In this document: positions 1 to 64,000 of the stretch, one piece after another
How the letters are laid out: each line of letters opens with the position of its first letter
Numbering within the stretch: position 1 is the first letter of the stretch
Assembly: GCF_008001235.1 (NCBI RefSeq)
Contig: NZ_CP040751.1
Coordinates: 1,719,001-1,783,000 of the forward strand
DNA length: 64,000 nucleotides
Direction of reading: 5' to 3'
Source: Salidesulfovibrio onnuriiensis
GTDB lineage: Bacteria; Desulfobacterota; Desulfovibrionia; Desulfovibrionales; Desulfovibrionaceae
Notes under the pieces: model-generated
Told to the model about the DNA's origin: nothing
The model's database searches: none
What the model saw: only the letters and a program-made list of their open reading frames with translations
Program-made: the position numbers and the translations under genes

Positions 1-189
1 GTTGCGGCGAACGGGGAAGAATCCCTGCCCCTGCTGCCCCTCAAGGTGCTGGAGCGCCGGGCCATTGTCGCAGCGCTGCAGCATTTCGGCTCGGACACCA
101 AGGGCAAGAAGCTGGCGGCCGAGTCGCTGCAGATCGGCATCGCCACCCTGTACCGCAAGATCAAGGAATATGACATTGCGGGAGCATAG
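1..189 (+). CDS. C-terminal end of a sigma-54-dependent transcriptional activator (5' truncated)
   Basis: The window opens inside this gene; about 62 codons remain, ending in TAG. The last 40 residues form a Fis-type helix-turn-helix with the typical ending LAAESLQIGIATLYRKIKEY, the usual C-terminus of NtrC-like enhancer-binding proteins, which bind upstream sites and open sigma-54 promoters. The AAA+ and sensor domains lie outside the window. A strong terminator follows within 30 bases, then a sigma-54 promoter in front of ridA-dpaL. A near-identical promoter drives the large - strand operon at 35 kb, so this protein is the obvious candidate activator of the purine block. That link is inference from position; the HTH reading is direct. 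Confidence 0.8.
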   Translation, partial: VAANGEESLPLLPLKVLERRAIVAALQHFGSDTKGKKLAAESLQIGIATLYRKIKEYDIAGA

Positions 190-215
190 CAGCTTGACTC
201 TCCGTTGCATGAATG

Positions 216-246
216 GGCCGATCTCCGCAGGAGGTCGGCCTTTTTT
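216..246 (+). terminator. Rho-independent terminator after the sigma-54 activator gene
   Basis: GGCCGATCTCC pairs with GGAGGTCGGCC (11 bp, one G-T) around a GCA loop, followed directly by six T. It separates the activator gene from the ridA promoter region. Confidence 0.9.
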
Positions 247-516
247 AGTGGATATTCAGGTTGATATCAAAATGATAGAACGAGGCGCCCAAGAAAATTG
301 TGTTCCGGTCAGGAGTGATTTCCTTGCGATTCGTGCTTTCCGACAAACTTTGGTGCATCTCATTGCGCTTTGCGAGGTCTGCGCAGGAAATTTTTCTCGC
401 TTCGAGAATCCATTCTCATTCTGATAGTAAAATATTCCCTGAGTCTTTGTCTTTGATGTATATGCTAATATTTTGATTTTATTTGATTTTTACAAAATTA
501 TCTCTCAGGCGCATTT
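247..516. other. AT-rich upstream region of the ridA-dpaL sigma-54 promoter
   Basis: No gene is supported here. The stretch is clearly more AT-rich than its surroundings. It holds short palindromes that could be enhancer-binding sites, such as TTGATATCAA at about 261-270 and TTCTCG-CTT-CGAGAA at 394-408, about 110 bases upstream of the -24 element. Their role is inferred only from position. Confidence 0.4.
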
Positions 517-533
517 CTGGCCCCATCTTTGCT
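517..533 (+). promoter_or_regulatory. Sigma-54 (-24/-12) promoter of ridA-dpaL
   Basis: CTGGCCCCATCTTTGCT fits the sigma-54 consensus: GG at 519-520 and GC at 531-532 with exactly ten bases between, in the context TGGC-N8-TTTGC. Transcription would start near 544, about 50 bases before the ridA ATG. Its core differs from the site at 35.06-35.08 kb at only one position between the GG and GC elements. Confidence 0.85.
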
Positions 534-592
534 ATTTAGGTTCCAAACTTTCTTGAACTCAATTTACTTTCAATCATAGAAGGAGACTGTTC

Positions 593-970
593 ATGTCCAA
601 AACCATCATCAAGACCGAAAATGCACCGGCCGCTGTCGGACCTTACTCCCAGGCCGTCCGGCACGGCAGCATGATTTTCGTTTCCGGCCAGCTTCCCATT
701 GACCCGGCCACCGGCAAGATGCCCGAGGCGGCTGCGGACCAGGCCAGGCAGAGCCTGACCAACCTGAAGCACATCCTTGAAGAGGCCGGTTCCTCCATGG
801 CCAATATCATCCGCTGCGGCGTGTTCCTGACCAACCTGGGCGATTTCGCCGCAGTCAACGAAGTCTACGCCACCTTCTTCGAGGGCGATTTCCCGGCACG
901 CGCCTGCGTGGAAGTTTCCAAGCTGCCCCTGGGCGCCAATGTCGAAATCGAATGCGTGGCATTCGTCTAG
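593..970 (+). CDS. ridA: RidA family 2-iminobutanoate/2-iminopropanoate deaminase
   Basis: 125 residues, the normal length for RidA/YjgF/TdcF, aligning over the whole family: N-terminal NAPAAVGPYSQA, and the C-terminal signature PARACVEVSKLPLGANVEIE with the conserved Arg103 and Glu120. RidA hydrolyses reactive enamine/imine intermediates, notably 2-aminoacrylate released by PLP enzymes. The ATG has an AAGGAG ribosome-binding site 7 bases upstream. It is followed after 14 bases by dpaL, whose product makes 2-aminoacrylate, so the pair looks like producer and detoxifier in one operon. Cytosolic. Expression is expected from the sigma-54 promoter at 517-533. Confidence 0.95.
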   Translation: MSKTIIKTENAPAAVGPYSQAVRHGSMIFVSGQLPIDPATGKMPEAAADQARQSLTNLKHILEEAGSSMANIIRCGVFLTNLGDFAAVNEVYATFFEGDFPARACVEVSKLPLGANVEIECVAFV

Positions 971-984
971 GAGCGGGCACTGCA

Positions 985-2220
985 ATGAGCAACGTTGAAT
1001 TCATCGTCAACAAGGGAACCAAGAAGCCGGGCGAGGGCGCTTCCCTGGACATCCTGAGCCAGGAAGAGGCCGAAAAGGCCCGCGCCTATCACAAGAGTTT
1101 CCCCCAGTACGAGCCGACCCCGCTGGTGGATCTGCCGCATCTGGCCCAGTACATGGGCCTGGGCAAGGTCTTCGTCAAGGACGAGTCCCACCGTTTCGGC
1201 CTGAACGCCTTCAAGGTGCTGGGCGCTTCCTACGCCATCGGCCGCTATATTGCGGAGAGGCTGGGCATGGACGCCTCCGAGGCCACCTGCGAAAAGATCT
1301 GCTCGGACGAAGCCCGCGAAAAGCTCGGTGAAGTGACCTTCACCACCGCCACGGACGGCAACCACGGCCGCGCCGTTGCCTGGGCCGCCCAGCAGCTCAA
1401 GCAGAAGTCCGTGGTCTACATGCCCAAGGGCTCCGACCCCATCCGCCTGGAGAACATCCGTTCCCACGGCGCAGAGGCGTCCATCACCGACCTGAACTAC
1501 GACGATGCCGTGCGCCTGTCCGACAAGATGGCCAAGGAACATGGCTGGGTCATCGTCCAGGACACCGCCTGGGAAGGCTACGAGGATATTCCGACCTGGA
1601 TCATGCAGGGCTATGCGACCCTGGCGCTGGAAGCCCTGGAGCAGATGCGCGCCATGGGCACCGACGCCCCGACCCACGTGTTCCTGCAGGCCGGCGTGGG
1701 CTCCTTTGCAGGCGGCGTGCTCGGCTACCTGGCCTCCGCCCTGGGCGACAAGATGCCCAAGTTCGTCATTGTCGAGCCGGAAAAGGCCAACTGCATCTTC
1801 AAGTCCGCCGAGGCGGGCGACGGCAAGCCGCACAACGTCACCGGCGACCTGAACACCCTCATGGCCGGTCTTGCCTGCGGCGAGCCCAACACCATCAGTT
1901 GGGAACTGCTGCGCGACTACGCCGCGGCCTACATCTCCTGTCCGGACTACCTCGCCGCAACGGGCATGCGCGTGCTGGCCACCCCGCTCAAGGGCGACCA
2001 GGTCGTCATTTCCGGCGAGTCCGGAGCCGTAACCACCGGCATCCTGCACTACATCATGGAAACCGAGGAGGGCCAGGCCATTCGCGATGCGCTGGAGCTC
2101 AACGAGGATTCCAAGGTGCTGCTGGTCAGCACCGAGGGCAATACCTCCCCGCGCGCCTTCCGCGACGTGGTCTGGTACGGCGAACACAAGGACGAGGAAC
2201 AGCATCGCAACAAGAAATAG
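985..2220 (+). CDS. dpaL: Diaminopropionate ammonia-lyase
   Basis: 411 residues, a PLP enzyme of fold type II. It converts 2,3-diaminopropionate to pyruvate and two ammonia through 2-aminoacrylate. The PLP lysine is Lys77 in LNAFKVLGASY, the same position as in E. coli DpaL (YgeX). The glycine-rich stretches TATDGNHGRAVAW and QAGVGSFAGGV are the phosphate-binding and family motifs. I chose the ATG at 985 (MSNVEFIV) rather than the in-frame upstream ATG inside ridA, because an AGGAG site precedes it. In urate-degrading clusters 2,3-diaminopropionate is the proposed amino-acid product of ring opening, so this is the last carbon step, feeding pyruvate into metabolism. Confidence 0.96.
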   Translation: MSNVEFIVNKGTKKPGEGASLDILSQEEAEKARAYHKSFPQYEPTPLVDLPHLAQYMGLGKVFVKDESHRFGLNAFKVLGASYAIGRYIAERLGMDASEATCEKICSDEAREKLGEVTFTTATDGNHGRAVAWAAQQLKQKSVVYMPKGSDPIRLENIRSHGAEASITDLNYDDAVRLSDKMAKEHGWVIVQDTAWEGYEDIPTWIMQGYATLALEALEQMRAMGTDAPTHVFLQAGVGSFAGGVLGYLASALGDKMPKFVIVEPEKANCIFKSAEAGDGKPHNVTGDLNTLMAGLACGEPNTISWELLRDYAAAYISCPDYLAATGMRVLATPLKGDQVVISGESGAVTTGILHYIMETEEGQAIRDALELNEDSKVLLVSTEGNTSPRAFRDVVWYGEHKDEEQHRNKK

Positions 2221-2224
2221 CGAG

Positions 2225-2489
2225 CATCACCATACAGAGCCCGGTCGTAACCGGGCGCAACCATAGCATCCGGGCCAAGACAAGGGGCTTCATGACAATC
2301 GGTTCGCAACCGGCTGGGCAGCCGGAAGGGAGTTACGTCTCCTTGGGGATTGCGGACCACCTGCCGACCCTCCGTGAACAAAGCATGTGAACGGCAACCT
2401 CGTGAGCAAGCCCCCTTGGCCTCTCAACCGGAAGCAGATGTGCGATCAGGGGCGGGCAACCCGTTAAAACGCACACTGCTTCCGGTTTT
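2225..2489 (+). ncRNA. Unidentified structured RNA candidate ending in a terminator-like hairpin
   Basis: No reading frame is supported in 2221-2499, but the + strand folds extensively. GGCCAAG (2273-2279) and GGGGCTT (2284-2290) pair with AAGCCCC-CTTGGCC (2408-2421), closing about 120 nt. Inside are small stems such as CGGTT-CGC-AACCG, and CAATC (2296-2300) can pair with GATTG (2348-2352). A second arm follows: AACCGGAAGCAG (2426-2437) with CTGCTTCCGGTT (2476-2487), continued by TGTGCG/CGCACA and topped by CGGG-CAA-CCCG, ending in four T. I could not match it to a known riboswitch or to 6S, SRP, RNase P or tmRNA. It could be a leader of ade or a free-standing RNA. Confidence 0.5.
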
Positions 2490-2499
2490 CCCATATTCG

Positions 2500-2624
2500 T
2501 CTCGCCGCTCAAAATGGCTCGATTGCCGTGTTGCTGCGAAAAAACAGATCCTCACGTATGAGGATATACGCTCCGTGTCTGTTTTTTCCGGCGCCGTGCA
2601 CTCAAACCATTTTGAGCGGCGAGA
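2500..2624. repeat. Long nested inverted repeat (hairpin element 1)
   Basis: A perfect 18-bp inverted repeat bounds the element: TCTCGCCGCTCAAAATGG (2500-2517) and its complement (2607-2624). Inside, AAAAAACAGA pairs with TCTGTTTTTT, and TCCTCA-CGTA-TGAGGA lies at the centre. It has the architecture of the elements at 4450-4572 and 5213-5340 and shares the motif CCATTTT-GA-CGGC with the former. It is probably a dispersed REP/MITE-like repeat; it might also end transcripts from either side. Confidence 0.75.
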
Positions 2625-2714
2625 TTACTGGTATTTATTGAATGCCGTGTACTTTCTACGCTTGGCGGAATGTGCTAGTTTTTCTTGAACGACAAAACAG
2701 GGAAGGAACCGACC

Positions 2715-4451
2715 ATGATCGATCGTGATACCCAGAAACGCATTGTGGACATGGCAGCGGGCAGGGAGCCCGCCGACCTGCTCATCACCAACGCGAAAAT
2801 TCTCGACGTCTTCAGCCACGAGATCGTGGAGTCCTCCCTGGCCGTGGGCGCGGGCCGCATTGTCGGCATGGGTGACTACGAGGCGCGCGAGACCCTGGAC
2901 GCCAAGGGCGCGTATATCGTGCCCGGGCTCATCGACAGCCACGTGCACATCGAGTCCTCCCTGGTCTCGCCCAAGGAATTCGCACGGGCCGTGGTGCCCC
3001 ACGGGGTGACCACCATCATCGCCGACCCGCACGAGATCGCCAACGTGCGCGGGCTGGACGGCATCCGCTACATGCTGGACGCCACCCGCGACCTGCCCAT
3101 GAGCGTCTACATCCAGCTTCCCTCCTGCGTGCCCGCCACCGGTTTCGAGAATTCCGGGGCCGTGCTGCGGGCCGAGGACCTGGCCCAGCTCATTGACGAG
3201 GAATACGTGGGCGGCATCGGCGAGATGATGAACTACCCGGGCGTGGTCGCCGCGGACAAGGACGTGCTGGACAAGGTGTATCTGGGTATTTCGCGCGGCA
3301 AGGTGGTGGACGGCCACAGCCCGGCCATCTCGGGCAGGGAGCTCAACGCCTACGCCGCCTCGGGCATCAAGACCGACCACGAGTGCTCCACGGTGGAGGA
3401 GATGCACGAGCGCCTGCGCCAGGGCATGTACGTGCTCATCCGCGAGGGCTCGGCCGCCCAGGACCTGGAGGCATTGGTCAAGGGCGTCACGGACAGGAAT
3501 TTCCGCCGCTGCATCTTTTGCACGGACGACCGGCAGCCCGAGGACCTGCTGACCAAGGGCAGCATCGACAACAACATCCGCAAGGCAGTGCGCCTGGGCC
3601 TGGACCCGGTCCTGGCCGTGGTCATGGCCTCGCTCAATGCGGCCAACTGCTACGGGCTCAAGGGCAAGGGGGCCATCGCCCCGGGCTGGGTCGCCGACTT
3701 CCTGCTGGTGGACGACCTTGCGGACTTCAATGTCCGGCAGGTCTACGTGGACGGCGTGAAGGTGGCCGAGAACGGCGTCACGTCCATCAAACTGGCCGAT
3801 GCCGACGATTCCACGGTCACGGACACCGTGCATATCCAGCCGGTGACCGCCAAGGACCTGGAAATCAAGCTGCCGTGCCCCAGGGCCAACGTCATCTCCA
3901 TGCTGCCCCACAGTCTGGTGACCAAGGCCGAGGTCCGCGACGTGCGGCCCGACGACATGGGCCTGTTCCAGAGCCGGAACAACCCGGGGCTGCTCAAGCT
4001 GGCTGTGGTGGAGCGCCACCACGCCATCGGCAACGTGGGCGTGGGGCTCATTGAGAATTACGGCTTGGAGAACGGCGCGGTGGCCACCACCGTGGCCCAC
4101 GATTCGCACAACATCGTGGTTTGCGGCGACAACGACGCGGACATGCTGGCGGCCATCAAGGATATCGAGGCCATGGGCGGCGGCATCACCCTGGTGCGCG
4201 AAGGCAAGGTGGTCTGCCACCTGCCCCTGCCCATCGGCGGGCTCATGTCCGACAGGAGCGCCGAGGAAGTGGCCGCGCAGCTCAAGTCCATGGTGGAGAT
4301 CGCCTACCGCGATTTTGCCGTGAACCCGGAAAACGAGGCGTTCATGGCGCTCAGCTTCATGACCCTGCCCGTGATTCCCGAGATCAAGCTCACGGACCAG
4401 GGGCTGTTCGACGTGCGTAAGTTCGATTACATTTCGGTCTGCGCCGAATAG
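2715..4451 (+). CDS. ade: Adenine deaminase
   Basis: About 578 residues, full length for Ade-type adenine deaminases of the amidohydrolase superfamily. It converts adenine to hypoxanthine and ammonia. Metal motif HVH is at residues 76-78 (GLIDSHVHIESS), followed by the Ade hallmark ADPHEIANV (103-111). The C-terminal half has the family's GIALVREG-like and LPLPIGGLMS stretches. The start is taken at ATG 2715, which has GGAAGG 9 bases upstream; an in-frame TTG at 2685 lacks this. It feeds adenine into the hypoxanthine/xanthine hydroxylases coded downstream. It is flanked on both sides by long hairpin repeats; the second one begins in its stop codon. Confidence 0.96.
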   Translation: MIDRDTQKRIVDMAAGREPADLLITNAKILDVFSHEIVESSLAVGAGRIVGMGDYEARETLDAKGAYIVPGLIDSHVHIESSLVSPKEFARAVVPHGVTTIIADPHEIANVRGLDGIRYMLDATRDLPMSVYIQLPSCVPATGFENSGAVLRAEDLAQLIDEEYVGGIGEMMNYPGVVAADKDVLDKVYLGISRGKVVDGHSPAISGRELNAYAASGIKTDHECSTVEEMHERLRQGMYVLIREGSAAQDLEALVKGVTDRNFRRCIFCTDDRQPEDLLTKGSIDNNIRKAVRLGLDPVLAVVMASLNAANCYGLKGKGAIAPGWVADFLLVDDLADFNVRQVYVDGVKVAENGVTSIKLADADDSTVTDTVHIQPVTAKDLEIKLPCPRANVISMLPHSLVTKAEVRDVRPDDMGLFQSRNNPGLLKLAVVERHHAIGNVGVGLIENYGLENGAVATTVAHDSHNIVVCGDNDADMLAAIKDIEAMGGGITLVREGKVVCHLPLPIGGLMSDRSAEEVAAQLKSMVEIAYRDFAVNPENEAFMALSFMTLPVIPEIKLTDQGLFDVRKFDYISVCAE

Positions 4452-4572
4452 GCCGTTGAAAAAACGCAATCTGCTGTGTCAGCGATGAAATCCAGACCTC
4501 TTGTGTATGCGCAATACACGGCGCGTCCTGGATTTCCTCGCTTCCTTGCATCTCACCATTTTTGAACGGCCT
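4450..4572. repeat. Long nested inverted repeat (hairpin element 2)
   Basis: Outer arms AGGCCGTT (4450-4457) and AACGGCCT (4565-4572) continue, after one mismatch, as AAAAA/TTTTT. Inner arms AGCGATGAAATCCAG (4481-4495) and CTGGATTTCCTCGCT (4528-4542) match at 14 of 15. The apex is GTGTAT-GCGCA-ATACAC. It fills most of the ade-mocA gap and overlaps the ade stop codon by two bases. It belongs with the elements at 2500-2624 and 5213-5340. Confidence 0.75.
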
Positions 4573-4618
4573 GTAAGAATACAAAGTAATCCAGTAGGCA
4601 GATAAACAAGGGGTAGGC

Positions 4619-5209
4619 ATGAAACAAGTCGCGGGAGTGATTTTGGCCGCGGGCATGGCCAGCCGCATGGGCGACAACAAGCTGCTGCTTTCCGTGCGCG
4701 GCAAGGCCGTGGTGCGCAACGTGGTGGAGGCGGCATGCGCCTCCCGGCTTTCCCCGGTTATCGCCGTGCTGGGCCGGGACGCCGAGGCCGTGCGGCCGGA
4801 AGTCTCCCTCGACAGCGTCACGGTCGTGGAAAACCCGCAGTACTACCTGGGCTATGCCGAATCCCTGAACAAGGGGCTCGAGGCCGTGCCCGCATCCTGC
4901 GCCGGGGCCATGTTCCTGCTGGGCGACCAGCCCCTGCTTCAGCCCGCGACCATCGACGCCCTGGTGGAGGCCTTCCTGGAGGACCCGCGCCGCTGGGTGG
5001 CCCCGGAATATCACGGCACACGCGGCAACCCGGTCATCGTGCCGCGCACCTGGTTCGGCAAGATCCAGTCCCTGCACGGCGACACTGGCCCGCGCGAGTT
5101 CATCAACGATCCCCAGGCCCAACTGAATCTGGTGCCCGTGGAGGATGAAGGCGTCCTTTTGGACGTCGATACTCCCGCCGATTATATCAAGGTACGAAAA
5201 ATGGGCTAG
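4619..5209 (+). CDS. mocA: MocA-type molybdenum cofactor cytidylyltransferase (NTP transferase)
   Basis: 196 residues with an MobA/MocA nucleotidyltransferase fold. The N-terminal GVILAAGMASRMGDNKLLL is the NTP-binding signature (LAAG-x3-RMG-x2-K, residues 9-21), and LLGDQPLL near residue 100 is the metal/ribose motif. MocA adds CMP to molybdopterin, giving the cytosine dinucleotide cofactor of xanthine-dehydrogenase-family hydroxylases. It sits beside three such enzymes, and E. coli has the homologue ygfJ in the equivalent cluster. Transcribed with or after ade and convergent with yqeC. MobA-like GMP transfer is less likely given the context. Confidence 0.88.
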   Translation: MKQVAGVILAAGMASRMGDNKLLLSVRGKAVVRNVVEAACASRLSPVIAVLGRDAEAVRPEVSLDSVTVVENPQYYLGYAESLNKGLEAVPASCAGAMFLLGDQPLLQPATIDALVEAFLEDPRRWVAPEYHGTRGNPVIVPRTWFGKIQSLHGDTGPREFINDPQAQLNLVPVEDEGVLLDVDTPADYIKVRKMG

Positions 5210-5212
5210 CAA

Positions 5213-5340
5213 GGCCGCCGATAGGGGCGCGTCTTCCGTGTCGTTCCAAAAAGGGCAGACCCTCGCGTATGTTTCAATACACGTCGGCCTGCTTTTTTTA
5301 CTCCTCGTATTCGCACTCTTCTTGGCATCCTTGTGAGGGT
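5213..5340. repeat. Imperfect inverted repeat (hairpin element 3)
   Basis: CAAGG at the 5' edge pairs with CCTTG at the 3' edge. AAAAAGGGCAG pairs with CTGCTTTTTTT allowing G-T pairs, and the apex has CGTATG and AATACACG arms. It is less perfect than elements 1 and 2 but has the same layout and apex motif. It lies directly after mocA. Confidence 0.55.
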
Positions 5341-5341
5341 T

Positions 5342-5391
5342 AAACGAAACACCCCGGATTGAGCCGAGCTCAATCCGGGGTGTTTCGTTTT
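5342..5391. terminator. Bidirectional terminator between mocA and yqeC
   Basis: A perfect 23-bp palindromic stem (5342-5364 with 5368-5390) closes a CGA loop. The outer arms are AAACGAAAC and GTTTCGTTT, so each strand ends in a T-rich tract. It lies between convergent genes and can end both transcripts. Confidence 0.92.
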
Positions 5392-5445
5392 ATTAGGGGA
5401 TGCAAGGGGGATTATCCCCCTTGCCCGCCGGAGGCAAAAGCCCCG

Positions 5446-6216
5446 CTAAAAGATCAGTTCAAACTGCTTCTGTTTGACCGAAGCGATGATCCAGGTGTCG
5501 GGCTGGCCGCCGGGCAGTTCGCGGGCGGCCCGGATGACCTCGTGGGCCTGCTCTTCGGAGCCGGTCCGGTCGGCCTTGTTGAGCACCAGCACCTTGCGCG
5601 CGCCCTCGGGGCAGCCCTTGAAGGCCCCCAATTCGTGCACGGCCAGATGCGCCAGCACGTCCGGGGTGACGGTGTCGCCGACCTGCACGCCCGCGATCTC
5701 GGCGATGCGCTCGGGCCGGAACACGTGCTCGTCGTCCAGGGGCATGCCGATGGAATCCAGACCCATGACCCCGATGTGCAGCGAGGTCAGGGGCGGCACC
5801 ACGGGCTCGTGATCGGCCGGGGCCTTGAGCGGCTTCCTTGCCGCGCCGTCCGCCTCGATGACGATGTGGGCCGCCGCCGCCTGGTCGGGCAGCTCCTGGG
5901 CCTGGATGGGGTCCAGCCCCTCCAGCTTGTTCATGGCGTGCAGGGTCCGGTAGGCGGCCGTGACATGGCGCGCCTTGTCCAGACGGCTCTTGATGCGTTT
6001 GAGAAAGTTGGCGTTGCGGATTTTGAGCACCAGCCCGCCGGTCTGGTCCCGGTGGGGCGGCACGATGCGGGTGGTCGTGGTGGTGATGACCCGTTTTCCC
6101 GAGTCCGCCAGTTCATTGGCCAGCAAATACATGAGAGAGGTCTTGCCCCCGGCTCCGGTGATGGAGATGACCTTGTCGCCGGGGTTGACCAATTCGGCAA
6201 TGGATTGGAGCAGCAT
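5446..6216 (-). CDS. yqeC: YqeC-type selenium-dependent hydroxylase accessory protein
   Basis: 256 residues from the ATG at 6216 (MLLQSIAELV); an upstream in-frame extension overlaps the preceding gene and is ignored. The P-loop GAGGKTSLMYLL is at residues 21-32 and VLNKADRTGSEE looks like a guanine-specificity NKxD motif, so it is probably a nucleotide-binding protein. YqeC genes consistently accompany selenium-dependent molybdenum hydroxylases and are thought to help mature their cofactor; the reaction is not established. It follows the XdhC-family gene after 4 bases and is last before the bidirectional terminator. Confidence 0.85.
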   Translation of the reverse strand: MLLQSIAELVNPGDKVISITGAGGKTSLMYLLANELADSGKRVITTTTTRIVPPHRDQTGGLVLKIRNANFLKRIKSRLDKARHVTAAYRTLHAMNKLEGLDPIQAQELPDQAAAAHIVIEADGAARKPLKAPADHEPVVPPLTSLHIGVMGLDSIGMPLDDEHVFRPERIAEIAGVQVGDTVTPDVLAHLAVHELGAFKGCPEGARKVLVLNKADRTGSEEQAHEVIRAARELPGGQPDTWIIASVKQKQFELIF

Positions 6217-6220
6217 GGTT

Positions 6221-7225
6221 CTAAATCTTGCCCGCCCGCGCCGCAATGAGTTCCGCGAGAATGCTGACCGCGATCTCCTCGGGGGTTTCGGCCCCGATCT
6301 TGAGTCCGATGGGGCAGTGCACCCGGGCCAGCTCCTCTTCGGTGAATCCCCGTTCCAGCAGCTGCTTGTAGGTCGCGTTGCGCTTGGGGATGCTGCCGAT
6401 CATGCCGATGTACCGGGCGGGGCTGCGCAGCACCTGGGCCAGCACGTCCCGGTCATGGGCGTGGCCCCGGGTCATGATCACGGCAAAGCTTTCGTCGTCC
6501 AGCTCCATGGCCTCGCCGGCGTTCTCGAAGTCCGGGATGACCAGGGCGGCCCGGGCCATGGGGAAGCGCTCGGCATTGGAGAATTCCTCGCGGTCGTCCA
6601 CCACCTTGACGTCGAAGCCCACGCCGGAGGCCAGCTCGGCCACGGCCCGGGAAACATGCCCGCCGCCGAAAAGGACCAGGGTGCCGCTCTTGGGCAGCGG
6701 GTCCACCAGGAAGGTCCGGTGTTCGTCGTGCAGCAGCTTGGTGCTCCGGCCGCGCATGACCGACTTGAGGTCCAGGCCGGGCATGGGCTGCTTGTTCTCG
6801 GTCATGTCCACGAAGCTGCGCTGCGGGTTCTGTTCCTCGGTGATGTCCACCACCCAGACCCCGCGCGATCCCTTGCGCGCGCATTCCAGGGCCAGCTCGT
6901 ACTGGGCGGCCAGCTCCGGGGTGATGCGCTCGATGAGCACGTTCAGGATGCCGCCGCAGATCATGTCCGCGTCCCTGTCCGGGCCGAGAACGGTCATGTC
7001 GAAATGGAGCATGCGCGGCGCGCCGCCGTCGAGAATCTCGCGGCAGGCGGCAAGGGATTCGTATTCCATCTTGCCGCCGCCGATGGTGTCGTGAAGGGCG
7101 CCGTCCTGGTCCAGGAACATCTTGGAGCCCGGAAGGCGGGGGGCCGAGCCGCTCTTGTCCATGATGGTGGCAAGGGCGACGGTCCGGCCCGCCTGAAGCT
7201 GTTTGAGTATATGTCGTTCGATCAT
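6221..7225 (-). CDS. XdhC/CoxI-family molybdenum hydroxylase maturation protein
   Basis: 334 residues with the two-part XdhC architecture. The N-terminal XdhC/CoxI domain contains TIMDKSGSAPRLPGSKM and TIGGGKMEYES. The C-terminal half is Rossmann-like, with LVLFGGGHVSRAVAEL near residue 185, RYIGMIGSIPKR, and the closing motif GLKIGAETPEEIAVSILAEL. Family members bind the molybdenum cofactor and insert the terminal sulfur (here possibly selenium) into xanthine-dehydrogenase-type enzymes. One base separates it from the deaminase upstream. It is not the Fe-S subunit that E. coli names XdhC; that is the gene at 13462-13941. Confidence 0.88.
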   Translation of the reverse strand: MIERHILKQLQAGRTVALATIMDKSGSAPRLPGSKMFLDQDGALHDTIGGGKMEYESLAACREILDGGAPRMLHFDMTVLGPDRDADMICGGILNVLIERITPELAAQYELALECARKGSRGVWVVDITEEQNPQRSFVDMTENKQPMPGLDLKSVMRGRSTKLLHDEHRTFLVDPLPKSGTLVLFGGGHVSRAVAELASGVGFDVKVVDDREEFSNAERFPMARAALVIPDFENAGEAMELDDESFAVIMTRGHAHDRDVLAQVLRSPARYIGMIGSIPKRNATYKQLLERGFTEEELARVHCPIGLKIGAETPEEIAVSILAELIAARAGKI

Positions 7226-7226
7226 T

Positions 7227-8576
7227 TTACTGGAAGAGTTTGCAGATGTTGTCCTTCTTGAGGATATCCATGCACAGGCTGTTGCCGTCGGCGATTGTCT
7301 GCTCCAGATCGATGCTTGTCAATTTTCTTTCGCGCATGAGCACGCGGCCGTCCACCAGGGTGTGGGTCACGTCCTGTGCCGTGGCCGTATAGACCAGCTG
7401 GGAGACCGGGTCCCGGTCGCAGTTCGGGGTGGCGTGGATCTTGTTCAGGTCCACGATGGCCAGGTCGGCCTTCTTGCCCGGTTCGATGCTGCCCAGTTCG
7501 TCTTCCATGTGCAGGGCCCGCGCGCCGCCCAGCGTGGCCAGCTCGAGGACCATGTCCGCGGGCATTGCCGTGGGCGAAAGCAGACGCACCTTCTGGAGGA
7601 GGGCTGCATGACGCATCTCCCGGAACATGTCAAGATTGTTGTTGCACGGCGCGCCGTCCGCCCCGATGGAGACGCTCGCGCCCATGGCCAGCAGCTCGGG
7701 GATCTCGGCGATGCCCGAGGCCAGCTTCATGTTGCAGCTCGGGCAGTGGGCCACGCGGATGCCCTTGTCCGCGATGATGCGCTTTTCCTCCTCGTCCAGC
7801 CAGATGCAGTGGGCCAGGACCAGCTTGTCATGGGCCATGCCGATCTTGTCCAGGTAGAGGATGTTGCGCATGCCGCGCTCCTGCTCCACCAGGGCGATCT
7901 CGCCCCGGTTTTCCGAGGCATGGGTGTGGATCATCACGCCGTGGTGATCCGACATTTCCTGTACCTTGAGCATGAGCTTTTCGGTGCAGGAAACCACGAA
8001 GCGCGGGGCAAAGGCGTACTTGATGCGGCCGTTGGCGGACTCATGCCACTTTTCCAGGGCGGCCACGGATTCGCGCAGGGAGGACTGCGTATCCTCCATG
8101 AGTCCTGCGGGAACCTCGTCCCCGTGGTCCATCATGCACTTGCCCAGGAAGGCGCGGAAACCCGTGTCGCGCACGGTTTCGGCAATGGCGTCGAAGTGGT
8201 TCACGGTGCCCATGTCCAGGATGCAGGTGGTGCCGCCCATGAGCATCTCGGCGATGCCGATGCGGGCGGAGATGGCGTTGGTCTCGAAGGCGTGCGCCGC
8301 CTCCAGGGGCCAGATGCGCATTTTGAGCCAGTCCATGAGCTCCAGGTCGTCGGCCAGGCCCCGGAACAGGGTCTGGGTCAGGTGGATGTGGGTCTGGATC
8401 AGGCCGGGGATGACGATGCGCCCGGTCGCGTCGATGACTTCGTCCGCGTCGTGGGCCAGGCCCGGGCCTATCTCCCGGATGCGGTCGTTCTCCACGTAGA
8501 TGTCTGTTTCGCGGAGTATTTCGCGGCCCGGGTTCATGGTCACCACCGTGCCGTTCTTGATCAGAATGCTTGTCAT
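7227..8576 (-). CDS. Amidohydrolase-family purine-type deaminase
   Basis: 449 residues, a metal-dependent aminohydrolase of the SsnA/MtaD/AtzA/guanine-deaminase branch. The metal ligands visible are HIH at residues 63-65 (IQTHIHLTQTLFRG), HTHASENRGE in the middle, LAHCIWLDEEE, and the Asp in SIGADGAPCNNNLDMF. Candidate substrates are guanine, 8-oxoguanine or 5'-deoxyadenosine/methylthioadenosine; the sequence alone does not decide. Its position between a guanine/hypoxanthine-type permease and XdhC/YqeC favours a purine base (guanine to xanthine). It is distinct from SsnA at 27515-28798. Confidence 0.8.
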   Translation of the reverse strand: MTSILIKNGTVVTMNPGREILRETDIYVENDRIREIGPGLAHDADEVIDATGRIVIPGLIQTHIHLTQTLFRGLADDLELMDWLKMRIWPLEAAHAFETNAISARIGIAEMLMGGTTCILDMGTVNHFDAIAETVRDTGFRAFLGKCMMDHGDEVPAGLMEDTQSSLRESVAALEKWHESANGRIKYAFAPRFVVSCTEKLMLKVQEMSDHHGVMIHTHASENRGEIALVEQERGMRNILYLDKIGMAHDKLVLAHCIWLDEEEKRIIADKGIRVAHCPSCNMKLASGIAEIPELLAMGASVSIGADGAPCNNNLDMFREMRHAALLQKVRLLSPTAMPADMVLELATLGGARALHMEDELGSIEPGKKADLAIVDLNKIHATPNCDRDPVSQLVYTATAQDVTHTLVDGRVLMRERKLTSIDLEQTIADGNSLCMDILKKDNICKLFQ

Positions 8577-8595
8577 AGTCTCTTTCTCGTGAAAT

Positions 8596-8626
8596 CGGCT
8601 CCGCCTCCTGAGCGGAGACGGAGCCG
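8596..8626 (-). other. Strong hairpin between the guanine-type permease and the deaminase
   Basis: CGGCTCCG pairs with CGGAGCCG and the inner arms continue as CTCC/GGAG, about 13 bp in all. On the - strand only ATTT follows, so it is more likely a read-through attenuator or RNA-stability element than a full terminator. Confidence 0.6.
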
Positions 8627-8650
8627 TTGTTGTATCCGTTTCCTTCCGGT

Positions 8651-9967
8651 CTAGTGCATCATGAACTTACCAATGAACAGGACGAACAGGAAGTAGGCAA
8701 GCACCGGAATTTCCTTCTGGCGTCCGGTCAGCAGCTTGAGCAGCACGTAGGACATCATGCCGAAGACGATGCCTTCGGCGATGGAGAAGGTGAACGGCAT
8801 CATGACGATGGTCAGGAAGGCCGGGATGGAGTCGGTGTATTCTTCCAGGTCGATGTTCTTGATGGGGGTCATCATGAACAGGCCGACGATGATCAGGGTC
8901 GGTGCGGTGGCGGCGCCCGGGATCAGCAGGAACAGGGGAGCCACGAACAGGGCCAGGCCGAAAAGGATGGCCACGGTCAGGGCGGTCAGGCCGGTGCGGC
9001 CGCCTTCGGCCACGCCCGCCGCGGATTCCACGTAGGTGGTCACGGTGGAGGTGCCCATCAGTGCGCCGAGGGTGGTGCCGATGGCGTCTGCGAACAGGGC
9101 CTGCTTGGCGCGGGGCACGCAGCCGTTCTCATCCAGCATGCAGGCCTTGGAGGCCACGCCCACCAGGGTGCCCACGGTATCGAACATGTCCACGAACAGG
9201 AAGGTCATCAGGACCAGGGCCATGTCGAAGGTGAAGATCTGGTGGAAGTCCAGCTGGAACAGGATCGGGGACATGTCGGGCATCTTGAACATGGCGGACA
9301 TGTCGAAGTGGGCCAGGTCGGTGACGCCGCAGAAGATGCCGATGACCGTGGAGGCCAGGATGCCGAAGAGCAGTGCGCCCTTGACCTTCTTGGCGATGAG
9401 GATGCCGGTGATGATCAGGCCGGACACGCACACCAGGGCCGGGCCGGAAATCATGTTGCCCAGGGTCACCAGGGTGGCGGGATGGGAGACCACGATGCCC
9501 GCATTTTTGAAGCCGATGAACGCGATGAACAATCCGATACCGGCCGAGATTGCGTGCTTGATGGGCAGCGGGATGCAGTTGACGATGGCCTCACGCAGGT
9601 TGGTGGCGGTCAGGATCAGGAAGATGATACCTTCCAGGAAGACCGCGGTGAGGGCGAACTGCCACGTGTAGCCCATGACCTGCACGACGGTGAAGGCGAA
9701 GAAGGCGTTGAGGCCCATGCCCGGAGCAAGGGCGAACGGCATGTTGGCCGCAAAGGCCATGAACAGGGTGGCGATGAAGGCGGAAAGGGCGGTGGCCCCG
9801 AAGACCGCTGCCGGATCCATGCCCGCTGCGGACAGGATTCCCGGGTTGACGGCCAGGATGTAGGCCATGGTCATGAATGTGGTCACGCCCGCGGTCATTT
9901 CCGTTTTGGGGTTCGTGCCGCATTTTGACAGGTTGAACCGTTTTTCCAAAAAGTCTTGGACAGACAT
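8651..9967 (-). CDS. NCS2-family guanine/hypoxanthine-type permease (AzgA branch)
   Basis: About 438 residues with 12 to 14 hydrophobic segments, an inner-membrane proton-coupled purine importer. AzgA-type hallmarks are the N-terminal TEMTAGVTTFMTMAYILAVN and the loop APGMGLNAFFAFTVV. Two adjacent ATGs exist (9970 and 9967). AAGGAG lies 4 bases before the first and 7 before the second, so the second is preferred. It is followed by the deaminase and maturation genes, consistent with guanine or hypoxanthine import feeding deamination and hydroxylation. Its 130-nt leader carries two hairpins. Substrate is inferred from the family branch. Confidence 0.9.
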   Translation of the reverse strand: MSVQDFLEKRFNLSKCGTNPKTEMTAGVTTFMTMAYILAVNPGILSAAGMDPAAVFGATALSAFIATLFMAFAANMPFALAPGMGLNAFFAFTVVQVMGYTWQFALTAVFLEGIIFLILTATNLREAIVNCIPLPIKHAISAGIGLFIAFIGFKNAGIVVSHPATLVTLGNMISGPALVCVSGLIITGILIAKKVKGALLFGILASTVIGIFCGVTDLAHFDMSAMFKMPDMSPILFQLDFHQIFTFDMALVLMTFLFVDMFDTVGTLVGVASKACMLDENGCVPRAKQALFADAIGTTLGALMGTSTVTTYVESAAGVAEGGRTGLTALTVAILFGLALFVAPLFLLIPGAATAPTLIIVGLFMMTPIKNIDLEEYTDSIPAFLTIVMMPFTFSIAEGIVFGMMSYVLLKLLTGRQKEIPVLAYFLFVLFIGKFMMH

Positions 9968-10002
9968 CATACATCTCCTTATAGGATAGTCGTACTTTTA
10001 CC

Positions 10003-10040
10003 GGTTCGGACAACTTCCTCACCCGTTAGTCTTCCGAACC
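10003..10040 (-). promoter_or_regulatory. Hairpin in the leader of the guanine-type permease gene
   Basis: GGTTCGGA (10003-10010) and TCCGAACC (10033-10040) form an 8-bp stem with a 22-nt loop on the - strand transcript. GTAC tetramers on both sides could extend it. It lies about 35 nt upstream of the start codon. It matches no riboswitch I recognise. Confidence 0.45.
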
Positions 10041-10053
10041 GTACCTCACCGTT

Positions 10054-10079
10054 CCCCTGCCGGATTCGCCCGGCAGGGG
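10054..10079. other. Perfect 10-bp hairpin after the first NAT permease gene
   Basis: CCCCTGCCGG (10054-10063) pairs with CCGGCAGGGG (10070-10079). It follows the permease stop codon by about 20 bases on the - strand, but the bases after it there are not T-rich (a TTCTTCTT run lies on the + strand side). Either a weak terminator or a 3'-end stabiliser. Confidence 0.5.
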
Positions 10080-10097
10080 TTCTTCTTGTCGCTATGG

Positions 10098-11504
10098 TTA
10101 TGCGTCTTCGCAGACGGCTTCCATTTCGTGGTGTTCCACGTCGTCCACGTCCATGGGCAGCACCAGGTTGGCGATGATGGCCGTGAACCCGCCGGTGGTG
10201 ATGGCGGAGCCGAAGATGGTCTGGGCGAACGCGGGCAGCTGCTTGACGATGTCCGGCGCGAAGACCACGCCCAGGCCCGTGCCGAAGGACAGGGCCATGA
10301 TGAGCATGGCGCGCCTGGTGATGGCCTGGGAAGCCATGATCTTGACGCCCGCTGCGGCCACAGAACCGAACAGGATCAGGGTCGCCCCGCCCAGCACGGG
10401 CTTGGGTATCAGGGAGAAGATACCGCCCACGATGGGGAAGATGCCCACCAGCACCAGGAGGCCCGCGATGTAGAAGCCCACATAGCGGCTGGCCACGCCC
10501 GTGAGCTGGATGACGCCGTTGTTCTGGCTGAAGGTGGTGTTGGGGAAGGTGTTGAACACGGCTGCCAGGGCGGAGTTGAAGCCGTCCGCCAGCACGCCGC
10601 CGGAAATGGTCTTGATGTATTCGGGGCCCTTGACCGGCTTGTTGGAAAGCATGGCCGTGGCGGTCAGGTCGCCGATGGATTCCACTATGGTGATGATGTA
10701 CAGGAAGGCCATGAGTATGAATCCGCTCCAGTCAAAGCCGATGCCGTACTTGAAGGGCATGGGGATGGACACCATCTGGACCTTTTCCAGCTGGGAGAAG
10801 TTCACGTCGCCCATGGCGGCGGAAATGGCGTAGCCCACCAGCAGGCCGATGGCCACGGAGCTGATGCGCACGAAGGGCCGCTTGCTGCGGTTCAGGACCA
10901 CGATGATGGCCAGGACCAGGCCGCCCAGGCACAGGTTCTTGATGGAGCCGAAGGAGCCGTCGCCCATGGCGGCGAATCCTCCGCCGAAGTCGATGATGCC
11001 CACCTTGATCAGGGAGAGCCCGATCATGGTCACGACGATGCCGCTGACCAGGGGCGGGAAGACCTTGCGCAGCATGGGCAGGAAGCGGGAGCAGGTCATC
11101 TGGATGATCGAACCCACCAGGGCCACGCCGCAGATGGTGGCCACGGCTTCCTCGGGGCTGCCGCCCTTGCCGATGACGCCCATGCCGATGGAAATGATGG
11201 TGCTCAGGAACGCGAAGCTGGTGCCCTGGATGCTGAGCATCCCGGAACCGAGCGGGCCGAATTTCCTGGCCTGGATGAAGGTGGCCACGCCCGAGACAAA
11301 CAGCGCCATGCTGATCATGTACGCGCTCATCTGGGGAGACATGCCCAACGCACCACTGATGATGATGGGCGGTGTCATGATGCCGATGAACATGGCCAGG
11401 AAATGCTGCAGGGCAGCGAACAGCGCGTCCTTCATCGGCGGGTTGTCGTTCAAGCCGTATATCAGCTCGAACTCTTTGTAGTTACAACTGGACTCCTGAC
11501 TCAT
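10098..11504 (-). CDS. NCS2/NAT-family xanthine or urate permease 1
   Basis: 468 residues, about 14 hydrophobic segments, a nucleobase:cation symporter of the UacT/XanQ type. The NAT signature is intact (FSQNNGVIQLTGVASR), as are the PFKYGIGFDWSGF and ESIGDLTATAMLS motifs lining the substrate site. The start is ATG 11504 (MSQESS) with a GAGGAG ribosome-binding site; the upstream extension is not used. It is a close paralogue of the next gene (11862-13277), with near-identical start region and core. Whether each carries urate, xanthine or uracil cannot be read directly; the context favours urate/xanthine. Confidence 0.92.
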   Translation of the reverse strand: MSQESSCNYKEFELIYGLNDNPPMKDALFAALQHFLAMFIGIMTPPIIISGALGMSPQMSAYMISMALFVSGVATFIQARKFGPLGSGMLSIQGTSFAFLSTIISIGMGVIGKGGSPEEAVATICGVALVGSIIQMTCSRFLPMLRKVFPPLVSGIVVTMIGLSLIKVGIIDFGGGFAAMGDGSFGSIKNLCLGGLVLAIIVVLNRSKRPFVRISSVAIGLLVGYAISAAMGDVNFSQLEKVQMVSIPMPFKYGIGFDWSGFILMAFLYIITIVESIGDLTATAMLSNKPVKGPEYIKTISGGVLADGFNSALAAVFNTFPNTTFSQNNGVIQLTGVASRYVGFYIAGLLVLVGIFPIVGGIFSLIPKPVLGGATLILFGSVAAAGVKIMASQAITRRAMLIMALSFGTGLGVVFAPDIVKQLPAFAQTIFGSAITTGGFTAIIANLVLPMDVDDVEHHEMEAVCEDA

Positions 11505-11588
11505 TGACCTCTCCTCATTCAGATTGGAGGTTTCCGACCCTGACAAATCCTGGCTGTTTACAGGCACCTGAATATAAGGCGACTAATT

Positions 11589-11628
11589 ATCAAACCCTTC
11601 GCGTATGCAAGATACCTATTGGTTTGAT
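11589..11628 (-). promoter_or_regulatory. Spaced inverted repeat in the permease 1 leader, possible operator
   Basis: Perfect 8-bp arms ATCAAACC (11589-11596) and GGTTTGAT (11621-11628), 24 bases apart, on AT-richer sequence. Read on the - strand, GATAAT overlaps the downstream arm and could be a -10 hexamer. It may be a repressor site or an RNA stem. Confidence 0.35.
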
Positions 11629-11686
11629 GGGAGCGCTTTAAACAGGGTCCCCTGAAAATCATCCGACCAGAGCCGGTTTATGTATG

Positions 11687-11712
11687 CGACCCGGGTGTCC
11701 CTTCCCGAATCG
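11687..11712 (-). promoter_or_regulatory. Conserved leader hairpin, copy in front of permease 1
   Basis: On the transcript CGAUUCGGG pairs with CCCGGGUCG around the loop AAGGGACA. The permease 2 leader has CGGUUCGGG, AAGGGGACA and CCCGAAUCG. The two stems differ by compensating changes, and AAGGCCCG precedes both, so the RNA fold appears to be under selection. It lies about 185 nt before the start codon. Confidence 0.55.
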
Positions 11713-11782
11713 GGCCTTCACGCCGGCCACGCCGACGTCGACAGCTAGAGGTTATTCCGTTGTACTTTCAGGTTTTCAAAGA

Positions 11783-11814
11783 GCGTCCCGCGGATGTTCT
11801 GTCCCGCGGGGCGC
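11783..11814 (-). terminator. Hairpin after permease 2, probable weak terminator
   Basis: GCGTCCCGCGG (11783-11793) pairs with CCGCGGGGCGC (11804-11814) over 11 bp including one G-T pair, about 48 nt after the permease 2 stop. On the - strand it is followed by TCTTTG, a poor T tract. Confidence 0.5.
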
Positions 11815-11861
11815 CCGGACACTACATATCTTTTTCCACGGCCTCAATGGCTTCCATTTCC

Positions 11862-13277
11862 TCAGGACCGCTGGGCGATCCAGGCAGCCGTGAGGTCGAC
11901 CTGTTCCTCCTCTGCCGGAGCCTCGTCCGGCAACACCAGGTTGGCGATGATGGCGGTGAATCCGCCGATGCTGACCGGGGAGGAAAGGACCGTTTTCGGG
12001 AACGCCGGCAGGGCGTTCAGGATTTCCGGCGCAAAGGTCACGCCCAGCCCGGTGCCGAAGGACAGGGCCAGAATGAGCATGCGCCGCCGGGTCAGGGCCT
12101 CTGTCGCCACTATCTTGATGCCCGCGGCGGCCACGGATCCGAACAGGATCAGGGTTGCTCCGCCGAGCACGGGCTTGGGAATCAGGGAGAAGATTCCGCC
12201 CACAACGGGGAAGATGCCCACCAGCACCAGGATGCCCGCGATGTAGAAGCCCACATGGCGACTGGCCACCCCAGTGAGCTGGATGACGCCGTTGTTCTGG
12301 CTGAAGGTGGTGCACGGGAAAGTGTTGAAGGTGGCGGCCAGTGCACAGTTGACCCCATCCCCCAGCACTCCGCCGGAAATGGTCTTGATATATTCCGGAC
12401 CGTTGACCGGTTTGTTGGAGAGCATGGCCGTGGCCGTGAGGTCTCCGATGGATTCCACAATCTGGATGATATACAGGAAGCCGATGAGCACGAAGGCGCT
12501 CCAGTCGAAGCCGATGCCGTATTTGAAGGGCACCGGAATGGCGACCATGCTCAACTTGCCGATCTTGGAGAAATCCACAAGCCCCATCAGGGTGGCCGCC
12601 GCATAACCCACCAGCAGGCCGATGGCCACGGAGCTGATGCGCACGAAGGGGCGCTTGCTGCGGTTGAGCACGATGATCGTCACGAGCACGAACATGCCCA
12701 GCCCCAGGTTTTCCAGGGACCCGAAACTCCCGTCTTTCATGGAGCTGAATCCGCCGCCCAGGTCGATGATCCCGGTCTTGATGAGAGACAGGCCGATCAT
12801 GGTCACGACGATGCCGCTGACCAGCGGGGGAAAGACCTTCCGAAGAAAGGGCAGGATCCGGGAACAGGTCATCTGTATCAGGGTGCCCGCCAGGCAGACG
12901 CCGCAGATGGTGGCCACGGCCTTTTCGGGCGTGCCGCCGTTGTCGATGATGCCGGAACCTATGGCGATGATGGTGGTCAGAAAGGCGAAGCTGGTTCCCT
13001 GGATGCTGAGCATGCCGGAACCAACCGGGCCGAATTTCCTGGCCTGGATAAAGGTGGCCAGGCCGGAGACGAACAGCGCCATGCTGATCAGGTAGGCGCT
13101 CATTTCAAGGGACATTCCCAGCGTATTGCTGATGATGATGGTGGGCGTCATGATGCCCACGAACATGGCCAGGAAATGCTGCAGGGCAGCAAATACGGAT
13201 TGGGGCACAGGAGGCTTGTCGTTCAGCTCGTAGATGAGTTTGAACTTGGTGCTGGTGGAACTGGAATCCTGACTCAT
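11862..13277 (-). CDS. NCS2/NAT-family xanthine or urate permease 2
   Basis: 471 residues, a paralogue of the permease at 10098-11504 across its length. It keeps the NAT signature FSQNNGVIQLTGVASR, the motif PFKYGIGFDWSAF and ESIGDLTATAMLS. ATG 13277 (MSQDSS) is chosen because GAGGAGAGGTCAATG, identical to the start context of permease 1, precedes it; the long upstream extension runs back through the terminator and is rejected. It is the first gene after the xdhC terminator. Tandem near-duplicates suggest split substrate or affinity, for example urate versus xanthine. Confidence 0.92.
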   Translation of the reverse strand: MSQDSSSTSTKFKLIYELNDKPPVPQSVFAALQHFLAMFVGIMTPTIIISNTLGMSLEMSAYLISMALFVSGLATFIQARKFGPVGSGMLSIQGTSFAFLTTIIAIGSGIIDNGGTPEKAVATICGVCLAGTLIQMTCSRILPFLRKVFPPLVSGIVVTMIGLSLIKTGIIDLGGGFSSMKDGSFGSLENLGLGMFVLVTIIVLNRSKRPFVRISSVAIGLLVGYAAATLMGLVDFSKIGKLSMVAIPVPFKYGIGFDWSAFVLIGFLYIIQIVESIGDLTATAMLSNKPVNGPEYIKTISGGVLGDGVNCALAATFNTFPCTTFSQNNGVIQLTGVASRHVGFYIAGILVLVGIFPVVGGIFSLIPKPVLGGATLILFGSVAAAGIKIVATEALTRRRMLILALSFGTGLGVTFAPEILNALPAFPKTVLSSPVSIGGFTAIIANLVLPDEAPAEEEQVDLTAAWIAQRS

Positions 13278-13331
13278 TGACCTCTCCTCGAATCGATTGG
13301 AGGTTTGCCTTTTCCCGGCGAGGCCGGGTGT

Positions 13332-13416
13332 GGTGTCGATTCGGGTGTCCCCTTCCCGAACCGGGCCTTGTTCGCCGGGCGGGCCGGCGACACCGGCAAC
13401 GAAACCTATCGTTGCC
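13332..13416 (-). promoter_or_regulatory. Structured leader of permease 2 containing the conserved hairpin
   Basis: From 5' to 3' on the transcript there is a perfect 8-bp hairpin GGCAACGA/TCGTTGCC (13395-13416). A closing stem GGUGUCG (13394-13388) with CGACACC (13338-13332) encloses the conserved hairpin CGGUUCGGG-AAGGGGACA-CCCGAAUCG (13337-13363). The whole lies 55-140 nt before the start codon. A purine-responsive RNA is a reasonable guess, but it matches no riboswitch consensus I know. Confidence 0.5.
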
Positions 13417-13418
13417 TG

Positions 13419-13454
13419 AAAAACCGCTCCGCCGCCGCATGGAGGGCGGAGCGG
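13419..13454 (-). terminator. Rho-independent terminator of the ygeY-xdhC operon
   Basis: CCGCTCCGCC and GGCGGAGCGG form a 10-bp stem with an 11-nt loop. On the - strand five T follow immediately. It lies 8 bases after the stop codon of the xdhC-type gene and ends the 21-kb run of closely spaced genes. Confidence 0.9.
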
Positions 13455-13461
13455 CATGTTT

Positions 13462-13941
13462 CTATTCCTCCTCGGCCACCTCCACGACGCTTTCCACGGC
13501 CTTGACGATTGTCTCGTAGCCGGTGCAGCGGCACAGGTTCCCGGCATGGCCCTTGCGGATCTCCTCGCGGGTCACCTTGCGGCCCTTGTTGCGCTCCAGG
13601 AAGGAGGTGGTGGTCATGATCAGGCCCGGGGTGCAGAAGCCGCACTGCACGGCTCCGGCCTCCACATAGGCCTGCTGCACCGGGGAGAGCTTGCCGTTCT
13701 TGCATTCGCCCTCGGTGGTGCGCACCTTTTTGCCGTTGGCCCACATGGCCAGGAATATGCAGGAATCCACGGCCACGTCGTCCACAAGCACGGTGCACGC
13801 ACCGCATTCGCCCACGCCGCAGCCCTGCTTGACGCTGGTGAAGCCCTGTTCCCGCAGCACGTCGGCCAGGGATTTGCGGACATCCACGTCCAGGGTGAAT
13901 TCCTTGCCGTTGACAGTCAGATTGATGGTCTGTTTTTTCAT
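13462..13941 (-). CDS. xdhC: Xanthine-dehydrogenase-family iron-sulfur subunit
   Basis: 159 residues, normal length for the small subunit with two [2Fe-2S] clusters. The plant-ferredoxin-type cluster is held by Cys41, 46, 49 and 61 ([12 protein letters not shown]) and the second by Cys100, 103, 137 and 139 (QCGFCTPG and LCRCTGY). It passes electrons from the molybdenum site to FAD. Its ATG overlaps the end of xdhB by 4 bases, giving the order xdhA-xdhB-xdhC of a three-subunit enzyme. It is the last gene before the operon terminator. It may also serve XdhD, which has lost its own clusters. Confidence 0.95.
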
Positions 13942-14816
13942 TTGAAAGTTCCTCCGGCGCGTTCTGCGGCCTGACGGGTGACGCGCTGGGCCAGGGTCCG
14001 GATGACATGCAGCCGGAATTCCATGCTGGCGCGCCAGGATGTGCGCGGTTTGACGTCCGCCTCCACTGCCTGGGCGATCTCGGCCAGGGTCGCGGCGGTG
14101 AGCGGCTTGCCCTTGGCGGCCTGCTCGGCGGTGGCGCAGCGGATCGGGGTGGGCGCGGAGACCGTGTAGGCCAGGCGCAGTTCCGAGATGGTTTCGCCGT
14201 CGAGCTTCACGGCGGCCGCGCAGCCGATGGTGGCGATGTCCATGGCCTCGCGCATGGCGTATTTGTAGTAGCAGGCCCCGAAGTCCCTGTAGTTTTCCGG
14301 GCGCACGCGGAAATGCTTGAGCAGGTCGCCCGGCTTCAGGGAGACGCGGCCCGGTCCGGTGTGGAAGCCGATGATGGATTCCACGCGTTCACCCTCGGCG
14401 TTTTCGATGACCAGGTCCACCTCGTGGACCAGTGCGGCGCAGGCGCTGTCCGCGGAGACCGCGCCGTTGCAGATGTTGCCGCCCATGGTGCCCCGGTTGC
14501 GCACCTGGGGGCCGCCCACGGTGTTCACGGCCTCGCCGATGACCGGCACATGGGCGCGGACCACCTCGTGCTCGATGATGTTCGTGAAGGAGGCCAGGGC
14601 GCCGATGATGACGTTGCCTTGCTCGTCCATCCGGATCTCGCGCAGTTCGTCGAGGTTGTTGATGTCCACGAGGTTGCGGTAGTCGCCGTGGCCCTCGTGC
14701 AGCCGGATGAGCACGTCCGTGCCCCCGGCGATCACCCGCGCCTTCTCGTCCTCGGCCAGGGCCCGGACAGCGTCCTGGATGCTCTCGGCCATGTGATATT
14801 TTTCGATCGGAAACAT
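13938..14816 (-). CDS. xdhB: Xanthine-dehydrogenase-family FAD subunit
   Basis: 292 residues, CO-dehydrogenase-flavoprotein/XdhB fold. The FAD pyrophosphate motif is [12 protein letters not shown] (residues 28-39) and the second FAD motif is [18 protein letters not shown] (about 105-122). It transfers electrons from the Fe-S subunit to NAD+ or another acceptor. An AGAGGAG site precedes the ATG. It lies 12 bases after xdhA and overlaps xdhC by 4 bases. Intact. Confidence 0.94.
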
Positions 14817-14828
14817 TTCCGTACTCCT

Positions 14829-17111
14829 CTATAAGATTCCGGCCTTTTCAAAGTGACGGAAAAGTACCTTCGGGTTCATGGGGGCCTCGTTCACTGCCAC
14901 GCCGGTTGCGTCCAGGATGGCGTTGCGGATGGCCGGGGCCGGGGAGATGATGGGCGGTTCGCCCAGGGACTTGTGTCCGTAGGCGCTGGTGGGCTCCATG
15001 GTCTCCACAAAGGCGCAGTCCAGTTTCGGGATGTCCACGAAGGTGGGGATCTTGTAATCCAGCAGGTTGCTGTTGCGGACCCAGCCGGACTTGGGATCCA
15101 CGAGCAGCTCCTCGAACAGGGCCATGCCCACGGCCATGCCCATGCCGCCGTGCACCTGGCCCGCGGCCAGCAGCGGATGGATGACCACGCCCGCGTCATG
15201 CACGTTGATGATCTGGTTGATCTTGACCTTGCACATGGGCACGTCCACTTCCAGGTCCACGAAGGTGCAGCCGTAGGAGGGGGCGTTGGTGCGGGTCTTG
15301 TGGGAGACGTCCGCGGTGATCTGGCCGCCGCGCTGCTTGTGGTAGTAGGCGTCGATGGCCAGGTCGCCCAGGTCGAGCACGGCGCGGTCCGGGCGGTTCA
15401 GGTTGACCACCTGGCCCGCCACGATGTCCAGGCCTTCGGCGGCCTTGCCGGTCATTTCGCGGGCGTGCTCCAGGATCTTTCTCTTGAGCTCCAGGGCGGC
15501 CTTTTTCACGGCGGGGGCCACCACGTAGGACTGGCGGGATGCATACGCGCCCGTGTCAAAGGGGCTCACGTCCGTGTCCTGGGTGGAAACCACGTGGATC
15601 ATGTCGTAGTCCACGCCCAGGGTCTCGGCCGCCATCTGGGCAAAGGCCGTGTCCGATCCCTGGCCGATCTCGGTTGCGCCGAGCTGCATGTGCACGGAGC
15701 CGTCCTGGTTCAGGATCAGGCGGCAGCCCGCGATCTCCACGCAGACCGGATAGGTGCCGGAACCGTAGCTGAAGCAGGCCACGCCCAGGCCCCGGCGGAT
15801 GTCGCCGGTCTGGTTGGCGTACTGCTTTTTCTTTTCGTCCCAGCCGATCATGTCGCGGCCTTTTTCCAGGCACTCGTAGATGCCCGCGCTGCGGATTTCC
15901 TTCTGGCTGAGCGGGTTGATGTCCAGTTCGCGGGCCACGTTCCTGAGCCGGAACTCCACGGAGTCCATGCCGATGGCGCGTGCAGCGTCTTCCATGGCGG
16001 ACTCGATGGCGAAGATGACCTGCGGGGAACCGTAGGCGCGCATGGCGCCGGCCGACGGGATGTTGGCGTAGTGGGTCAGGGCGCTGAACTTGATCACGTT
16101 GCGGGGGTAGAGGCTCACGGATTTGGCTCCGCCCGCGGACGGGATGGAGTGGCCGTGGGATGCGTAGGCCCCGGTGTTGGAGGTCATGTCCAGGTCGATG
16201 GCCTTGAGCGCGCCGTCCCTGTCGGCAGCGATGCGGCAGCGGGACTTGGTGGAGTGGCGGGTGCGCGTGCCGATCATGCATTCCTCGCGGGAAAGCTCCA
16301 GCTTCACGGGCACCCCGCCCATCCTGTGGGTCAGGAAGGCCACCATGGGCTCCAGGACCACGTCCTGCTTGTTGCCGAAACCGCCGCCGATGTAGGGCTT
16401 GACCACGCGGATGCGGCCCCAGGGAAGGCCCAGGGCCTGCCCCACGATGCGGCGGCAGATGTGCGGAATCTGGGTGGAGGAGACCACCACGATATGCTCG
16501 TGGTCGTCCATGTAGGCATAGGCCGTGTGGTTTTCCATGTGGCAGTGCTGGACCACGGGCGTGGTGTAGATGTCCTCCACCACCACGTCGGCTTCGGCCA
16601 GGGCCTGGTCGAGCGAGCCGCCCACCTCGAAGGTGTGGGACTTGATCACGTTGCCACCCTCATGGATGGCCGGGGCGTCCTCGGCAAGGGCCGCCTCGTG
16701 GGTCACGCAGACCGGCAGCTCCTCGTATTCCACCTTGACCTTGTGGGCGGCCTCTTCCGCGGTCAGCTGATCGCGGGCCACCACGATGGCCACTTCGTCC
16801 CCGTGGCAGCGCACGTGGTCGGTGAGGAGCTTGCGGTCCTCCACGTCCTTGTGGTCGTCGTCCAGGGAAAAGGGGTGGCCTGCGGTGGCGTACAGGATGT
16901 CCGGCACGTCCTCGTAGGTGAATATCGCCTCGACGCCCGGCATTGCCAGGGCTTCCTTCATGTCCATGCTCTTGACGCGGCCGTGCCCGATGGGGCTGCG
17001 CACGTACTTGGCATAGAGCATACCGGGCATGGTGAAGTCGTCCGTATAGCGGGCCTTGCCGGTGACTTTCGCCACAGCGTCCTTGCGGACGGGGGTCTTG
17101 CCTACAGCCAT
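14829..17111 (-). CDS. xdhA: Xanthine-dehydrogenase-family molybdenum-binding subunit
   Basis: 760 residues, the large subunit of a three-part molybdenum hydroxylase. The cofactor-binding loops are present in order: IGGGFGNKQDVVLE, GAMRAYGSPQ, GATEIGQGSDTAF, and near the C-terminus GEPPIISPAPAIRNAI, whose Glu is the catalytic base in the family. With xdhB and xdhC it should oxidise purines (hypoxanthine to xanthine to urate or the reverse reduction) with the cytosine-dinucleotide cofactor. Neighbouring yqeB, yqeC and mocA suggest a selenium-containing cofactor, but selenium is not encoded in the protein. Exact substrate unknown. Confidence 0.93.
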   Translation of the reverse strand: MAVGKTPVRKDAVAKVTGKARYTDDFTMPGMLYAKYVRSPIGHGRVKSMDMKEALAMPGVEAIFTYEDVPDILYATAGHPFSLDDDHKDVEDRKLLTDHVRCHGDEVAIVVARDQLTAEEAAHKVKVEYEELPVCVTHEAALAEDAPAIHEGGNVIKSHTFEVGGSLDQALAEADVVVEDIYTTPVVQHCHMENHTAYAYMDDHEHIVVVSSTQIPHICRRIVGQALGLPWGRIRVVKPYIGGGFGNKQDVVLEPMVAFLTHRMGGVPVKLELSREECMIGTRTRHSTKSRCRIAADRDGALKAIDLDMTSNTGAYASHGHSIPSAGGAKSVSLYPRNVIKFSALTHYANIPSAGAMRAYGSPQVIFAIESAMEDAARAIGMDSVEFRLRNVARELDINPLSQKEIRSAGIYECLEKGRDMIGWDEKKKQYANQTGDIRRGLGVACFSYGSGTYPVCVEIAGCRLILNQDGSVHMQLGATEIGQGSDTAFAQMAAETLGVDYDMIHVVSTQDTDVSPFDTGAYASRQSYVVAPAVKKAALELKRKILEHAREMTGKAAEGLDIVAGQVVNLNRPDRAVLDLGDLAIDAYYHKQRGGQITADVSHKTRTNAPSYGCTFVDLEVDVPMCKVKINQIINVHDAGVVIHPLLAAGQVHGGMGMAVGMALFEELLVDPKSGWVRNSNLLDYKIPTFVDIPKLDCAFVETMEPTSAYGHKSLGEPPIISPAPAIRNAILDATGVAVNEAPMNPKVLFRHFEKAGIL

Positions 17112-17143
17112 AATTGGTTAACCCTCGATATGCTTTTCGCGCC

Positions 17144-17950
17144 TCAGGCGCGGTTGTATTTCTCCAGCACGGCTTCCAGAACACCGCCGCCGATGGCGAT
17201 GGCCTTGTCCGAAGCCGTGTCGCAAAATTCCACTTGGTCGCGCGGGTCGATGTCGCCGAGCTTCATTCCCCTGGGCGTGGGCGTTTCGGTGCGCAGCAGG
17301 CCGCGCAGCACGCCGGCGACGGCGGCAATGACCGGTTCGCCGTTCACGGTGCCCACGGTTGCGCCCTTGGCCACGCGGTCGCCGATGTCGTGGGTGGTCT
17401 CGAAGAGTCCTTCCACGGGCGCGCGCAGCAGCCGTTCGATGGCGAAGCCTTCGATCATGCCGGGCACGTTGGTGTTGGGCAGGGCCTCGCCCTCGCGGAT
17501 GACCCGGCCGAGATGGTGCCCACGGCAGGTCTCGATGACGTAGTGCACGTCGTTTCCGGCCGAAAAGCCGGGGCCGATGCCGATGACCAGGTCCGCGTCG
17601 TCCGCGCTGGTGCCCAGGTTGCGCTTGGCCATGATGGCGTCCACCACCACGTCCGGGCGCAGGGTCTTGACGGTCTCGCCCTCGGGGTCCACCACCACGG
17701 GCAGCTCGCCCTTGGCCCAGCAGGCCTCGATGTCCGCAGCCGGCACCATGCGGGCGGTGACGCCCTCCACGATGTTTTCTCCCAGCCAGACGGCCTCGGA
17801 AAAGGCCACTCTGCGGCGGACGGCCAGGGGGCGGTCCACTTCGAGCATGACGATGCGCTTGAATCCCGAACGGTACAGACGGAGCACGATGCCGGTTGCC
17901 AGGTCTCCGGCGCTACGAACAACGATGGTCAGCTTGGTCAGATCAGTCAT
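17144..17950 (-). CDS. yqeB: YqeB (EF2563-type) selenium-dependent molybdenum hydroxylase system protein
   Basis: 268 residues. The N-terminal VVRSAGDLATGIVLRLYRSG and the following MLEVDRPLAVRRRVAFSEAV are typical of this family, which is tied by genome context to selenium-dependent molybdenum hydroxylases. VIGIGPGFSAGNDVHYVIETCRGH is its second conserved block. It is a proposed maturation factor that helps place labile selenium on the molybdenum cofactor; biochemistry is not settled. An AAAGGA site precedes the ATG. It sits between the molybdopterin-binding gene and xdhA, as expected for a maturation partner. Confidence 0.9.
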   Translation of the reverse strand: MTDLTKLTIVVRSAGDLATGIVLRLYRSGFKRIVMLEVDRPLAVRRRVAFSEAVWLGENIVEGVTARMVPAADIEACWAKGELPVVVDPEGETVKTLRPDVVVDAIMAKRNLGTSADDADLVIGIGPGFSAGNDVHYVIETCRGHHLGRVIREGEALPNTNVPGMIEGFAIERLLRAPVEGLFETTHDIGDRVAKGATVGTVNGEPVIAAVAGVLRGLLRTETPTPRGMKLGDIDPRDQVEFCDTASDKAIAIGGGVLEAVLEKYNRA

Positions 17951-17967
17951 CGGTCAAATCCTTTGTG

Positions 17968-18996
17968 CTAGGGACATCCGAACGGGCAGACCGGGTAGCG
18001 GCAGACCTTGCAGTTCATGCACAGTCCGCCGTGCCCGAGAGCCGCGATATCCCGTTTGGTGGGTACTTCTCCTGCCAGGATCCTCGGCAGCATGACGTCG
18101 AGGATGGTGGCGGCATGGTAGTACACACAGGCCGGACAGCCAAGGATGATCATGTCGTCCAGTTTCGCCAGGCAGAACATGGCCCCGGGAAGCACCGGGC
18201 TGCCGTAGGCGATGATCTCCGCCCCGGACTTGCGGATGCCCTCGCGGGTCACGTCGTCCGGGTCCACGGACAGACCCCCGGTGGTGACCACCAGGCCGCA
18301 GCCCTGGGCCTTGAAGTCCAGGATGGCCCCGGCAATGCGCTCGGGGTCGTCGGGGACGTTGACCTTGCCCGCGAACTCCAGCCCGAACTCGTCGAACTTG
18401 GGGGCCACGTGCTTGTCGAACCCGCACTGGATCAGTCCTTCGTAAACCTCGGTGCCGGTGGCGATGCCGCCGACCTTGGGCTTGCGGTAGGGCAGGAGGT
18501 GGATGAACGGGCCGGTCCGTTGGGCCAGCTTTTCCAGCTCCACGATCTTGTGGGTTTCGATGACCAGGGGGATGACGCGCATTGCCGCTATCTGCTGTCC
18601 CTTTTTCACGGGAAAGCCGTCCTTGAGCGTGGAGATGACCATCTCGCCCAGCATGTTGGCTTCCAGGAGCGCCTCCGCGTCGATGCGGGCCAGTCCCGCT
18701 TCCCGGGCCAGGAGGGCGACCTTGCCCTCGTCCGGCCCCTTCATGTCCAGGCCGGTGCCCGCCACGGCCGAGGCCATGCGCAGGGCGGCCTCGTCCTCGT
18801 GGATGTGGCTGCCGTTGAGGTTCAGCACATACAGGTGCCGCTTGCCCAGCTTGAGCAGCTCGGGCACGTCGGCTTCGGTGACGATGTGTCCCTTCTTGAA
18901 CCCGACACCCTTGGAGGTGCCGGGGACAATCCGGGTGACGTCATGGGCCAGGGCGGTGCCCACGGCCTTTTCGGTTTCGACCATTTCCAGCAACAT
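17968..18996 (-). CDS. Molybdopterin-binding (MoeA/MoaB-like) protein with a cysteine-rich tail
   Basis: 342 residues. The central part has the MoCF-biosynthesis fold: GLVVTTGGLSVDPDDVTREG (about 228-247) is the molybdopterin/MPT-AMP loop. The N-terminal part is MoeA-like but lacks the full MoeA domain set. The last 17 residues hold five cysteines in a C-x2-C-x2-C-x4-C-x3-C pattern ending in Pro, not seen in MoeA or MogA. This suggests a metal or Fe-S site, or selenium/sulfur handling. It sits between xdhD and yqeB, so a hydroxylase-specific cofactor role is likely. The function is inferred. Confidence 0.78.
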   Translation of the reverse strand: MLLEMVETEKAVGTALAHDVTRIVPGTSKGVGFKKGHIVTEADVPELLKLGKRHLYVLNLNGSHIHEDEAALRMASAVAGTGLDMKGPDEGKVALLAREAGLARIDAEALLEANMLGEMVISTLKDGFPVKKGQQIAAMRVIPLVIETHKIVELEKLAQRTGPFIHLLPYRKPKVGGIATGTEVYEGLIQCGFDKHVAPKFDEFGLEFAGKVNVPDDPERIAGAILDFKAQGCGLVVTTGGLSVDPDDVTREGIRKSGAEIIAYGSPVLPGAMFCLAKLDDMIILGCPACVYYHAATILDVMLPRILAGEVPTKRDIAALGHGGLCMNCKVCRYPVCPFGCP

Positions 18997-19020
18997 AATT
19001 CTATCTACTGCTCCGGGGTC

Positions 19021-21894
19021 CTAGATGGTTCCCAGGGCCTTGAGTATGCGTTCCGGGGTGAAGGGCCACTGCCGGATCCAGACGCCCACTGCGTCGTGGA
19101 TGGCGGCGGCCAGTGCCGGGGAAGCGCCGTTGGTAGCGATTTCGGATACGGACTTCGCGCCGTGCGGGCCGTAGGGATCGTCCGTGAAGATGAATTCCGC
19201 ACGGAAGTCCTCGGGCTTGTCCAGGATGGTGGGCACGCAGTATTCGTGCATGCTCGGGTTCACCAGCTCGCCCTTGTCGTCCAGGATCATTTCCTCCCAC
19301 AGGGAGTGGCCGATGGACTTGAGCGCACCGCCCAGGACCTGGCCTTCCGCCAGTTCCGGGTTCACCGGGGTGCCGCAGTCGTGCAGGGCGTAGTACTTCT
19401 GGACCTTGACCTGGCCGGTGCGGATGTTGACCGCCACCTGGGCGAAGTGCGCGCCGTAGGGGATGGCGTGGTGCTCGGTGACGAAGCAGCCCTTGCCTGA
19501 GATCGGGCCGGGGCCCTCGCCGGTTTCGCAGTGGTGCGCGATCTTGGCGAAGGTCAGTTCCTCCTTGCCGCCCACGACCACGCCCGGGTAGGCGATGTCC
19601 AGGTCTTCCACCTTGGCGTCCAGCATGTCTGCGGCGGTCTGCAGGATGTTCTTGCGCAGGTCCCTCGCGGCCAGCAGCGCGGCTCCGCCAGAGAAGTAGG
19701 TTCCGCTGGAGGCATACGCGCCCGTGTCAAAGGGAGTCATGTCCGTGTCGCCGGAGATCACGGTGACGTCCTCCAGGGCCACGTTCAGAGTTTCTGCGGT
19801 CATCTTGGCCATGACCGTGTCCAGGCCGGTGCCGATGTCCGCGCCGCCCTGCTGTACCAGGATGGTGCCGTCCGAGCAGAGGTTGGCTCGGCCGTTGGCC
19901 TGGTCCAGGCCGGGCAGGCCCGAACCCTGCTGGATGATGGCGAAACCCTTGCCGACCTTCCAGTCCGGGTCGTCGCTCTCCACCTTCTCGTTCAACTTGA
20001 GCAGTTCGTCGCCGCGCTTGAGCGCGCCTTCCAGGCCGCAGCTCTTGATGTCCGCGGCAACGCCTTCGCGTCCCTCGCCCAGGATGCGCATGAGCTCCAG
20101 GCGGCTGCCTTCGCGCACGCGGTTCTTTTCGATGATGTCCATGTGCGGCAGGCCCAGTTCCCGGGCCAGCTCGGCCACTGCCAGCTGCAGGCCGAAGGAG
20201 CCCTGCGGGGCGCCATACCCCTGGTACGCGCCCGTGGGCGGGATGTTGGAGTAGTACACCGTGACCGAGAAGGCCACGTTGTCGCACAGGAACAGGGGCA
20301 GGGACTTGGAGCAGGCGTTCATGGGCACGGTCAGGCAGTGGTTGCCGTACGGGCCGGTGTTGGCCTCGTTGTGCATTTCCACGGCCGTGAGCGTGCCGTC
20401 CTTCCTGGCGCCCAGCTTGACCGTCACCCGCATGGGGTGGCGGCTGGAGCAGGCGGTGAATTCCTCTTCGCGGGTGTAGTGGGAATACACGGGCTTGCCG
20501 GTCTTGAGCGTGGCCCAGGCGCAGACGTCCTCCAGCAGGATGTCCTGCTTGGAGCCGTAGCCGCCGCCGACGCGTTCCTTGACCACGCGGACCTTGTTCT
20601 GGGGCAGGCCGATCACCTTGGAGACAAGGCGGCGCACGTGCCAGGGAACCTGGGTCGCGGTGTGGACCACCACGCGGCCGCCCTCCATGTGGCAGTAGAC
20701 CACGTGGGTTTCGGGCGGGGTGCAGTGGATCTGGCAGCTGTCGTAGGTGCGCTCGATGACCACGTCGGCCTCGGCAAAACCCTTTTGCATGTCCCCGATG
20801 CCGCCGGAGATGCTGGCGGCGATGTTCTTGCGCGTGTTGGCGCCGATGGGGAACTGGTAGGTGACCGCGCCGTCGCGTTCGTCCGCGTCCCTGTTCAGCT
20901 CCGCCAGGTTTTCCGGCGCGCCGCAGACGTATTCCATGGGACCCGCCTGCACCAGGGGGGCTCCCTCGCGCTTGGCGTCGTCGATGGAGAACACGGGCTC
21001 GATCACGTCGTATTCGACTTTGATCTTGGAAATGGCTTCCTGGGCGGCCTCTTCGGTTTCGGCCACCACGGCGGCCACGCGGTCGCCCACGTGGCGGACC
21101 TTTATGTTGAACATGCGCCGGTCATAGGGGGAGGGCTCGGGGAAGCCCTGGCCCGCCTGGGTAAAGCTCACGTCCGGGCAGTTCTCGTGGGTGATGACCA
21201 GGTGCACGCCATGGACCTTTTCGGCTTCGGAAACGTCGATGGAGGTGATGTAGGCGTGGGCGTGCGGGCTGCGCAGCATGCGGATGATGAGCGCGTCCGG
21301 GGCCACACGGTCTTCCACGTAGGCGCGCTGGCCGGTGGCCAGCCACGGGCCGTCGATCTTGGGGGACGGGGTGCCCACCACGCGCAGGTCTTCGCGGAAG
21401 CTCGGAGCCACCGCGCCGAAGTCCCGGCCCTCGGTCTTGGCCTTGTAGATGTCCACGGCCTTGAAATAGGGCTCGTACCCGCAGTCGCGCACAAAGAGCC
21501 CGGACAGGGCGTCGATGATCTCCCTGCGGGAGGGCGAGGCGCTGCGTTCGAGCAGCTCGCCCAGCAGCAGGGCGGCGGCCGGGGTGTTGTAGCCGTCCTG
21601 CACCACGCCGGCCTCGATAAGGGCCTGCTGGAGCTTGCCGGGCTTGATCATGTCCTCGTTGAGGGACTCGACCGTGCGCACTTCCTTGCCGTCCAGCTGG
21701 GCCATGATCAGGTGCTGGGCGGACATGGGGGTGCCGTCCACCAGGACGACGTCGTTGCCGATGAAGCCGGTTCCGTCGTCGCCGGAGCGCACGGACGGAA
21801 TGTGCATGGAGCGCTGCAGGAAGACCTGGGCGTTGGCGCCCGGCTCCACGTCCACGGTGCGGGAGGTGCCGTTCAGGGTAAAGGTAATCATCAT
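19021..21894 (-). CDS. xdhD: XdhD-type molybdenum hydroxylase with a degenerate iron-sulfur domain
   Basis: 957 residues, matching E. coli XdhD (956). An N-terminal ferredoxin-like domain (1-150) is fused to a full molybdenum domain with RVGGGYGSKQDILLE, GAYQGYGAPQG, GGADIGTGLDTV and KSVSEIATNGASPALAAAI. All eight cluster cysteine positions in the N-terminal domain are replaced (for example Asp39, Asp100, Asn103, Val135, Asp137). E. coli XdhD shows the same loss as I remember it, so this is a family trait. In urate-using bacteria this protein is a candidate for the step acting on urate or xanthine. The start is ATG 21894 behind GGAGG. It pairs with ygfM upstream. Confidence 0.93.
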   Translation of the reverse strand: MMITFTLNGTSRTVDVEPGANAQVFLQRSMHIPSVRSGDDGTGFIGNDVVLVDGTPMSAQHLIMAQLDGKEVRTVESLNEDMIKPGKLQQALIEAGVVQDGYNTPAAALLLGELLERSASPSRREIIDALSGLFVRDCGYEPYFKAVDIYKAKTEGRDFGAVAPSFREDLRVVGTPSPKIDGPWLATGQRAYVEDRVAPDALIIRMLRSPHAHAYITSIDVSEAEKVHGVHLVITHENCPDVSFTQAGQGFPEPSPYDRRMFNIKVRHVGDRVAAVVAETEEAAQEAISKIKVEYDVIEPVFSIDDAKREGAPLVQAGPMEYVCGAPENLAELNRDADERDGAVTYQFPIGANTRKNIAASISGGIGDMQKGFAEADVVIERTYDSCQIHCTPPETHVVYCHMEGGRVVVHTATQVPWHVRRLVSKVIGLPQNKVRVVKERVGGGYGSKQDILLEDVCAWATLKTGKPVYSHYTREEEFTACSSRHPMRVTVKLGARKDGTLTAVEMHNEANTGPYGNHCLTVPMNACSKSLPLFLCDNVAFSVTVYYSNIPPTGAYQGYGAPQGSFGLQLAVAELARELGLPHMDIIEKNRVREGSRLELMRILGEGREGVAADIKSCGLEGALKRGDELLKLNEKVESDDPDWKVGKGFAIIQQGSGLPGLDQANGRANLCSDGTILVQQGGADIGTGLDTVMAKMTAETLNVALEDVTVISGDTDMTPFDTGAYASSGTYFSGGAALLAARDLRKNILQTAADMLDAKVEDLDIAYPGVVVGGKEELTFAKIAHHCETGEGPGPISGKGCFVTEHHAIPYGAHFAQVAVNIRTGQVKVQKYYALHDCGTPVNPELAEGQVLGGALKSIGHSLWEEMILDDKGELVNPSMHEYCVPTILDKPEDFRAEFIFTDDPYGPHGAKSVSEIATNGASPALAAAIHDAVGVWIRQWPFTPERILKALGTI

Positions 21895-21905
21895 GGTCGT
21901 CCCTC

Positions 21906-22679
21906 CTACTTGCAGGCCTTGGCGCAGTCGGCGACGGCAACGCCGCACAGGTGTTTGCGGAATTCCACGGAGCCGATCCAGTGCTCTTCCGGACGGGCGG
22001 CTTCCGCGGCGGCCTTTTCCAGGGCCTCCAGGTCCGCATTCGGGAGCAGGGCTTCCACGGCGGGCAGCCGGGTCAGTCCCAGCCCCAGGCCGCTGACCAC
22101 CACCACGGGGGCGGCGTCGCCGTCCTTGGAAAGACCCACTGCGGCGTTCATCAGCACCGGGCCGCGCTCGGTGCGGGTCTGGCGGGAAAGGCCGCAGCAG
22201 CGGTGGTTGTCGCGGGGCACGGTGACGGAAATGATGAGGTCGTCGCAGCCGTTCAGCACGTAGTCGGAAACGGACATGTCGCCGTTTTCCGCGGTCTGCA
22301 CCGTGGCGTTCATGGCCATGAGGGCCGCGGCGGTGAAGCTGTCGGCCCTGCGGGAGGCAATGTCGCCGCCCACAGTGATCTGGGTGCGGAAGTGGCGTGC
22401 GCGCTGGAACCCGGCCGCCTGGCGGAGCACCTGGGGCAGGTCGCGGTTGTCCGCCACCTGCTGCAGGGTGGCGCAGGCTCCGATGAGCACATCGTCCTTG
22501 CCGATGCCGATCTCGGCCATGCCGACTTTTTCAAGGGAGATGGCGCAGCCGCACACGCCCTTGCTTTCCGGGCTGTTGAGGAAGAACCCGCCCGCCAGGA
22601 AGCAGGCTCCGGTGCCCTTTTCCTTCCTGATGGCGACAGCTTCCTCGACGCTTTCCGGCCGGTGGAATTCCTGTATCAT
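21906..22679 (-). CDS. ygfM: YgfM-type FAD-binding subunit
   Basis: 257 residues from ATG 22679 (MIQEFHRPES), preceded by GGAGGA; an upstream extension covers only hairpin-rich non-coding sequence. It is a divergent member of the XdhB/FAD family: the FAD loop reads FLAGGFFLNS instead of AGGTDL, and the second motif is TVGGDIASRRAD. It is adjacent to xdhD (11 bases), as in E. coli ygfM next to xdhD. It probably links XdhD or YgfK to a flavin acceptor. Cysteine-rich for this family (for example GVCGCAISL). Confidence 0.85.
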   Translation of the reverse strand: MIQEFHRPESVEEAVAIRKEKGTGACFLAGGFFLNSPESKGVCGCAISLEKVGMAEIGIGKDDVLIGACATLQQVADNRDLPQVLRQAAGFQRARHFRTQITVGGDIASRRADSFTAAALMAMNATVQTAENGDMSVSDYVLNGCDDLIISVTVPRDNHRCCGLSRQTRTERGPVLMNAAVGLSKDGDAAPVVVVSGLGLGLTRLPAVEALLPNADLEALEKAAAEAARPEEHWIGSVEFRKHLCGVAVADCAKACK

Positions 22680-22746
22680 AGAGTGTGTCCTCCGGTTCTC
22701 AAGAGGCCATCCGTACATCGCCTTTTCGCTGCGGTGAACGGTCCAG

Positions 22747-22802
22747 GGACCGGGCCCGAAAGGACCCGGTCCGCGAACCATGCCGAAGCGCTCTCGGAGC
22801 GC
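22747..22802 (-). promoter_or_regulatory. Two strong hairpins in the ygfK-ygfM intergenic region
   Basis: GGACCGGGCCC-GAAA-GGACCCGGTCC (22747-22772, 11 bp with one G-T) and GCGCTC-TCG-GAGCGC (22788-22802). They lie in the largest internal gap (144 nt) of the operon. No T tract follows, so RNA processing or differential stability is more likely than termination. Confidence 0.55.
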
Positions 22803-22823
22803 GATGTAAACCTCTTGCGTGAC

Positions 22824-25800
22824 TTATACGTTTACGGCAAACGGCTTGCGGTCATGCAGCAGGGTGTACAGAACCATCATTTCCGCTGCCTGCTGCAGGC
22901 TTGCTTCCGTTGCGCCGTTCTTCAGTTCCGCCTTGCGGGCCCTGAAGGAGTCCTTGGTAAACTCGACACGCACCGTGTCGTCTTCAAAAGTGTAAACGCC
23001 ATCCGCATCGGTCAGGGTGCAGGAGGTGCCGTTGCACATGGATTCCAGCTTGCCCGGAGCCGGGAAGTGGAAACCGGACTTGGCCTCCAGCAGCCCCTCA
23101 CGGTTCAGGTGCACGCGGATCTTGTCCTTGTACGGAGCGCCGCTGGTGGGGCAGAAGGTGGCGCAGTTGCCGCATTCGTTGCAGTAGTCGGCTATGTTGA
23201 CGATCTGGAAGGCCTGGCGAATGTCCTTCATGCCCAGGGTCTCGAATTCCAGCTCGCCGTTCTGCATGACCACGCGCTGGACCGGGTATTCGATGGGAAT
23301 GGTGGGCACGGCGTAGTTGGCCCTGTTGGGGCAGACCGTTGCGCAGACGTTGCAGACCGTGTCGCACTGCAGGCAGCGCTCGGATTCGGCGCGGGCGTCC
23401 TCTTCGCTCAGGGTGTCCACGAACAGGTTGAAGTTCATGCGGTCGCAGGCTTCCCTTTCGGGCATGGACGGGCCAAAGGCCTTGCGGGCCTGCCTCACGC
23501 GCAGTTCGCTGATCTCCGGGTTGCGGTCGTCGGACGGGGAAACGCGCACGCGGCGTTCCTGCTTAGCCGCATTCAGGATGCTCAGGAAGGCGGTGCGGCC
23601 GTCGCCGATGGCGTTGACCAGGGAGGAAGCGCCGCGCGCGGCGTCGCCGCCCGCGAACACGCCTTCCATCTGGGTCTTCATGGAATTCATTTCCACTTCC
23701 AGGCCGTCGCCGGGCAGGAAGTCCAGGACCACCTTCTGGCCGATGGCCATGATCAGGCTGTCGGCTTCGATGACGTGGTTGGAGCCTTCCACCTTGACCG
23801 GGCTGCGGCGGCCGGATGCGTCGGGCTCGCCCAGCTCCATCTTGGCCACTTCCAGGCCGGCCATCTTGCCGTCCTTGACCACCACGGCTTCGGGGGAGGC
23901 CAGTTCGACGATCCTGACGCCTTCCTCAAGCGCTCCGATGATCTCGTCCTGGTCCGCGGGCATTTCCTTGCGGGTGCGGCGGTAGACGATGCTTACCTCG
24001 CCCTTGTCGCCCACCATGCGTTTGGCGGTGCGCGCGGCGTCCATGGCCGAGTTGCCCGCGCCGATGACGATCACGTTGCTGCCCAGGCCGGTTTCGCGGC
24101 CCTGGCGCACGTTGCTCAGGAAGGAGAGCTGGTCGAACACGCCCTCGGCGTCCACGTTCGGGATGTTCAGGGTGGAGCTTTGCTGCGCGCCCACGGCCAC
24201 GTAGACGTAGTCGTTTTCCCTGGTCAGCTGCTCGAAGCGGGCCTTGTCGATCTTTTCGCCAGTGTGCAGCTTGGCGCCCATGGACAGGATGAAGTTGATG
24301 TCCTTTTCCAGGGAACCGTCGTCCAGGCGGAAGGCCGGAATGCCGTCGGCGGCCATGCCGCCCGGGAAGTCCTTGCTTTCGTAAATGTTGACCTCGAAGC
24401 CTTCCAGGGCCAGGAAGTAGCCCGCGGAAAGGCCGGTGGGGCCCGCGCCGATGATGGCCGCCTTCAGGCCGTTGGAGGAGGCGGGCTCGGGCTTCACGTT
24501 GCCGTGGCATTTGTCGGCCACGAAGCGTTTGATTTCACGGATGAGCAGGGGGCTGTCGTAGTTCATGCGCGTGCACTTGAACTGGCAGAGGTGGTCGCAG
24601 ACCTTGCCCTGCACGTGGGGGAACGGGTTGGTGGCCAGGATGGTGCGGTAGGCGTTGTCGAATTCGCCCCGGGCCACGTAGTCCAGGTAGCGGGGGATTT
24701 CCTGGCTGGCCGCGCACACGGTCATGCAGGGCGCGCCCGCACAGTCGAACTTGGGCAGCTCGCGGCTGGTCTTGACGTTCTTGAACGGGAATTCTTCCTT
24801 GTCGTAGCGGCCGGAGGCGACCACTTCCTGGGCGTAGGCCTGCAGGTTGGCGATGCGCGCCTTGCCCATGTCCTTGTCTTCGGCGGTGGCGGTGACCAGC
24901 TCGTCCAGGCTGGAGGCGCCGAGCTTTTCACAGGCTTCGCGCATGATCTCGGTGTACTGGGACAGGCGTCCGTATCCGCCCGGCTTGAGCAGGTCGGAGC
25001 AGACCGTGACCGGCTTGAGGCCGCAGGCCAGGGTGGAGGCGATGTTCACGGTGTCCACGCCCGCGGAGAAGGAGATGTCCAGCTTGCCGTCGAATTCCTT
25101 TTGCAGGCGGGCGGCCAGATTGACGCTGATGGGGTGCAGGGCCCGGCCGGACATGTAGACCATGCCTTCGTTCTTGGGCAGGTTCTGCTGGACGTTGGAG
25201 GTCTCCAGGGTGTTGGTCAGCTTGATGCTGAATTCCACGCCCTTTTTCCTGGCGGCCTCGGTCAGGTTCTTGATGATGGCCACGCCCTGGTCGTACTTGA
25301 GGTCGTGTCCGAAGGCCTCGTCCGGCACCACGGTCTCGAAGCCCAGCTTGTCGTTGAGGATGCCGCGCAACCCCTCGGGTCCGAGCAGGGTCGGGTTGAG
25401 CTTGATGGTGGTGTGGTAGCCGCGCTCCTCAATGAAATAGCGGCCGATCTTTTCCACTTCGTCCGGCGGGCAGCCGTGCATGGTGGAAACGGTCAGGTTA
25501 TCGGAAAGTTTGGACGGGATGTTCAGTTCCCGCACGCGGGGGTAGATCTTGGCCACGCGCTCGATCTTTTCGGCCAGTTCCCCGGAACAGTCCTCCATGC
25601 GGTCGAAGAAGCGCTGCACCGTGGGGCTCATGATGCCTTCCAGGTTGTACCCGGCGCTCATGTTGAAGATCCAGCCGGCCTCCTCGCCCTCCCAGCCCAG
25701 GCGGTCCTTGAGGACGTGAAGCAGGATGTGGGCGTTCAGGTATTCGTTGAAGGACTGGTCGAGCTTGAGCTCCTGGGACCATTCGCAGTTGTAGCCTTCG

Positions 25801-26111
25801 TCGGTCATGTCGATGCACGGCTTGGTCACTTCCAGCTCGTCCAGCACTTGGATGGTCTTGAGCTCGATGTAGCGGCCGCCGGTGAGCCATGCGGCGATGA
25901 TGTTCTGGGCCAGCTGGGTGTGCGGGCCGGCCGCCACGCCCAGGGGGGTCTCCATCAGCTTGCCGTAGCGCATCATGCGGAAGGGATCGTCCTTCTTCGG
26001 GGCGAAGAAGAGTTCCTTGGCGATGCCGAGGGCCTCGCCGCGCTCCAGGTCGAAAAGGATCCATTCAAGCAGAGACTCGATGCTGGCGCAGTAAAATTTA
26101 TCGGTACCCAT
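22824..26111 (-). CDS. ygfK: YgfK-type multidomain iron-sulfur flavoprotein oxidoreductase
   Basis: 1095 residues. Domain order: a dihydroorotate-dehydrogenase-like barrel (about 1-440, with GVAAGPHTQLAQN and STMHGCPPDEVEK). Then a GltD-like unit with cysteine cluster CAGAPCMTVC (about 455), FAD motif AIIGAGPTGLSAGYFL (about 550) and NAD(P) motif VIVIGAGNSAMDAARTAKR (about 680). Last a ferredoxin-type region with CDTVCNVCATVCP and CNECGNCATFCP. It was called a putative selenate reductase in E. coli. In urate clusters it is a candidate reductase for the purine ring after dearomatising steps. ATG 26111 is chosen because GGAGGA sits just before it, inside an alternative start at 26123. Confidence 0.92.
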   Translation of the reverse strand: MGTDKFYCASIESLLEWILFDLERGEALGIAKELFFAPKKDDPFRMMRYGKLMETPLGVAAGPHTQLAQNIIAAWLTGGRYIELKTIQVLDELEVTKPCIDMTDEGYNCEWSQELKLDQSFNEYLNAHILLHVLKDRLGWEGEEAGWIFNMSAGYNLEGIMSPTVQRFFDRMEDCSGELAEKIERVAKIYPRVRELNIPSKLSDNLTVSTMHGCPPDEVEKIGRYFIEERGYHTTIKLNPTLLGPEGLRGILNDKLGFETVVPDEAFGHDLKYDQGVAIIKNLTEAARKKGVEFSIKLTNTLETSNVQQNLPKNEGMVYMSGRALHPISVNLAARLQKEFDGKLDISFSAGVDTVNIASTLACGLKPVTVCSDLLKPGGYGRLSQYTEIMREACEKLGASSLDELVTATAEDKDMGKARIANLQAYAQEVVASGRYDKEEFPFKNVKTSRELPKFDCAGAPCMTVCAASQEIPRYLDYVARGEFDNAYRTILATNPFPHVQGKVCDHLCQFKCTRMNYDSPLLIREIKRFVADKCHGNVKPEPASSNGLKAAIIGAGPTGLSAGYFLALEGFEVNIYESKDFPGGMAADGIPAFRLDDGSLEKDINFILSMGAKLHTGEKIDKARFEQLTRENDYVYVAVGAQQSSTLNIPNVDAEGVFDQLSFLSNVRQGRETGLGSNVIVIGAGNSAMDAARTAKRMVGDKGEVSIVYRRTRKEMPADQDEIIGALEEGVRIVELASPEAVVVKDGKMAGLEVAKMELGEPDASGRRSPVKVEGSNHVIEADSLIMAIGQKVVLDFLPGDGLEVEMNSMKTQMEGVFAGGDAARGASSLVNAIGDGRTAFLSILNAAKQERRVRVSPSDDRNPEISELRVRQARKAFGPSMPEREACDRMNFNLFVDTLSEEDARAESERCLQCDTVCNVCATVCPNRANYAVPTIPIEYPVQRVVMQNGELEFETLGMKDIRQAFQIVNIADYCNECGNCATFCPTSGAPYKDKIRVHLNREGLLEAKSGFHFPAPGKLESMCNGTSCTLTDADGVYTFEDDTVRVEFTKDSFRARKAELKNGATEASLQQAAEMMVLYTLLHDRKPFAVNV

Positions 26112-26131
26112 GGTTTCCTCCATGCTCTTGT

Positions 26132-27511
26132 TTATTCGGTGAAACGGGACCGCTCGATGAAGCGGCCCAGTGCTTCGCGCTCCCGGAATTCGTTGTTCTC
26201 GATGATCGCCTCGCCGCGCAACAGCACGGTTTCGGGCCAGCCCGTGGCCACGAAGCCCTCATAGGGATTGTAGTCCGCGTTGTGGCAGAGGGTTTCCGGA
26301 GAGATGGTCACTTTCCTTTCCGGATCGAGAATGACGATGTCCGCGTCCGCGCCCGGGGCGATGTCGCCCTTGGCCGGAGCCAGGCCCATGATGCGGGCCG
26401 GAGCCGTGGAGACCAGCTCCACGAAGCGGTTCAGGGTAATGCGTCCCTTGGCCACTCCTTCGGAGTAGAGCAGCGGCAGGCGCGTTTCCGCGCCCGGGAT
26501 GCCGCCGGGACAGGCGAAGATGTTGTCGCGACCGCGTGCGGTCTTCTGGGAAAGGTTGAAGGAGCAGTGGTCCGTGGCCACGGTGTCGATGCTGCCGTCG
26601 GCCAGGCCCTGCCACAGTGCTTCACAGTCCTCGCGCTTGCGCAGCGGGGGGGACAGGACGTACTTGAGCGCGTCGTCGCCCTCCCTGGCGTACTCGTCGT
26701 CGGTGAGCAGCAGGTACTGCGGGCAGGTTTCCGCATATACGGGCAGGCCTTCGGCCTTGGCCCTGCGGATGGCTTCCAGCCCGGCCCCGGTGGAAAGGTG
26801 CACGATGTACAGGGGCGCGTTGCCCGCGGCGCGGGACAGCGCGATCATACGCTCCACGGCCTCGGCCTCGCAGTAGCCCGGGCGGCTCAGGGGGTGGCTG
26901 GTAGGGGCCAGCCTGCCCTCGTCCTTGAGCCGTCGGGTCAGCTCGGCGATCACTTCGTGGTTTTCGGCGTGCACCGTGACCAGTCCGTGTTCGGCCTTCA
27001 TGATTTCGAGCACCCGGATCATTTCCTCGTCGTTCAGGCGGCCCGCGTAGGTCATGTAGACCTTGACGCTGGGGATGCCTTCGCGCACCAGGGCGGCCAG
27101 GTCGTCCTTCGTGTTTTCTCCGACCTTGGCGACCACGCCGTGCAGGGCGTAGTCGGTCACGCAGTTGTTCTGGGCTTGCTTGCGGTAGTTGGCGATGGGG
27201 GCGGTGATGGAACCGTCCTCGGTGAAGCCGGGGTGTTCCACGATGGTGGTGGTGCCGCCGCAGGCGGCGGACCGGGTGCCTTCGTGGAATCCGTCGGCCA
27301 CCTTGAGGCCGCCCACTTCGAGGTTGAAGTGGGTGTGCACGTCAACGCCGCCGGGAAGCACCAGCTTCCCGGTCGCGTCGATGATGTGTGCTTCATGGGA
27401 GGAAAGGTCCGCACCCACCCCGGCGATGCGCCCGTTTTCCACGCGCACGTCCGCCTTGAGTGTCTCGGTCGAGGTGACGACCGTGCCGCCTTTCACCAGT
27501 ACCGCTGTCAT
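26132..27511 (-). CDS. ygeZ: YgeZ/HyuA-type cyclic amidohydrolase (hydantoinase family)
   Basis: 459 residues, dihydropyrimidinase/D-hydantoinase fold. Metal-binding residues are visible: His59 and His61 in DVHTHFN, the carbamylated Lys150 in SVKVYMTY, and later His in HAENHEV and HLSTG, with Asp in TDHCSFN. It should open a ring amide of a purine-derived cyclic ureide. It follows ssnA after 3 bases and precedes ygfK after 20, the same neighbours as in E. coli. Intact, with a start overlapping no other gene. The precise ring substrate is unproved. Confidence 0.93.
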   Translation of the reverse strand: MTAVLVKGGTVVTSTETLKADVRVENGRIAGVGADLSSHEAHIIDATGKLVLPGGVDVHTHFNLEVGGLKVADGFHEGTRSAACGGTTTIVEHPGFTEDGSITAPIANYRKQAQNNCVTDYALHGVVAKVGENTKDDLAALVREGIPSVKVYMTYAGRLNDEEMIRVLEIMKAEHGLVTVHAENHEVIAELTRRLKDEGRLAPTSHPLSRPGYCEAEAVERMIALSRAAGNAPLYIVHLSTGAGLEAIRRAKAEGLPVYAETCPQYLLLTDDEYAREGDDALKYVLSPPLRKREDCEALWQGLADGSIDTVATDHCSFNLSQKTARGRDNIFACPGGIPGAETRLPLLYSEGVAKGRITLNRFVELVSTAPARIMGLAPAKGDIAPGADADIVILDPERKVTISPETLCHNADYNPYEGFVATGWPETVLLRGEAIIENNEFREREALGRFIERSRFTE

Positions 27512-27514
27512 GGC

Positions 27515-28798
27515 CTAGCCCTCCGCGAGCTTTTTCCAGAGGCGCACGCCCTGTTCCCTGGCGTAGGCGAAGATTTCCTCTTCGTCGACAAGGGTGGACC
27601 TGCGGTCGGCGATGATGACCCTGCCCTGGGCGATGACCGTGTTCACGTGGGCGGATTCCAGGCCGAAGATGAAGTGGCCCAGGAAGTTCTCGTCCGTGAT
27701 CTCGGTGGGGGAATCGTAGTCCAGGACGACCAGGTTGTTCAGGCCGTCGCCGACGCCGTCGAACTGCGCCAGGTATTTGTGCACGTTGCGGAAGCGGCGG
27801 TAGACTTCGTCGTAGCCGATGCCTTCGGTTCCGGTGCAGACGAGGTGATGGGCCTTGGCGCTGCGGATCATGTCGTTGTGCATGCCGTCGGTGCCGAGCA
27901 TGATGTTGTTGATCCATTCATAGCCGGTCAGGCCCACGTTGTTGTTCTGGTTGGACTCCACGTTGGAAACGACCCAGACCGGGGACTGGCCCACGATACT
28001 GCGTTCCTCGTCGGTGAAGTGCACGCAGTGGCCCAGGATGGTCTTGGAGCTTTCCAGGGCCCCGAATTCCTGCAGGCGCTGCGCAACGCGCTTGCCGTAG
28101 GTCTTTTCACAGTGGACCTGGTCGGCCATGTCCTCGGCCACGTGGATGTGGACACCGGTGTCGTGCTTGCGCGCGAGTGCTACGGAACGCTCAAGCAGGT
28201 CGTCGTTGACGGTAAAGGAGGCGTGCATACCGATGAGACCGGGGCGTCCGGAGGACAGGTAGGCGTCGTGCTCCGCAAGGCTTTTTTCGGCGATTTCGTC
28301 GCCGTCGCGGTTGGACGACTCGTGACAGAGGAGATGGCCGATACCGGTGCGCTCGAAGGCCCGGGCCACGGTTTCCAGGCTGCCTTCGATGGCAAAGGGG
28401 GAAGCGTGGTGGTCGATGCAGAAGGTCACGCCTCGGCGGGCCATCTGCAGACCTGCCGCCAGGGCGCTGGCCTCGATCATGTCCTTGTCCAGCCGTTTGT
28501 CCACGCGCCACCAGACGTATTCCAGCACTTCGGGGAAGTTGTTGGGAATCTTCGGCGGTGCGGGCATGCCGCGGCAGAGCGCCGAATAGATGTGGTGGTG
28601 GCCGCAGCCGAAGGAGCGGGTCACGAAGCGTCCCTTGCAGTCGATAACCTGATCGCCTTCGTTCCGGTCGCCGGCCGCCGGGATGGAATCGATCAGGGAA
28701 ATGCCGCCCTTGGCGCCCTCTTCCACGGCAATGCTCGTGGAGGACACTTTCAGGGTTTCGGCGTCAATGTAACGTGCGTTTTTCAGGTACAGGGTCAT
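27515..28798 (-). CDS. ssnA: SsnA-type aminohydrolase
   Basis: 427 residues, amidohydrolase superfamily. Metal ligands: HHH at residues 67-69 (FGCGHHHIYSALCRG), HIHVAED, GHCVHFTDEE and Asp in MLGTDGMHND. The long insert PPKIPNNFPEVLEYVWWRVD is typical of SsnA. E. coli SsnA is encoded in the same yge/ygf block, and ssnA is among genes reported as needed for anaerobic urate use (from memory). Its substrate is not certain; it probably deaminates or opens a purine-derived ring. It lies 15 bases downstream of the fused xanthine dehydrogenase gene. Confidence 0.92.
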   Translation of the reverse strand: MTLYLKNARYIDAETLKVSSTSIAVEEGAKGGISLIDSIPAAGDRNEGDQVIDCKGRFVTRSFGCGHHHIYSALCRGMPAPPKIPNNFPEVLEYVWWRVDKRLDKDMIEASALAAGLQMARRGVTFCIDHHASPFAIEGSLETVARAFERTGIGHLLCHESSNRDGDEIAEKSLAEHDAYLSSGRPGLIGMHASFTVNDDLLERSVALARKHDTGVHIHVAEDMADQVHCEKTYGKRVAQRLQEFGALESSKTILGHCVHFTDEERSIVGQSPVWVVSNVESNQNNNVGLTGYEWINNIMLGTDGMHNDMIRSAKAHHLVCTGTEGIGYDEVYRRFRNVHKYLAQFDGVGDGLNNLVVLDYDSPTEITDENFLGHFIFGLESAHVNTVIAQGRVIIADRRSTLVDEEEIFAYAREQGVRLWKKLAEG

Positions 28799-28813
28799 GA
28801 GAACCTCCTTAGT

Positions 28814-31393
28814 CTAGCTGCGCTTTTTCGGCTGTTCCAGCGGCAGGGAATACCTGGCCTGGCCGTCATAATCATGGAAGGCGTTGGCGATTGCCGGGGC
28901 GGCGGCTATGCAGCCGATCTCGCCCACGCCCTTGGCCCCGTAAGGGCCTTCGGGGTCGCCGCTTTCCACGCCGATGACATCGATTTCGGGCAGCTTGCTG
29001 ATCTTGGGAATCCCAAGGGAAATATATTTTTCGGAGGTCAGGTACCCGTCCTTGACCGGAACGTCCTCGTACAGGGCGTAGCCCACGCCCATGGCCACGC
29101 CGCCGTGGATCTGGCCCTCGAAGAGCACGGGGTTGAGGATCTTGCCCCCGTCGTGGGCGGCCACGACCCTTTCCAGCTTTCCGTCCCGGTCGAGCACGGC
29201 CAGGTTGGTGGAGAAGCCGTAGGAGATGTGGCTGATGATTTCGCCGGGCTTGCCGTTGGCGTGGGTGTAGTCGCAGATGAACTCGCCCTCGTAGGTGCGC
29301 CCGACCAGTTCTTCCAGGGTGTGCGTTTCCAGGTCGGCCTTGAGCTTGGCGGCCGCGTCGATGATGGCCCGGCCCAGGAGCAGGGTGCCCCGGCTGGCCG
29401 TGGTGGGGCCGCCTATGGCGCCGGAATCCGTGGTCACTCGCGGGGTGATGACGTTGACATCGCACAGGCCCGTGGCTTCGCAGAGCACCTGGCGGGCGAT
29501 GGTGTGCACGCCCTGGCCCATTTCGGTCCAGCCGTGGTCCAGGGTGATGGAACCGCCGTCGTTGATGGTCAGGATGGTCTTGCTCACCTCGGTGAGGCCG
29601 TTGCCCATGCCGCAGTTCTTGATGGCACAGGCCAGCCCCTTGTATTCGGCTGCTTTGTAGGCGGGTTTGACCGCATCCAGGCATTCGCGCAGGCCCACGC
29701 CGGGGCCGAGCACCTGGCCGGTGGCCACCATGCGGCCCTCGGTGAGGGCGTTGTCGTAGCGGAATTGCCAGGGGTCGAATCCGCCCTTTTCACACAGTTC
29801 CTCCACCAGCACCTCCAGGGCGAAGGTGGCCTGGTTGACCCCGAAGCCGCGCATGGCGCCGCTGGGGATGTTGTTGGTGTAGACCGCCTTGGCCTCGATA
29901 TCCACGTCGGTGAATTCGTATGCGCCGCTGGCATGGGTGCCCGCGCGGGACATGACCGGGCCGCCCACGGACGCGTATGCGCCGGTGTCGCCCAGGATGC
30001 GGGCGTGCAGGCCGGTGAGCATCCCGTTTTTGTCACAGCCGATCTCGTAGTCGAGGATGGCCGGGTGGCGCTTGGGATGCATGCGGATGGACTCGGGCCG
30101 GGAGAGCTTGACCTTCACGGGGACGCCCAGTTGGTGGCAGTACAGGGCGGCATGGCCCTGGGTGGTCATGTCCTCCTTACCGCCGAACGCGCCGCCGCAG
30201 TCCACGATGATCACTTCCACCTTGTCCTGTTCCAGGCCGAGCAGGGAGGCGATCTCGTCGCGTTCGCGGTAGGGGCCCTGGCTCTGGGAATAGACGCGCA
30301 CACCGCCGTTTTCCTTGGGCTCTGCAACGCAGCATTCCACTTCCAGGAACCCGTGGTCGATGGGCTGGGTGCGGAAGCGGCCCTTGGCCGTGAAGGCCGA
30401 GTTGCGCAGCACTTCGGTCACGTCGTTGCCGCGCTTGATCTTGGTGTGGGCCAGCAGGTTGCCGTCCTTGTGGATCCTGATGGGGCTCGTTTCGGCCTGC
30501 TCCATGTCCAGGAGCGGCTCGAGCACCTCGTATTCCACCTTGATCAGGGCGCGGGCGGCGCGGGCGTTGGCCTCGGTGTCGGCCACCACTCCCGCCAGCA
30601 CGTCGCCGATGTAGCGGGTTTCCTCGCCTTGGGCCACCATGACCGGCCAGTCCATGACCAGCAGGCCCACGTTGCGGTGGCCGGGGATGTCCTCGGCGGT
30701 GAAGACGCGAACCACGCCCGGGGCCTTTTCCGCTTCGGAGACATCGATGGAAAGGACCTTGGCGCGGGGATGGTCGGAAAATTTGAGAACCCCGTGGAGC
30801 AGACCTTCCGGGCGAAGGTCGTCCACAAAGGGCTTGGTGCCGAGGGCGCGTTCCACAGCAGCGTATTTGGGACTGTTGACGCCGATGCCCGAAGCGGTTT
30901 CAAAGGGGACATCGCGCCCTTCGCGAAGGGCGGCTGCCGCTTCGAGCACGGCGTCGACAATCTTTACATATCCCGTGCAGCGGCACAGGTGCGGGCGAAC
31001 GGCCTTGACGACCTCGTCCCGGGTGGGATCGGGGTTGCTTTCCAGCAGGATCTTGGTCCGGGTCAGGAAACCCGGGGTGCAGAAACCGCACTGGACAGCG
31101 CCCTTGGCCACGAATGCGCGGCCAAGGATCCTCCGGAGCTTTTCCGGGAATCCTTCCAGGGTGGTGACTTCCTTGCCCTCTATCTTGCCCATAGGCGTGG
31201 AGCAGGAAAGGGCCGCCTTGCCCGCAACCTCGACAAGGCAGGCGCCGCAGGCCGACTGACCCGAGCACCCGTCCTTGACCGAGGTGATGTTCATTTCTTC
31301 CCGAAGGAAGGTAAGCAAGGAGACGGACGGGTCCCCCACGAATTCAACGGGCATGCCGTTTAGATTGAATCTGATCGTGAGGTCCTTGCCCAT
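28814..31393 (-). CDS. Selenium-dependent-type xanthine dehydrogenase, fused Fe-S and molybdenum subunits
   Basis: 859 residues. The N-terminal two-cluster domain is intact: Cys43, 49, 52 and 64, then Cys102, 105, 137 and 139 ([15 protein letters not shown]). From about residue 175 the molybdenum domain follows, with GGAFGGKEDMTTQGH, GAMRGFGVNQATF, TEMGQGVHT and GAKGVGEIGCIAAAPAIANA. Size and fusion match the Se-dependent XDH family of clostridia. There is no FAD domain, so electrons must leave through a partner such as YgfM or YgfK. It probably interconverts hypoxanthine, xanthine and urate. Selenium would be a labile cofactor ligand, not selenocysteine. Confidence 0.92.
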   Translation of the reverse strand: MGKDLTIRFNLNGMPVEFVGDPSVSLLTFLREEMNITSVKDGCSGQSACGACLVEVAGKAALSCSTPMGKIEGKEVTTLEGFPEKLRRILGRAFVAKGAVQCGFCTPGFLTRTKILLESNPDPTRDEVVKAVRPHLCRCTGYVKIVDAVLEAAAALREGRDVPFETASGIGVNSPKYAAVERALGTKPFVDDLRPEGLLHGVLKFSDHPRAKVLSIDVSEAEKAPGVVRVFTAEDIPGHRNVGLLVMDWPVMVAQGEETRYIGDVLAGVVADTEANARAARALIKVEYEVLEPLLDMEQAETSPIRIHKDGNLLAHTKIKRGNDVTEVLRNSAFTAKGRFRTQPIDHGFLEVECCVAEPKENGGVRVYSQSQGPYRERDEIASLLGLEQDKVEVIIVDCGGAFGGKEDMTTQGHAALYCHQLGVPVKVKLSRPESIRMHPKRHPAILDYEIGCDKNGMLTGLHARILGDTGAYASVGGPVMSRAGTHASGAYEFTDVDIEAKAVYTNNIPSGAMRGFGVNQATFALEVLVEELCEKGGFDPWQFRYDNALTEGRMVATGQVLGPGVGLRECLDAVKPAYKAAEYKGLACAIKNCGMGNGLTEVSKTILTINDGGSITLDHGWTEMGQGVHTIARQVLCEATGLCDVNVITPRVTTDSGAIGGPTTASRGTLLLGRAIIDAAAKLKADLETHTLEELVGRTYEGEFICDYTHANGKPGEIISHISYGFSTNLAVLDRDGKLERVVAAHDGGKILNPVLFEGQIHGGVAMGVGYALYEDVPVKDGYLTSEKYISLGIPKISKLPEIDVIGVESGDPEGPYGAKGVGEIGCIAAAPAIANAFHDYDGQARYSLPLEQPKKRS

Positions 31394-31462
31394 GTGCCGT
31401 CTCCTTGTATTTCCTGTATTTCGTTTCTCTACAATAGGCGAATGTACGCCCGCGGTCCGTGA

Positions 31463-32659
31463 TTACAGGACGCGGGGTTTTCCAGTGTTCAGGATCTGCT
31501 GCAGCTTGTCGGCCGGGTTCTTGATCTTGGCCAGGAACATCATTGCGGCAATGACGTACGGCTTGTAGCTGGCTTCCTTGTACTGGGGCACGCGGTAGCG
31601 GTCGAACACGGAGGCTTCGACTTCACCGTGCTCGCAGGAAACGCCGGTGATGTCCGCGGGCAGGCAGTGCATGTACAGGGCGGAACCGTTGTGCGTGGTT
31701 TCCATGAGCTTTTCGGTGCATTCCCAGTCCATGTGCTGCTTGTTCTGCTCGAGCAGTTCCTTTTCCAGGACCTTGATGCCGTCGAAGTCGCCAGCGCCGT
31801 AAAGGTTGGTGCGCTTTTCCATGGCTGCGAACGGAGCCCAGCTCTTGGGGTAGACGATGTCGGCGTCGGCAAAGGCTTCTTCCATGGAATTGGACTTCAC
31901 GAAGGCGCCGCCGGAGGCTGCCGCCTGGCGTGCTGCCACTTCCTCGACCTCGGGCATGACTTCGTATCCTTCGGGGTGTGCCAGGTGCACTTCCATGCCG
32001 AAGCGGGTCATGAGGCCGATGATGCCCTGGGGCACGGAGAGCGGCTTGCCGTAGGACGGGGAGTAGGCCCAGGTCATGGCGATCTTCTTGCCGCGCAGGT
32101 TATCCACGCCGCCGAAGTGATTGATCAGGTGCAGGGCGTCGGCCATGGTCTGGGTCGGGTGGTCGATGTCGCACTGCAGGTTCACCAGGGTCGGGCGCTG
32201 TTCCAGCACGCCTTCGTCGTAGCCGTCCTGGACGGACTGGGCCACTTCGCGCATGTAGGTGTTGCCCTTGCCGATGAACATGTCGTCGCGGATGCCGATG
32301 ACGTCGGCCATGAAGGAGATCATGTTCGCGGTTTCGCGCACGGTTTCGCCGTGGGCGATCTGGGACTTGCCTTCGTCCAGGTCCTGCACTTCCAGGCCCA
32401 GCAGGTTGCAGGCGCTGGAGAAGCTGAAGCGGGTGCGGGTGGAGTTGTCGCGGAACAGGGAAACGCCCAGGCCGCTGTCGAAGATGCGGCTGGAGATGTT
32501 CTGTTCGCGCAGGCCGCGCAGGATTTCAGCCACGGCAAAGGTGGCGGCGATTTCGTCGTCGGACTTTTCCCAGGTCAGGAAAAAGTCGTTCTTGTACATG
32601 TCCTTGTAATCAAGGCGGGCGAGATCTTTGATCATCTCCATGATAGAGGTCTTGTCCAT
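31463..32659 (-). CDS. ygeW: YgeW-type knotted carbamoyltransferase
   Basis: 398 residues (E. coli YgeW 396), from ATG 32659 (MDKTSIMEM) with AAGGAG upstream. It belongs to the aspartate/ornithine carbamoyltransferase superfamily. The carbamoyl-phosphate loop is STRTR (73-77) in FRDNSTRTRFSF, with DHPTQTMAD in the middle and MHCLPADITG near the C-terminus. It should release carbamoyl phosphate from a carbamoylated amino acid such as a ureido derivative of 2,3-diaminopropionate. Directly upstream is arcC, which turns carbamoyl phosphate into ATP. A 69-base gap with only a weak hairpin separates it from the xanthine dehydrogenase gene. Confidence 0.94.
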   Translation of the reverse strand: MDKTSIMEMIKDLARLDYKDMYKNDFFLTWEKSDDEIAATFAVAEILRGLREQNISSRIFDSGLGVSLFRDNSTRTRFSFSSACNLLGLEVQDLDEGKSQIAHGETVRETANMISFMADVIGIRDDMFIGKGNTYMREVAQSVQDGYDEGVLEQRPTLVNLQCDIDHPTQTMADALHLINHFGGVDNLRGKKIAMTWAYSPSYGKPLSVPQGIIGLMTRFGMEVHLAHPEGYEVMPEVEEVAARQAAASGGAFVKSNSMEEAFADADIVYPKSWAPFAAMEKRTNLYGAGDFDGIKVLEKELLEQNKQHMDWECTEKLMETTHNGSALYMHCLPADITGVSCEHGEVEASVFDRYRVPQYKEASYKPYVIAAMMFLAKIKNPADKLQQILNTGKPRVL

Positions 32660-32672
32660 AGTCTTGTTCTCC

Positions 32673-33623
32673 TTAAGGAACGATATGCGTACCCTTGCCG
32701 TTGGCAAGGGCGTCGCCAATGGTTTCCGGGTTGGTTATGATGACTTCCTTTCCACCGTTGCGCAGGAAATCGAGGGCTGCCTGTACCTTGGGTGCCATGG
32801 AGCCGGGGGCGAAATGGCCTTCGTCCAGGTACTGCTGCATCTCTGCCGCGGTAACGGTTTCCAGGTTCTTCTGCTCGGGGGTGCCGTAGTTCAGGGCCAC
32901 CTGGGGAACCGCCGTGGAGATCACGAACAGCGGGGCCTTGAGTTCGCTGGCCAGCAGGCTGGACGCCAGGTCCTTGTCGATGACCGCATCCACGCCCTGA
33001 AGGCCGTCTTCCGTATCCAATACCGGAATGCCGCCTCCTCCCACGGTAACCACATGGAAGCCCTGGCCGAGCAGGGACTCGACAGCGTCCTGCTCCACCA
33101 CTTCAATGGGTTTGGGGGAGGGCACCACGCGGCGGAAGCCGCGCCCGGAATCTTCCTTGAGCACCCATCCCGGATGCTGGGCCTTGAGTTCTTCCACCTG
33201 TTCGGCGGTGTAGAACTCGCCCACGGGCTTGTTGGGGGCCTTGAAGCCCTCGTCGTTCTTGTCGACCTTGACCTGGGTGACCACGGTCACTGCGCTGCCC
33301 TTGAGGGAGCGCTTGGCGATGACGTTGTTCAGGGCCTGCTGGATCTGGAATCCGATGGCGCCTTGGGTGTCTGCCACGCAGGACACCAGCGGAACCATGT
33401 GCAGTCCCGCGTGTTCGCGGGCGATTTCCGAACGGAGCATGATGAAGCCCACCTGGGGACCGTTGCCGTGGGAAATCACCACCTGGTATCCGGCCTCGAT
33501 GAGGTCGGCGATGTGCTCGGCGGTCTGGCAGATTGCCACGTACTGATCCTCGACGGACTTGTGGTCCGCGTCCTGGATCAGCGAGTTGCCGCCGATGGCG
33601 ATTACTGCAAGTTTCTTGTTCAT
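32673..33623 (-). CDS. arcC: Carbamate kinase
   Basis: 316 residues (E. coli YqeA 310). It has the amino-acid-kinase-fold start VIAIGGNSLIQ, ISHGNGPQVG and VVTVGGGGIPV motifs of carbamate kinases. It catalyses carbamoyl phosphate + ADP to carbamate + ATP; carbamate then falls apart to CO2 and ammonia. In this operon it would be the substrate-level phosphorylation step of purine degradation. It is 13 bases upstream of ygeW and 21 downstream of ygeY. Cytosolic and apparently intact. Confidence 0.96.
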   Translation of the reverse strand: MNKKLAVIAIGGNSLIQDADHKSVEDQYVAICQTAEHIADLIEAGYQVVISHGNGPQVGFIMLRSEIAREHAGLHMVPLVSCVADTQGAIGFQIQQALNNVIAKRSLKGSAVTVVTQVKVDKNDEGFKAPNKPVGEFYTAEQVEELKAQHPGWVLKEDSGRGFRRVVPSPKPIEVVEQDAVESLLGQGFHVVTVGGGGIPVLDTEDGLQGVDAVIDKDLASSLLASELKAPLFVISTAVPQVALNYGTPEQKNLETVTAAEMQQYLDEGHFAPGSMAPKVQAALDFLRNGGKEVIITNPETIGDALANGKGTHIVP

Positions 33624-33644
33624 TCCCTTCCCTCTCAGCCGACG

Positions 33645-34853
33645 CTAGTTGTCTTCGCAGTAGATGGTGGGCATGGCTGCGTAGACGGCGGCGCAGCGGA
33701 CGAGGTCGGCCTTCCAGGTCTTCTCGTTGGGGGCGTGCGCTTCCGCTTCCTTGCCCGGACCGAAGCCCACGGTGGGGATGCCGAACATGCCGGTGATGGA
33801 CACGCCGTTGGTGGAGAAGGTCCACTTGTCGATGCGCGGCGGGGTGGCGAACAGCTCGGAGTAGGCCTTTGCGGTGGCCTGGACAGCCGGGTGTTCCTCG
33901 GCCACGACCCAGGACGGGAAGTAGCAGTCGGTCGGGTAGACCAGACCGGTGTATGCCGGGGTGTCGTAGGTGTACATGGACACCTTGGCGCCGGCGGCCT
34001 TTGCCGCGGGAAGTTCCGCGATCTGGCTCAGGGCCAGTTCCTTGTCTTCACCGGCGGTCAGGCGACGGTCGATGGAGATGGTGCATCCGTCTGCGACGGC
34101 GCAGCGGGACGGGGAAGTGTAAAAGACCTGGGAAACGGTCAGGGAACCCTTGCCCAGGAAATCGTCGGTCGTCAGGCGGGTGTGGAGTTCTTCCAGCTCG
34201 CCGAGGATCTTGCCCATCATGAAGATGGCGTTCTTGCCGCGTTCCGGTGCGGAACCGTGGGAGGAAACACCCTTGACTTCGACCTTGATTTCCATGCGGC
34301 CGCGCTGACCGCGGTAGATGCCGCCGTCGGTGGGTTCGGTGGAAACCACGAATTCGGGCTTCAGGCCGAGTTCCTTGATGATGTACTGCCAGCACAGGCC
34401 GTCGCAGTCCTCTTCCTGGACGGAGCCGACCATGACAACAGTGTAGTCCTTGTCCAGGCCGAGTTCCTTGATGATCTTGCCTGCGTAAACCATGGAGGCC
34501 ATGCCGCCTTCCTGGTCGGAAGCGCCGCGGCCGCCGATGCATTCGTCGTCTTCGTATCCTTCGTACGGATCGAAGTTCCAGTTGTCGCGCTGGCCGATGC
34601 CCACGGTGTCGATGTGGGCGTCAAAGGCGATCAGGCGCGGGCCGGAACCGAGGTAGCCGAGCACGTTGCCCATGGGATCGATTTCAACCTTGTCGAAGCC
34701 GACCTTTTCCATTTCTTCCTTGATGCGCAGGACAACTTCCTTTTCCTGGCAGCTTTCGCTGGGAATGCGGATCATGTCGCGCAGGAACGCGGTCATTTCC
34801 TTTTCATATTTCTTGGAAAGCTCATTGATCTTCTGGAAATCCAATGCAGACAT
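33645..34853 (-). CDS. ygeY: YgeY-type M20 metallopeptidase
   Basis: 402 residues, about the size of E. coli YgeY. M20/ArgE-DapE fold: first metal and base motif FDAHIDTVG (His80, Asp82), [15 protein letters not shown] with the bridging Asp, and QEEDCDG with the catalytic Glu pair. It cleaves an amide or ureide linkage in a small substrate, here most plausibly one of the ring-opened purine intermediates before diaminopropionate. ATG 34853 (MSALDF) is used; the 14-residue upstream extension contains the AGGAGG ribosome-binding site. It is the first gene of the large operon behind the sigma-54 promoter at 35.06-35.08 kb. Confidence 0.93.
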
Positions 34854-35383
34854 CAGTCGTATGACCTCCTGGGTTGGTATGCGGGGAAACCGCAAAAAAA
34901 TTATGTGTACTTCCCATATGCCGCCTCAAAGTAGAGAGATGTTATTATTCTTTGCAGCGGCAATATGCTGCGCGCCAGCTCGGGCTTTGCTTGCAATGCC
35001 CGGCCAGGCGGCAGGCCGGACCGTTTCCCCCGCATTGAGGGATGCGATCCTTTTGGGACCTAAGCAAAGAAGGGGCCAATAATTGTTAGGACACGAAATT
35101 TTTTTATAAACTAAATAAAAACAAGTTGTTGTAGACTTAATTGTGCAAGATGGCCCTCAGGTGGATGGATTGTGAAATCGTTATCAATATGATTGTTTTC
35201 TCAGACTGATAACAGGGTTTGGCGCAGGGGAGGGGCGACCGGGAACAGGGGGGGGAGGAAGTGCACGTTTGACGTGCATTTGCGGCCTCTCTCAATATGA
35301 GAAGACGCCCGGAATCATTTCCGATTGATTGGCGAATCAACTTTTATGGCGGCGATTCGGACCAAGGAATTTCCGGGCTTGGA
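34854..35383. other. 530-base intergenic region between ygeY and recN
   Basis: No gene is supported. It holds the sigma-54 promoter of ygeY (35061-35079) and an AT-rich stretch upstream of it. Possible activator-binding palindromes are GTTATCA/TGATAAC, about 35178-35213, and TGCACGT-TTG-ACGTGCA at 35262-35278. The latter could also be the 3'-end hairpin of recN. No T-rich terminator for recN was found. Confidence 0.5.
35061..35079 (-). promoter_or_regulatory. Sigma-54 (-24/-12) promoter of the ygeY operon
   Basis: On the - strand the site reads TTGGCCCCTTCTTTGCTTA, with GG and GC separated by exactly ten bases (35077-35076 and 35065-35064). Between GG and GC it differs from the ridA promoter by a single base. 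The start of transcription would be near 35052, leaving a leader of about 200 nt before ygeY. Confidence 0.85.
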
Positions 35384-37000
35384 TCAGGATCTTTTCATCA
35401 GGGAGTCGGCCAAGGCGTCGCCCTGTTTTCCGCCGCCGCCCATGCGGGAGAGTTCCTCGCGGATCTCCCCGTTGTTCAGGCGGTCGCAGCGGGTATAGGT
35501 CTGGCCGTCCAGCACTTCCTTGACGATGGAGAAGTGGCGGTCGGCGCGCCCGGCCAGCTGCGGCCAGTGGGTGATGAGCAGCATCTGCTGCCGGTCGGCC
35601 AGTTCGCGCAGCTTGGCGGCCACGCTGTTGAGCGTCAGTCCGCCGATGCCCGCGTCCACCTCGTCGAAGATCAGGGTGGGCAGATGTTCGCCGCCCGCGC
35701 CGCGCCGCAGGCTGACCAGGGCCAGCAGGAAACGGGAAAGCTCGCCGCCCGAGGCGATCTTGTCCAGGGGTTGGGGCCGCTGCCCCGGGTTGGGCACCCA
35801 CATGAGCCTGCCCCGGTAGTCGGTGACGCCTTCGTGGATTTCCTTGGGTTCGAATTCGTAGGTGACGCGCACGTGCTCGGAAAAGCCCAGGTCGCCCAGC
35901 TCGCCCTCGATGTTCAGGCACAGTTCGCGGGCTGCCTTCTTGCGGGCCTTGTTCAGCTTGTCCAGGACCTTGGAGAGATTCTGGGCCTTTTCGACCTCCT
36001 CCTTCTTGAGCCGGGTGCGGTCCAGGTCGCAGGCGTCCAGGAAGGAAAGGTCGTCGCTGATCTGCTTGTACAGCCCGCAGATGTCGCCCAGGCCCCGGCC
36101 CAGCTTGCGCTTGAGCTGGGAAATCTTGAACAGCCGCGATTCCACGTCGTCCAGGGTCATGTCGTCGTAGTCGGACTCGATCTCGCCCGGGTCGCGACGC
36201 AGGTGCGAATCCAGATCGTGCAGCTTGAGCCGGAAGTCCTCCACGGACTGGCGGTCGTCCTCGAACTCCGGGTAGAGCCGGGCGATGATGTCCATTTCCC
36301 GCGAGAGCAGGGACATGGCGTCCAGCAGGTTGGCGTCGCCGTGGATGCAGTCCAGGGCGTTGCGCAGGCATTCCCCGGCGCGCTCGCGGTCCTTGAGCAC
36401 GGTCTTGCGCTCCTCCAGCAGGTCCTCTTCGCCGGGCTGGGGATCGATCTTCTCGATTTCCTTTTTCTGGAATTCGAGGAATTCCCGTTGCTTGACCAGG
36501 TCCTCGCACCTGCGGTCCAGCTCGTCGATGGCCTTGATCACCGAGCGCAACTCGTCCAGGGCCGCCTCGCGGGCCAGGAGAAGGGAGTTGTCGGGCAGGA
36601 AGGTATCCAGCACCTCGGACTGGAAGGCCGGGGAGAGCAGTTTCTGCTGGCCGTGCTGGCTGGTGTGGATGATCAGCTTGGGCCGCAGTTCCTTGACCGC
36701 GTCCTGGGAGCTGAGCTTGTCGTTGATGAACACGCGGCTGCGCCCGGTCTCGGCGGAGAGTTCGCGGCGGATGATGCAGTCGCCGTCGGGCAGCACGAAG
36801 AGCGCCTCCACCGTGGCCTTTTCCGCGCCCGGGCGCACCAGGTTGCGGTCCATGCTTTGGCCCATGATGAAGTCCACGGCGCGCAGGATAAAGGATTTGC
36901 CCGCGCCGGTCTCGCCGGTGAGGGTGTTCATTCCGGAGGAAAATTCCAGTTCAGCGTCTTCGATGAGCGCCAGGTTCCTGATGCGCAGCAGTTCCAGCAT
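35384..37000 (-). CDS. recN: DNA repair protein RecN
   Basis: 538 residues, an SMC-like ATPase in double-strand-break repair. Walker A is GETGAGKSFIL (29-39). The middle is a long coiled coil. The C-terminal half has the ABC-type signature KIASGGELSRFLLAL, Walker B TLIFDEVDAGIGG and the closing LLITHWPQLA. Slightly shorter than E. coli RecN (553). The first codon is taken as the ATG directly starting the conserved MLELLRIRNLALI. Unrelated to the flanking purine block; it marks the start of a housekeeping region. No LexA-like site was recognised upstream. Confidence 0.96.
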   Translation of the reverse strand: MLELLRIRNLALIEDAELEFSSGMNTLTGETGAGKSFILRAVDFIMGQSMDRNLVRPGAEKATVEALFVLPDGDCIIRRELSAETGRSRVFINDKLSSQDAVKELRPKLIIHTSQHGQQKLLSPAFQSEVLDTFLPDNSLLLAREAALDELRSVIKAIDELDRRCEDLVKQREFLEFQKKEIEKIDPQPGEEDLLEERKTVLKDRERAGECLRNALDCIHGDANLLDAMSLLSREMDIIARLYPEFEDDRQSVEDFRLKLHDLDSHLRRDPGEIESDYDDMTLDDVESRLFKISQLKRKLGRGLGDICGLYKQISDDLSFLDACDLDRTRLKKEEVEKAQNLSKVLDKLNKARKKAARELCLNIEGELGDLGFSEHVRVTYEFEPKEIHEGVTDYRGRLMWVPNPGQRPQPLDKIASGGELSRFLLALVSLRRGAGGEHLPTLIFDEVDAGIGGLTLNSVAAKLRELADRQQMLLITHWPQLAGRADRHFSIVKEVLDGQTYTRCDRLNNGEIREELSRMGGGGKQGDALADSLMKRS

Positions 37001-37104
37001 GGAGAACTCTCTTGTGGGTGGCTAGGTTTCATTCCGGCCAAAAGGCCGTGCAGCGCATATTTTTATACATGAATGAGGCCCCCGGCAATAGCCGTGATCG
37101 GTTT

Positions 37105-37575
37105 TCACACCGAGAGCCACTTGACCTTGTAGCAGACCGTTTCCTCGGGCACCCGCTCCGAAGCCTCCATGCGTTCCAGCACAAAGCCCTTGTTGCGGTA
37201 AAATTCCCGGGCGTTGGTGTTGCACCCGTAGACGCACAGGGTCAGGTGGGCGTGCCCCTGCTCGCGGGCGTGTTCCTCGGCCGCCTGGATGAGCTTGCCG
37301 CCCACGCCTTTGCCCTGGTGGTCCGGGTGCACCCAGAGCTCGGCGATGTAGTTGCCCTGGAGCTGCATGACCCCCACGGGCCTGCCGTCCTCCTCGGCCA
37401 GAAAGCATTCATGCCATTTCTGGCGCGAGAGCTTGCCGATGACGTCGTTTTCCAGCACCCCGTTCACGTAGTTCTGCGGCATCATTTCGCCGTAGCTGGC
37501 CAGGAACGAGGCGTACATGACGGATTCCAGGATGGGTGCGTCTTTTTCGGTTGCTTTGCGGACAGTGATGCTCAT
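37105..37575 (-). CDS. GNAT-family N-acetyltransferase 1
   Basis: 156 residues with the GNAT fold. Motif A is AELWVHPDHQGKGVGGKLI, the acetyl-CoA pyrophosphate loop (Q-G-K-G-V-G), followed by LTLCVYGCNTNAREFYRNKGF, the usual motif B. The substrate cannot be told; candidates include small amines or protein N-termini. It lies 9 bases after a second GNAT gene of similar length and layout, likely an old duplication. The pair is co-directional with the ABC permease genes upstream. Confidence 0.88.
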   Translation of the reverse strand: MSITVRKATEKDAPILESVMYASFLASYGEMMPQNYVNGVLENDVIGKLSRQKWHECFLAEEDGRPVGVMQLQGNYIAELWVHPDHQGKGVGGKLIQAAEEHAREQGHAHLTLCVYGCNTNAREFYRNKGFVLERMEASERVPEETVCYKVKWLSV

Positions 37576-37584
37576 GGAGGCGTC

Positions 37585-38049
37585 CTAGAGTTGTTTGGCG
37601 AGAAAACAGTTGTATATGCCGGGCATGGAGTCCTTGTCCTCGAACGTCTTTTCGATGACGAATCCCCTGGAACGATAGAAGTCCTGGGCCTTGTGGTTTT
37701 CCTTGTAGCAGTTCAGGGTCAGGCGCTTGTGGCCCTGTTCCCTGACCCGCTGTTCCGCGCTTTCCAGCAGGGCGGTGCCCAGGCCTTTGCCCATGTGCTC
37801 AGGATGGGTAAAGAGGAATTCGATGAAATCGCCGCTGAGCAGCATGACGCCCCCGGGCGCGCCGTCGGTTTCGGCGATGGTGAACTGCAATCCCTGCTTG
37901 CGGGCGATCTCTCCGGCCCTGTCGTTCCTGATCGACCGTTCGATGTGTTCCCGGGGCATGAAATGCACGTAGCTGTCCAGAAAGGATTCGCGGAGGATGG
38001 TGCGGATGGTCTGTTCGTCTTCCGCTGTCGCCGGGCGGAGGGTGATCAT
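37585..38049 (-). CDS. GNAT-family N-acetyltransferase 2
   Basis: 154 residues from ATG 38049 (MITLRPATAED), which overlaps the stop of the upstream permease gene by 4 bases and so is probably translationally coupled to it. Motif A is EFLFTHPEHMGKGLGTALL, followed by LTLNCYKENHKAQDFYRSRGF. It resembles its downstream neighbour in size and motif spacing. A longer frame upstream lies inside the permease gene and is not coding. The substrate is unknown; coupling to a peptide-type transporter hints at amino-acid or peptide acetylation, which is weak inference. Confidence 0.86.
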   Translation of the reverse strand: MITLRPATAEDEQTIRTILRESFLDSYVHFMPREHIERSIRNDRAGEIARKQGLQFTIAETDGAPGGVMLLSGDFIEFLFTHPEHMGKGLGTALLESAEQRVREQGHKRLTLNCYKENHKAQDFYRSRGFVIEKTFEDKDSMPGIYNCFLAKQL

Positions 38050-38891
38050 TGCTTGAGCCTCGGGTCCAGCAGGTCCCGCAGGGATTCGCCCAGCAGGTTG
38101 TAGCCCAGCACCGTGAACAGGATGGCCAGGCCCGGGAAGACCGAAAGCCACCATGCCACGCCCAGCACTTCCTTGCCGTCCGTGAGCATGTTGCCCCAGC
38201 TCGCGTCCGGGGGCTGCACGCCCAGGCCCAGGAAGGACAGGGAGGATTCCACCAGGATGGCCCCGGCCACGCCCAGAGTGGCGGAGACCAGCACCGGGGC
38301 CAGTGCGTTGGGCAGGATGTGCCGGAAGATGATGCGGGCGGGGTTTGCCCCGGCCGCCTTGGCGGCCAGCACGAAGTCCCGCTCGCGCAGGGTCAGGGTT
38401 TCGGCGCGCACCAGCCGGGCCACGCCCATCCAGGAGGTCAGGCCGATGACGATCATGATGTTCAGCAGACTCGGCTCCAGGAAGGCGATGACCGCCAGGA
38501 TCAGGAAAAAGGACGGGAAGCAGAGCATGACGTCCACCCCGCGCATGATGATTTCATCCACCATCCTGCCGAAGTAGCCGGAAACCAGCCCGAGGGCCAG
38601 GCCGATGCCCGAGGAGATGCCCACGGCCACAAAGCCCACCCAGAGGGAGACGCGGCCCCCGTAGAGGATGCGGGTGAACACGTCGCGGCCCAGGGCGTCC
38701 GTACCCATGAGGTGCGCGGCGGACGGCGGCTGGAGCAGGGCGTCCACGTTGAGCTGGGACGGCGGATAGGGGGCGATCCACGGGGCCAGGATGGCGGCCA
38801 GGGACATGGAGCCCACCAGCAGCAGCCCGATGATGAGCAGGGCGTTGCGGGCCAGGAAGGAGGGCCGCTTCAGGGGCTTGCGTTGTTTCAT
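38046..38891 (-). CDS. DppC/OppC-type ABC transporter permease
   Basis: 281 residues, about six membrane segments. It carries the N-terminal APWIAPYPPSQLN and HLMGTDALGRDVFTRILYG typical of DppC/OppC/NikC, and the ATPase-docking EAA loop AKAAGANPARIIFRHILPN. It is the second inner-membrane channel subunit for peptides, nickel or similar ligands. It overlaps the DppB-type gene by 4 bases. No ATPase or binding-protein gene of the peptide type is in the window, so these must be supplied from elsewhere or were lost. Confidence 0.9.
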   Translation of the reverse strand: MKQRKPLKRPSFLARNALLIIGLLLVGSMSLAAILAPWIAPYPPSQLNVDALLQPPSAAHLMGTDALGRDVFTRILYGGRVSLWVGFVAVGISSGIGLALGLVSGYFGRMVDEIIMRGVDVMLCFPSFFLILAVIAFLEPSLLNIMIVIGLTSWMGVARLVRAETLTLRERDFVLAAKAAGANPARIIFRHILPNALAPVLVSATLGVAGAILVESSLSFLGLGVQPPDASWGNMLTDGKEVLGVAWWLSVFPGLAILFTVLGYNLLGESLRDLLDPRLKQ

Positions 38892-39883
38892 GCCGACCTC
38901 CCTGCGCTGCGGATGCGCGGGTCGGCCAGGCCGTAGCCCACGTCGGCCAGCAGGTTGCCCGCCAGGGTCAGCACGGCGCCGAGCACCAGGCTGCCCATGA
39001 TCAGCGGATAGTCGCGGGCCATGACCGCGCCGTAGAAGAGCTGGCCCAGGCCGGGCAGGGCAAAGATGGATTCGATGATCACCGAGCCGCCGATGAGCGA
39101 GGGCACGGACAGGCCCAGGATGGTGATGACCGGCATGAGCGCGTTGCGCAGGGCGTGCTTGAAGAGCACGGTGCGGCTGGAAAGGCCCTTGGCCCGGGCG
39201 GTCATGATGTAGTCCTGGCGCAGCACCTCCAGCATGCTGGAGCGCATGAACCGGGACATGCCCGCCCAGCTGCCCGCTGTATATATGAATATGGGCAGGA
39301 TCAGGTGCCGGGCCAGGTCGATGAATTTTTCCCACGGGGTCATGGTTTGGAAGCTCAGGGAGGTCAGGCCCGAGATGGGCAGCACCGGCCACTGGATGCC
39401 CAGCCAGAGCATGAGCAACAGGGCCAGCCAGAAGCCGGGCATGGCAAAGCCTATGAACACAATGACCGTTGTGGCCTTGTCGAAGATGCCGTCCCGCCAC
39501 CATGCCGCCGTGATGCCCAGGGGCACGGCGATGAGCAGGGTCAGCACCATGCTGGCCACGTTCATGCCGAAGGTCAGCGGCAGCCGCTCCCGGATGCGCT
39601 CCCAGACCGGGCGACGGTCCCCGGAAATGGAATCGCCGAAGTCGAATTTCACCAGCCTGCCGAGCCACTGGGCGTACTGCGCGTGCAGGGGCTGGTCCAG
39701 GCCGTAGAGCTTTTCGAACTTGGCGCGGGCGTCGGTGTCCGCGGCCGGGTTGAGGGTGGTGACCATGTCCGTGGGCGAGCCCGGCGCCAGATGGATGACC
39801 CAGAAGCTGATGACCGTGATGCCCAGGAAGACCACTGCCACCCACAGGAACTTGATGGCGATGCGCCGCATGATTTCGATCAT
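38888..39883 (-). CDS. DppB/OppB-type ABC transporter permease
   Basis: 331 residues from ATG 39883 (MIEIMRRIAI); starts at 39919 and 39871 are also possible, and only a weak GGA lies upstream. Six to seven hydrophobic segments; the N-terminal FWVIHLAPGSPTD is characteristic of DppB. The EAA loop is ARAKGLSSRTVLFKHALRN. It pairs with the DppC-type gene in a 4-base overlap and is the first gene of the - strand unit, divergent from the acyltransferase at 40011. Usual partners DppA, DppD and DppF are absent nearby. Confidence 0.88.
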   Translation of the reverse strand: MIEIMRRIAIKFLWVAVVFLGITVISFWVIHLAPGSPTDMVTTLNPAADTDARAKFEKLYGLDQPLHAQYAQWLGRLVKFDFGDSISGDRRPVWERIRERLPLTFGMNVASMVLTLLIAVPLGITAAWWRDGIFDKATTVIVFIGFAMPGFWLALLLMLWLGIQWPVLPISGLTSLSFQTMTPWEKFIDLARHLILPIFIYTAGSWAGMSRFMRSSMLEVLRQDYIMTARAKGLSSRTVLFKHALRNALMPVITILGLSVPSLIGGSVIIESIFALPGLGQLFYGAVMARDYPLIMGSLVLGAVLTLAGNLLADVGYGLADPRIRSAGRSA

Positions 39884-40010
39884 GGATCCGTATTTACGCC
39901 AAGTTGCGAAGCTTATCAACGAACAGTCTCAAGTACTTGGGATGAAGGGTGCCGCGCGGCGGGGGCGATTCCTGTTGCGGTCGTCGTGTCGAATGTCTAT
40001 ATCGTTCGGC

Positions 40011-40643
40011 ATGAGTCATCCCGATCCGAACGAACCGCACCCCGTGGCCGGTTTCCCGCAAGTGGCCTTTATCCGGAATTTCAACAGGAACCCCAACATC
40101 CTTATCGGGGACTACACCTATTACGATGACCCCGAGGGGCCGTCGCGTTTTTTCGAAAACATATTGTACCACTTCGATTTCATCGGAGACCGGTTGATCA
40201 TTGGCCGGTATTGCGCCATCGCCCGGAACGTGACCTTCATCATGAACGGGGCCAATCATGCCATGGGCGGATTCTCCTCCTATCCCTTCTTCATTTTCGG
40301 CTCGGGCTGGGAGGCCGCCAGACCAGCCCCCGAACAGTTTCCCTACAAGGGCGATACGGTCATCGGCAGCGATGTCTGGATCGGCTATGACGCCACGATC
40401 ATGCCCGGGGTCTCCATCGGGCATGGCTGCATTGTCGGGGCAAAGTCCGTGGTGACCGGCGACGTGCCTCCCTACAGCATTGTGGCGGGGAATCCCGCCA
40501 GGGTGATCCGGATGCGGTTTGAGGAGGAGGTCGTTTCAAGGCTCCTGGCCCTGCAATGGTGGGAATGGGAGCCCGAGAAGGTCACGCGGAACCTGCCCGC
40601 GATCATCGGCTCCGACCTGGAGGAACTGCGGCGGGCCGAATAG
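40011..40643 (+). CDS. Hexapeptide-repeat (CatB/Vat-type) acyltransferase
   Basis: 210 residues. Left-handed beta-helix repeats are visible, for example TVIGSDVWIGYDATIMPGVSIGHGCIVGA. The family start PNILIGDYTYYDDPEG and FIMNGANHAMGGFSSYPF with its catalytic His are those of the chloramphenicol/streptogramin acetyltransferase-like group (type B CAT/Vat). The natural substrate is often unknown; antibiotic acetylation cannot be claimed. An ATG at 39993 would add six residues; neither start has a clear ribosome-binding site. Single gene, divergent from dppB. Confidence 0.85.
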   Translation: MSHPDPNEPHPVAGFPQVAFIRNFNRNPNILIGDYTYYDDPEGPSRFFENILYHFDFIGDRLIIGRYCAIARNVTFIMNGANHAMGGFSSYPFFIFGSGWEAARPAPEQFPYKGDTVIGSDVWIGYDATIMPGVSIGHGCIVGAKSVVTGDVPPYSIVAGNPARVIRMRFEEEVVSRLLALQWWEWEPEKVTRNLPAIIGSDLEELRRAE

Positions 40644-40681
40644 GGCTTGAGGAAAATTGATTTCTTTTTGAACAAAGGGTG

Positions 40682-40711
40682 TTGACAGCGCGGCCCGGGT
40701 TCGGCTAGAAA
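40682..40711 (+). promoter_or_regulatory. Sigma-70-type promoter of tRNA-Ala
   Basis: TTGACA (40682-40687) and TAGAAA (40706-40711) are 18 bases apart, and the tRNA begins about 12 bases after the expected start site. Confidence 0.8.
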
Positions 40712-40729
40712 GCTTCTTCCCAACGACGT

Positions 40730-40805
<76 letters not shown>

Positions 40806-40816
40806 CTAGAATATAA

Positions 40817-40851
40817 AAGGCTTAGAAGGTTTTCCTTCCAAGCCTTTTTTT
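40817..40851 (+). terminator. Terminator of tRNA-Ala
   Basis: AAGGCTTAGAAGG pairs with CCTTCCAAGCCTT around TTTT with one mismatch, and a run of T follows. A nearly identical hairpin follows the tRNA fragment at 41693-41817. Confidence 0.9.
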
Positions 40852-41022
40852 CGTGGAGTAGCCAAATGAATCTTCAAATAAGATAGAGTTGACATCCGAC
40901 GGGATTGAGCCCAAGTTGCTTTCTTTGTTCCGAGGTGCCGGCATGTGCGGCTCCGGCAGGATTAAGGTGTTCAACGGGAGTCGGCGATCCTGTCTGCAAA
41001 TGCTTTTTCTTCGGAGGCCCTG

Positions 41023-41661
41023 ATGAAAACCGAACTGTGGGTGATGTTCTTCCTGGCATATCTGGTGACGACGTTGTCACCCGGGCCGAATGTGTTGCTG
41101 GTGCTGAAGAACAGTATTCGGCACGGCTGGAAATCCGCATTCATTACCGTGTTGGGAAACCTGAGTTGCCAGCTGCTGATTGTCTGTCTGGTGGCTGTCG
41201 GTGTCGGGCACCTCATCCAGGAACTGCCGTTCTGGTTCGTTATCATGAAAACGATCGGCGGCGCCTACCTGATTTATTTGGGGATCAAAAACCTGTTGGC
41301 GTCCCGGAAGGCGAAATCCGTCTTGCCGGAGACGGAGCCTCGGATCGTCGCGACCCGGTCTCAGCGCAGCCTGTTCCTTGAGGCGTTCGGCGTATCCGCA
41401 AGCAATCCCAAGACCTTGATTTTCCTTTCGGCGTTCCTGCCGCAGTTTCTTGATGCCGCGCATCCTCCCTATGAGCAGTTTTCTATCATGTTTGTCACGA
41501 TTTGCGGCATCGTCACCACCGTCCACCTGGGGTATTCGTACCTGATCGCCTCTTTCGGCAGGCGTTTCTCGTTTAAAGAATTCGGGCGCAAGATCGATAA
41601 GATTACCGGTGGCCTGTTCATTGCCATGGGGGGCGGCATCCTTCTGAGCGACCGTGTGTGA
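41023..41661 (+). CDS. LysE-family amino acid exporter
   Basis: 212 residues, the standard length for LysE/RhtB translocators, with five to six hydrophobic segments. The N-terminal motif SPGPNVLLVLKNSIRHG and the central ASNPKTLIFLSAFLPQF are the family signatures. It would export an amino acid or derivative. GGAGG precedes the ATG by 5 bases. It lies alone between tRNA-Ala and a decayed tRNA-Ala 3' fragment, and its base composition is by eye less GC-rich than its surroundings. Both fit a small acquired islet. Confidence 0.92.
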   Translation: MKTELWVMFFLAYLVTTLSPGPNVLLVLKNSIRHGWKSAFITVLGNLSCQLLIVCLVAVGVGHLIQELPFWFVIMKTIGGAYLIYLGIKNLLASRKAKSVLPETEPRIVATRSQRSLFLEAFGVSASNPKTLIFLSAFLPQFLDAAHPPYEQFSIMFVTICGIVTTVHLGYSYLIASFGRRFSFKEFGRKIDKITGGLFIAMGGGILLSDRV

Positions 41662-41692
41662 CATCGCCTTACATCCCGTGAATGCCTTGACC

Positions 41693-41817
41693 GGCATTCA
41701 ATAGGTCGTGGGTTGAACACGCCACATCCTGTGTCGTGTCCCTTCGGTCGCTTTCGCTTTGCTTCAGCGTCTAAATCCGCTGTCCTGCGGATTTTTCAAT
41801 TCCCTCCAGTTCAACCA
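41693..41817 (+). pseudogene. Decayed tRNA-Ala 3' half interrupted by an 80-nt element (copy B)
   Basis: 41693-41717 matches the anticodon-to-T-arm part of the tRNA-Ala above (about 22 of 25), and 41798-41817 matches its 3' end including CCA. Between them lies an 80-base insertion breaking the T loop. No 5' half is present. A terminator like that of the real tRNA follows. Best read as an attachment-site remnant or partial tRNA duplication bounding the LysE islet. Confidence 0.75.
41718..41797 (+). repeat. 80-nt hairpin element inserted in the tRNA fragment (copy B)
   Basis: About 71 of 80 bases match the insertion at 42389-42468, by eye. It contains two stems: CACG-c-CACA with TGTG-t-CGTG, and AAATCCGC-TGTCCT-GCGGATTT. 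Confidence 0.7.
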
Positions 41818-41827
41818 TTAGAAAGTT

Positions 41828-41862
41828 AAAGGCTTGGAAGGTTTTCCTTCCAAGCCTTTTTT
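41828..41862 (+). terminator. Terminator after tRNA fragment B
   Basis: AAAGGCTTGGAAGG and CCTTCCAAGCCTTT form a perfect 14-bp stem around TTTT followed by T. It is a near-copy of the tRNA-Ala terminator, so the duplicated unit included the terminator. Confidence 0.88.
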
Positions 41863-41975
41863 CGTGGGATATACAAAAAAATATACAATACCAATCTGGT
41901 GTCTTATAGAGGGGCAACTTGGGTTTTGCAGAGGGTGCGGAAGTTGTCTGTTCTCATATTAAATCTGGAGGAAAG

Positions 41976-42326
41976 ATGAGCGCGAATATCCCATTTCAAC
42001 ATATTGACTGGTCAACGGTCCCGAAAACCGAGCACAAGGGTGAAACGGGAGTTGCCTATTGGCAGACGATCCAGTTTGACGGATTGAGAGTCAGGGTTGT
42101 TGAGTACTCAAAGGGATACAAAGCTGATCACTGGTGTGAAAAAGGACATATCGTGTATTGCCTGGAGGGTGAGGTCGTCAATGAACAACAAGGGGCTGCC
42201 AGCTCTGTTTTGAAGCCGGGAATGTCTTACATTGTCTCAGACGAGTTGAGTTCTCATAGGTCAGTGACGGATGTGGGCGTAAAGCTGCTGATTATAGATG
42301 GTGATTTTTTGAAATTGAAAAGCTGA
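41976..42326 (+). CDS. DHCW-motif cupin protein
   Basis: 116 residues from ATG 41976 (MSANIPFQHIDW) behind GGAGG; an upstream in-frame ATG is not needed. It is a small single-domain cupin of the DHCW group, with motif ADHWCEKGHIVYCLEGEV (His and Glu as likely metal ligands) and KPGMSYIVSDELSSHRS. No function is established for the family. Base use is markedly more AT-rich than the surrounding genes. It lies between two decayed tRNA-Ala fragments, so it was probably acquired by transfer. Confidence 0.88.
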   Translation: MSANIPFQHIDWSTVPKTEHKGETGVAYWQTIQFDGLRVRVVEYSKGYKADHWCEKGHIVYCLEGEVVNEQQGAASSVLKPGMSYIVSDELSSHRSVTDVGVKLLIIDGDFLKLKS

Positions 42327-42359
42327 CTTAAGCTTCGAGAGTCGTTGCGCAAGGATCCC

Positions 42360-42488
42360 GAATGGCATTTAAACGGTCGTGGGTTGAATACGCCACGTCG
42401 TGTGTCGTGTCCCTTCGGGCGTTTCCACTTTGCTCCAGCGTCTAAATCCGCTGTCCTGCGGATTTGTCAATTTCCTCCCGCTCCACCA
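42360..42488 (+). pseudogene. Decayed tRNA-Ala 3' half interrupted by an 80-nt element (copy C)
   Basis: 42360-42388 matches the anticodon-to-T-arm part of tRNA-Ala(GGC) at about 23 of 26 positions, and 42469-42488 its 3' end including CCA. The same 80-base insertion as in copy B (here 42389-42468) sits at the same point in the T loop. It closes the cupin islet. Confidence 0.75.
42389..42468 (+). repeat. 80-nt hairpin element inserted in the tRNA fragment (copy C)
   Basis: Same length as the insertion at 41718-41797, with the invariant 3' stem-loop AAATCCGC-TGTCCT-GCGGATTT; most differences are in the first half. Confidence 0.7.
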
Positions 42489-42497
42489 CAAGAAAAC

Positions 42498-42529
42498 AAA
42501 AAGGCTCCGGCGAAAACCGGAGCCTTTTT
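42498..42529. terminator. Bidirectional terminator between the islets and the metal-uptake operon
   Basis: AAAAGGCTCCGG and CCGGAGCCTTTT enclose CGAAAA, with T tracts in both directions. It ends the 42562-49259 operon on the - strand as well as any + strand transcript. Confidence 0.92.
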
Positions 42530-42561
42530 GTTTGTTCGGTCGTGGTTTGTTCCTGCCGCGT

Positions 42562-43158
42562 TCATGCGTCCAGCCGGATGGGGCCTTCGGGGATGGTGAT
42601 GACCCGGCACTGGAGGGTGGCCAGGCAGCGCATCTGGTGGCTGACCAGCAGGACGGCGTTTCCGGCTGCCCGGTGCTTTTCGATCTTGTCGGCCACGGTT
42701 TCCTGCCAGTGGTCGTCCAGAAAGGCGAACGGCTCGTCCAGCAGCAGGATTGCCGGGTTCACGGCAAATGCGCGCGCCAGGCTCAGCCTGCGCCGCATGC
42801 CGCCGCTCATGCGGGTGGGCTTCATCTCGGGGGCCAGGCCGAAGGTCTTCAGCCAGCGCCGGGAAATGGCCTCGGCGTTTTCAGTGCCGGACGGCTGCAC
42901 CAGGAGCAGATTCTCCAGAGCGCTCAGCCAGGGCACGAGCACGTCGTCCTGAAAGGCGCATCCCAGGCGGGGAGAGCCGTGGCCCACGCTGCCCGAGTCC
43001 GGCGCGGTCAGCCCGGCCGCGATTTCCAGCAGGGTGGTCTTGCCGATCCCCGAGGGGCCGCACAGGCAGACCGTTTCGCCCGCCTCCACAGCGAGGGAAC
43101 TGTCCTTGATGAGCGTTTCGCCCCCCATGGTTTTGCAGATATTGTTCAGTTGGATCAT
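42562..43158 (-). CDS. ABC transporter ATP-binding protein (SsuB/TauB/ThiZ-like)
   Basis: 198 residues, a short ABC ATPase. Walker A GPSGIGKTT (34-42), signature MSGGMRRRLSLARAF, Walker B AILLLDEPFAFLD and switch His in LLVSHQMR are all intact. It energises the permease at 43155-43910, with which it overlaps by 4 bases. The start is ATG 43158; longer frames lie inside the permease gene. The substrate depends on the binding protein at 43907-44899. Last gene of a seven-gene operon beginning at 49259. Confidence 0.9.
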   Translation of the reverse strand: MIQLNNICKTMGGETLIKDSSLAVEAGETVCLCGPSGIGKTTLLEIAAGLTAPDSGSVGHGSPRLGCAFQDDVLVPWLSALENLLLVQPSGTENAEAISRRWLKTFGLAPEMKPTRMSGGMRRRLSLARAFAVNPAILLLDEPFAFLDDHWQETVADKIEKHRAAGNAVLLVSHQMRCLATLQCRVITIPEGPIRLDA

Positions 43159-43910
43159 GCCTGCTCCCTGACTTTTCCGGTGAAGGCCTCGGACGAGGCG
43201 CGCAGCGGGGCGATGACCAGCAGTTCGAGCGCCACGCCCAGGAGAACGACGATGCTCGCCCAGGCAAAGAGCTGCGGGATCTCCAGCATGCGGTAGGACC
43301 AGAACAGCCGTGCGCCGATGCCGGTGGACGAGCCCAGGAATTCGGCCACGGCCGTGACCTTCCAGCTTGTGGCCGCCGCATGGGACAGCCCCGCCAGCAG
43401 GTAGGGCGTCAGGCCGGGCAGGATGATCTTGAGGAGGACCCTCGTTCGCGGGACGCGGTAGAGCCGGGCCATGTCGAAGAGTCTTTTGTCCAGCGCCATG
43501 CAGCCCTGGGCGATGTTGGCGAACAGGGGCGGAAAGACCGTGGCGAAGACCACGGCCATGGGCACCAGGGAACCGGTTCCGGCCCAGACCATGAGCAGGG
43601 TGATCCAGAGGATGGGCGGGCAGGATTGCAGGGCCGCCACCAGGGGCGTGAGCAGGCGCATGGTTTCCCTGCTGCTGCCAGCGGCGATCCCGAACACCAG
43701 GGCGCAGCCGAGGGCGGCGAGCAGACCGGCCATGCCCCGGGCCACGGTGACGGCCACGGTCAGCCAGGTGCCGGGCCGCAGGCACAGTCCCGCCAGTTCA
43801 CGCCCCACCGCAACGGGCGATGGGATCAGCATGTGGCCGAAGGCCAGGCTGCACGCCCACCAGGCCGCCAGGGCGATGCCCAGGGAAACGATGACGGGAA
43901 GCCCCTTCAC
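43155..43910 (-). CDS. ABC transporter permease (SsuC/TauC-like)
   Basis: 251 residues with a GTG start at 43910, forming a GTGA overlap with the stop of the binding-protein gene. About six hydrophobic segments. The EAA loop lies around MARLYRVPRTRVLLKIILPGLTP, as in the nitrate/sulfonate/taurine permease family. Forms the membrane channel with the ATPase downstream. The family alone does not fix the substrate; in this operon an iron- or metal-chelate, or a precursor of one, is possible. Confidence 0.88.
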   Translation of the reverse strand: MKGLPVIVSLGIALAAWWACSLAFGHMLIPSPVAVGRELAGLCLRPGTWLTVAVTVARGMAGLLAALGCALVFGIAAGSSRETMRLLTPLVAALQSCPPILWITLLMVWAGTGSLVPMAVVFATVFPPLFANIAQGCMALDKRLFDMARLYRVPRTRVLLKIILPGLTPYLLAGLSHAAATSWKVTAVAEFLGSSTGIGARLFWSYRMLEIPQLFAWASIVVLLGVALELLVIAPLRASSEAFTGKVREQA

Positions 43911-44899
43911 GACGCTCCTCCGAAGAAACTTTCCGGGAGCATGCGGCTGCCTTCGCCGTTTTCCCCGGAAAAGACCATGTCCAGGTAGTCCCGTATCATG
44001 TCCCGCGCCTCGTGGGCGGAGCGCACGTGGATGATGTCGCGTTCCAGGGAGGAGAGCACCATGTCCCTGGGGATGAATTTTTCGAATTCCTTGGGCATTG
44101 TGTCCAGCCCTGCGGCCGGGTCGCGTTTCAGTTCGGCCTCCTGCCCGGCCAGTGCCCGGGCGATTCTGTCGGCCAGGCCCGGGTTGTTCTTCAGCGTTTC
44201 CAGGTTCACGGCGATGCCCGCGATGGGCAGCATGGCCGGTTTGCCGGTGAGGCGTCCGTATTCCTCCTCCACGCTGGCCACGATGCGCAGGTGCGGGGCC
44301 TTTCGGAGCAGCACGGTCACCAGCGGCTCGGGCAGGAGCAGCAGGTCGGCCTTGCCCTGCACGGCCATGAGCGCCAGCTGCTTGGGTTCGTACGGGGCGT
44401 AGGTGAAGGCGGGCAGCCCTTTCTTTTCCAGGGCCCGCAGCACGGCCGCGCCCGGCGAGTGGGGCGGGGTGGAGGCTATCTCGGCCCCCGTGGGCAGGGC
44501 CAGGATGTCGTCGAACGTGCGGATGCCCGGGCGGCTGGTGAGCAGGTAGAACTTTTTCCACCCGGTCACGCTGACGAGCCGGACGGGCGCGCCGCGCATG
44601 GCGGCCTGGGCGAAGCCGTCGATATGCCCCACCCAGATGTCCCCCTTGCCCGCCAGGAGCAGGCCGCGCAGGTCGTCCAGGTTCTTCCAGTAGTGGATGT
44701 CCGGCGTGAAGGAGAGGTCTCCTTCGGCCAGGGCCTTCCATAACGGCATCTGGGGGGTGGTGGCCTGCCCGGTGGTATAGACCGAAAGAACCGTCTGCCC
44801 CGGGGCCGAGGCAGACGATGTCGTTTGGTGTATCAGGTGCAGGCCGCCCCAGGCCGCCAGGACGAACAGGGCGGCCAGGGCTGCTATGCGTGTCTTCAC
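43907..44899 (-). CDS. ABC transporter substrate-binding protein (SsuA/NMT1-like)
   Basis: 330 residues with a clear N-terminal signal peptide (KTRIAALAALFVLAAWGGLHL), so periplasmic. The two-lobed NMT1/SsuA-type fold is suggested by TTGQATTPQMPLWKAL, GDIWVGHIDGFAQAAMRGAPVRLVS and ALPTGAEIAS. It delivers substrate to the permease downstream. Eight bases separate it from the TonB receptor gene upstream, so the receptor and this transporter probably handle the same compound from outer to inner membrane. Substrate unknown. Confidence 0.88.
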   Translation of the reverse strand: MKTRIAALAALFVLAAWGGLHLIHQTTSSASAPGQTVLSVYTTGQATTPQMPLWKALAEGDLSFTPDIHYWKNLDDLRGLLLAGKGDIWVGHIDGFAQAAMRGAPVRLVSVTGWKKFYLLTSRPGIRTFDDILALPTGAEIASTPPHSPGAAVLRALEKKGLPAFTYAPYEPKQLALMAVQGKADLLLLPEPLVTVLLRKAPHLRIVASVEEEYGRLTGKPAMLPIAGIAVNLETLKNNPGLADRIARALAGQEAELKRDPAAGLDTMPKEFEKFIPRDMVLSSLERDIIHVRSAHEARDMIRDYLDMVFSGENGEGSRMLPESFFGGAS

Positions 44900-44907
44900 T
44901 TTTCCTC

Positions 44908-46905
44908 CTAGAAGCTGAGCTGGTAGTTGAGCGAGGCGCTCAGCCCCGGCTCCAGCAGTTCTATGCTGCGGGAGTTGGCCAGGTAGTTATGGTATTTCTT
45001 GTCGAAGATGTTGTCCACGGTCAGGGAGATTTCGTGTCGGGTCTTGGCCCAGTCGAATCCGTAACCCGTGGCCGCGTTGACCGTGAGCCAGCCGTCCGTG
45101 CGGTCCACGCCGTCCGGAACCTCGCTCTGGCGCAGGGCCCACGGCGTTTCCATCCTGGCCCAGAAGCCGTTGCCCGCCTCGTAGCGGATGCCGGCAAGGC
45201 CGTTGATGGGGGCCACCGTGCGCAGGGCCTCGTCGTTGCTTTCATCCCGGCCGTTGGCCAGGGCCACGTTTCCGTAGAGGGCCCAGCAGGCGGCAAAGCG
45301 CCAGTCCGCATCCAGCTCGAGACCGTAGATGCGCGCCTCGCCCACGTTTTCCATCATGTACGTGGTGGGGTTCTGGAGCTTTTCCTCGATGTAGTCGGTG
45401 ATGAAGTTGGCAAAGGCCGCCCCAGTGGCGCTGAAGGCGGGGGTGGTGTAGTGTAGGCCGTATTCGAAGTAGTAGGATTTTTCCGGGTCCAGGTCCGGGT
45501 TGCCCACCGAGGTGACGCCGCCGCCCAGGTTGATGTTCTTGAACCGCTCCAGGATGTCCGCCGCACGGTAGCTGCTGGCGGCGATGAAGGTGTGGGACCA
45601 GTGTTCCGCAGGCTGCCAGGTCAGGCCCGCGTGGATGTTCCAGCCGATGTCCTCCTTGGTGGCTGCCTCGAAGTTGGCGTTGTCCTTGTTGGATATTTCG
45701 TTGCGGTCCAGGCGCGCGCCCAGGTTCAGGGTGAACTGATCGGTAAGCTTCCAGTCGTCCTCGGCAAAGACGCCCATGGAGAGCTGGGTGGTGTTGGGGG
45801 TGGGCTGGTCCTCAACGGTGCCGCCCGCGGTCAGGTAGCGGGTGCGCGTGGACGTGATGTGCCAGTTCCAGATGTCGGCCCCGGCAATGAGGCTGTGCTC
45901 GCCCAGGGCGAATTCCGCCTGCACCTTTCCGCCCACGGTCTCGTGGTCCGCCCGGGGCTTGATGGCCGAGATGGGCGGGGCCGGGTTGTCGATGCGGACC
46001 CTGCGGTCGTTTTTCATGTAGTAGGCGTTGACCAGGATCTCCTTGAGCGCCCCCGACTCGGGCGTGTAGGTGGTGTCCATGCTCACCAGGGTGTTCTTGG
46101 AGCGCGGGTAGGTGATGGGCGCGGTCTGGGGCATGGTGCTGGAGCCGCCGGGAATGCCCACCTCGTTCGCTTCCATGTTCATGACCTGGAACTGAGTGGC
46201 CCAGAAGTCGTTCCAGCGCAGCCCGCCGGCCAGGCGCAGGTAGAGGTCCTCGAACTGGCTGTTGGAAACCCGTTCGTCATCGCCGCCGTAGAAGTCCTCG
46301 TGGTCGCGCAGCCCGCCGGAGACCTGCATCCAGAAATTCTCGTCGCTCAGGTTGGCCCGGGCATACCCGTCCGGCCCCTGCGGATTGGTGGACCAGGAAC
46401 CGATGAGTTCTCCGCCCAGTTCGGCTTCCGGGGTGAATCCGCCCTTCTTGGTGATGATGTTGATAACCCCGCCCGTGGAGCCCGTTCCGTACAGGGAGCT
46501 GACAGGGCCCTTGAGCACCTCCACGCGCTCGATGTCCATGGGGTTGATGAATCCGAGGCGGGCGTTGATCTCGGTGGCGGTGTTGAGCCGCATGCCGTCG
46601 ATGAGCACCACCACCGAGGCCCCGGACAGGCCGCGTATGCTGATGTCCTGGCCCCAGGGGGAATCCCCGGTCTTGGTCAGGCCGGAAATGCGCGACAGGG
46701 AATCGGCCACGCTGGCCTTGGGCGCGAGGAGGATTTCCTCCTTTTCCACCACGCCGGTGCCGCCCGGTGTCTTGGACTGGGTGCTGTCCGTACCACGGGC
46801 GGAGACAATGACCTTGTCCAGGGTGATCTCCTCCGCATGCCCCCGGCCAACGCCGAACGCGAGCAGCATTGCCGCAAGCAGCAGGGGATATACTCTCCGT
46901 TTCAT
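44908..46905 (-). CDS. TonB-dependent outer-membrane receptor 1
   Basis: 665 residues from ATG 46905, with signal peptide (MKRRVYPLLLAAMLLAFGVG...HA). A plug domain follows (VADSLSRISGLTKTGDSPWG, SIRGLSGASVVVLIDGMRL, IERVEVLKGPVSSLYGTGS), then a 22-strand-type barrel ending in Phe (LNYQLSF). The TonB box is probably within EEITLDKVIVSA. It imports a metal chelate, cobalamin-like molecule or other large ligand. It lies between a signal-less binding protein and a complete ABC importer. A Fur-like site precedes the operon, which points to iron. Confidence 0.93.
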   Translation of the reverse strand: MKRRVYPLLLAAMLLAFGVGRGHAEEITLDKVIVSARGTDSTQSKTPGGTGVVEKEEILLAPKASVADSLSRISGLTKTGDSPWGQDISIRGLSGASVVVLIDGMRLNTATEINARLGFINPMDIERVEVLKGPVSSLYGTGSTGGVINIITKKGGFTPEAELGGELIGSWSTNPQGPDGYARANLSDENFWMQVSGGLRDHEDFYGGDDERVSNSQFEDLYLRLAGGLRWNDFWATQFQVMNMEANEVGIPGGSSTMPQTAPITYPRSKNTLVSMDTTYTPESGALKEILVNAYYMKNDRRVRIDNPAPPISAIKPRADHETVGGKVQAEFALGEHSLIAGADIWNWHITSTRTRYLTAGGTVEDQPTPNTTQLSMGVFAEDDWKLTDQFTLNLGARLDRNEISNKDNANFEAATKEDIGWNIHAGLTWQPAEHWSHTFIAASSYRAADILERFKNINLGGGVTSVGNPDLDPEKSYYFEYGLHYTTPAFSATGAAFANFITDYIEEKLQNPTTYMMENVGEARIYGLELDADWRFAACWALYGNVALANGRDESNDEALRTVAPINGLAGIRYEAGNGFWARMETPWALRQSEVPDGVDRTDGWLTVNAATGYGFDWAKTRHEISLTVDNIFDKKYHNYLANSRSIELLEPGLSASLNYQLSF

Positions 46906-46930
46906 GTGTTTCTCCTTCTTCCTTTTATGG

Positions 46931-47809
46931 TTAAGCGGCTTCCGGCCTGCCCAGGGCGACGAGCGCATCCCATCCGGGCCATTGCAGCCGGCCGTTGTTG
47001 GCCGCCATTTCATCGAACCAGGGAACCCCCTCCACCACCGGGATGATGCCGCCGGAGATGGACAGATAGTTCTGGTATTCATTGGAAAGCAGGTAGCGCA
47101 GGAAGCGCATGGCGTCCGGGGGCGCGTCGGCACGCACCGCCGCGGCCAGGGGCACGGGCCAGGCCCCGGAGCTGGGCCAGACCATGTGGCCGTTGCCCTC
47201 CCGGTAGGTCTTGCTGAAGGCCGGGATGCTCACCCCTGCCAGGAATTCGCCCGCATCCACCCGCTTGTTGATGTCCAGGGGCGTGTAGCTGACGTTTTTC
47301 CCGGCAATGGCCCCGGCCGCCCGGTCGCCGTATCGGGCGGTCATCATGGTGTCGAAGAGGTCGGGCAGGGGGGTGTCTCTCGGCGGCACGGCAATGGAGC
47401 CGCACAGGTCCGGACGGCAGAGGTCCTCCCAGTCCCAGATGGGCGGGGAAACCCTTTTGGCCGCTGCAATGACAAAGGGCACGAACCCGATGACGCGGAA
47501 ATGACTCGACGGCTCGGCCATGCCCAGGGCGGTCAGCTCCGCGCGCATGGGGGGCAGGGTGTCCGGCAGGGAGGCCAGTTTCCCGGTCGTCTGGTATTGG
47601 AGCAGGTTGTAGTAGTACTGGGGATAGGCGCACAGGGTCAGGCCGGGAATGTCCCCGTCCCGCCCGAAGCCCACGGAGAAGTCGAGCATCTCCTGGTGGG
47701 TCTGGGGCGGGATCAGGTCCAGGTCCAGATCCATGCGGGCCAGGTCCTGCACCGTCTTGCGCAGGATGTTGGGCGCAATGGCCAGGTAGACGGAATCGGG
47801 GCTCATCAT
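46931..47809 (-). CDS. ABC-type binding-protein homologue without a signal peptide
   Basis: 292 residues resembling iron/polyamine-type extracellular binding proteins (PPIWDWEDLCRPDLCGSIAVPP, PAFSKTYREGNGHMVWPSSGAW, RFLRYLLSNEYQNYLSISGG). It starts MMSPDSVYLAIAP with no hydrophobic leader and no lipobox, so it should stay in the cytosol. The ATG overlaps the preceding ATPase stop by 4 bases, leaving no room for a longer N-terminus. The pairing with a permease-less ATPase and a GTPase is unusual. It may bind a metal complex or cofactor inside the cell. Function unknown. Confidence 0.78.
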   Translation of the reverse strand: MMSPDSVYLAIAPNILRKTVQDLARMDLDLDLIPPQTHQEMLDFSVGFGRDGDIPGLTLCAYPQYYYNLLQYQTTGKLASLPDTLPPMRAELTALGMAEPSSHFRVIGFVPFVIAAAKRVSPPIWDWEDLCRPDLCGSIAVPPRDTPLPDLFDTMMTARYGDRAAGAIAGKNVSYTPLDINKRVDAGEFLAGVSIPAFSKTYREGNGHMVWPSSGAWPVPLAAAVRADAPPDAMRFLRYLLSNEYQNYLSISGGIIPVVEGVPWFDEMAANNGRLQWPGWDALVALGRPEAA

Positions 47810-48561
47810 AAGGCCTCCCGGGTGTTCAGCGTGTGGCCCTGCCGCAGGATTTCACGGGCCTGCATGAGGGTGTCGTCCATGTCCCTGAGCCGGTCCGCAT
47901 AGGCGCGTTCGCCGTCGCAGGCCGAGAGCAGGGCGGCCATGGCCCCGTTGCGCATGACCAGCCTGGTGTCGTTCATGAGAATGAGCACCGGGTCGTGGGT
48001 TGCGGAAATGACGATCTTGTGGTGCCCGGCCAGGACCTCCAGGGCCTTGAACTTGTGGATGCCCGCGTTTTCCACCTCGTCGATGAGCACGATGGGCGTA
48101 TCCGAGAGCAGGGCGATGTCCGCGATCATCAGGGCGCGGGACTGGCCGCCGCTGAGCACCTGCAGGGACATTTCCGGCGAGACCGGTTCGCCGCACAGGC
48201 TGTTGGTCATTTCCAGGAGCGGCGCCATGAGCGCCTTGCCGTCGCGGCCCTTGCTCTCGGCATGGAGCAGGATGAACTGTTCCACGCTGGCGTCCATGAC
48301 GAAGTTGGTTTTCTGGGAAAGGGTGGCCACCAGGCCCGTGGGCGTTTCGGCAAGCGGCCTTCCGTTGATGAGAATGGTGCGGCCCGAGCGCGTGTCGCCG
48401 CAGGCCGCCTGCTCGATGTCCGAGAGCAGTTCGCTCTTGCCCGAACCGGTGGGGCCCACTAGGGCCAGGGAATCGCCGGGGCGCAGGTCCACGCCGGAGA
48501 TGGACTCGGGGTTGCCCTGCTTGTCGCGCCCGGCCTGGATGGTGATTGTTTCGATGATCAT
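47806..48561 (-). CDS. ABC-type ATPase without a dedicated permease
   Basis: 251 residues. Walker A VGPTGSGKSELL (about 35-46), an ABC signature LSGGQSRALMIADIALL, Walker B PIVLIDEVENAG and His in SATHDP. The Walker B region has Asp-Glu-Val-Glu rather than the usual DEP of importers. No membrane protein gene is linked to it. It is coupled by 4-base overlaps to the GTPase before and the signal-less binding protein after. This suggests a soluble ATPase module, for example in metal or cofactor insertion. Specific role unknown. Confidence 0.82.
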   Translation of the reverse strand: MIIETITIQAGRDKQGNPESISGVDLRPGDSLALVGPTGSGKSELLSDIEQAACGDTRSGRTILINGRPLAETPTGLVATLSQKTNFVMDASVEQFILLHAESKGRDGKALMAPLLEMTNSLCGEPVSPEMSLQVLSGGQSRALMIADIALLSDTPIVLIDEVENAGIHKFKALEVLAGHHKIVISATHDPVLILMNDTRLVMRNGAMAALLSACDGERAYADRLRDMDDTLMQAREILRQGHTLNTREAL

Positions 48562-49259
48562 GCCGCGTTCTCCTCGAGCAGGAGTTTTTCCACGTTGCCG
48601 GACTGGAACCGCTTTCCGATCCGGGTTTCTCCCGTGCAGTAGGAACAGATGGAGGCGGGCATGGAATAGCGCAGGCTGAGGCCTTCCAGCTCCCGGGCGT
48701 CGGTCCAGGACTCGCTGAGGCGCTTTAGGTGCAGCACGCCCGTGCCGGTGAGGCCGTTGACGTGGACGATGGCCGCCGTCTGGTTGACCTGGGAAATGCG
48801 GTGGGCAAAGACCTCTTTCTCGGCCTGGGAGATCAGGTCGCTCTTGGTGACCACCACCACGTCGGCCAGGGTCAGGGCGGGGCCCATCTTGCGCGGGGCC
48901 TCCATGCCGCCCAGGTTGTCGATGACCGTGATGGCGGGCACGTCCTTGATATGGGGGGCGCAGCGGTAGCAGAGCCCGGCGGTTTCGACGAAAAGGTAGT
49001 CGGCCCGCTGCCGGCGGCCCCAGGCGCAGGCCTCCTCCAGGTTGGAGACGAAGTAATGGTCCGGGCAGAGATAATCGGAAAGTCCCTGGATGGCCGGAAT
49101 GCCGAGGCGGTCCCGGTAGATTTGGTCATCCGTGGTGCCCAGCGTGTCGAACTTGACCGCTGCGGACCGTTTCCCGTCCTTGGCCAGCTGGCGGATGAGG
49201 TGCAGGGTTACGGCGGTTTTTCCGGCGCTCGGCGCTCCTGCAATGGTGACGAGTTTCAC
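48558..49259 (-). CDS. G3E-like GTPase (HypB/UreG/CobW-related)
   Basis: 233 residues. P-loop GAPSAGKTAVTLHL (8-21), a switch region with VETAGLCYRC, and VVVVTKSDL as the guanine-specificity motif. Two CxxC motifs, CYRC and CSYC, plus nearby His could bind metal, as in HypB- or CobW-type metal-delivery GTPases. First gene of the operon, coupled by a 4-base overlap to the ATPase gene. The promoter region carries a Fur-like box and a palindrome. Likely a metal-trafficking regulator or chaperone; the metal is not known. Confidence 0.84.
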   Translation of the reverse strand: MKLVTIAGAPSAGKTAVTLHLIRQLAKDGKRSAAVKFDTLGTTDDQIYRDRLGIPAIQGLSDYLCPDHYFVSNLEEACAWGRRQRADYLFVETAGLCYRCAPHIKDVPAITVIDNLGGMEAPRKMGPALTLADVVVVTKSDLISQAEKEVFAHRISQVNQTAAIVHVNGLTGTGVLHLKRLSESWTDARELEGLSLRYSMPASICSYCTGETRIGKRFQSGNVEKLLLEENAA

Positions 49260-49272
49260 GTGTGCTTCCTTT

Positions 49273-49291
49273 GAAAATGAGTTTCTTTTTC
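49273..49291 (-). promoter_or_regulatory. Fur-box-like site in the GTPase operon promoter
   Basis: GAAAATGAGTTTCTTTTTC matches about 13 of 19 positions of the classic Fur box. It lies just downstream of a candidate -10 (TTTATT, 49297-49292) that is 16 bases from a -35 TTGTCG (49319-49314). Binding there would block initiation. Confidence 0.5.
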
Positions 49292-49332
49292 AATAAAAGG
49301 TCCGAATAAATCCCGACAACGGATGGTCGGGA
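49292..49332 (-). promoter_or_regulatory. Candidate sigma-70 promoter with a 7-bp palindrome at -35
   Basis: TTGTCG and TTTATT hexamers, 16 bases apart on the - strand. A palindrome TCCCGAC-AACGGATG-GTCGGGA (49311-49332) overlaps the -35 and could be the site of one of the neighbouring AraC regulators. Confidence 0.45.
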
Positions 49333-49359
49333 CAATGCAGGAGTAGTCTTGGCGGGGAA

Positions 49360-49403
49360 AAAGAACCACCCGGGGCGGTTTGTTTTTTGCCCCGAACGGG
49401 TGG
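49360..49403 (-). terminator. Terminator of the - strand AraC gene
   Basis: CCACCC/GGGTGG and inner GGGGC/GCCCC form a two-part stem. On the - strand TTCTTTTTC follows. It lies 5 bases after the stop codon. Confidence 0.8.
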
Positions 49404-49407
49404 AAAA

Positions 49408-50376
49408 TTACCCGTTGGCCGGACTGGTGAAAAAGATGTTGTTCTTGCGGTAGCGGGACGGCGTGACCCCGTGGCGCTCCTTGAAGGCCGCGCTGAAGTG
49501 GCTGATGTTGGTATAGCCCACGCTGCTGGCCACCTCGCTGACGGAGTCCGTGCTTTCCAGCAGGCGCTTGCGCGCCAGGTCCACCCGGTAGGCCCGGAAA
49601 TAGCCGTAGACGGTCTGGCCGAACTGGGCCTTGAACCCGGTCTTGAGCTTGGTCTCGTTCAGGCCCACGGAAAGGGCCAGCTCCTTGAGGCTGGGCGGGG
49701 CCTCCAGGTCGGCGACCAGCAGGTCGCGCGCCTTGTTCAGGCACTCGATCTCGTAGGTGCTCAGGCGGGTGCGGCAGGGCGCGGGCGCATACTCGGCCAG
49801 CACATGGGAAAGCAGTTCCAGGGTCTTGCTCTTGAGGTACAGGGTGCGGGCCGCGTGGGTATACGGGCAGTGGGCCAGCTGCGATGCGGCGACGAACTGC
49901 TCGGGCGTCATCCTGCGGCTGTCGCAGGGGAGGGTGTCGGTTTCCCGGTTGACCACGCTTTGCACCGCGTGGGGCAGGAGCGCGGTTTCCTCGGGCAGGG
50001 CGATGTCCAGGAAGGACGGCTGGAGCACTATGTCCAGCCACTTGTGGCCCTGGTTGGGCGCAAGTTCGACGATTCCCCCGGTTCCCGGGAAATAGCGCAC
50101 CTCGATGATACCCTTGTTGCGGACGAAATCCTCCTGGCCCCTGGCCCGGGAGATGCCGTTTCCTTCGAGGATGAAGCTGAACCGCAGCACGGGACGGTCA
50201 AAGGACATCTCGAAGCGCTGCCGTTCCCGCGCGGCGCTTTCCCAGAAGCAGACCGCCAGGTCGGACCTGAGCCTGAAGGCGTTGACCGGTGCATGCAGAT
50301 CCGCATGCAGGACTGAATTATCGGACTGCTGGGCTGACTGCCCCGCTTTGTCCAAGGACACGACTTGTATGCGCAT
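49408..50376 (-). CDS. AraC-family regulator 1 (PchR-like)
   Basis: 322 residues from ATG 50376 (MRIQVVSLDK) with an AGGAGG site; upstream frame is AT-rich promoter sequence. The C-terminal 100 residues hold the two AraC helix-turn-helix units (SLKELALSVGLNETKLKTGFKAQ and SVSEVASSVGYTNISHFSAAF). The N-terminal part is an effector domain of the kind seen in siderophore regulators such as PchR. Divergent from a second AraC gene. It likely activates the TonB/ABC operon downstream or the TonB/MFS pair on the other side when the ligand is present. Effector unknown. Confidence 0.9.
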   Translation of the reverse strand: MRIQVVSLDKAGQSAQQSDNSVLHADLHAPVNAFRLRSDLAVCFWESAARERQRFEMSFDRPVLRFSFILEGNGISRARGQEDFVRNKGIIEVRYFPGTGGIVELAPNQGHKWLDIVLQPSFLDIALPEETALLPHAVQSVVNRETDTLPCDSRRMTPEQFVAASQLAHCPYTHAARTLYLKSKTLELLSHVLAEYAPAPCRTRLSTYEIECLNKARDLLVADLEAPPSLKELALSVGLNETKLKTGFKAQFGQTVYGYFRAYRVDLARKRLLESTDSVSEVASSVGYTNISHFSAAFKERHGVTPSRYRKNNIFFTSPANG

Positions 50377-50550
50377 GTGGTTTCCACCCCTCCTTAGAAA
50401 CGTCATCATCGCATTGTGTTGCGCGCCATGGCGCACGACCCTTGGTGTGCAATATTGAAATTGAAATTCAAAGTCAAGAGAAGTTCCCCCACGGCTGTCG
50501 CTGTTTGTGGAAGCAGTCTTTCTTGACACCTTGAAAAGTCCGGAGTAGTC

Positions 50551-50569
50551 GATAATGAATTTCATAATC
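50551..50569. promoter_or_regulatory. Fur-box-like site between the two AraC genes
   Basis: GATAATGAATTTCATAATC matches the 19-bp Fur consensus at 15 positions and is itself nearly palindromic. It lies 22 bases upstream of the TTG start of AraC regulator 2. This is the best iron-control signal in the window. Confidence 0.65.
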
Positions 50570-50591
50570 ATTAAATATCGGAGAGCGGAAA

Positions 50592-51608
50592 TTGAGCGGC
50601 TCTGTCATGACGGCGCAAAAAAACACCGCAATCGGCCTTGATTCCGTGAGGGATTTTTCCACCTTGGGCAGCGAGCAAAAGGAACGGCTCTTTCGTTCCA
50701 TGTGGCAGGAGTACCGGGTTCGGCCCGGCATGTGCGTCAGTGTTTTCGATGCGCAGCTGCAGGAGGATTTCACCTTTTGCTACCGCAAGGAAAATCGATT
50801 CATGGATTTCGGTTTTTTCCTGGAGGGCGCGTTTGCCAATGATCTGCGCAAAACGCCCATAGGACGCCTGAACCTGGAGAACCGGGCCGGGGAGGGCGGC
50901 ATGGGCTTTTTTCGGGAGATTGAAGGGACCGTGACCATCCCGGCCGGGAAAAAGACCCGCCTCATCCATGTCCACGTTCTGCCGGATGTCCTCCGCTCCC
51001 TGCTGGAACAGGACATGGAAACGGTCCATCCCGAGCTTCGCGGCGCGCTGGAGCCTCGGGAAGGAAACGACTTCTACCGCAGGCGCTGCCTGCAGCCCAT
51101 GGTCCAGGCCGTCGCCAACGAACTGTTTTTCGGCGTGCGCAACAATTTCGGAGTGCGCATGTACATGGAGGGCAAGGTTCTGGAGCTGCTGGGGCTGTTC
51201 CTTGCCGAAGGGGGAAATCCTGCGGCGGACAAAAAGGCCGCCTTGAGTCCCAGGGAGCGCGACGTCATCCATGCCATCCGCGCCGAGCTGGAGGAACGCT
51301 ACGCCTCGCCCCCGACCCTGGCGGAGATTGCCGCCCGTCACCATATGGGCGTTTCCAAGGTGCAGGCCGGGTTTCGGGCCGTGTTCGGCATGTCCGTCTT
51401 CAATTTTCTCAAGGAATACAAACTTCAAAAGGCCAAGATGCTTTTTGACGAGGGCGACATGAATGTCAGTGAGGTCGCCTGGACCATCGGCTACATCAAC
51501 CTGAGCCATTTCGGCGCGGCCTTCAGGAAGCGCTTCGGCGTCCTGCCCAAGGCCTATCACAAATCCATCCGGGCCAGGGCGCATGGAGTCGGGCACGGAC
51601 GGGCCTGA
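50592..51608 (+). CDS. AraC-family regulator 2 (PchR-like)
   Basis: 338 residues from a TTG start at 50592, preceded by GGAG; an ATG at 50607 would shorten it by five residues but lacks a ribosome-binding site. The C-terminal AraC HTH pair is clear (TLAEIAARHHMGVSKVQAGF and NVSEVAWTIGYINLSHFGAAF). Like its divergent neighbour it has a PchR-type N-terminal half. Its own terminator follows, then the TonB receptor 2 and MFS genes, so it is the likely activator of that pair. The Fur-like box at its promoter suggests iron repression. Confidence 0.9.
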   Translation: MSGSVMTAQKNTAIGLDSVRDFSTLGSEQKERLFRSMWQEYRVRPGMCVSVFDAQLQEDFTFCYRKENRFMDFGFFLEGAFANDLRKTPIGRLNLENRAGEGGMGFFREIEGTVTIPAGKKTRLIHVHVLPDVLRSLLEQDMETVHPELRGALEPREGNDFYRRRCLQPMVQAVANELFFGVRNNFGVRMYMEGKVLELLGLFLAEGGNPAADKKAALSPRERDVIHAIRAELEERYASPPTLAEIAARHHMGVSKVQAGFRAVFGMSVFNFLKEYKLQKAKMLFDEGDMNVSEVAWTIGYINLSHFGAAFRKRFGVLPKAYHKSIRARAHGVGHGRA

Positions 51609-51644
51609 CGTTTCCCGCCAATCATTTCATAATATTCTTTTGGG

Positions 51645-51668
51645 CAGGCGTGTTCGCACGCCTGTTTT
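51645..51668 (+). terminator. Terminator of AraC regulator 2
   Basis: CAGGCGTG-TTCG-CACGCCTG followed by four T, an 8-bp stem on a stable tetraloop. Confidence 0.85.
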
Positions 51669-51744
51669 CGTGTTGTGCGCCCTTTGGTTTTCCCCGGGCA
51701 AAACTGAGTGCTCGCGGGGCAGAAAACCTTCGCTCTCCGTTCTA

Positions 51745-51802
51745 GGTTTCGCGGACATGCAATTGGCAAGGCGGGCTTTGCCCCGCCCGTGAAAGTGAAA
51801 CC
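51745..51802 (+). promoter_or_regulatory. Structured leader of TonB receptor 2
   Basis: GGTTTC near 51747 can pair with GAAACC near 51797. TTTCGCGG can alternatively pair with CCGTGAAA, and GGCGGG-CTTTGC-CCCGCC forms an inner stem. It ends about 20 nt before the ATG. It lacks the cobalamin-riboswitch box GCCACTG. Confidence 0.4.
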
Positions 51803-51820
51803 AAACAAGGGATAGTGGAG

Positions 51821-53950
51821 ATGAGACGAATCGCAGGATTCATGGCGCTGCTCGCCGCGCTTGCGCTGGTTTGCGCCGCCGCGCCCTGCGCCCGGGCCGG
51901 CCAGGAGGAGAAAAAGGAGGACCTTCGGCTGGAACCGGTCGTGGTCAACGCGGAAAAACGTTCGGAGGAGGTTCAGGACGTCCCGGCCAGCATCACCGTG
52001 CTGGAGGAGGGAGACCTCCGGGACATGGGCATCAAGAACACCGACGACCTGGCTCGGCATGTTCCCGGCCTGGAGTTCAACGACTTCGGCAGCCGCAGGC
52101 ACGGGCTCATGTTCCTGCGCGGCATCAAGAATCTGCCCACCACCGAGCCGTCCACGGGGTATTACGTGGACGGGGTCAACTATTCGAAGCCCTACATGTT
52201 CAACTTCCCGCTGTTCGACGTGGAGCGCGTGGAGGTGCTCAAGGGGCCGCAGGGGGCCCTGTACGGCCGCAACACCGTGGGAGGCGTCATCAATGTCCTT
52301 ACCCGGCAGCCCGGCAACGAGGTGGTCTTCAGCGCGGGCACGACCCTGGGCAACTTCGGGCAGAAGGAGGTGCGCGGCAACTGGAGCGGCCCCCTGGTGG
52401 AGGACAGGCTCTTTCTGGGGATCTACGGCATGGCCGCGGCCCGGGACGGGTTCATGGAAAACGACGTGGACACGGGCGGCAAGGACGGACGGTACCAGGA
52501 CGGCAAGGCCGCGCGCATGAAGCTGCGCTACCTGGCCAACCCGGACTGGGAGCTGGGGCTGATCCTGGACGCGCAGCAGCATGACGACGGGGCCTATTCG
52601 GGGCGGCGCACGAGCCGCAACAGCCTGGTCAAGGCCGGGGCCGTGGGCACGGACAGCCGCTATCATTACTCCCATGATTTTGACGGTTCCCAGGAGAACG
52701 AGTGCTGGGGGGCCACCCTGAATTCCGTGTACGAGACCGGGCTGGGCTCCTTCCATTCCATCACCGGCTACCGCGACTACGACAGCGACGAGGACATCGA
52801 CGCCGACTTCAGCCCCCTGGACGTGATGCGCAAGCAGTATGTGCAGCGCGATCAGGACTTCTCCCAGGAGTTCCGCCTGAACTCCTCCGAGGGGGACGGG
52901 CCGCTCGAATGGCTGGTGGGCACCTCGTTCTTCAACCTGCACTCCCGGACCGAGGTGACCAACCGGATGGGCGCCGACCACGCGGCCCCGGGCATGAAGG
53001 TGGCCTTTGATACGGACCGCCACAATATGGGCGCTTCGGCTTTCGGGCAGGGAACCTATACCTTTTGGGAAAGGTTCGATCTGACCTTGGGCCTGCGCTA
53101 CGAATACGAGCATGCCGACGTGGATGCGGAACAGCTGAACACCCCGGCCGGAGGCCCCGCTTCCGTGGCCGCCTCCCACGACGGGGCCATGCATTTCGGG
53201 GCCCTGCTTCCCAAGGTGTCCCTGGCCTGGCATCTCGACGACGACCACATGCTCTACGGCACCATTTCCCGCGCGCACCGCAGCGGCGGGTTCAACGACG
53301 CCTCCGCCCCCTCGGGCAAGGAGGCCTATGCGGAGGAATACAGCTGGCTGTACGAGGTGGGCCTCAAGTCCATGTTCATGGACGGGCGGCTCATGTTCAA
53401 CCTGTCGGGATTCTACACGTCCATCGACGACGAACAGCTTCCCCTGTTCAAAACCGGCACCATGCAGTCCTATATCGACAACGCCGGGAAATCCTACCGC
53501 ACCGGGATTGAGATTGAGAGTCGTTACAGGCTAACGGAGGAGCTGGGGCTGGACGCCAACTTCTCCTGGATCGAGGCCCGGTTTGAGGAATACGAGGACC
53601 CGGCCGTGGGCGCGGACTACGCCGGGAACCGCGTGTTCCTGGTGCCGAATTACACCTACGGACTCGGCCTGGACTACCGCCATGCCCTGAACGGGGACTG
53701 GAACCTGGTGGGCCGGGCCGACATCACGGGCGTGGGCTCCCGGTATTTCGACGACGGCAACACCGTGGAGGAGAATCCCTACGACCTAGTGGACCTCCGG
53801 TTCGGCGTGGAAGGGGAGCACCTTGCCTGCACGCTGTGGGTCAAGAACGTGTTCGACAAGGAATATACGGTCTTCGAGAACACCACCGCAGGCATAGCCG
53901 AGGACGGCGCACCGCGCACCTTCGGCATGTCTCTGGATTACAGCTTCTAG
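51821..53950 (+). CDS. TonB-dependent outer-membrane receptor 2 (siderophore type)
   Basis: About 709 residues. Signal peptide at the N-terminus (RIAGFMALLAALALVCAAAP, cleaved near CARAGQ). The TonB-box region is EDLRLEPVVVNAEKR, the plug has DVPASITVLEEGDLRDMG and VERVEVLKGPQGALYGRNT, and the barrel ends in Phe (MSLDYSF). ATG 51821 starts MRRIAGFM; another ATG at 51815 is in frame. It belongs to the large FptA/FecA-like group. It is followed after about 55 bases by an MFS permease of the siderophore type and preceded by a PchR-like regulator, which together suggest siderophore import. Confidence 0.92.
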   Translation: MRRIAGFMALLAALALVCAAAPCARAGQEEKKEDLRLEPVVVNAEKRSEEVQDVPASITVLEEGDLRDMGIKNTDDLARHVPGLEFNDFGSRRHGLMFLRGIKNLPTTEPSTGYYVDGVNYSKPYMFNFPLFDVERVEVLKGPQGALYGRNTVGGVINVLTRQPGNEVVFSAGTTLGNFGQKEVRGNWSGPLVEDRLFLGIYGMAAARDGFMENDVDTGGKDGRYQDGKAARMKLRYLANPDWELGLILDAQQHDDGAYSGRRTSRNSLVKAGAVGTDSRYHYSHDFDGSQENECWGATLNSVYETGLGSFHSITGYRDYDSDEDIDADFSPLDVMRKQYVQRDQDFSQEFRLNSSEGDGPLEWLVGTSFFNLHSRTEVTNRMGADHAAPGMKVAFDTDRHNMGASAFGQGTYTFWERFDLTLGLRYEYEHADVDAEQLNTPAGGPASVAASHDGAMHFGALLPKVSLAWHLDDDHMLYGTISRAHRSGGFNDASAPSGKEAYAEEYSWLYEVGLKSMFMDGRLMFNLSGFYTSIDDEQLPLFKTGTMQSYIDNAGKSYRTGIEIESRYRLTEELGLDANFSWIEARFEEYEDPAVGADYAGNRVFLVPNYTYGLGLDYRHALNGDWNLVGRADITGVGSRYFDDGNTVEENPYDLVDLRFGVEGEHLACTLWVKNVFDKEYTVFENTTAGIAEDGAPRTFGMSLDYSF

Positions 53951-54007
53951 GGGCGCGGCCGGGCGGTTTCCGCTGTCCCGGCCGTATCCCGCAACAAGGA
54001 GGAAGCG

Positions 54008-55273
54008 ATGCGATTGTTCGTTGGCGTTTCAGGCCGAGGTTCCACGGCGTGGAAGATGTTCCTGCTGGCCTGCATGTATCTGTGCCAGGCCATTCCCCTG
54101 GGGTATGTGTTCGGCAGTCTGCCGGTGATTATGCGTGAAAACCGCATGAGCCTGGAGAGCGTGGGCGGGCTGTTCATCCTGCATCTGCCCTGGGCGTTCA
54201 AGTTTCTCTACGCCTCCAGGGTGGACCGCACTGGATTTGCCCGGCTGGGCCGCCGCAGGTCCTGGATCCTTCCCTTGCAATGGGCCGGAGCCGGCCTGCT
54301 GCTGGCGGTGGCCGGGCTGCCGCCGGAAACCGATTTCCGGTCCATGTACATGGTCCTGCTGGCGCTGAACGTGGTCATGGCCACCAACGACATCGCGGTG
54401 GACGGCTATGCCACGGACATGCTGGAGCCCGGCGAGCGGGCCTGGGGCAACGTCATCCAGGCCGGGGCCCGGTACGTGGGCATGATTCTCGGCGGCGGGG
54501 TCATGCTCTTCCTGCATTCCTCGTTGGGGTGGGGCTTTCTGTGCCGCGTGCTCGCCGCCACCGTCTTTCTGTTCAGCCTGCCCGTGCTCCTGCACCGGGA
54601 GCTGGCCCCGGTGTCCGTGGAAACGGAGGACGGGGACGGCTCGGCCGGCGGGGTGCTGGCCTTTCTCCGTCGTCGCCAAACGCGTTTCCTGCTGCTGGTG
54701 CTGATTGCGCCCACGGCCTTCGCCTTCTGCGGGTTCATGATGCACACCCCCCTGCTGGTGGATCTCGGCCTTTCCTCCAGGGACATTGGGGGTCTGCTCA
54801 TGCACTACGGCTATCCGGCGGGTCTGGCGGGCACCGTGCTCTGCGGCTGGCTGTTGCATCGGGCGGGGAGGCGTACGTTCCTGCGGGCTTTCTGCCTGGC
54901 CGTCATCCTGCTGTGCGCCTTTACGGTGCACTGCATCCGCGAGGGAGGCATCGCGTTCTGGCAGGCCGCCATGGTCCTGTCCCTGGACAACTTCCTCATG
55001 GGCGGCATCAATGTCTGGGGCTTCACCCTCATGATGCGGGCCAGCGCCGGGCCCCATGCCGGGGTCGGGTTTGCCGTGCTCAGCAGCCTGTTCATCCTGG
55101 TTCCCCTGGCCACGGCGCCGCTGTGGGGCCGTGTGGGCGATCTGGCCGGATTCGGCCCCCTGTACGCCCTGCTCGGGGCATTGACCCTGGCGGGGTTTGT
55201 CGCCGCGGAGGCGGGCATGCGTCTGGAGCGGAAGAGGTCGTCCGGGACCGTCCTGCCCGAAGGCGTGTCCTGA
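54008..55273 (+). CDS. MFS permease, probably RhtX/FptX-type siderophore importer
   Basis: 421 residues, about 12 hydrophobic segments. The start CQAIPLGYVFGSLPVIMRENRMSLE, the motif ASRVDRTGFARLGRRRSW and TNDIAVDGYATDML match the single-protein RhtX/FptX (AmpG-related) siderophore permeases. AAGGAGG lies 5 bases before the ATG. It pairs with TonB receptor 2: outer-membrane passage by the receptor, inner-membrane passage by this protein without an ABC system. AmpG-like muropeptide import is the alternative; the neighbours favour siderophores. Confidence 0.85.
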   Translation: MRLFVGVSGRGSTAWKMFLLACMYLCQAIPLGYVFGSLPVIMRENRMSLESVGGLFILHLPWAFKFLYASRVDRTGFARLGRRRSWILPLQWAGAGLLLAVAGLPPETDFRSMYMVLLALNVVMATNDIAVDGYATDMLEPGERAWGNVIQAGARYVGMILGGGVMLFLHSSLGWGFLCRVLAATVFLFSLPVLLHRELAPVSVETEDGDGSAGGVLAFLRRRQTRFLLLVLIAPTAFAFCGFMMHTPLLVDLGLSSRDIGGLLMHYGYPAGLAGTVLCGWLLHRAGRRTFLRAFCLAVILLCAFTVHCIREGGIAFWQAAMVLSLDNFLMGGINVWGFTLMMRASAGPHAGVGFAVLSSLFILVPLATAPLWGRVGDLAGFGPLYALLGALTLAGFVAAEAGMRLERKRSSGTVLPEGVS

Positions 55274-55302
55274 TCCTGCGGTTCCGGGCGTTATGCAAAG
55301 CA

Positions 55303-55341
55303 GATCCCGGCGGCCCGAAACGGGCCGCCGGGATCTTTTTT
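55303..55341 (+). terminator. Terminator after the MFS gene
   Basis: GATCCCGGCGGCCCG pairs with CGGGCCGCCGGGATC (15 bp) around AAA, then six T. Placed between convergent genes; strong only on the + strand. Confidence 0.92.
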
Positions 55342-55361
55342 CGGGTGTTCCCGTCGGGCTG

Positions 55362-55934
55362 TCAGCGGAGGGATTCGTTCGCCGCCGGGGAACGCAATGA
55401 CTCGATGAGCCCCCTGGCCCGCTCGCGGACCTGCATCAGATCGTGTTCGTTCGGGCGGCCTTCAATATTGCCCAGCCTGCCCGAGGTGTTCAGGTGCCGC
55501 TTGTTTTCGGGCACGAAGGCTCCCGGAATGGCCCATTCGTCGGCCACGGTGACGCCCAGGTGGTCGAAGAGCTGCCCCATGTACTTGATGGCCGGCGTGG
55601 CCTCTGCCTCCCCGGTGTGTGGCCCGGCATAGGTGCAGTAGACGCAGGCGAATTTGCCGGGAAGACGGGGGGAGCCCGGCAGGATCAGATTCCGGTCCCG
55701 GGCCGAGGCCAGTTGCCGGTCTATCCACTTGAGCATGCGCTTGCCCGGCAGCCAGGTGTAGACGCCCGAGCCCATGAAGGTCAGGTCGTTCCGCAGCAGG
55801 TCCAATTCCAGGTCCTGCTTGCCGACATTGATGGTCTTCACGTCGCAGCCCGCGTCCGCGCAGGCCCGTTCGATCTCCAGGGCCACCTTTTCCGTCTGCC
55901 CGTTGAGCGAGGCATAGAGGTTCAGAATGTTCAT
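55362..55934 (-). CDS. Flavodoxin-family protein
   Basis: 190 residues. The FMN phosphate loop is at the N-terminus (LYASLNGQTEKVA, residues 7-19), followed by flavodoxin-fold blocks MGSGVYTWLPGKRML and GKFACVYCTYAGPHTGEAEATPA. It is longer than a plain flavodoxin and closer to flavodoxin-like reductases. It may donate electrons to the fused dehydratase-type protein at the head of the operon, whose activase needs a low-potential donor. It overlaps the methyltransferase gene by 4 bases and is last in the operon. Confidence 0.85.
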   Translation of the reverse strand: MNILNLYASLNGQTEKVALEIERACADAGCDVKTINVGKQDLELDLLRNDLTFMGSGVYTWLPGKRMLKWIDRQLASARDRNLILPGSPRLPGKFACVYCTYAGPHTGEAEATPAIKYMGQLFDHLGVTVADEWAIPGAFVPENKRHLNTSGRLGNIEGRPNEHDLMQVRERARGLIESLRSPAANESLR

Positions 55935-56563
55935 GGCTTCTCTTTTTTGATGTTGTGGTTGAGCGGGGTGTCCAGCATGTCGGTTTTGCGGAAGCAGGCC
56001 AGGTAGTTGACGCCGAGGTCCGCATAGTTGACTTGCTGGTAGCCATTACCCTCGATAAGGGCGGCGATGTCCTTTGCCGAAATTCGCATGTGCAGGGGCG
56101 GGCCGAAATCCATCTTCTCCTTCTTGCACTCCAGCACGGCCATGATCCCGTCGGTGCGGAGGATCCGGTGCAGTTCGCGGAACAGGCTTGGTCCCTGGCG
56201 TTCGAGGTCGAGGCAGTGCAGGGACGTGGAGAGCAGGCAGGTGTCCACGCTGTCGTCTTCCAGGGGAAGCGCGTCGGTCATATTTCGATTCATGGGCCGG
56301 ATGTTGTTCAGCCCGTGTTCCTCAGCCTGCCTGCCGACCTCGTCGGCCATGCGTTTGTCTATATCTACAGAGTAAACCGTTCCTCGCGTTCCGACAAGCC
56401 TTGCGGCGTGAATCGAGTAGTCGCCCGGGCCGCAGCCCAGGTCCAGGAAGGCGCTGCCCCGGGCCGGGGCAAGGATCCGGAAGACCAGGTCCGAGTCGTG
56501 CATCCTGTAGCTGGTGGGGCCTCGCCCGTGGGCGTGACGGCCACGGCATTGCTGGTTGTTCAT
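55931..56563 (-). CDS. Class I SAM-dependent methyltransferase
   Basis: 210 residues, Rossmann-fold methyltransferase. SAM motif I is AFLDLGCGPGDYSIHAA (about 38-54), acidic motif II VYSVDIDKRMADEV, and motif IV DDSVDTCLLSTSLHCL. It resembles the small UbiE/COQ5-like group with no fixed substrate. It lies 14 bases after the fused dehydratase-type gene and is translationally coupled to the flavodoxin gene. The substrate could be a thiol, metalloid or product of the dehydratase-type protein. Confidence 0.85.
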   Translation of the reverse strand: MNNQQCRGRHAHGRGPTSYRMHDSDLVFRILAPARGSAFLDLGCGPGDYSIHAARLVGTRGTVYSVDIDKRMADEVGRQAEEHGLNNIRPMNRNMTDALPLEDDSVDTCLLSTSLHCLDLERQGPSLFRELHRILRTDGIMAVLECKKEKMDFGPPLHMRISAKDIAALIEGNGYQQVNYADLGVNYLACFRKTDMLDTPLNHNIKKEKP

Positions 56564-56577
56564 GGCATTCTCCCTTG

Positions 56578-59500
56578 CTAGAGGTAATAGAGGAAGGATT
56601 CCACCTTCATCCTGTCGTTTTCGTTTCGGGTTCCGTCAAAGGTCAGGGGCAGCACGGGCAGGCCTCCGGGATCGTCCTGATGCAGGATGCCCAGGGATAT
56701 GCCCGTGTTTTCGTACATGGAACTGACGGTCAGGACGCCGTCGATTCCCTGCGGCGCGCACCTCGTCTTGGCCCCGCGATATCTTCCGAAGGCCCCGGCA
56801 TAGTGGCCGAGCGTGCCGTCGGCCGCGTCCGTGAGTCTGTGCGGATCCGGCTCGTAGGGGCTGGCCGCGCCCAGCGCCGCCCCAAGGATGGCCATCTGTT
56901 CCCGGAAACGGTCCAGCCTGCGGCGTATTGCCCGGCCCTGTTCCTCCGGGCGTTGCCGGGCCGCGTCGTCCCAGAAGCTCCACAGGCATTCGCCCAGGGG
57001 CGCATAGACCACGCGGTGGCCCAGCCCCTCCAACCGCTCAAAGGTGTTGTCGTTGAGCGTATCGTTGAAGAGCACCATGGGTTCGCCCACGGCCAGGACT
57101 GTTTTGGAGCCGTTCCCGGACTCCCCGGACGCGCCGAGATCCCTGGCCAGGGCCGTGAGAAATTCCAGGGTCAGTTGTCCGCGCCGCACCCGCTCCAGGA
57201 CTCTTTCCAGGACTTCGGGCCTGTTCTTTCGGGGGGCCAGGAGCGTCAGGTCCCCGGCCAGCAGGCACAGGAACAGGGTGTTCGCGAGGGGGCCTTGCCG
57301 GCAGGGCAGGTCCTCCAGGAAGGGCGAGAGCAGCTCCACGTGGCGCAGCCCGCTCAAGTCCAGCTTGTTGCGCAGGAACCTGGCGTACTGGCCGTCCACC
57401 TCGGCCCCTTCGTTCTGCGGCAGGAGCAGGGTCTGCTTTCCCCTGGTTCCCCGGAGGGTCGCCAGCGCGTCGCCCAGCAGGGCGGCCAGGGAATAGTATT
57501 CGTTGGTCACGGTGTGCCGTCTGCCCAGGGCCATGGAGGTCTCCGTGGTCGGCTCCAGGAGCCGGGCGTCCACGCCCTCGGCCTGGAGCGCCGCGCAGGC
57601 GAGATGCGCATACGGATACAGGCGCGGCAGGAATACCGGGCCCTGGAGCGGGCCGAATCCTTCGGCTGCGATGCGCACCGGTTCTTCCGGGGGCATGTCC
57701 GTGTATGCCTCCAGGGGGCCCGCCGGCTGCGGCTTGCTTTTGCCCAGGCTGTTCACGAAGGCCTCCACCCGGGTCAGCACGCCCACTCCCGAGGAGTGCT
57801 CGTCTACCTCGATGGTCAGGTAGGGCTTGGATCCCATGATCTCCTTGAAGTAGTGGGCCGTGGCCGTGTCCGGGCCGCACCCGTGATGGGTGAGGAACAC
57901 GGCGTACAGGTTGGGGTGCTCCGCCACCAGCCGGGCCGCCTTCAGGATGTGCTGGCCGAAGGGCCAGTACATGTTCGGGTGCTGCTGGAAGATGTCCACA
58001 TCGGGCATGTCGTAGCAGGGCAGGGTCTGGTGCCCCATTTCCGCGAGCTTGTCCGGGATGCCCAGGTTGAGCATCGGGTCGGCCACGCCGTAGATCTTGG
58101 AGATGAGCACGAAGGTCTTGCGGTTCGGGTCCAGCCCGGCCAGGGCCTCACGGCTCCGTTTTTCGACCCGCTTCTCGAATCCCTTGAAGGATTCCATGGC
58201 CTTTTGCAGGGCAGCGCCGGTTTCCGCGTCGTTTTTCCCCAGATCGCGGCCCATGGACATGAACGCGTTGCGCACGAAGTCCTGCCCCAGGTTGAAGGCG
58301 ATGGTGGGAGCCAGCAGCTTGATGCCCCTGTTTTCCAGGTCCATGGCCTTGTTGATGATCTTGAAGGCCAGCTGCATGTAGGCGCAGCCGTAGTTCTGGC
58401 GGGCCTTGGAACTGGGATGGAACACGGTGTAGAGGTCCGGGAAGAACAGGTAGTCCACTCCCTTTGCCGCTAGTTCGGCCGCGTGCCCGTTGACGAGTTT
58501 CACCGGGTAGCAGGTCTCGTCCAGGGAGTAGTCCTGGGCCAGCCGGATGGTTTCCTCGGAGGTGGGCTCCGAGAGCAGGACGTTGAATCCCAGCTCCCGG
58601 AAGAAGGGGAAGAACAGGGGGAACATGCCGAAGCAGAACAGGGCCCGGGGAATACCCACGGTCTTTTTGCTGGGATCAAGGACGCCGTCATAGCCCGCGA
58701 AGATGAAGTCGTGCACCGTGCGGTTGAAGTCGGAGACCCGCGGCGCGCTGTCCTTCTCCTGCCCGAGCGGTTCTCCCGGGGCGGGCGGGGTGAAGCCCTT
58801 GAAGGCGGTCGTTTCCCCGGCCTTCATTTCCTCGCGGGCCAGGATGGCCGCCCCGTATGCACCGGTGACGCTGAAGAAGGGCGGCACGGTCACCGGGCGG
58901 CCTGTGGCCGCGCGGAAGGCGTTGACCACGCCCTGGTTGTGGGCCACGCCGCCCTGCAGGAAGATGGTCCGGCCCAGCGGTTTCTGCCCCACCACCCGGT
59001 TCAGGTAGTTCTTGACGATGGAGTGGCAGAGGCCCGCCGCCAGGTTGCGGGTTTTTGCGCCGTGGGCCAGGTGCGCGGCTATGGCGGCCTCCATGAACAC
59101 GGTGCAGCGTTCGCCCAGGCTGACCGGACTTTCCCCGGCCAGGGCCGCGGGGCCGATTTCTTCGAGGGGGATACCCAGTTTCTTGGCCTGCTCTTCGATG
59201 AACGATCCGGTCCCGGCCGCGCAGATCTTGTTCATCTGGAAATCCGTGACCACGCCGTTTTTCAGGGAGATGAACTTGGAGTCCTGGCCTCCGATTTCGA
59301 ATATGGTGTCCACTTCCGGGTCAATGGCCGCAGCGGCCCGGGCCTGGGCGGTGATCTCGTCGCGGACCACGTCCGCGCCGATCAGGCGTCCGGTCAGGTA
59401 TCTTCCCGAGCCGGTGGTGGCCGCTCCCGCCACGGTTACGGCGTTTCCCAGCTCCCGTTTCAGCTCGGCAAGCCCCGTGCGCACGGCGCGCACCGGATCG

Positions 59501-60546
59501 CCGGCGGTCCGCAGGTACCGGTAGGCGAGGATGTTGTTCCGGCTGTCCACCAGCACGAGGTTGGTGCTCGTGGAACCCACGTCCACGCCCAGCCAGCAGG
59601 GGGCCGCGCCTTCATGGGGAAGGGGCGCGCAGTTGTGCTTTTCCCTGGCGTCGTCGCTGCCCATTCCGCGCAGGGGCGGCAGTTCGCCCCCCTCCGGCAG
59701 GGGGCGCAAACGGGCGGTTTGCAGCGTGTCCATGACTTCCGGCAGCCCGATCGCCAGCTTGTCCCTGGCCGCAATCACTGCCGCTCCCATGGCCCCGGCA
59801 ACGGCGGAATGCTTGTGCACCCGCAGTTCCCCGGGGTTCAGGCCGAGCTCTGTCCGCATGGCCTTGGTAATGGCGCTGTTGCGGCAGACCCCGCCCACGA
59901 AGAGCATGGGCCTGTTCTTCGGCAGGCGGCGCATGACCGCCCCCCGGAAGTTTCTGGTCACGGCATGGGCCAGGCCCGCAAGGATGTCCGGGGTGGGGAC
60001 GCCTTCCTGCTGGTGGTGGGTGATGTCGGTCTTGGCGAACACGCTGCACCGTCCCGCAATGCGCGGGATGAACGTGGCCCGGGCGGCATGGGCGGAGTAG
60101 TCCTCGATGTCCATGCCCAGCCGCGAAACCTGTTCCTCCAGAAAGGAACCCGTGCCGGACGAGCAGTTGGAGGTTGCGGCCATCTTCACCCCGGTTTTGT
60201 TCTCCGGTCCGAACCCGGTGATGAACTTGGCGGTCTGGCCGCCCATCTCCACAATGGAGGCGCAATGGCGGTCCAGGTGCAGGGCCCCTTCCACCAGTGC
60301 GGCCACTTCATTGACCAGGGGGACGCCCGTGGACGCGTCCAGCAGGGCGCCGCCGCTGCCCATGGCCGCCCCCCGGCGGATCTCAGCCGCCTCGGGCAGT
60401 TCCCGGATGCGGGCCAGTGTTTCGCGGATGGCGGTTTCCACGTTTCCCTTGTGCAGGACGTAGTCCGTGTGAACGATTTCCCCGTCCGGTGCCAGAACCG
60501 CCGCTTTGACCGCCGAGTAGCCTATGTCTATTCCCATGCTGAACAT
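56578..60546 (-). CDS. Fused 2-hydroxyacyl-CoA dehydratase-type activase and dehydratase-related protein
   Basis: 1322 residues. Two BadF/BcrA-type ASKHA ATPase domains in tandem: first about 1-260 with cluster cysteines Cys128 (NCSSGTGSF) and Cys167 (GRCSVF), second from about 315 (WLGVDVGSTSTNLVLVD) with ICAAGTGSF and GERCTVF. From about residue 640 a dehydratase-subunit-like (DUF2229-type) region follows, with cysteines in DETCYPVKLV, NYGCAYMQ and HHGCGPDTATAH. The C-terminal third is similar in style. It is probably an ATP-driven low-potential electron device; the substrate is unknown. Transcribed toward a methyltransferase and flavodoxin gene. Two MarR-type palindromes lie in its promoter. 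Confidence 0.86.
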   Translation of the reverse strand: MFSMGIDIGYSAVKAAVLAPDGEIVHTDYVLHKGNVETAIRETLARIRELPEAAEIRRGAAMGSGGALLDASTGVPLVNEVAALVEGALHLDRHCASIVEMGGQTAKFITGFGPENKTGVKMAATSNCSSGTGSFLEEQVSRLGMDIEDYSAHAARATFIPRIAGRCSVFAKTDITHHQQEGVPTPDILAGLAHAVTRNFRGAVMRRLPKNRPMLFVGGVCRNSAITKAMRTELGLNPGELRVHKHSAVAGAMGAAVIAARDKLAIGLPEVMDTLQTARLRPLPEGGELPPLRGMGSDDAREKHNCAPLPHEGAAPCWLGVDVGSTSTNLVLVDSRNNILAYRYLRTAGDPVRAVRTGLAELKRELGNAVTVAGAATTGSGRYLTGRLIGADVVRDEITAQARAAAAIDPEVDTIFEIGGQDSKFISLKNGVVTDFQMNKICAAGTGSFIEEQAKKLGIPLEEIGPAALAGESPVSLGERCTVFMEAAIAAHLAHGAKTRNLAAGLCHSIVKNYLNRVVGQKPLGRTIFLQGGVAHNQGVVNAFRAATGRPVTVPPFFSVTGAYGAAILAREEMKAGETTAFKGFTPPAPGEPLGQEKDSAPRVSDFNRTVHDFIFAGYDGVLDPSKKTVGIPRALFCFGMFPLFFPFFRELGFNVLLSEPTSEETIRLAQDYSLDETCYPVKLVNGHAAELAAKGVDYLFFPDLYTVFHPSSKARQNYGCAYMQLAFKIINKAMDLENRGIKLLAPTIAFNLGQDFVRNAFMSMGRDLGKNDAETGAALQKAMESFKGFEKRVEKRSREALAGLDPNRKTFVLISKIYGVADPMLNLGIPDKLAEMGHQTLPCYDMPDVDIFQQHPNMYWPFGQHILKAARLVAEHPNLYAVFLTHHGCGPDTATAHYFKEIMGSKPYLTIEVDEHSSGVGVLTRVEAFVNSLGKSKPQPAGPLEAYTDMPPEEPVRIAAEGFGPLQGPVFLPRLYPYAHLACAALQAEGVDARLLEPTTETSMALGRRHTVTNEYYSLAALLGDALATLRGTRGKQTLLLPQNEGAEVDGQYARFLRNKLDLSGLRHVELLSPFLEDLPCRQGPLANTLFLCLLAGDLTLLAPRKNRPEVLERVLERVRRGQLTLEFLTALARDLGASGESGNGSKTVLAVGEPMVLFNDTLNDNTFERLEGLGHRVVYAPLGECLWSFWDDAARQRPEEQGRAIRRRLDRFREQMAILGAALGAASPYEPDPHRLTDAADGTLGHYAGAFGRYRGAKTRCAPQGIDGVLTVSSMYENTGISLGILHQDDPGGLPVLPLTFDGTRNENDRMKVESFLYYL

Positions 60547-60579
60547 GCTGTTTTCTCCCTGACGATGACTCGCCAGTAT

Positions 60580-60596
60580 GGTTTAGATGCTTAACC
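60580..60596. promoter_or_regulatory. MarR-type operator 1
   Basis: GGTTTAGATGCTTAACC, an almost perfect palindrome, 34 bases upstream of the fused dehydratase start. It shares its pattern with the sites at 60651 and 61168. Confidence 0.7.
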
Positions 60597-60650
60597 TTAT
60601 GTTCGCACAATTACCCAAAAAGCCCCTTGCCGATAGAGGAAAGAATGAAA

Positions 60651-60667
60651 GGTTTAGGTGTTAAACC
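60651..60667. promoter_or_regulatory. MarR-type operator 2
   Basis: GGTTTAGGTGTTAAACC, a palindrome 71 bases (centre to centre) upstream of operator 1, between the marR stop and the dehydratase promoter. Confidence 0.7.
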
Positions 60668-60682
60668 TTGCTCGCAAAAAAA

Positions 60683-61159
60683 TTATTCGCCGAACAGTTC
60701 GGACATGCGCTCGTCCACCACGGTCTCCACCACGGCCAGAATGGCCGAGGCCAGGGCGAGCTGGGTGTCCGGGAAGTCCCGCAGCCGCGCCTTGAGGGTG
60801 TTCAGGTGGCGCTCGTGGAATTCCTGGTGCGCCTTGTAGGCCTCCCAGCCCGGTTCCGTGAGAAAGGCCAGGATCTCCTTGTCGTTGTCCGCGGCCTTTT
60901 CCTTGCGGGCGAATCCCTTTTTCTCCAGCTTGCCCACCATCTGCGAGGCGGCGCTCTTGGTCACGCCCAGGGTGTCGCCGATGCTCTTGATGTTGATGCC
61001 CTCGCTGTTGCCGATGGCCTGGATGCAGTGCACTTCCTTGGCGGTCAGTCCGGAGTTCTTGCCCATGCGGATGGGCAGTTCCTCGATGCGGCAGTGCTTG
61101 TTGATGATGCGCATGAGCCTGCCGGTGAGGTGCTGGATGGATTCCTGTGGGTTGCTCAT
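60683..61159 (-). CDS. MarR-family transcriptional regulator
   Basis: 158 residues from ATG 61159 (MSNPQESIQ); an alternative ATG 61216 adds 19 residues. Winged-helix core: LTAKEVHCIQAIGNSEGINIKS, recognition helix TLGVTKSAASQMVGKLEKKGF, and wing EKAADNDKEILAFLTEPG. It is followed, in the same direction, by the fused dehydratase-type operon. Three copies of a common palindrome lie in the two promoter regions, one over its own -10, so it probably represses itself and that operon. The inducing ligand is unknown. Confidence 0.88.
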   Translation of the reverse strand: MSNPQESIQHLTGRLMRIINKHCRIEELPIRMGKNSGLTAKEVHCIQAIGNSEGINIKSIGDTLGVTKSAASQMVGKLEKKGFARKEKAADNDKEILAFLTEPGWEAYKAHQEFHERHLNTLKARLRDFPDTQLALASAILAVVETVVDERMSELFGE

Positions 61160-61166
61160 GGGTGTT

Positions 61167-61194
61167 TGATAAAGGTGCTTTACCATTGTGTCAA
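61167..61194 (-). promoter_or_regulatory. marR promoter with MarR-type operator 3
   Basis: On the - strand TTGACA (61194-61189) and TTATCA (61172-61167) are 16 bases apart. The palindrome GATAAAGGTGCTTTACC (61168-61184, + strand) covers the spacer and -10 and matches the two sites downstream of marR. Transcription would start at about 61160, next to the ATG at 61159. Confidence 0.65.
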
Positions 61195-61242
61195 GCATCT
61201 TGATTTGCGTATCCATTGCCGTCTTTCCAGTGTTTTGCCCGC

Positions 61243-62529
61243 TCAGAAACTGTAGCGCACCGAGGTGTATATGTTGGAGTTTTCCTCGAACTGGCCGAAA
61301 AAGGTGTCCCGGTGTTCCCCCAGGAAGATGTTGGCCCCGACACCCACGGTGGTCCGGTCCGAAACCTTGTACTGCACGGAGGGGCGCAGGTAGGCGTCCT
61401 GGTCGCTGGGGCAGAGGTAGGCGTCCAGGGCCAGGGTCAGGTTCTGGTTCATGAGCAACTGGGAGAGCTGCAGGGTCAGCACGTGGCGGAACTCGTCCTT
61501 TTGCCGGGCCGCCGGGGTCTGCGCCTGGTATTCGTCGTAATCGAGCTTCTGCTCCACGTAGTACTGGAGCGCCGCATTGAAGTCGGTCCACAGGTCCTGG
61601 GTATAGCCGGCCAGGTAGCGGATTTCCGAGTTGCGTACCGCGATGTTTTTCCCGCCTCGGCTTTCCGGGGAATGATAGTAGGCGAATTCCAGGTTGCCGA
61701 TGCCCGGCCCCATGGGCCCGCGTACGCTTGCGCCGTAGGCGTTCAGTTCCGGGAAGGTGCCCTTGCCTTCATCGGTCATGCCTTCCGGCGTTTTCCAGAA
61801 TCCCCGGTATCCGTAGAGCGCCATTTCGTAGCTGCCCACGTTCCGGTAGAGCCGCGCCGCGAATTCGTCGTCCCTGAACCAGGTCTGGGGCGTATCCGTC
61901 GCCAGAGTGTCCCGGTTACCCCTGCGTTCCTGGCGCGCCGGATCCCAAAAGGAGATATACTCGCCGTTGATGTACCGGTCCGGGTCGAATTGCGGGGTGT
62001 AGACCAGGTCCAGGTTGGCGAGGTCGCTGAACAGGCCGACCTTGGCGGCGGTGCTCGGGGCCTTGAGATATTCCGCGTCCCGGCCGATGAAGAACGACTG
62101 CCAGTCCTTGGGGAAGAGGTCGTTGAGAAAGACCAGCCCGCCCGTGCCCCAGGTCAGCACCTGGGTTCCCAGCTTGATGTCCACATTGTCGCCCGGCCTG
62201 GAAAAGACCCAGGCCTCGCGGGTTTCATACCCCACCTGGTTCCTGACCCCGTCCAGGCGCAGGTCCCCCTTGTACTTGAAGTCCGCCTTTTCCGTGCTGG
62301 TGAACAGTTCCAGCTGCATCCGGGTCTCGGCAACGGAAAAGGCCTTCTGGTCCGGGTCGCGGCCCGTGCGCATGCCGACCCGGGTTTCCACGAATCCGTT
62401 TATCTCCAGCGGGTCCAGCCGTTCGCGCAGGTATGTCAGGAAATCCTCCCGCGCCTCGGCGCTGGCCGGTGCGGCCAGGGCTGCGAACAGCCCCAGCCAC
62501 AAGGCCGCCGCAAGGGTGGCCGCTCTCAT
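61243..62529 (-). CDS. Outer-membrane beta-barrel protein, DUF1302-like
   Basis: 428 residues with signal peptide (MRAATLAAALWLGLFAALAAPASA) and a barrel-type pattern ending in Phe (IYTSVRYSF). The region LGTQVLTWGTGGLVFLNDLFP resembles the DUF1302 group found with RND transporters and lipoprotein-sorting-type proteins. It overlaps the preceding gene by 4 bases. The three together look like an envelope export or lipid-related system. Function not established; the family call is from memory of the pattern, not a search. Confidence 0.78.
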   Translation of the reverse strand: MRAATLAAALWLGLFAALAAPASAEAREDFLTYLRERLDPLEINGFVETRVGMRTGRDPDQKAFSVAETRMQLELFTSTEKADFKYKGDLRLDGVRNQVGYETREAWVFSRPGDNVDIKLGTQVLTWGTGGLVFLNDLFPKDWQSFFIGRDAEYLKAPSTAAKVGLFSDLANLDLVYTPQFDPDRYINGEYISFWDPARQERRGNRDTLATDTPQTWFRDDEFAARLYRNVGSYEMALYGYRGFWKTPEGMTDEGKGTFPELNAYGASVRGPMGPGIGNLEFAYYHSPESRGGKNIAVRNSEIRYLAGYTQDLWTDFNAALQYYVEQKLDYDEYQAQTPAARQKDEFRHVLTLQLSQLLMNQNLTLALDAYLCPSDQDAYLRPSVQYKVSDRTTVGVGANIFLGEHRDTFFGQFEENSNIYTSVRYSF

Positions 62530-63353
62530 CGCATCACCTCCCGGGGAGGCCGCCTGAGATACCGTTCTCCGAACACCGCGTCCTTGACCGGGATGTCGTA
62601 CTGCACGTTGGTGAAGGTCATGACCGTGGTGCTGCCGGTTTCCAGGTTGCTGACCCTGGATTCCGTCACCGTGGGATAGGCCTTGCCGCCCTGCGCATCG
62701 GCCGGGACGATTTCCTCCACCCGGAGCGCCTCCATGATCCTGTAGGGCGCGGAGCCGTTCTTGAAGTACTCCACGCGCATGGGCAGGTAGGTGGTCTTGT
62801 CTATGTAGGCGAGGTAGTGGGAGAATTCCACGCTGCCCGGATCCTTGGGCGTGTTGCGGATCACGTGGAATTCCTGGTTTTCCCCGTCCTGTTCATGTAC
62901 GTCCGCCTCGATGTTGCGGCCGGAGATGTCCTCGTAGAGGAAGTCCGAGCCCGCAAAGCTGGTGCGCTTGTCGCCCGCGGCGATGCGCTTCACCAGGTCC
63001 ATGCTGGGCATATACAGCCAGCGGTCGTCGTCCTTGCCTGGCTCCACGGTCTTGTGGACCAGGAAGACCATCTTGCGCACGTCCGCCGGGGCCTTGAAGT
63101 AGGTCATGTAATGCTGGGCGCCGTCGTTTTCGGCCATGTCCTTCCTGAGGGTGTTCAGCTCCCGCTTGCGGACCCTGCCCTGGGCGTCGGTGATCCGCAG
63201 GGTGACCGTCCCCTTGCAGGTTGCGCCCTGGTACAGGGCCGCGTGGTTGGCCTTGCGCACGATCTCGTCGGCCGTCATGGCCCGGGCCTGGCAGGCCGTG
63301 GCGGCCAGCACGGCCAGTGCGGCCAGCAATGTTGTCAGCAGTTTGCGATGCAT
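62526..63353 (-). CDS. Outer-membrane lipoprotein-sorting-type (LolA-fold) protein
   Basis: 275 residues, N-terminal signal peptide (LLTTLLAALAVLAATACQARA). KNSLA-type periplasmic fold with TLRITDAQGRVRKREL, DDRWLYMPSMDLVKRIAAGDK and SFAGSDFLYEDISGRNIE, typical of proteins annotated as outer-membrane lipoprotein-sorting protein beside RND transporters. It would carry a hydrophobic cargo between the inner-membrane RND protein and the outer membrane. It lies 9 bases after the RND gene and is coupled to the barrel gene by a 4-base overlap. Confidence 0.85.
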   Translation of the reverse strand: MHRKLLTTLLAALAVLAATACQARAMTADEIVRKANHAALYQGATCKGTVTLRITDAQGRVRKRELNTLRKDMAENDGAQHYMTYFKAPADVRKMVFLVHKTVEPGKDDDRWLYMPSMDLVKRIAAGDKRTSFAGSDFLYEDISGRNIEADVHEQDGENQEFHVIRNTPKDPGSVEFSHYLAYIDKTTYLPMRVEYFKNGSAPYRIMEALRVEEIVPADAQGGKAYPTVTESRVSNLETGSTTVMTFTNVQYDIPVKDAVFGERYLRRPPREVMR

Positions 63354-63362
63354 TGTCTTCTC

Positions 63363-64000
63363 CTAGTCGTGTTGTTCGATGGTTGCGGTGGCATGGGCGG
63401 TTTCGCGTGCGAAGAACCAGCCCGAGGCCATGGTGATGATTGCGGGCAGCGCCACGAGGGTGAGCGCCCCGGACAGGAGCATGATGGACGAGAGCAGCAG
63501 GCTGGTGGTCTTGTACGGCACCAGGGAGGACACCAGCAGCGGCAGGAAACCGATGGAGATGACCAGTACGTTCCTGCTGATGGCCCTGGCGGGTTCCCGG
63601 AACATCAGGGGCAGGGTCTCCTTCCAGGATCCCGTCCGGGCGTGGATGCTCCTGCTGCGCTCCACGAAGTGGATGGCGAAGTCCACGGACATGCCGAGGG
63701 TCAGCACGCCCAGCACGGCCACGGGCATGTCGTAGTCCTTGCCGATGAGCCCGATGAATCCGTAGATGAGGGCGATGGTTACGGTGAGCGGAACCATGCA
63801 CAGCAGCCCCCACCTGACCGAGCGGAACAGGAAGACGGCCATGACCAGGACAATGGCGAAGCTGCCCAGGAAGGAGCGGAGCATGCCCTGGACCATCTGG
63901 CTCTGCCAGGCCACGTTGATGTAGGTCAGGCCCGCCCAGCTGTGCTTGATGTCCACGGGCGGGGGCGTTGCCGCGAAGTACTCGTCCACGGATTCCTTCA
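63363..64000 (-). CDS. RND/MMPL-family transporter, C-terminal part (5' truncated by the window)
   Basis: About 212 codons, open at the window edge. The stretch contains five to six hydrophobic segments and GVLTLGMSVDFAIHFVERSR, the conserved transmembrane-4-type motif of RND/MMPL exporters, plus a final transmembrane bundle. A GTG near 63989 is internal, not a start. First gene of the unit with the lipoprotein-sorting-type and barrel genes. Cargo unknown; a lipid or hydrophobic compound is the usual guess. Confidence 0.88.
   Translation of the reverse strand, partial: KESVDEYFAATPPPVDIKHSWAGLTYINVAWQSQMVQGMLRSFLGSFAIVLVMAVFLFRSVRWGLLCMVPLTVTIALIYGFIGLIGKDYDMPVAVLGVLTLGMSVDFAIHFVERSRSIHARTGSWKETLPLMFREPARAISRNVLVISIGFLPLLVSSLVPYKTTSLLLSSIMLLSGALTLVALPAIITMASGWFFARETAHATATIEQHD

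Follow-up and report, generated by a model that had tools for sequence, protein, structure and literature searches.

Each of two tandem NCS2/xanthine permease genes of Salidesulfovibrio onnuriiensis is preceded by a short leader element that is conserved in sequence, that occurs again ahead of the orthologous permease gene of one congener (G247), and that is absent elsewhere in the genomes we searched. This element is real, conserved and narrowly distributed, and judged from its sequence it probably acts as RNA. Our preferred explanation, to which we give a probability of about one half, is a lineage-restricted structured leader RNA, composed of the hairpins P0, P1 and P2, that would act in cis and post-transcriptionally on each permease message.

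The window, the whole stretch of 64 kb that was analyzed, is part of a 3.89-Mb genome assembled as a single contig. Its minus strand carries a purine-degradation cluster with genes for xanthine dehydrogenase subunits, YqeB, the two tandem permeases (A and B), an azgA-like protein, amidohydrolases, YqeC and an XdhC-type maturation factor. Both permeases score above the family cut-offs for xanthine permeases and for NCS2, and permease B is 75% identical to permease A in amino acid sequence. The nearest named relative with the same locus carries the database label uncultured Desulfovibrio (L031). Promoter matches of the sigma54 type, nearly identical in sequence, TGGCCCC(A/T)TCTTTGCT, mark both ends of the cluster (window 518-533 on the plus strand and 35078-35063 on the minus strand), and the same sites recur in G247 in the stretches that flank its cluster (L130:6250 on the plus strand and L131:13023 on the minus strand). 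Adjoining the cluster is a gene for a 590-aa probable sigma54-dependent activator (L129:1918-3690, plus strand, ending at window 189), whose features were judged by eye; it is a likely regulator of the cluster. No sigma54-type site was found in leader A or leader B, and a consensus scan of the stretch between the two permease genes gave no promoter-like site, so that this region may be intercistronic. The azgA leader (window 9970-10100, minus strand) contains two hairpins, the second being CGGUUCGGA...UCCGAACCG; counterparts of this second hairpin, paired but of different sequence, occur in G247 and G235, and G246 may have one too. The features of the locus are collected in Table 1.

Table 1. 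Positions within the 64-kb window of the leader features and permease genes
Feature	Positions	Strand	Sequence or remark
P1 hairpin, copy A	11687..11712	-	CGAUUCGGG-AAGGGACA-CCCGGGUCG; 9 pairs, 2 of them U-G
P1 hairpin, copy B	13337..13363	-	CGGUUCGGG-AAGGGGACA-CCCGAAUCG; 9 pairs, 1 of them G-U; loop 1 base longer than in A
P0 hairpin, copy A	11720..11738	-	ACGUCG.../CGGCGU
P0 hairpin, copy B	13372..13390	-	UCGCCG.../CGGCGA
AAGG linker P0-P1, copy A	11715..11718	-	invariant in A, B and G247
AAGG linker P0-P1, copy B	13366..13369	-	invariant in A, B and G247
P2 hairpin, copy A	11663..11676	-	CCGGC-UCUG-GUCGG; single one-sided change, weak support
P2 hairpin, copy B	13314..13328	-	CCCGGC-CUC-GCCGGG
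Closing helix, copy B only	13394-13388 with 13338-13332	-	GGUGUCG/CGACACC; overlaps P0 and P1 arms
Possible anti-Shine-Dalgarno pairing before permease A start	11508..11530	-	CCUCC...GAGGAGAGG
Possible anti-Shine-Dalgarno pairing before permease B start	13281..13304	-	ACCUCC...GAGGAGAGG
Terminator-like hairpin ahead of leader A	11778..11814	-	GCGCCCCGCGG...CCGCGGGACGC-UCUUU; read from sequence and folded; not flagged by consensus scan
Terminator-like hairpin ahead of leader B	13419..13455	-	GCCGCUCCGCC...GGCGGAGCGG then U5; read from sequence and folded; not flagged by consensus scan
NCS2/xanthine permease gene A	10098..11504	-	TIGR03173 438.7 bits, TIGR00801 386.8 bits
NCS2/xanthine permease gene B	11862..13277	-	TIGR03173 427 bits, TIGR00801 396 bits
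Further permease-like gene	8651-9970	-	no NCBIfam match; named azgA by resemblance

An earlier note on this DNA had described a hairpin, here called P1, upstream of both permease genes on the transcript strand and preceded in each case by AAGGCCCG; we find both copies, with this sequence in front of them, where the note had placed them. The exact P1 motif occurs twice in the whole 3.89-Mb genome, each time ahead of a xanthine/NCS2 permease gene, and the other purine genes of the genome lack it. A covariance model on the core scores 78.5 and 71.8 bits at the two copies, and its best score at any other place in the genome is 19.6 bits. Because there are only two exact copies and no close model score, the element is not a dispersed repeat of the REP type, which the note had named as one of two findings that would speak against its proposal. 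The element is kept in both leaders at different distances from the ATG, about 180 nt in leader A and about 60 nt in leader B. P1 alone is not unusually stable for its composition (z of -1.2 and -1.3 for the two copies), and a check for an intrinsic terminator found no U tract after its stem, which is followed in the copies by CAUACAUAA, ACACCACA and CUUCUAUAG.

The third copy, the only one in G247, lies about 180 nt ahead of the orthologous permease gene. All three copies therefore precede a xanthine-family permease in a putative 5' leader position, the place in front of a pathway gene that is generally looked for in a riboswitch. The covariance-model search of relatives that the earlier note had suggested thus yielded one more copy before an NCS2 gene and none further in 288 genomes of the family, 348 of the order (overlapping) and 395 of the phylum, which leaves three copies in two species. 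The next-best model matches in these samples scored no more than 32 bits; the ones that were examined lay within long open frames, apart from one in the congener G249. That match is a strong terminator-like hairpin, AAGGCCCGATCCGG-TAATA-CCGGGTCGGGCCTT (L118, G249:C6:207042-207089). Five other matches to the exact pattern in the 288 family genomes were taken as chance, since the sequence around them looks coding and no permease gene follows any of them. Two matches to a short pattern in viral contigs do not fit the model, plasmids gave no relevant match, and no copy was found at permease loci from other phyla (50 of 80 examined) or at five from the family. The leaders of the more distant permease orthologues of G235 and G246 lack the motif. 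By eye they resemble the leaders that carry it, but the similarity falls within that of shuffled sequences (p 0.06 to 0.65). They have other hairpins, among them one that pairs GCCCUGU/ACAGGGC in G246 (L013) and GCCCCGC/GCGGGGC in G235 (L014).

Comparison of the three leaders shows that selection has kept the core while its flanks diverged. The bodies of leaders A and B share local similarity beyond that of dinucleotide shuffles (p about 1e-6), as do leader B and that of G247 (p about 4e-9). The 28-nt core, AAGG...CACCCG, is identical at 26/28, 25/27 and 25/28 positions in the three leader comparisons (89-93%), against 55-67% identity at fourfold-degenerate sites of the permease genes. In the protein tree permease A groups with that of G247 and B falls outside, which places the duplication before the split of A and G247; the place of B relative to G235 and G246 is not settled by the tree.

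The earlier note had stated that the stem positions of P1 change together, and this is not borne out: the three pairs that vary between A and B are all changed on one side (A-U/G-U once, U-G/U-A twice), with pairing kept through G·U, and adding G247 still gives no two-sided change among three sequences and brings one U·U mismatch in G247. The larger fold closed by GGUGUCG/CGACACC, also described there, is present in copy B but lacking from copy A and from G247, and is not a common feature. Copy B is likewise the only one in which the 3' arm of P1 has an alternative partner in UCGAUUCG, which stands before the Shine-Dalgarno region. P0, which lies just upstream of P1 and was absent from the earlier note, has two of its six pairs changed on both sides among A, B and G247 (A-U/U-A at one, U-G/C-G/U-A at the other). 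A helix of equal length and with as many two-sided changes was reached by 1 of 2000 column shuffles, and MAFFT, from sequence alone, aligned the P0 columns identically. A control with shuffled 3' letters in the P0 and P1 alignment was not significant (322/500), a control that is uninformative with only three sequences.

P2 is a weak hairpin downstream of P1, and the copy in A was alone flagged in a terminator scan, at chance level. A CCUCC stretch upstream of the Shine-Dalgarno sequence GAGGAGAGG is common to the leaders of A, B and G247, and the fold energy of their pairing in A is no better than that of shuffles. In A and G247 one more hairpin lies downstream of P2, ahead of the start codon; it has two-sided changes but was equalled by 38/300 shuffles, and was rejected. 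A leader peptide or other coding sequence is excluded because the 1-base insertion of B inside the core does not keep the reading frame.

A structured RNA is partly supported, by the two-sided changes of P0 and by the changes in P1 and P2, most of which keep G-U pairing on the transcript strand, where the other strand would have A-C mismatches. Together with the position of the core on the transcript strand, the 1-base loop insertion in B and the common CCUCC, this pairing favours a structured RNA that acts on each permease message. We propose a leader RNA of about 80-100 nt in which P0, the AAGG linker, P1 with its conserved purine-rich loop, and P2 would be followed by the CCUCC stretch, able to pair with the Shine-Dalgarno region. 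The leader would tune, after transcription, the translation or stability of its own permease message, with the P1 loop and its flank as the place recognized by a protein or small molecule. Against this leader RNA stand the lack of any two-sided change in P1, its one U-U mismatch, an ordinary hairpin stability, the G235 and G246 orthologues without the motif, a very thin sample of three sequences from two species with its nonsignificant 3'-letter control, and the negative promoter scan between the two genes. If the element does act as RNA, it would amount to a small cis-regulatory leader, as yet unnamed, that controls purine uptake in Desulfovibrio-like bacteria; for now, with three copies known, the element is narrow and local, and its value is that of a compact candidate for probing and not of a demonstrated class.

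A serious rival, although we consider it rather unlikely, is that these are intercistronic hairpins of a GC-rich purine operon that stabilize or separate messages without any switching, their sequence being kept for processing or stability alone. It gains weight from azgA, which is also preceded by hairpins of changing, unrelated sequence whose pairing is conserved here, in G247, in G235 and probably in G246. The other strong hairpins of the G235 and G246 permease leaders, the lack of a promoter-like site in the permease leaders and the sigma54-type sites at the cluster ends fit it as well. What it leaves unexplained is the conservation of the P1 loop and flank in sequence between paralogues and between species. 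That same loop and flank, lying before xanthine-family permeases within a purine-degradation cluster, together with the possible anti-Shine-Dalgarno pairing, speak for the reading of the earlier note, a riboswitch for xanthine, urate or guanine. Ligand binding by this candidate is possible, with no covariation in P1 itself to support it, and we regard such a riboswitch as unlikely. No conserved long-range partner of the P1 loop was found in A, B or G247, the fold energies are ordinary, A and B differ in how far the element lies from the start codon and so have no shared expression platform, and neither the orthologues of G235 and G246 nor any other purine gene of the genome has the motif. The more specific form, a new lineage-restricted xanthine or urate riboswitch controlling NCS2 permeases, with a putative binding site made of the loop AAGGGACA and the 5' AAGG flank between two hairpins, is a little harder still to credit.

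The conserved arms of the inverted repeat could also be read as DNA, as an imperfect palindrome, CGATTCGGG-N8/9-CCCGAATCG, to which a transcription factor would bind, and the gene for a probable sigma54-dependent activator does flank the cluster. This operator appears improbable. Its spacer is 8 bases in A and G247 and 9 in B, an insertion that suggests a hairpin loop, where it is accommodated more easily than in a symmetric DNA site; each copy departs from DNA symmetry at one or two positions, whereas RNA pairing is intact in A and B. The window has no other close copy, including at the sigma54-type promoters of the cluster, and leaders A and B have no site of that type. We give very little credence to a CsrA site, in which a CsrA dimer would bridge the GGA of the P1 loop and that of the Shine-Dalgarno region GAGGAGAGG. 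The loop does contain AGGGA (A and G247) or GGGGA (B), and each of four genomes has one csrA gene; this variation in the GGA context, and the presence of CsrA in G235 and G246, which lack the motif, count against it.

The earlier note knew of no described family with this loop, and neither leader matches any plausible Rfam family, including the purine and NMT1 families, at the gathering threshold or at E up to 10. Our literature searches found no described element of this kind and no purine-responsive leader described in Desulfovibrio-like bacteria. Purine riboswitches (guanine, adenine and xanthine variant) precede purine transporter genes in other bacteria and fold as a three-way junction with kissing loops; in contrast, P0, P1 and P2 are separate hairpins. 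Among the intrinsic terminators of the genus, the G249 hairpin resembles the 5' part of the motif, while the element described here has neither the 3' arm CGGGCCTT nor a U tract. The NMT1 motif, or xanthine-I riboswitch, has been reported in alpha-, beta- and gammaproteobacteria, with conserved nucleotides in internal junctions and with dioxygenases and tauA-type and nucleoside transporters, not NCS2 permeases, as its neighbours (PMC7373994). The conserved nucleotides of the present element instead lie in the loop of a hairpin and in the flank 5' to it, and what the two have in common is a short, hairpin-based structured leader tied to purine degradation genes.
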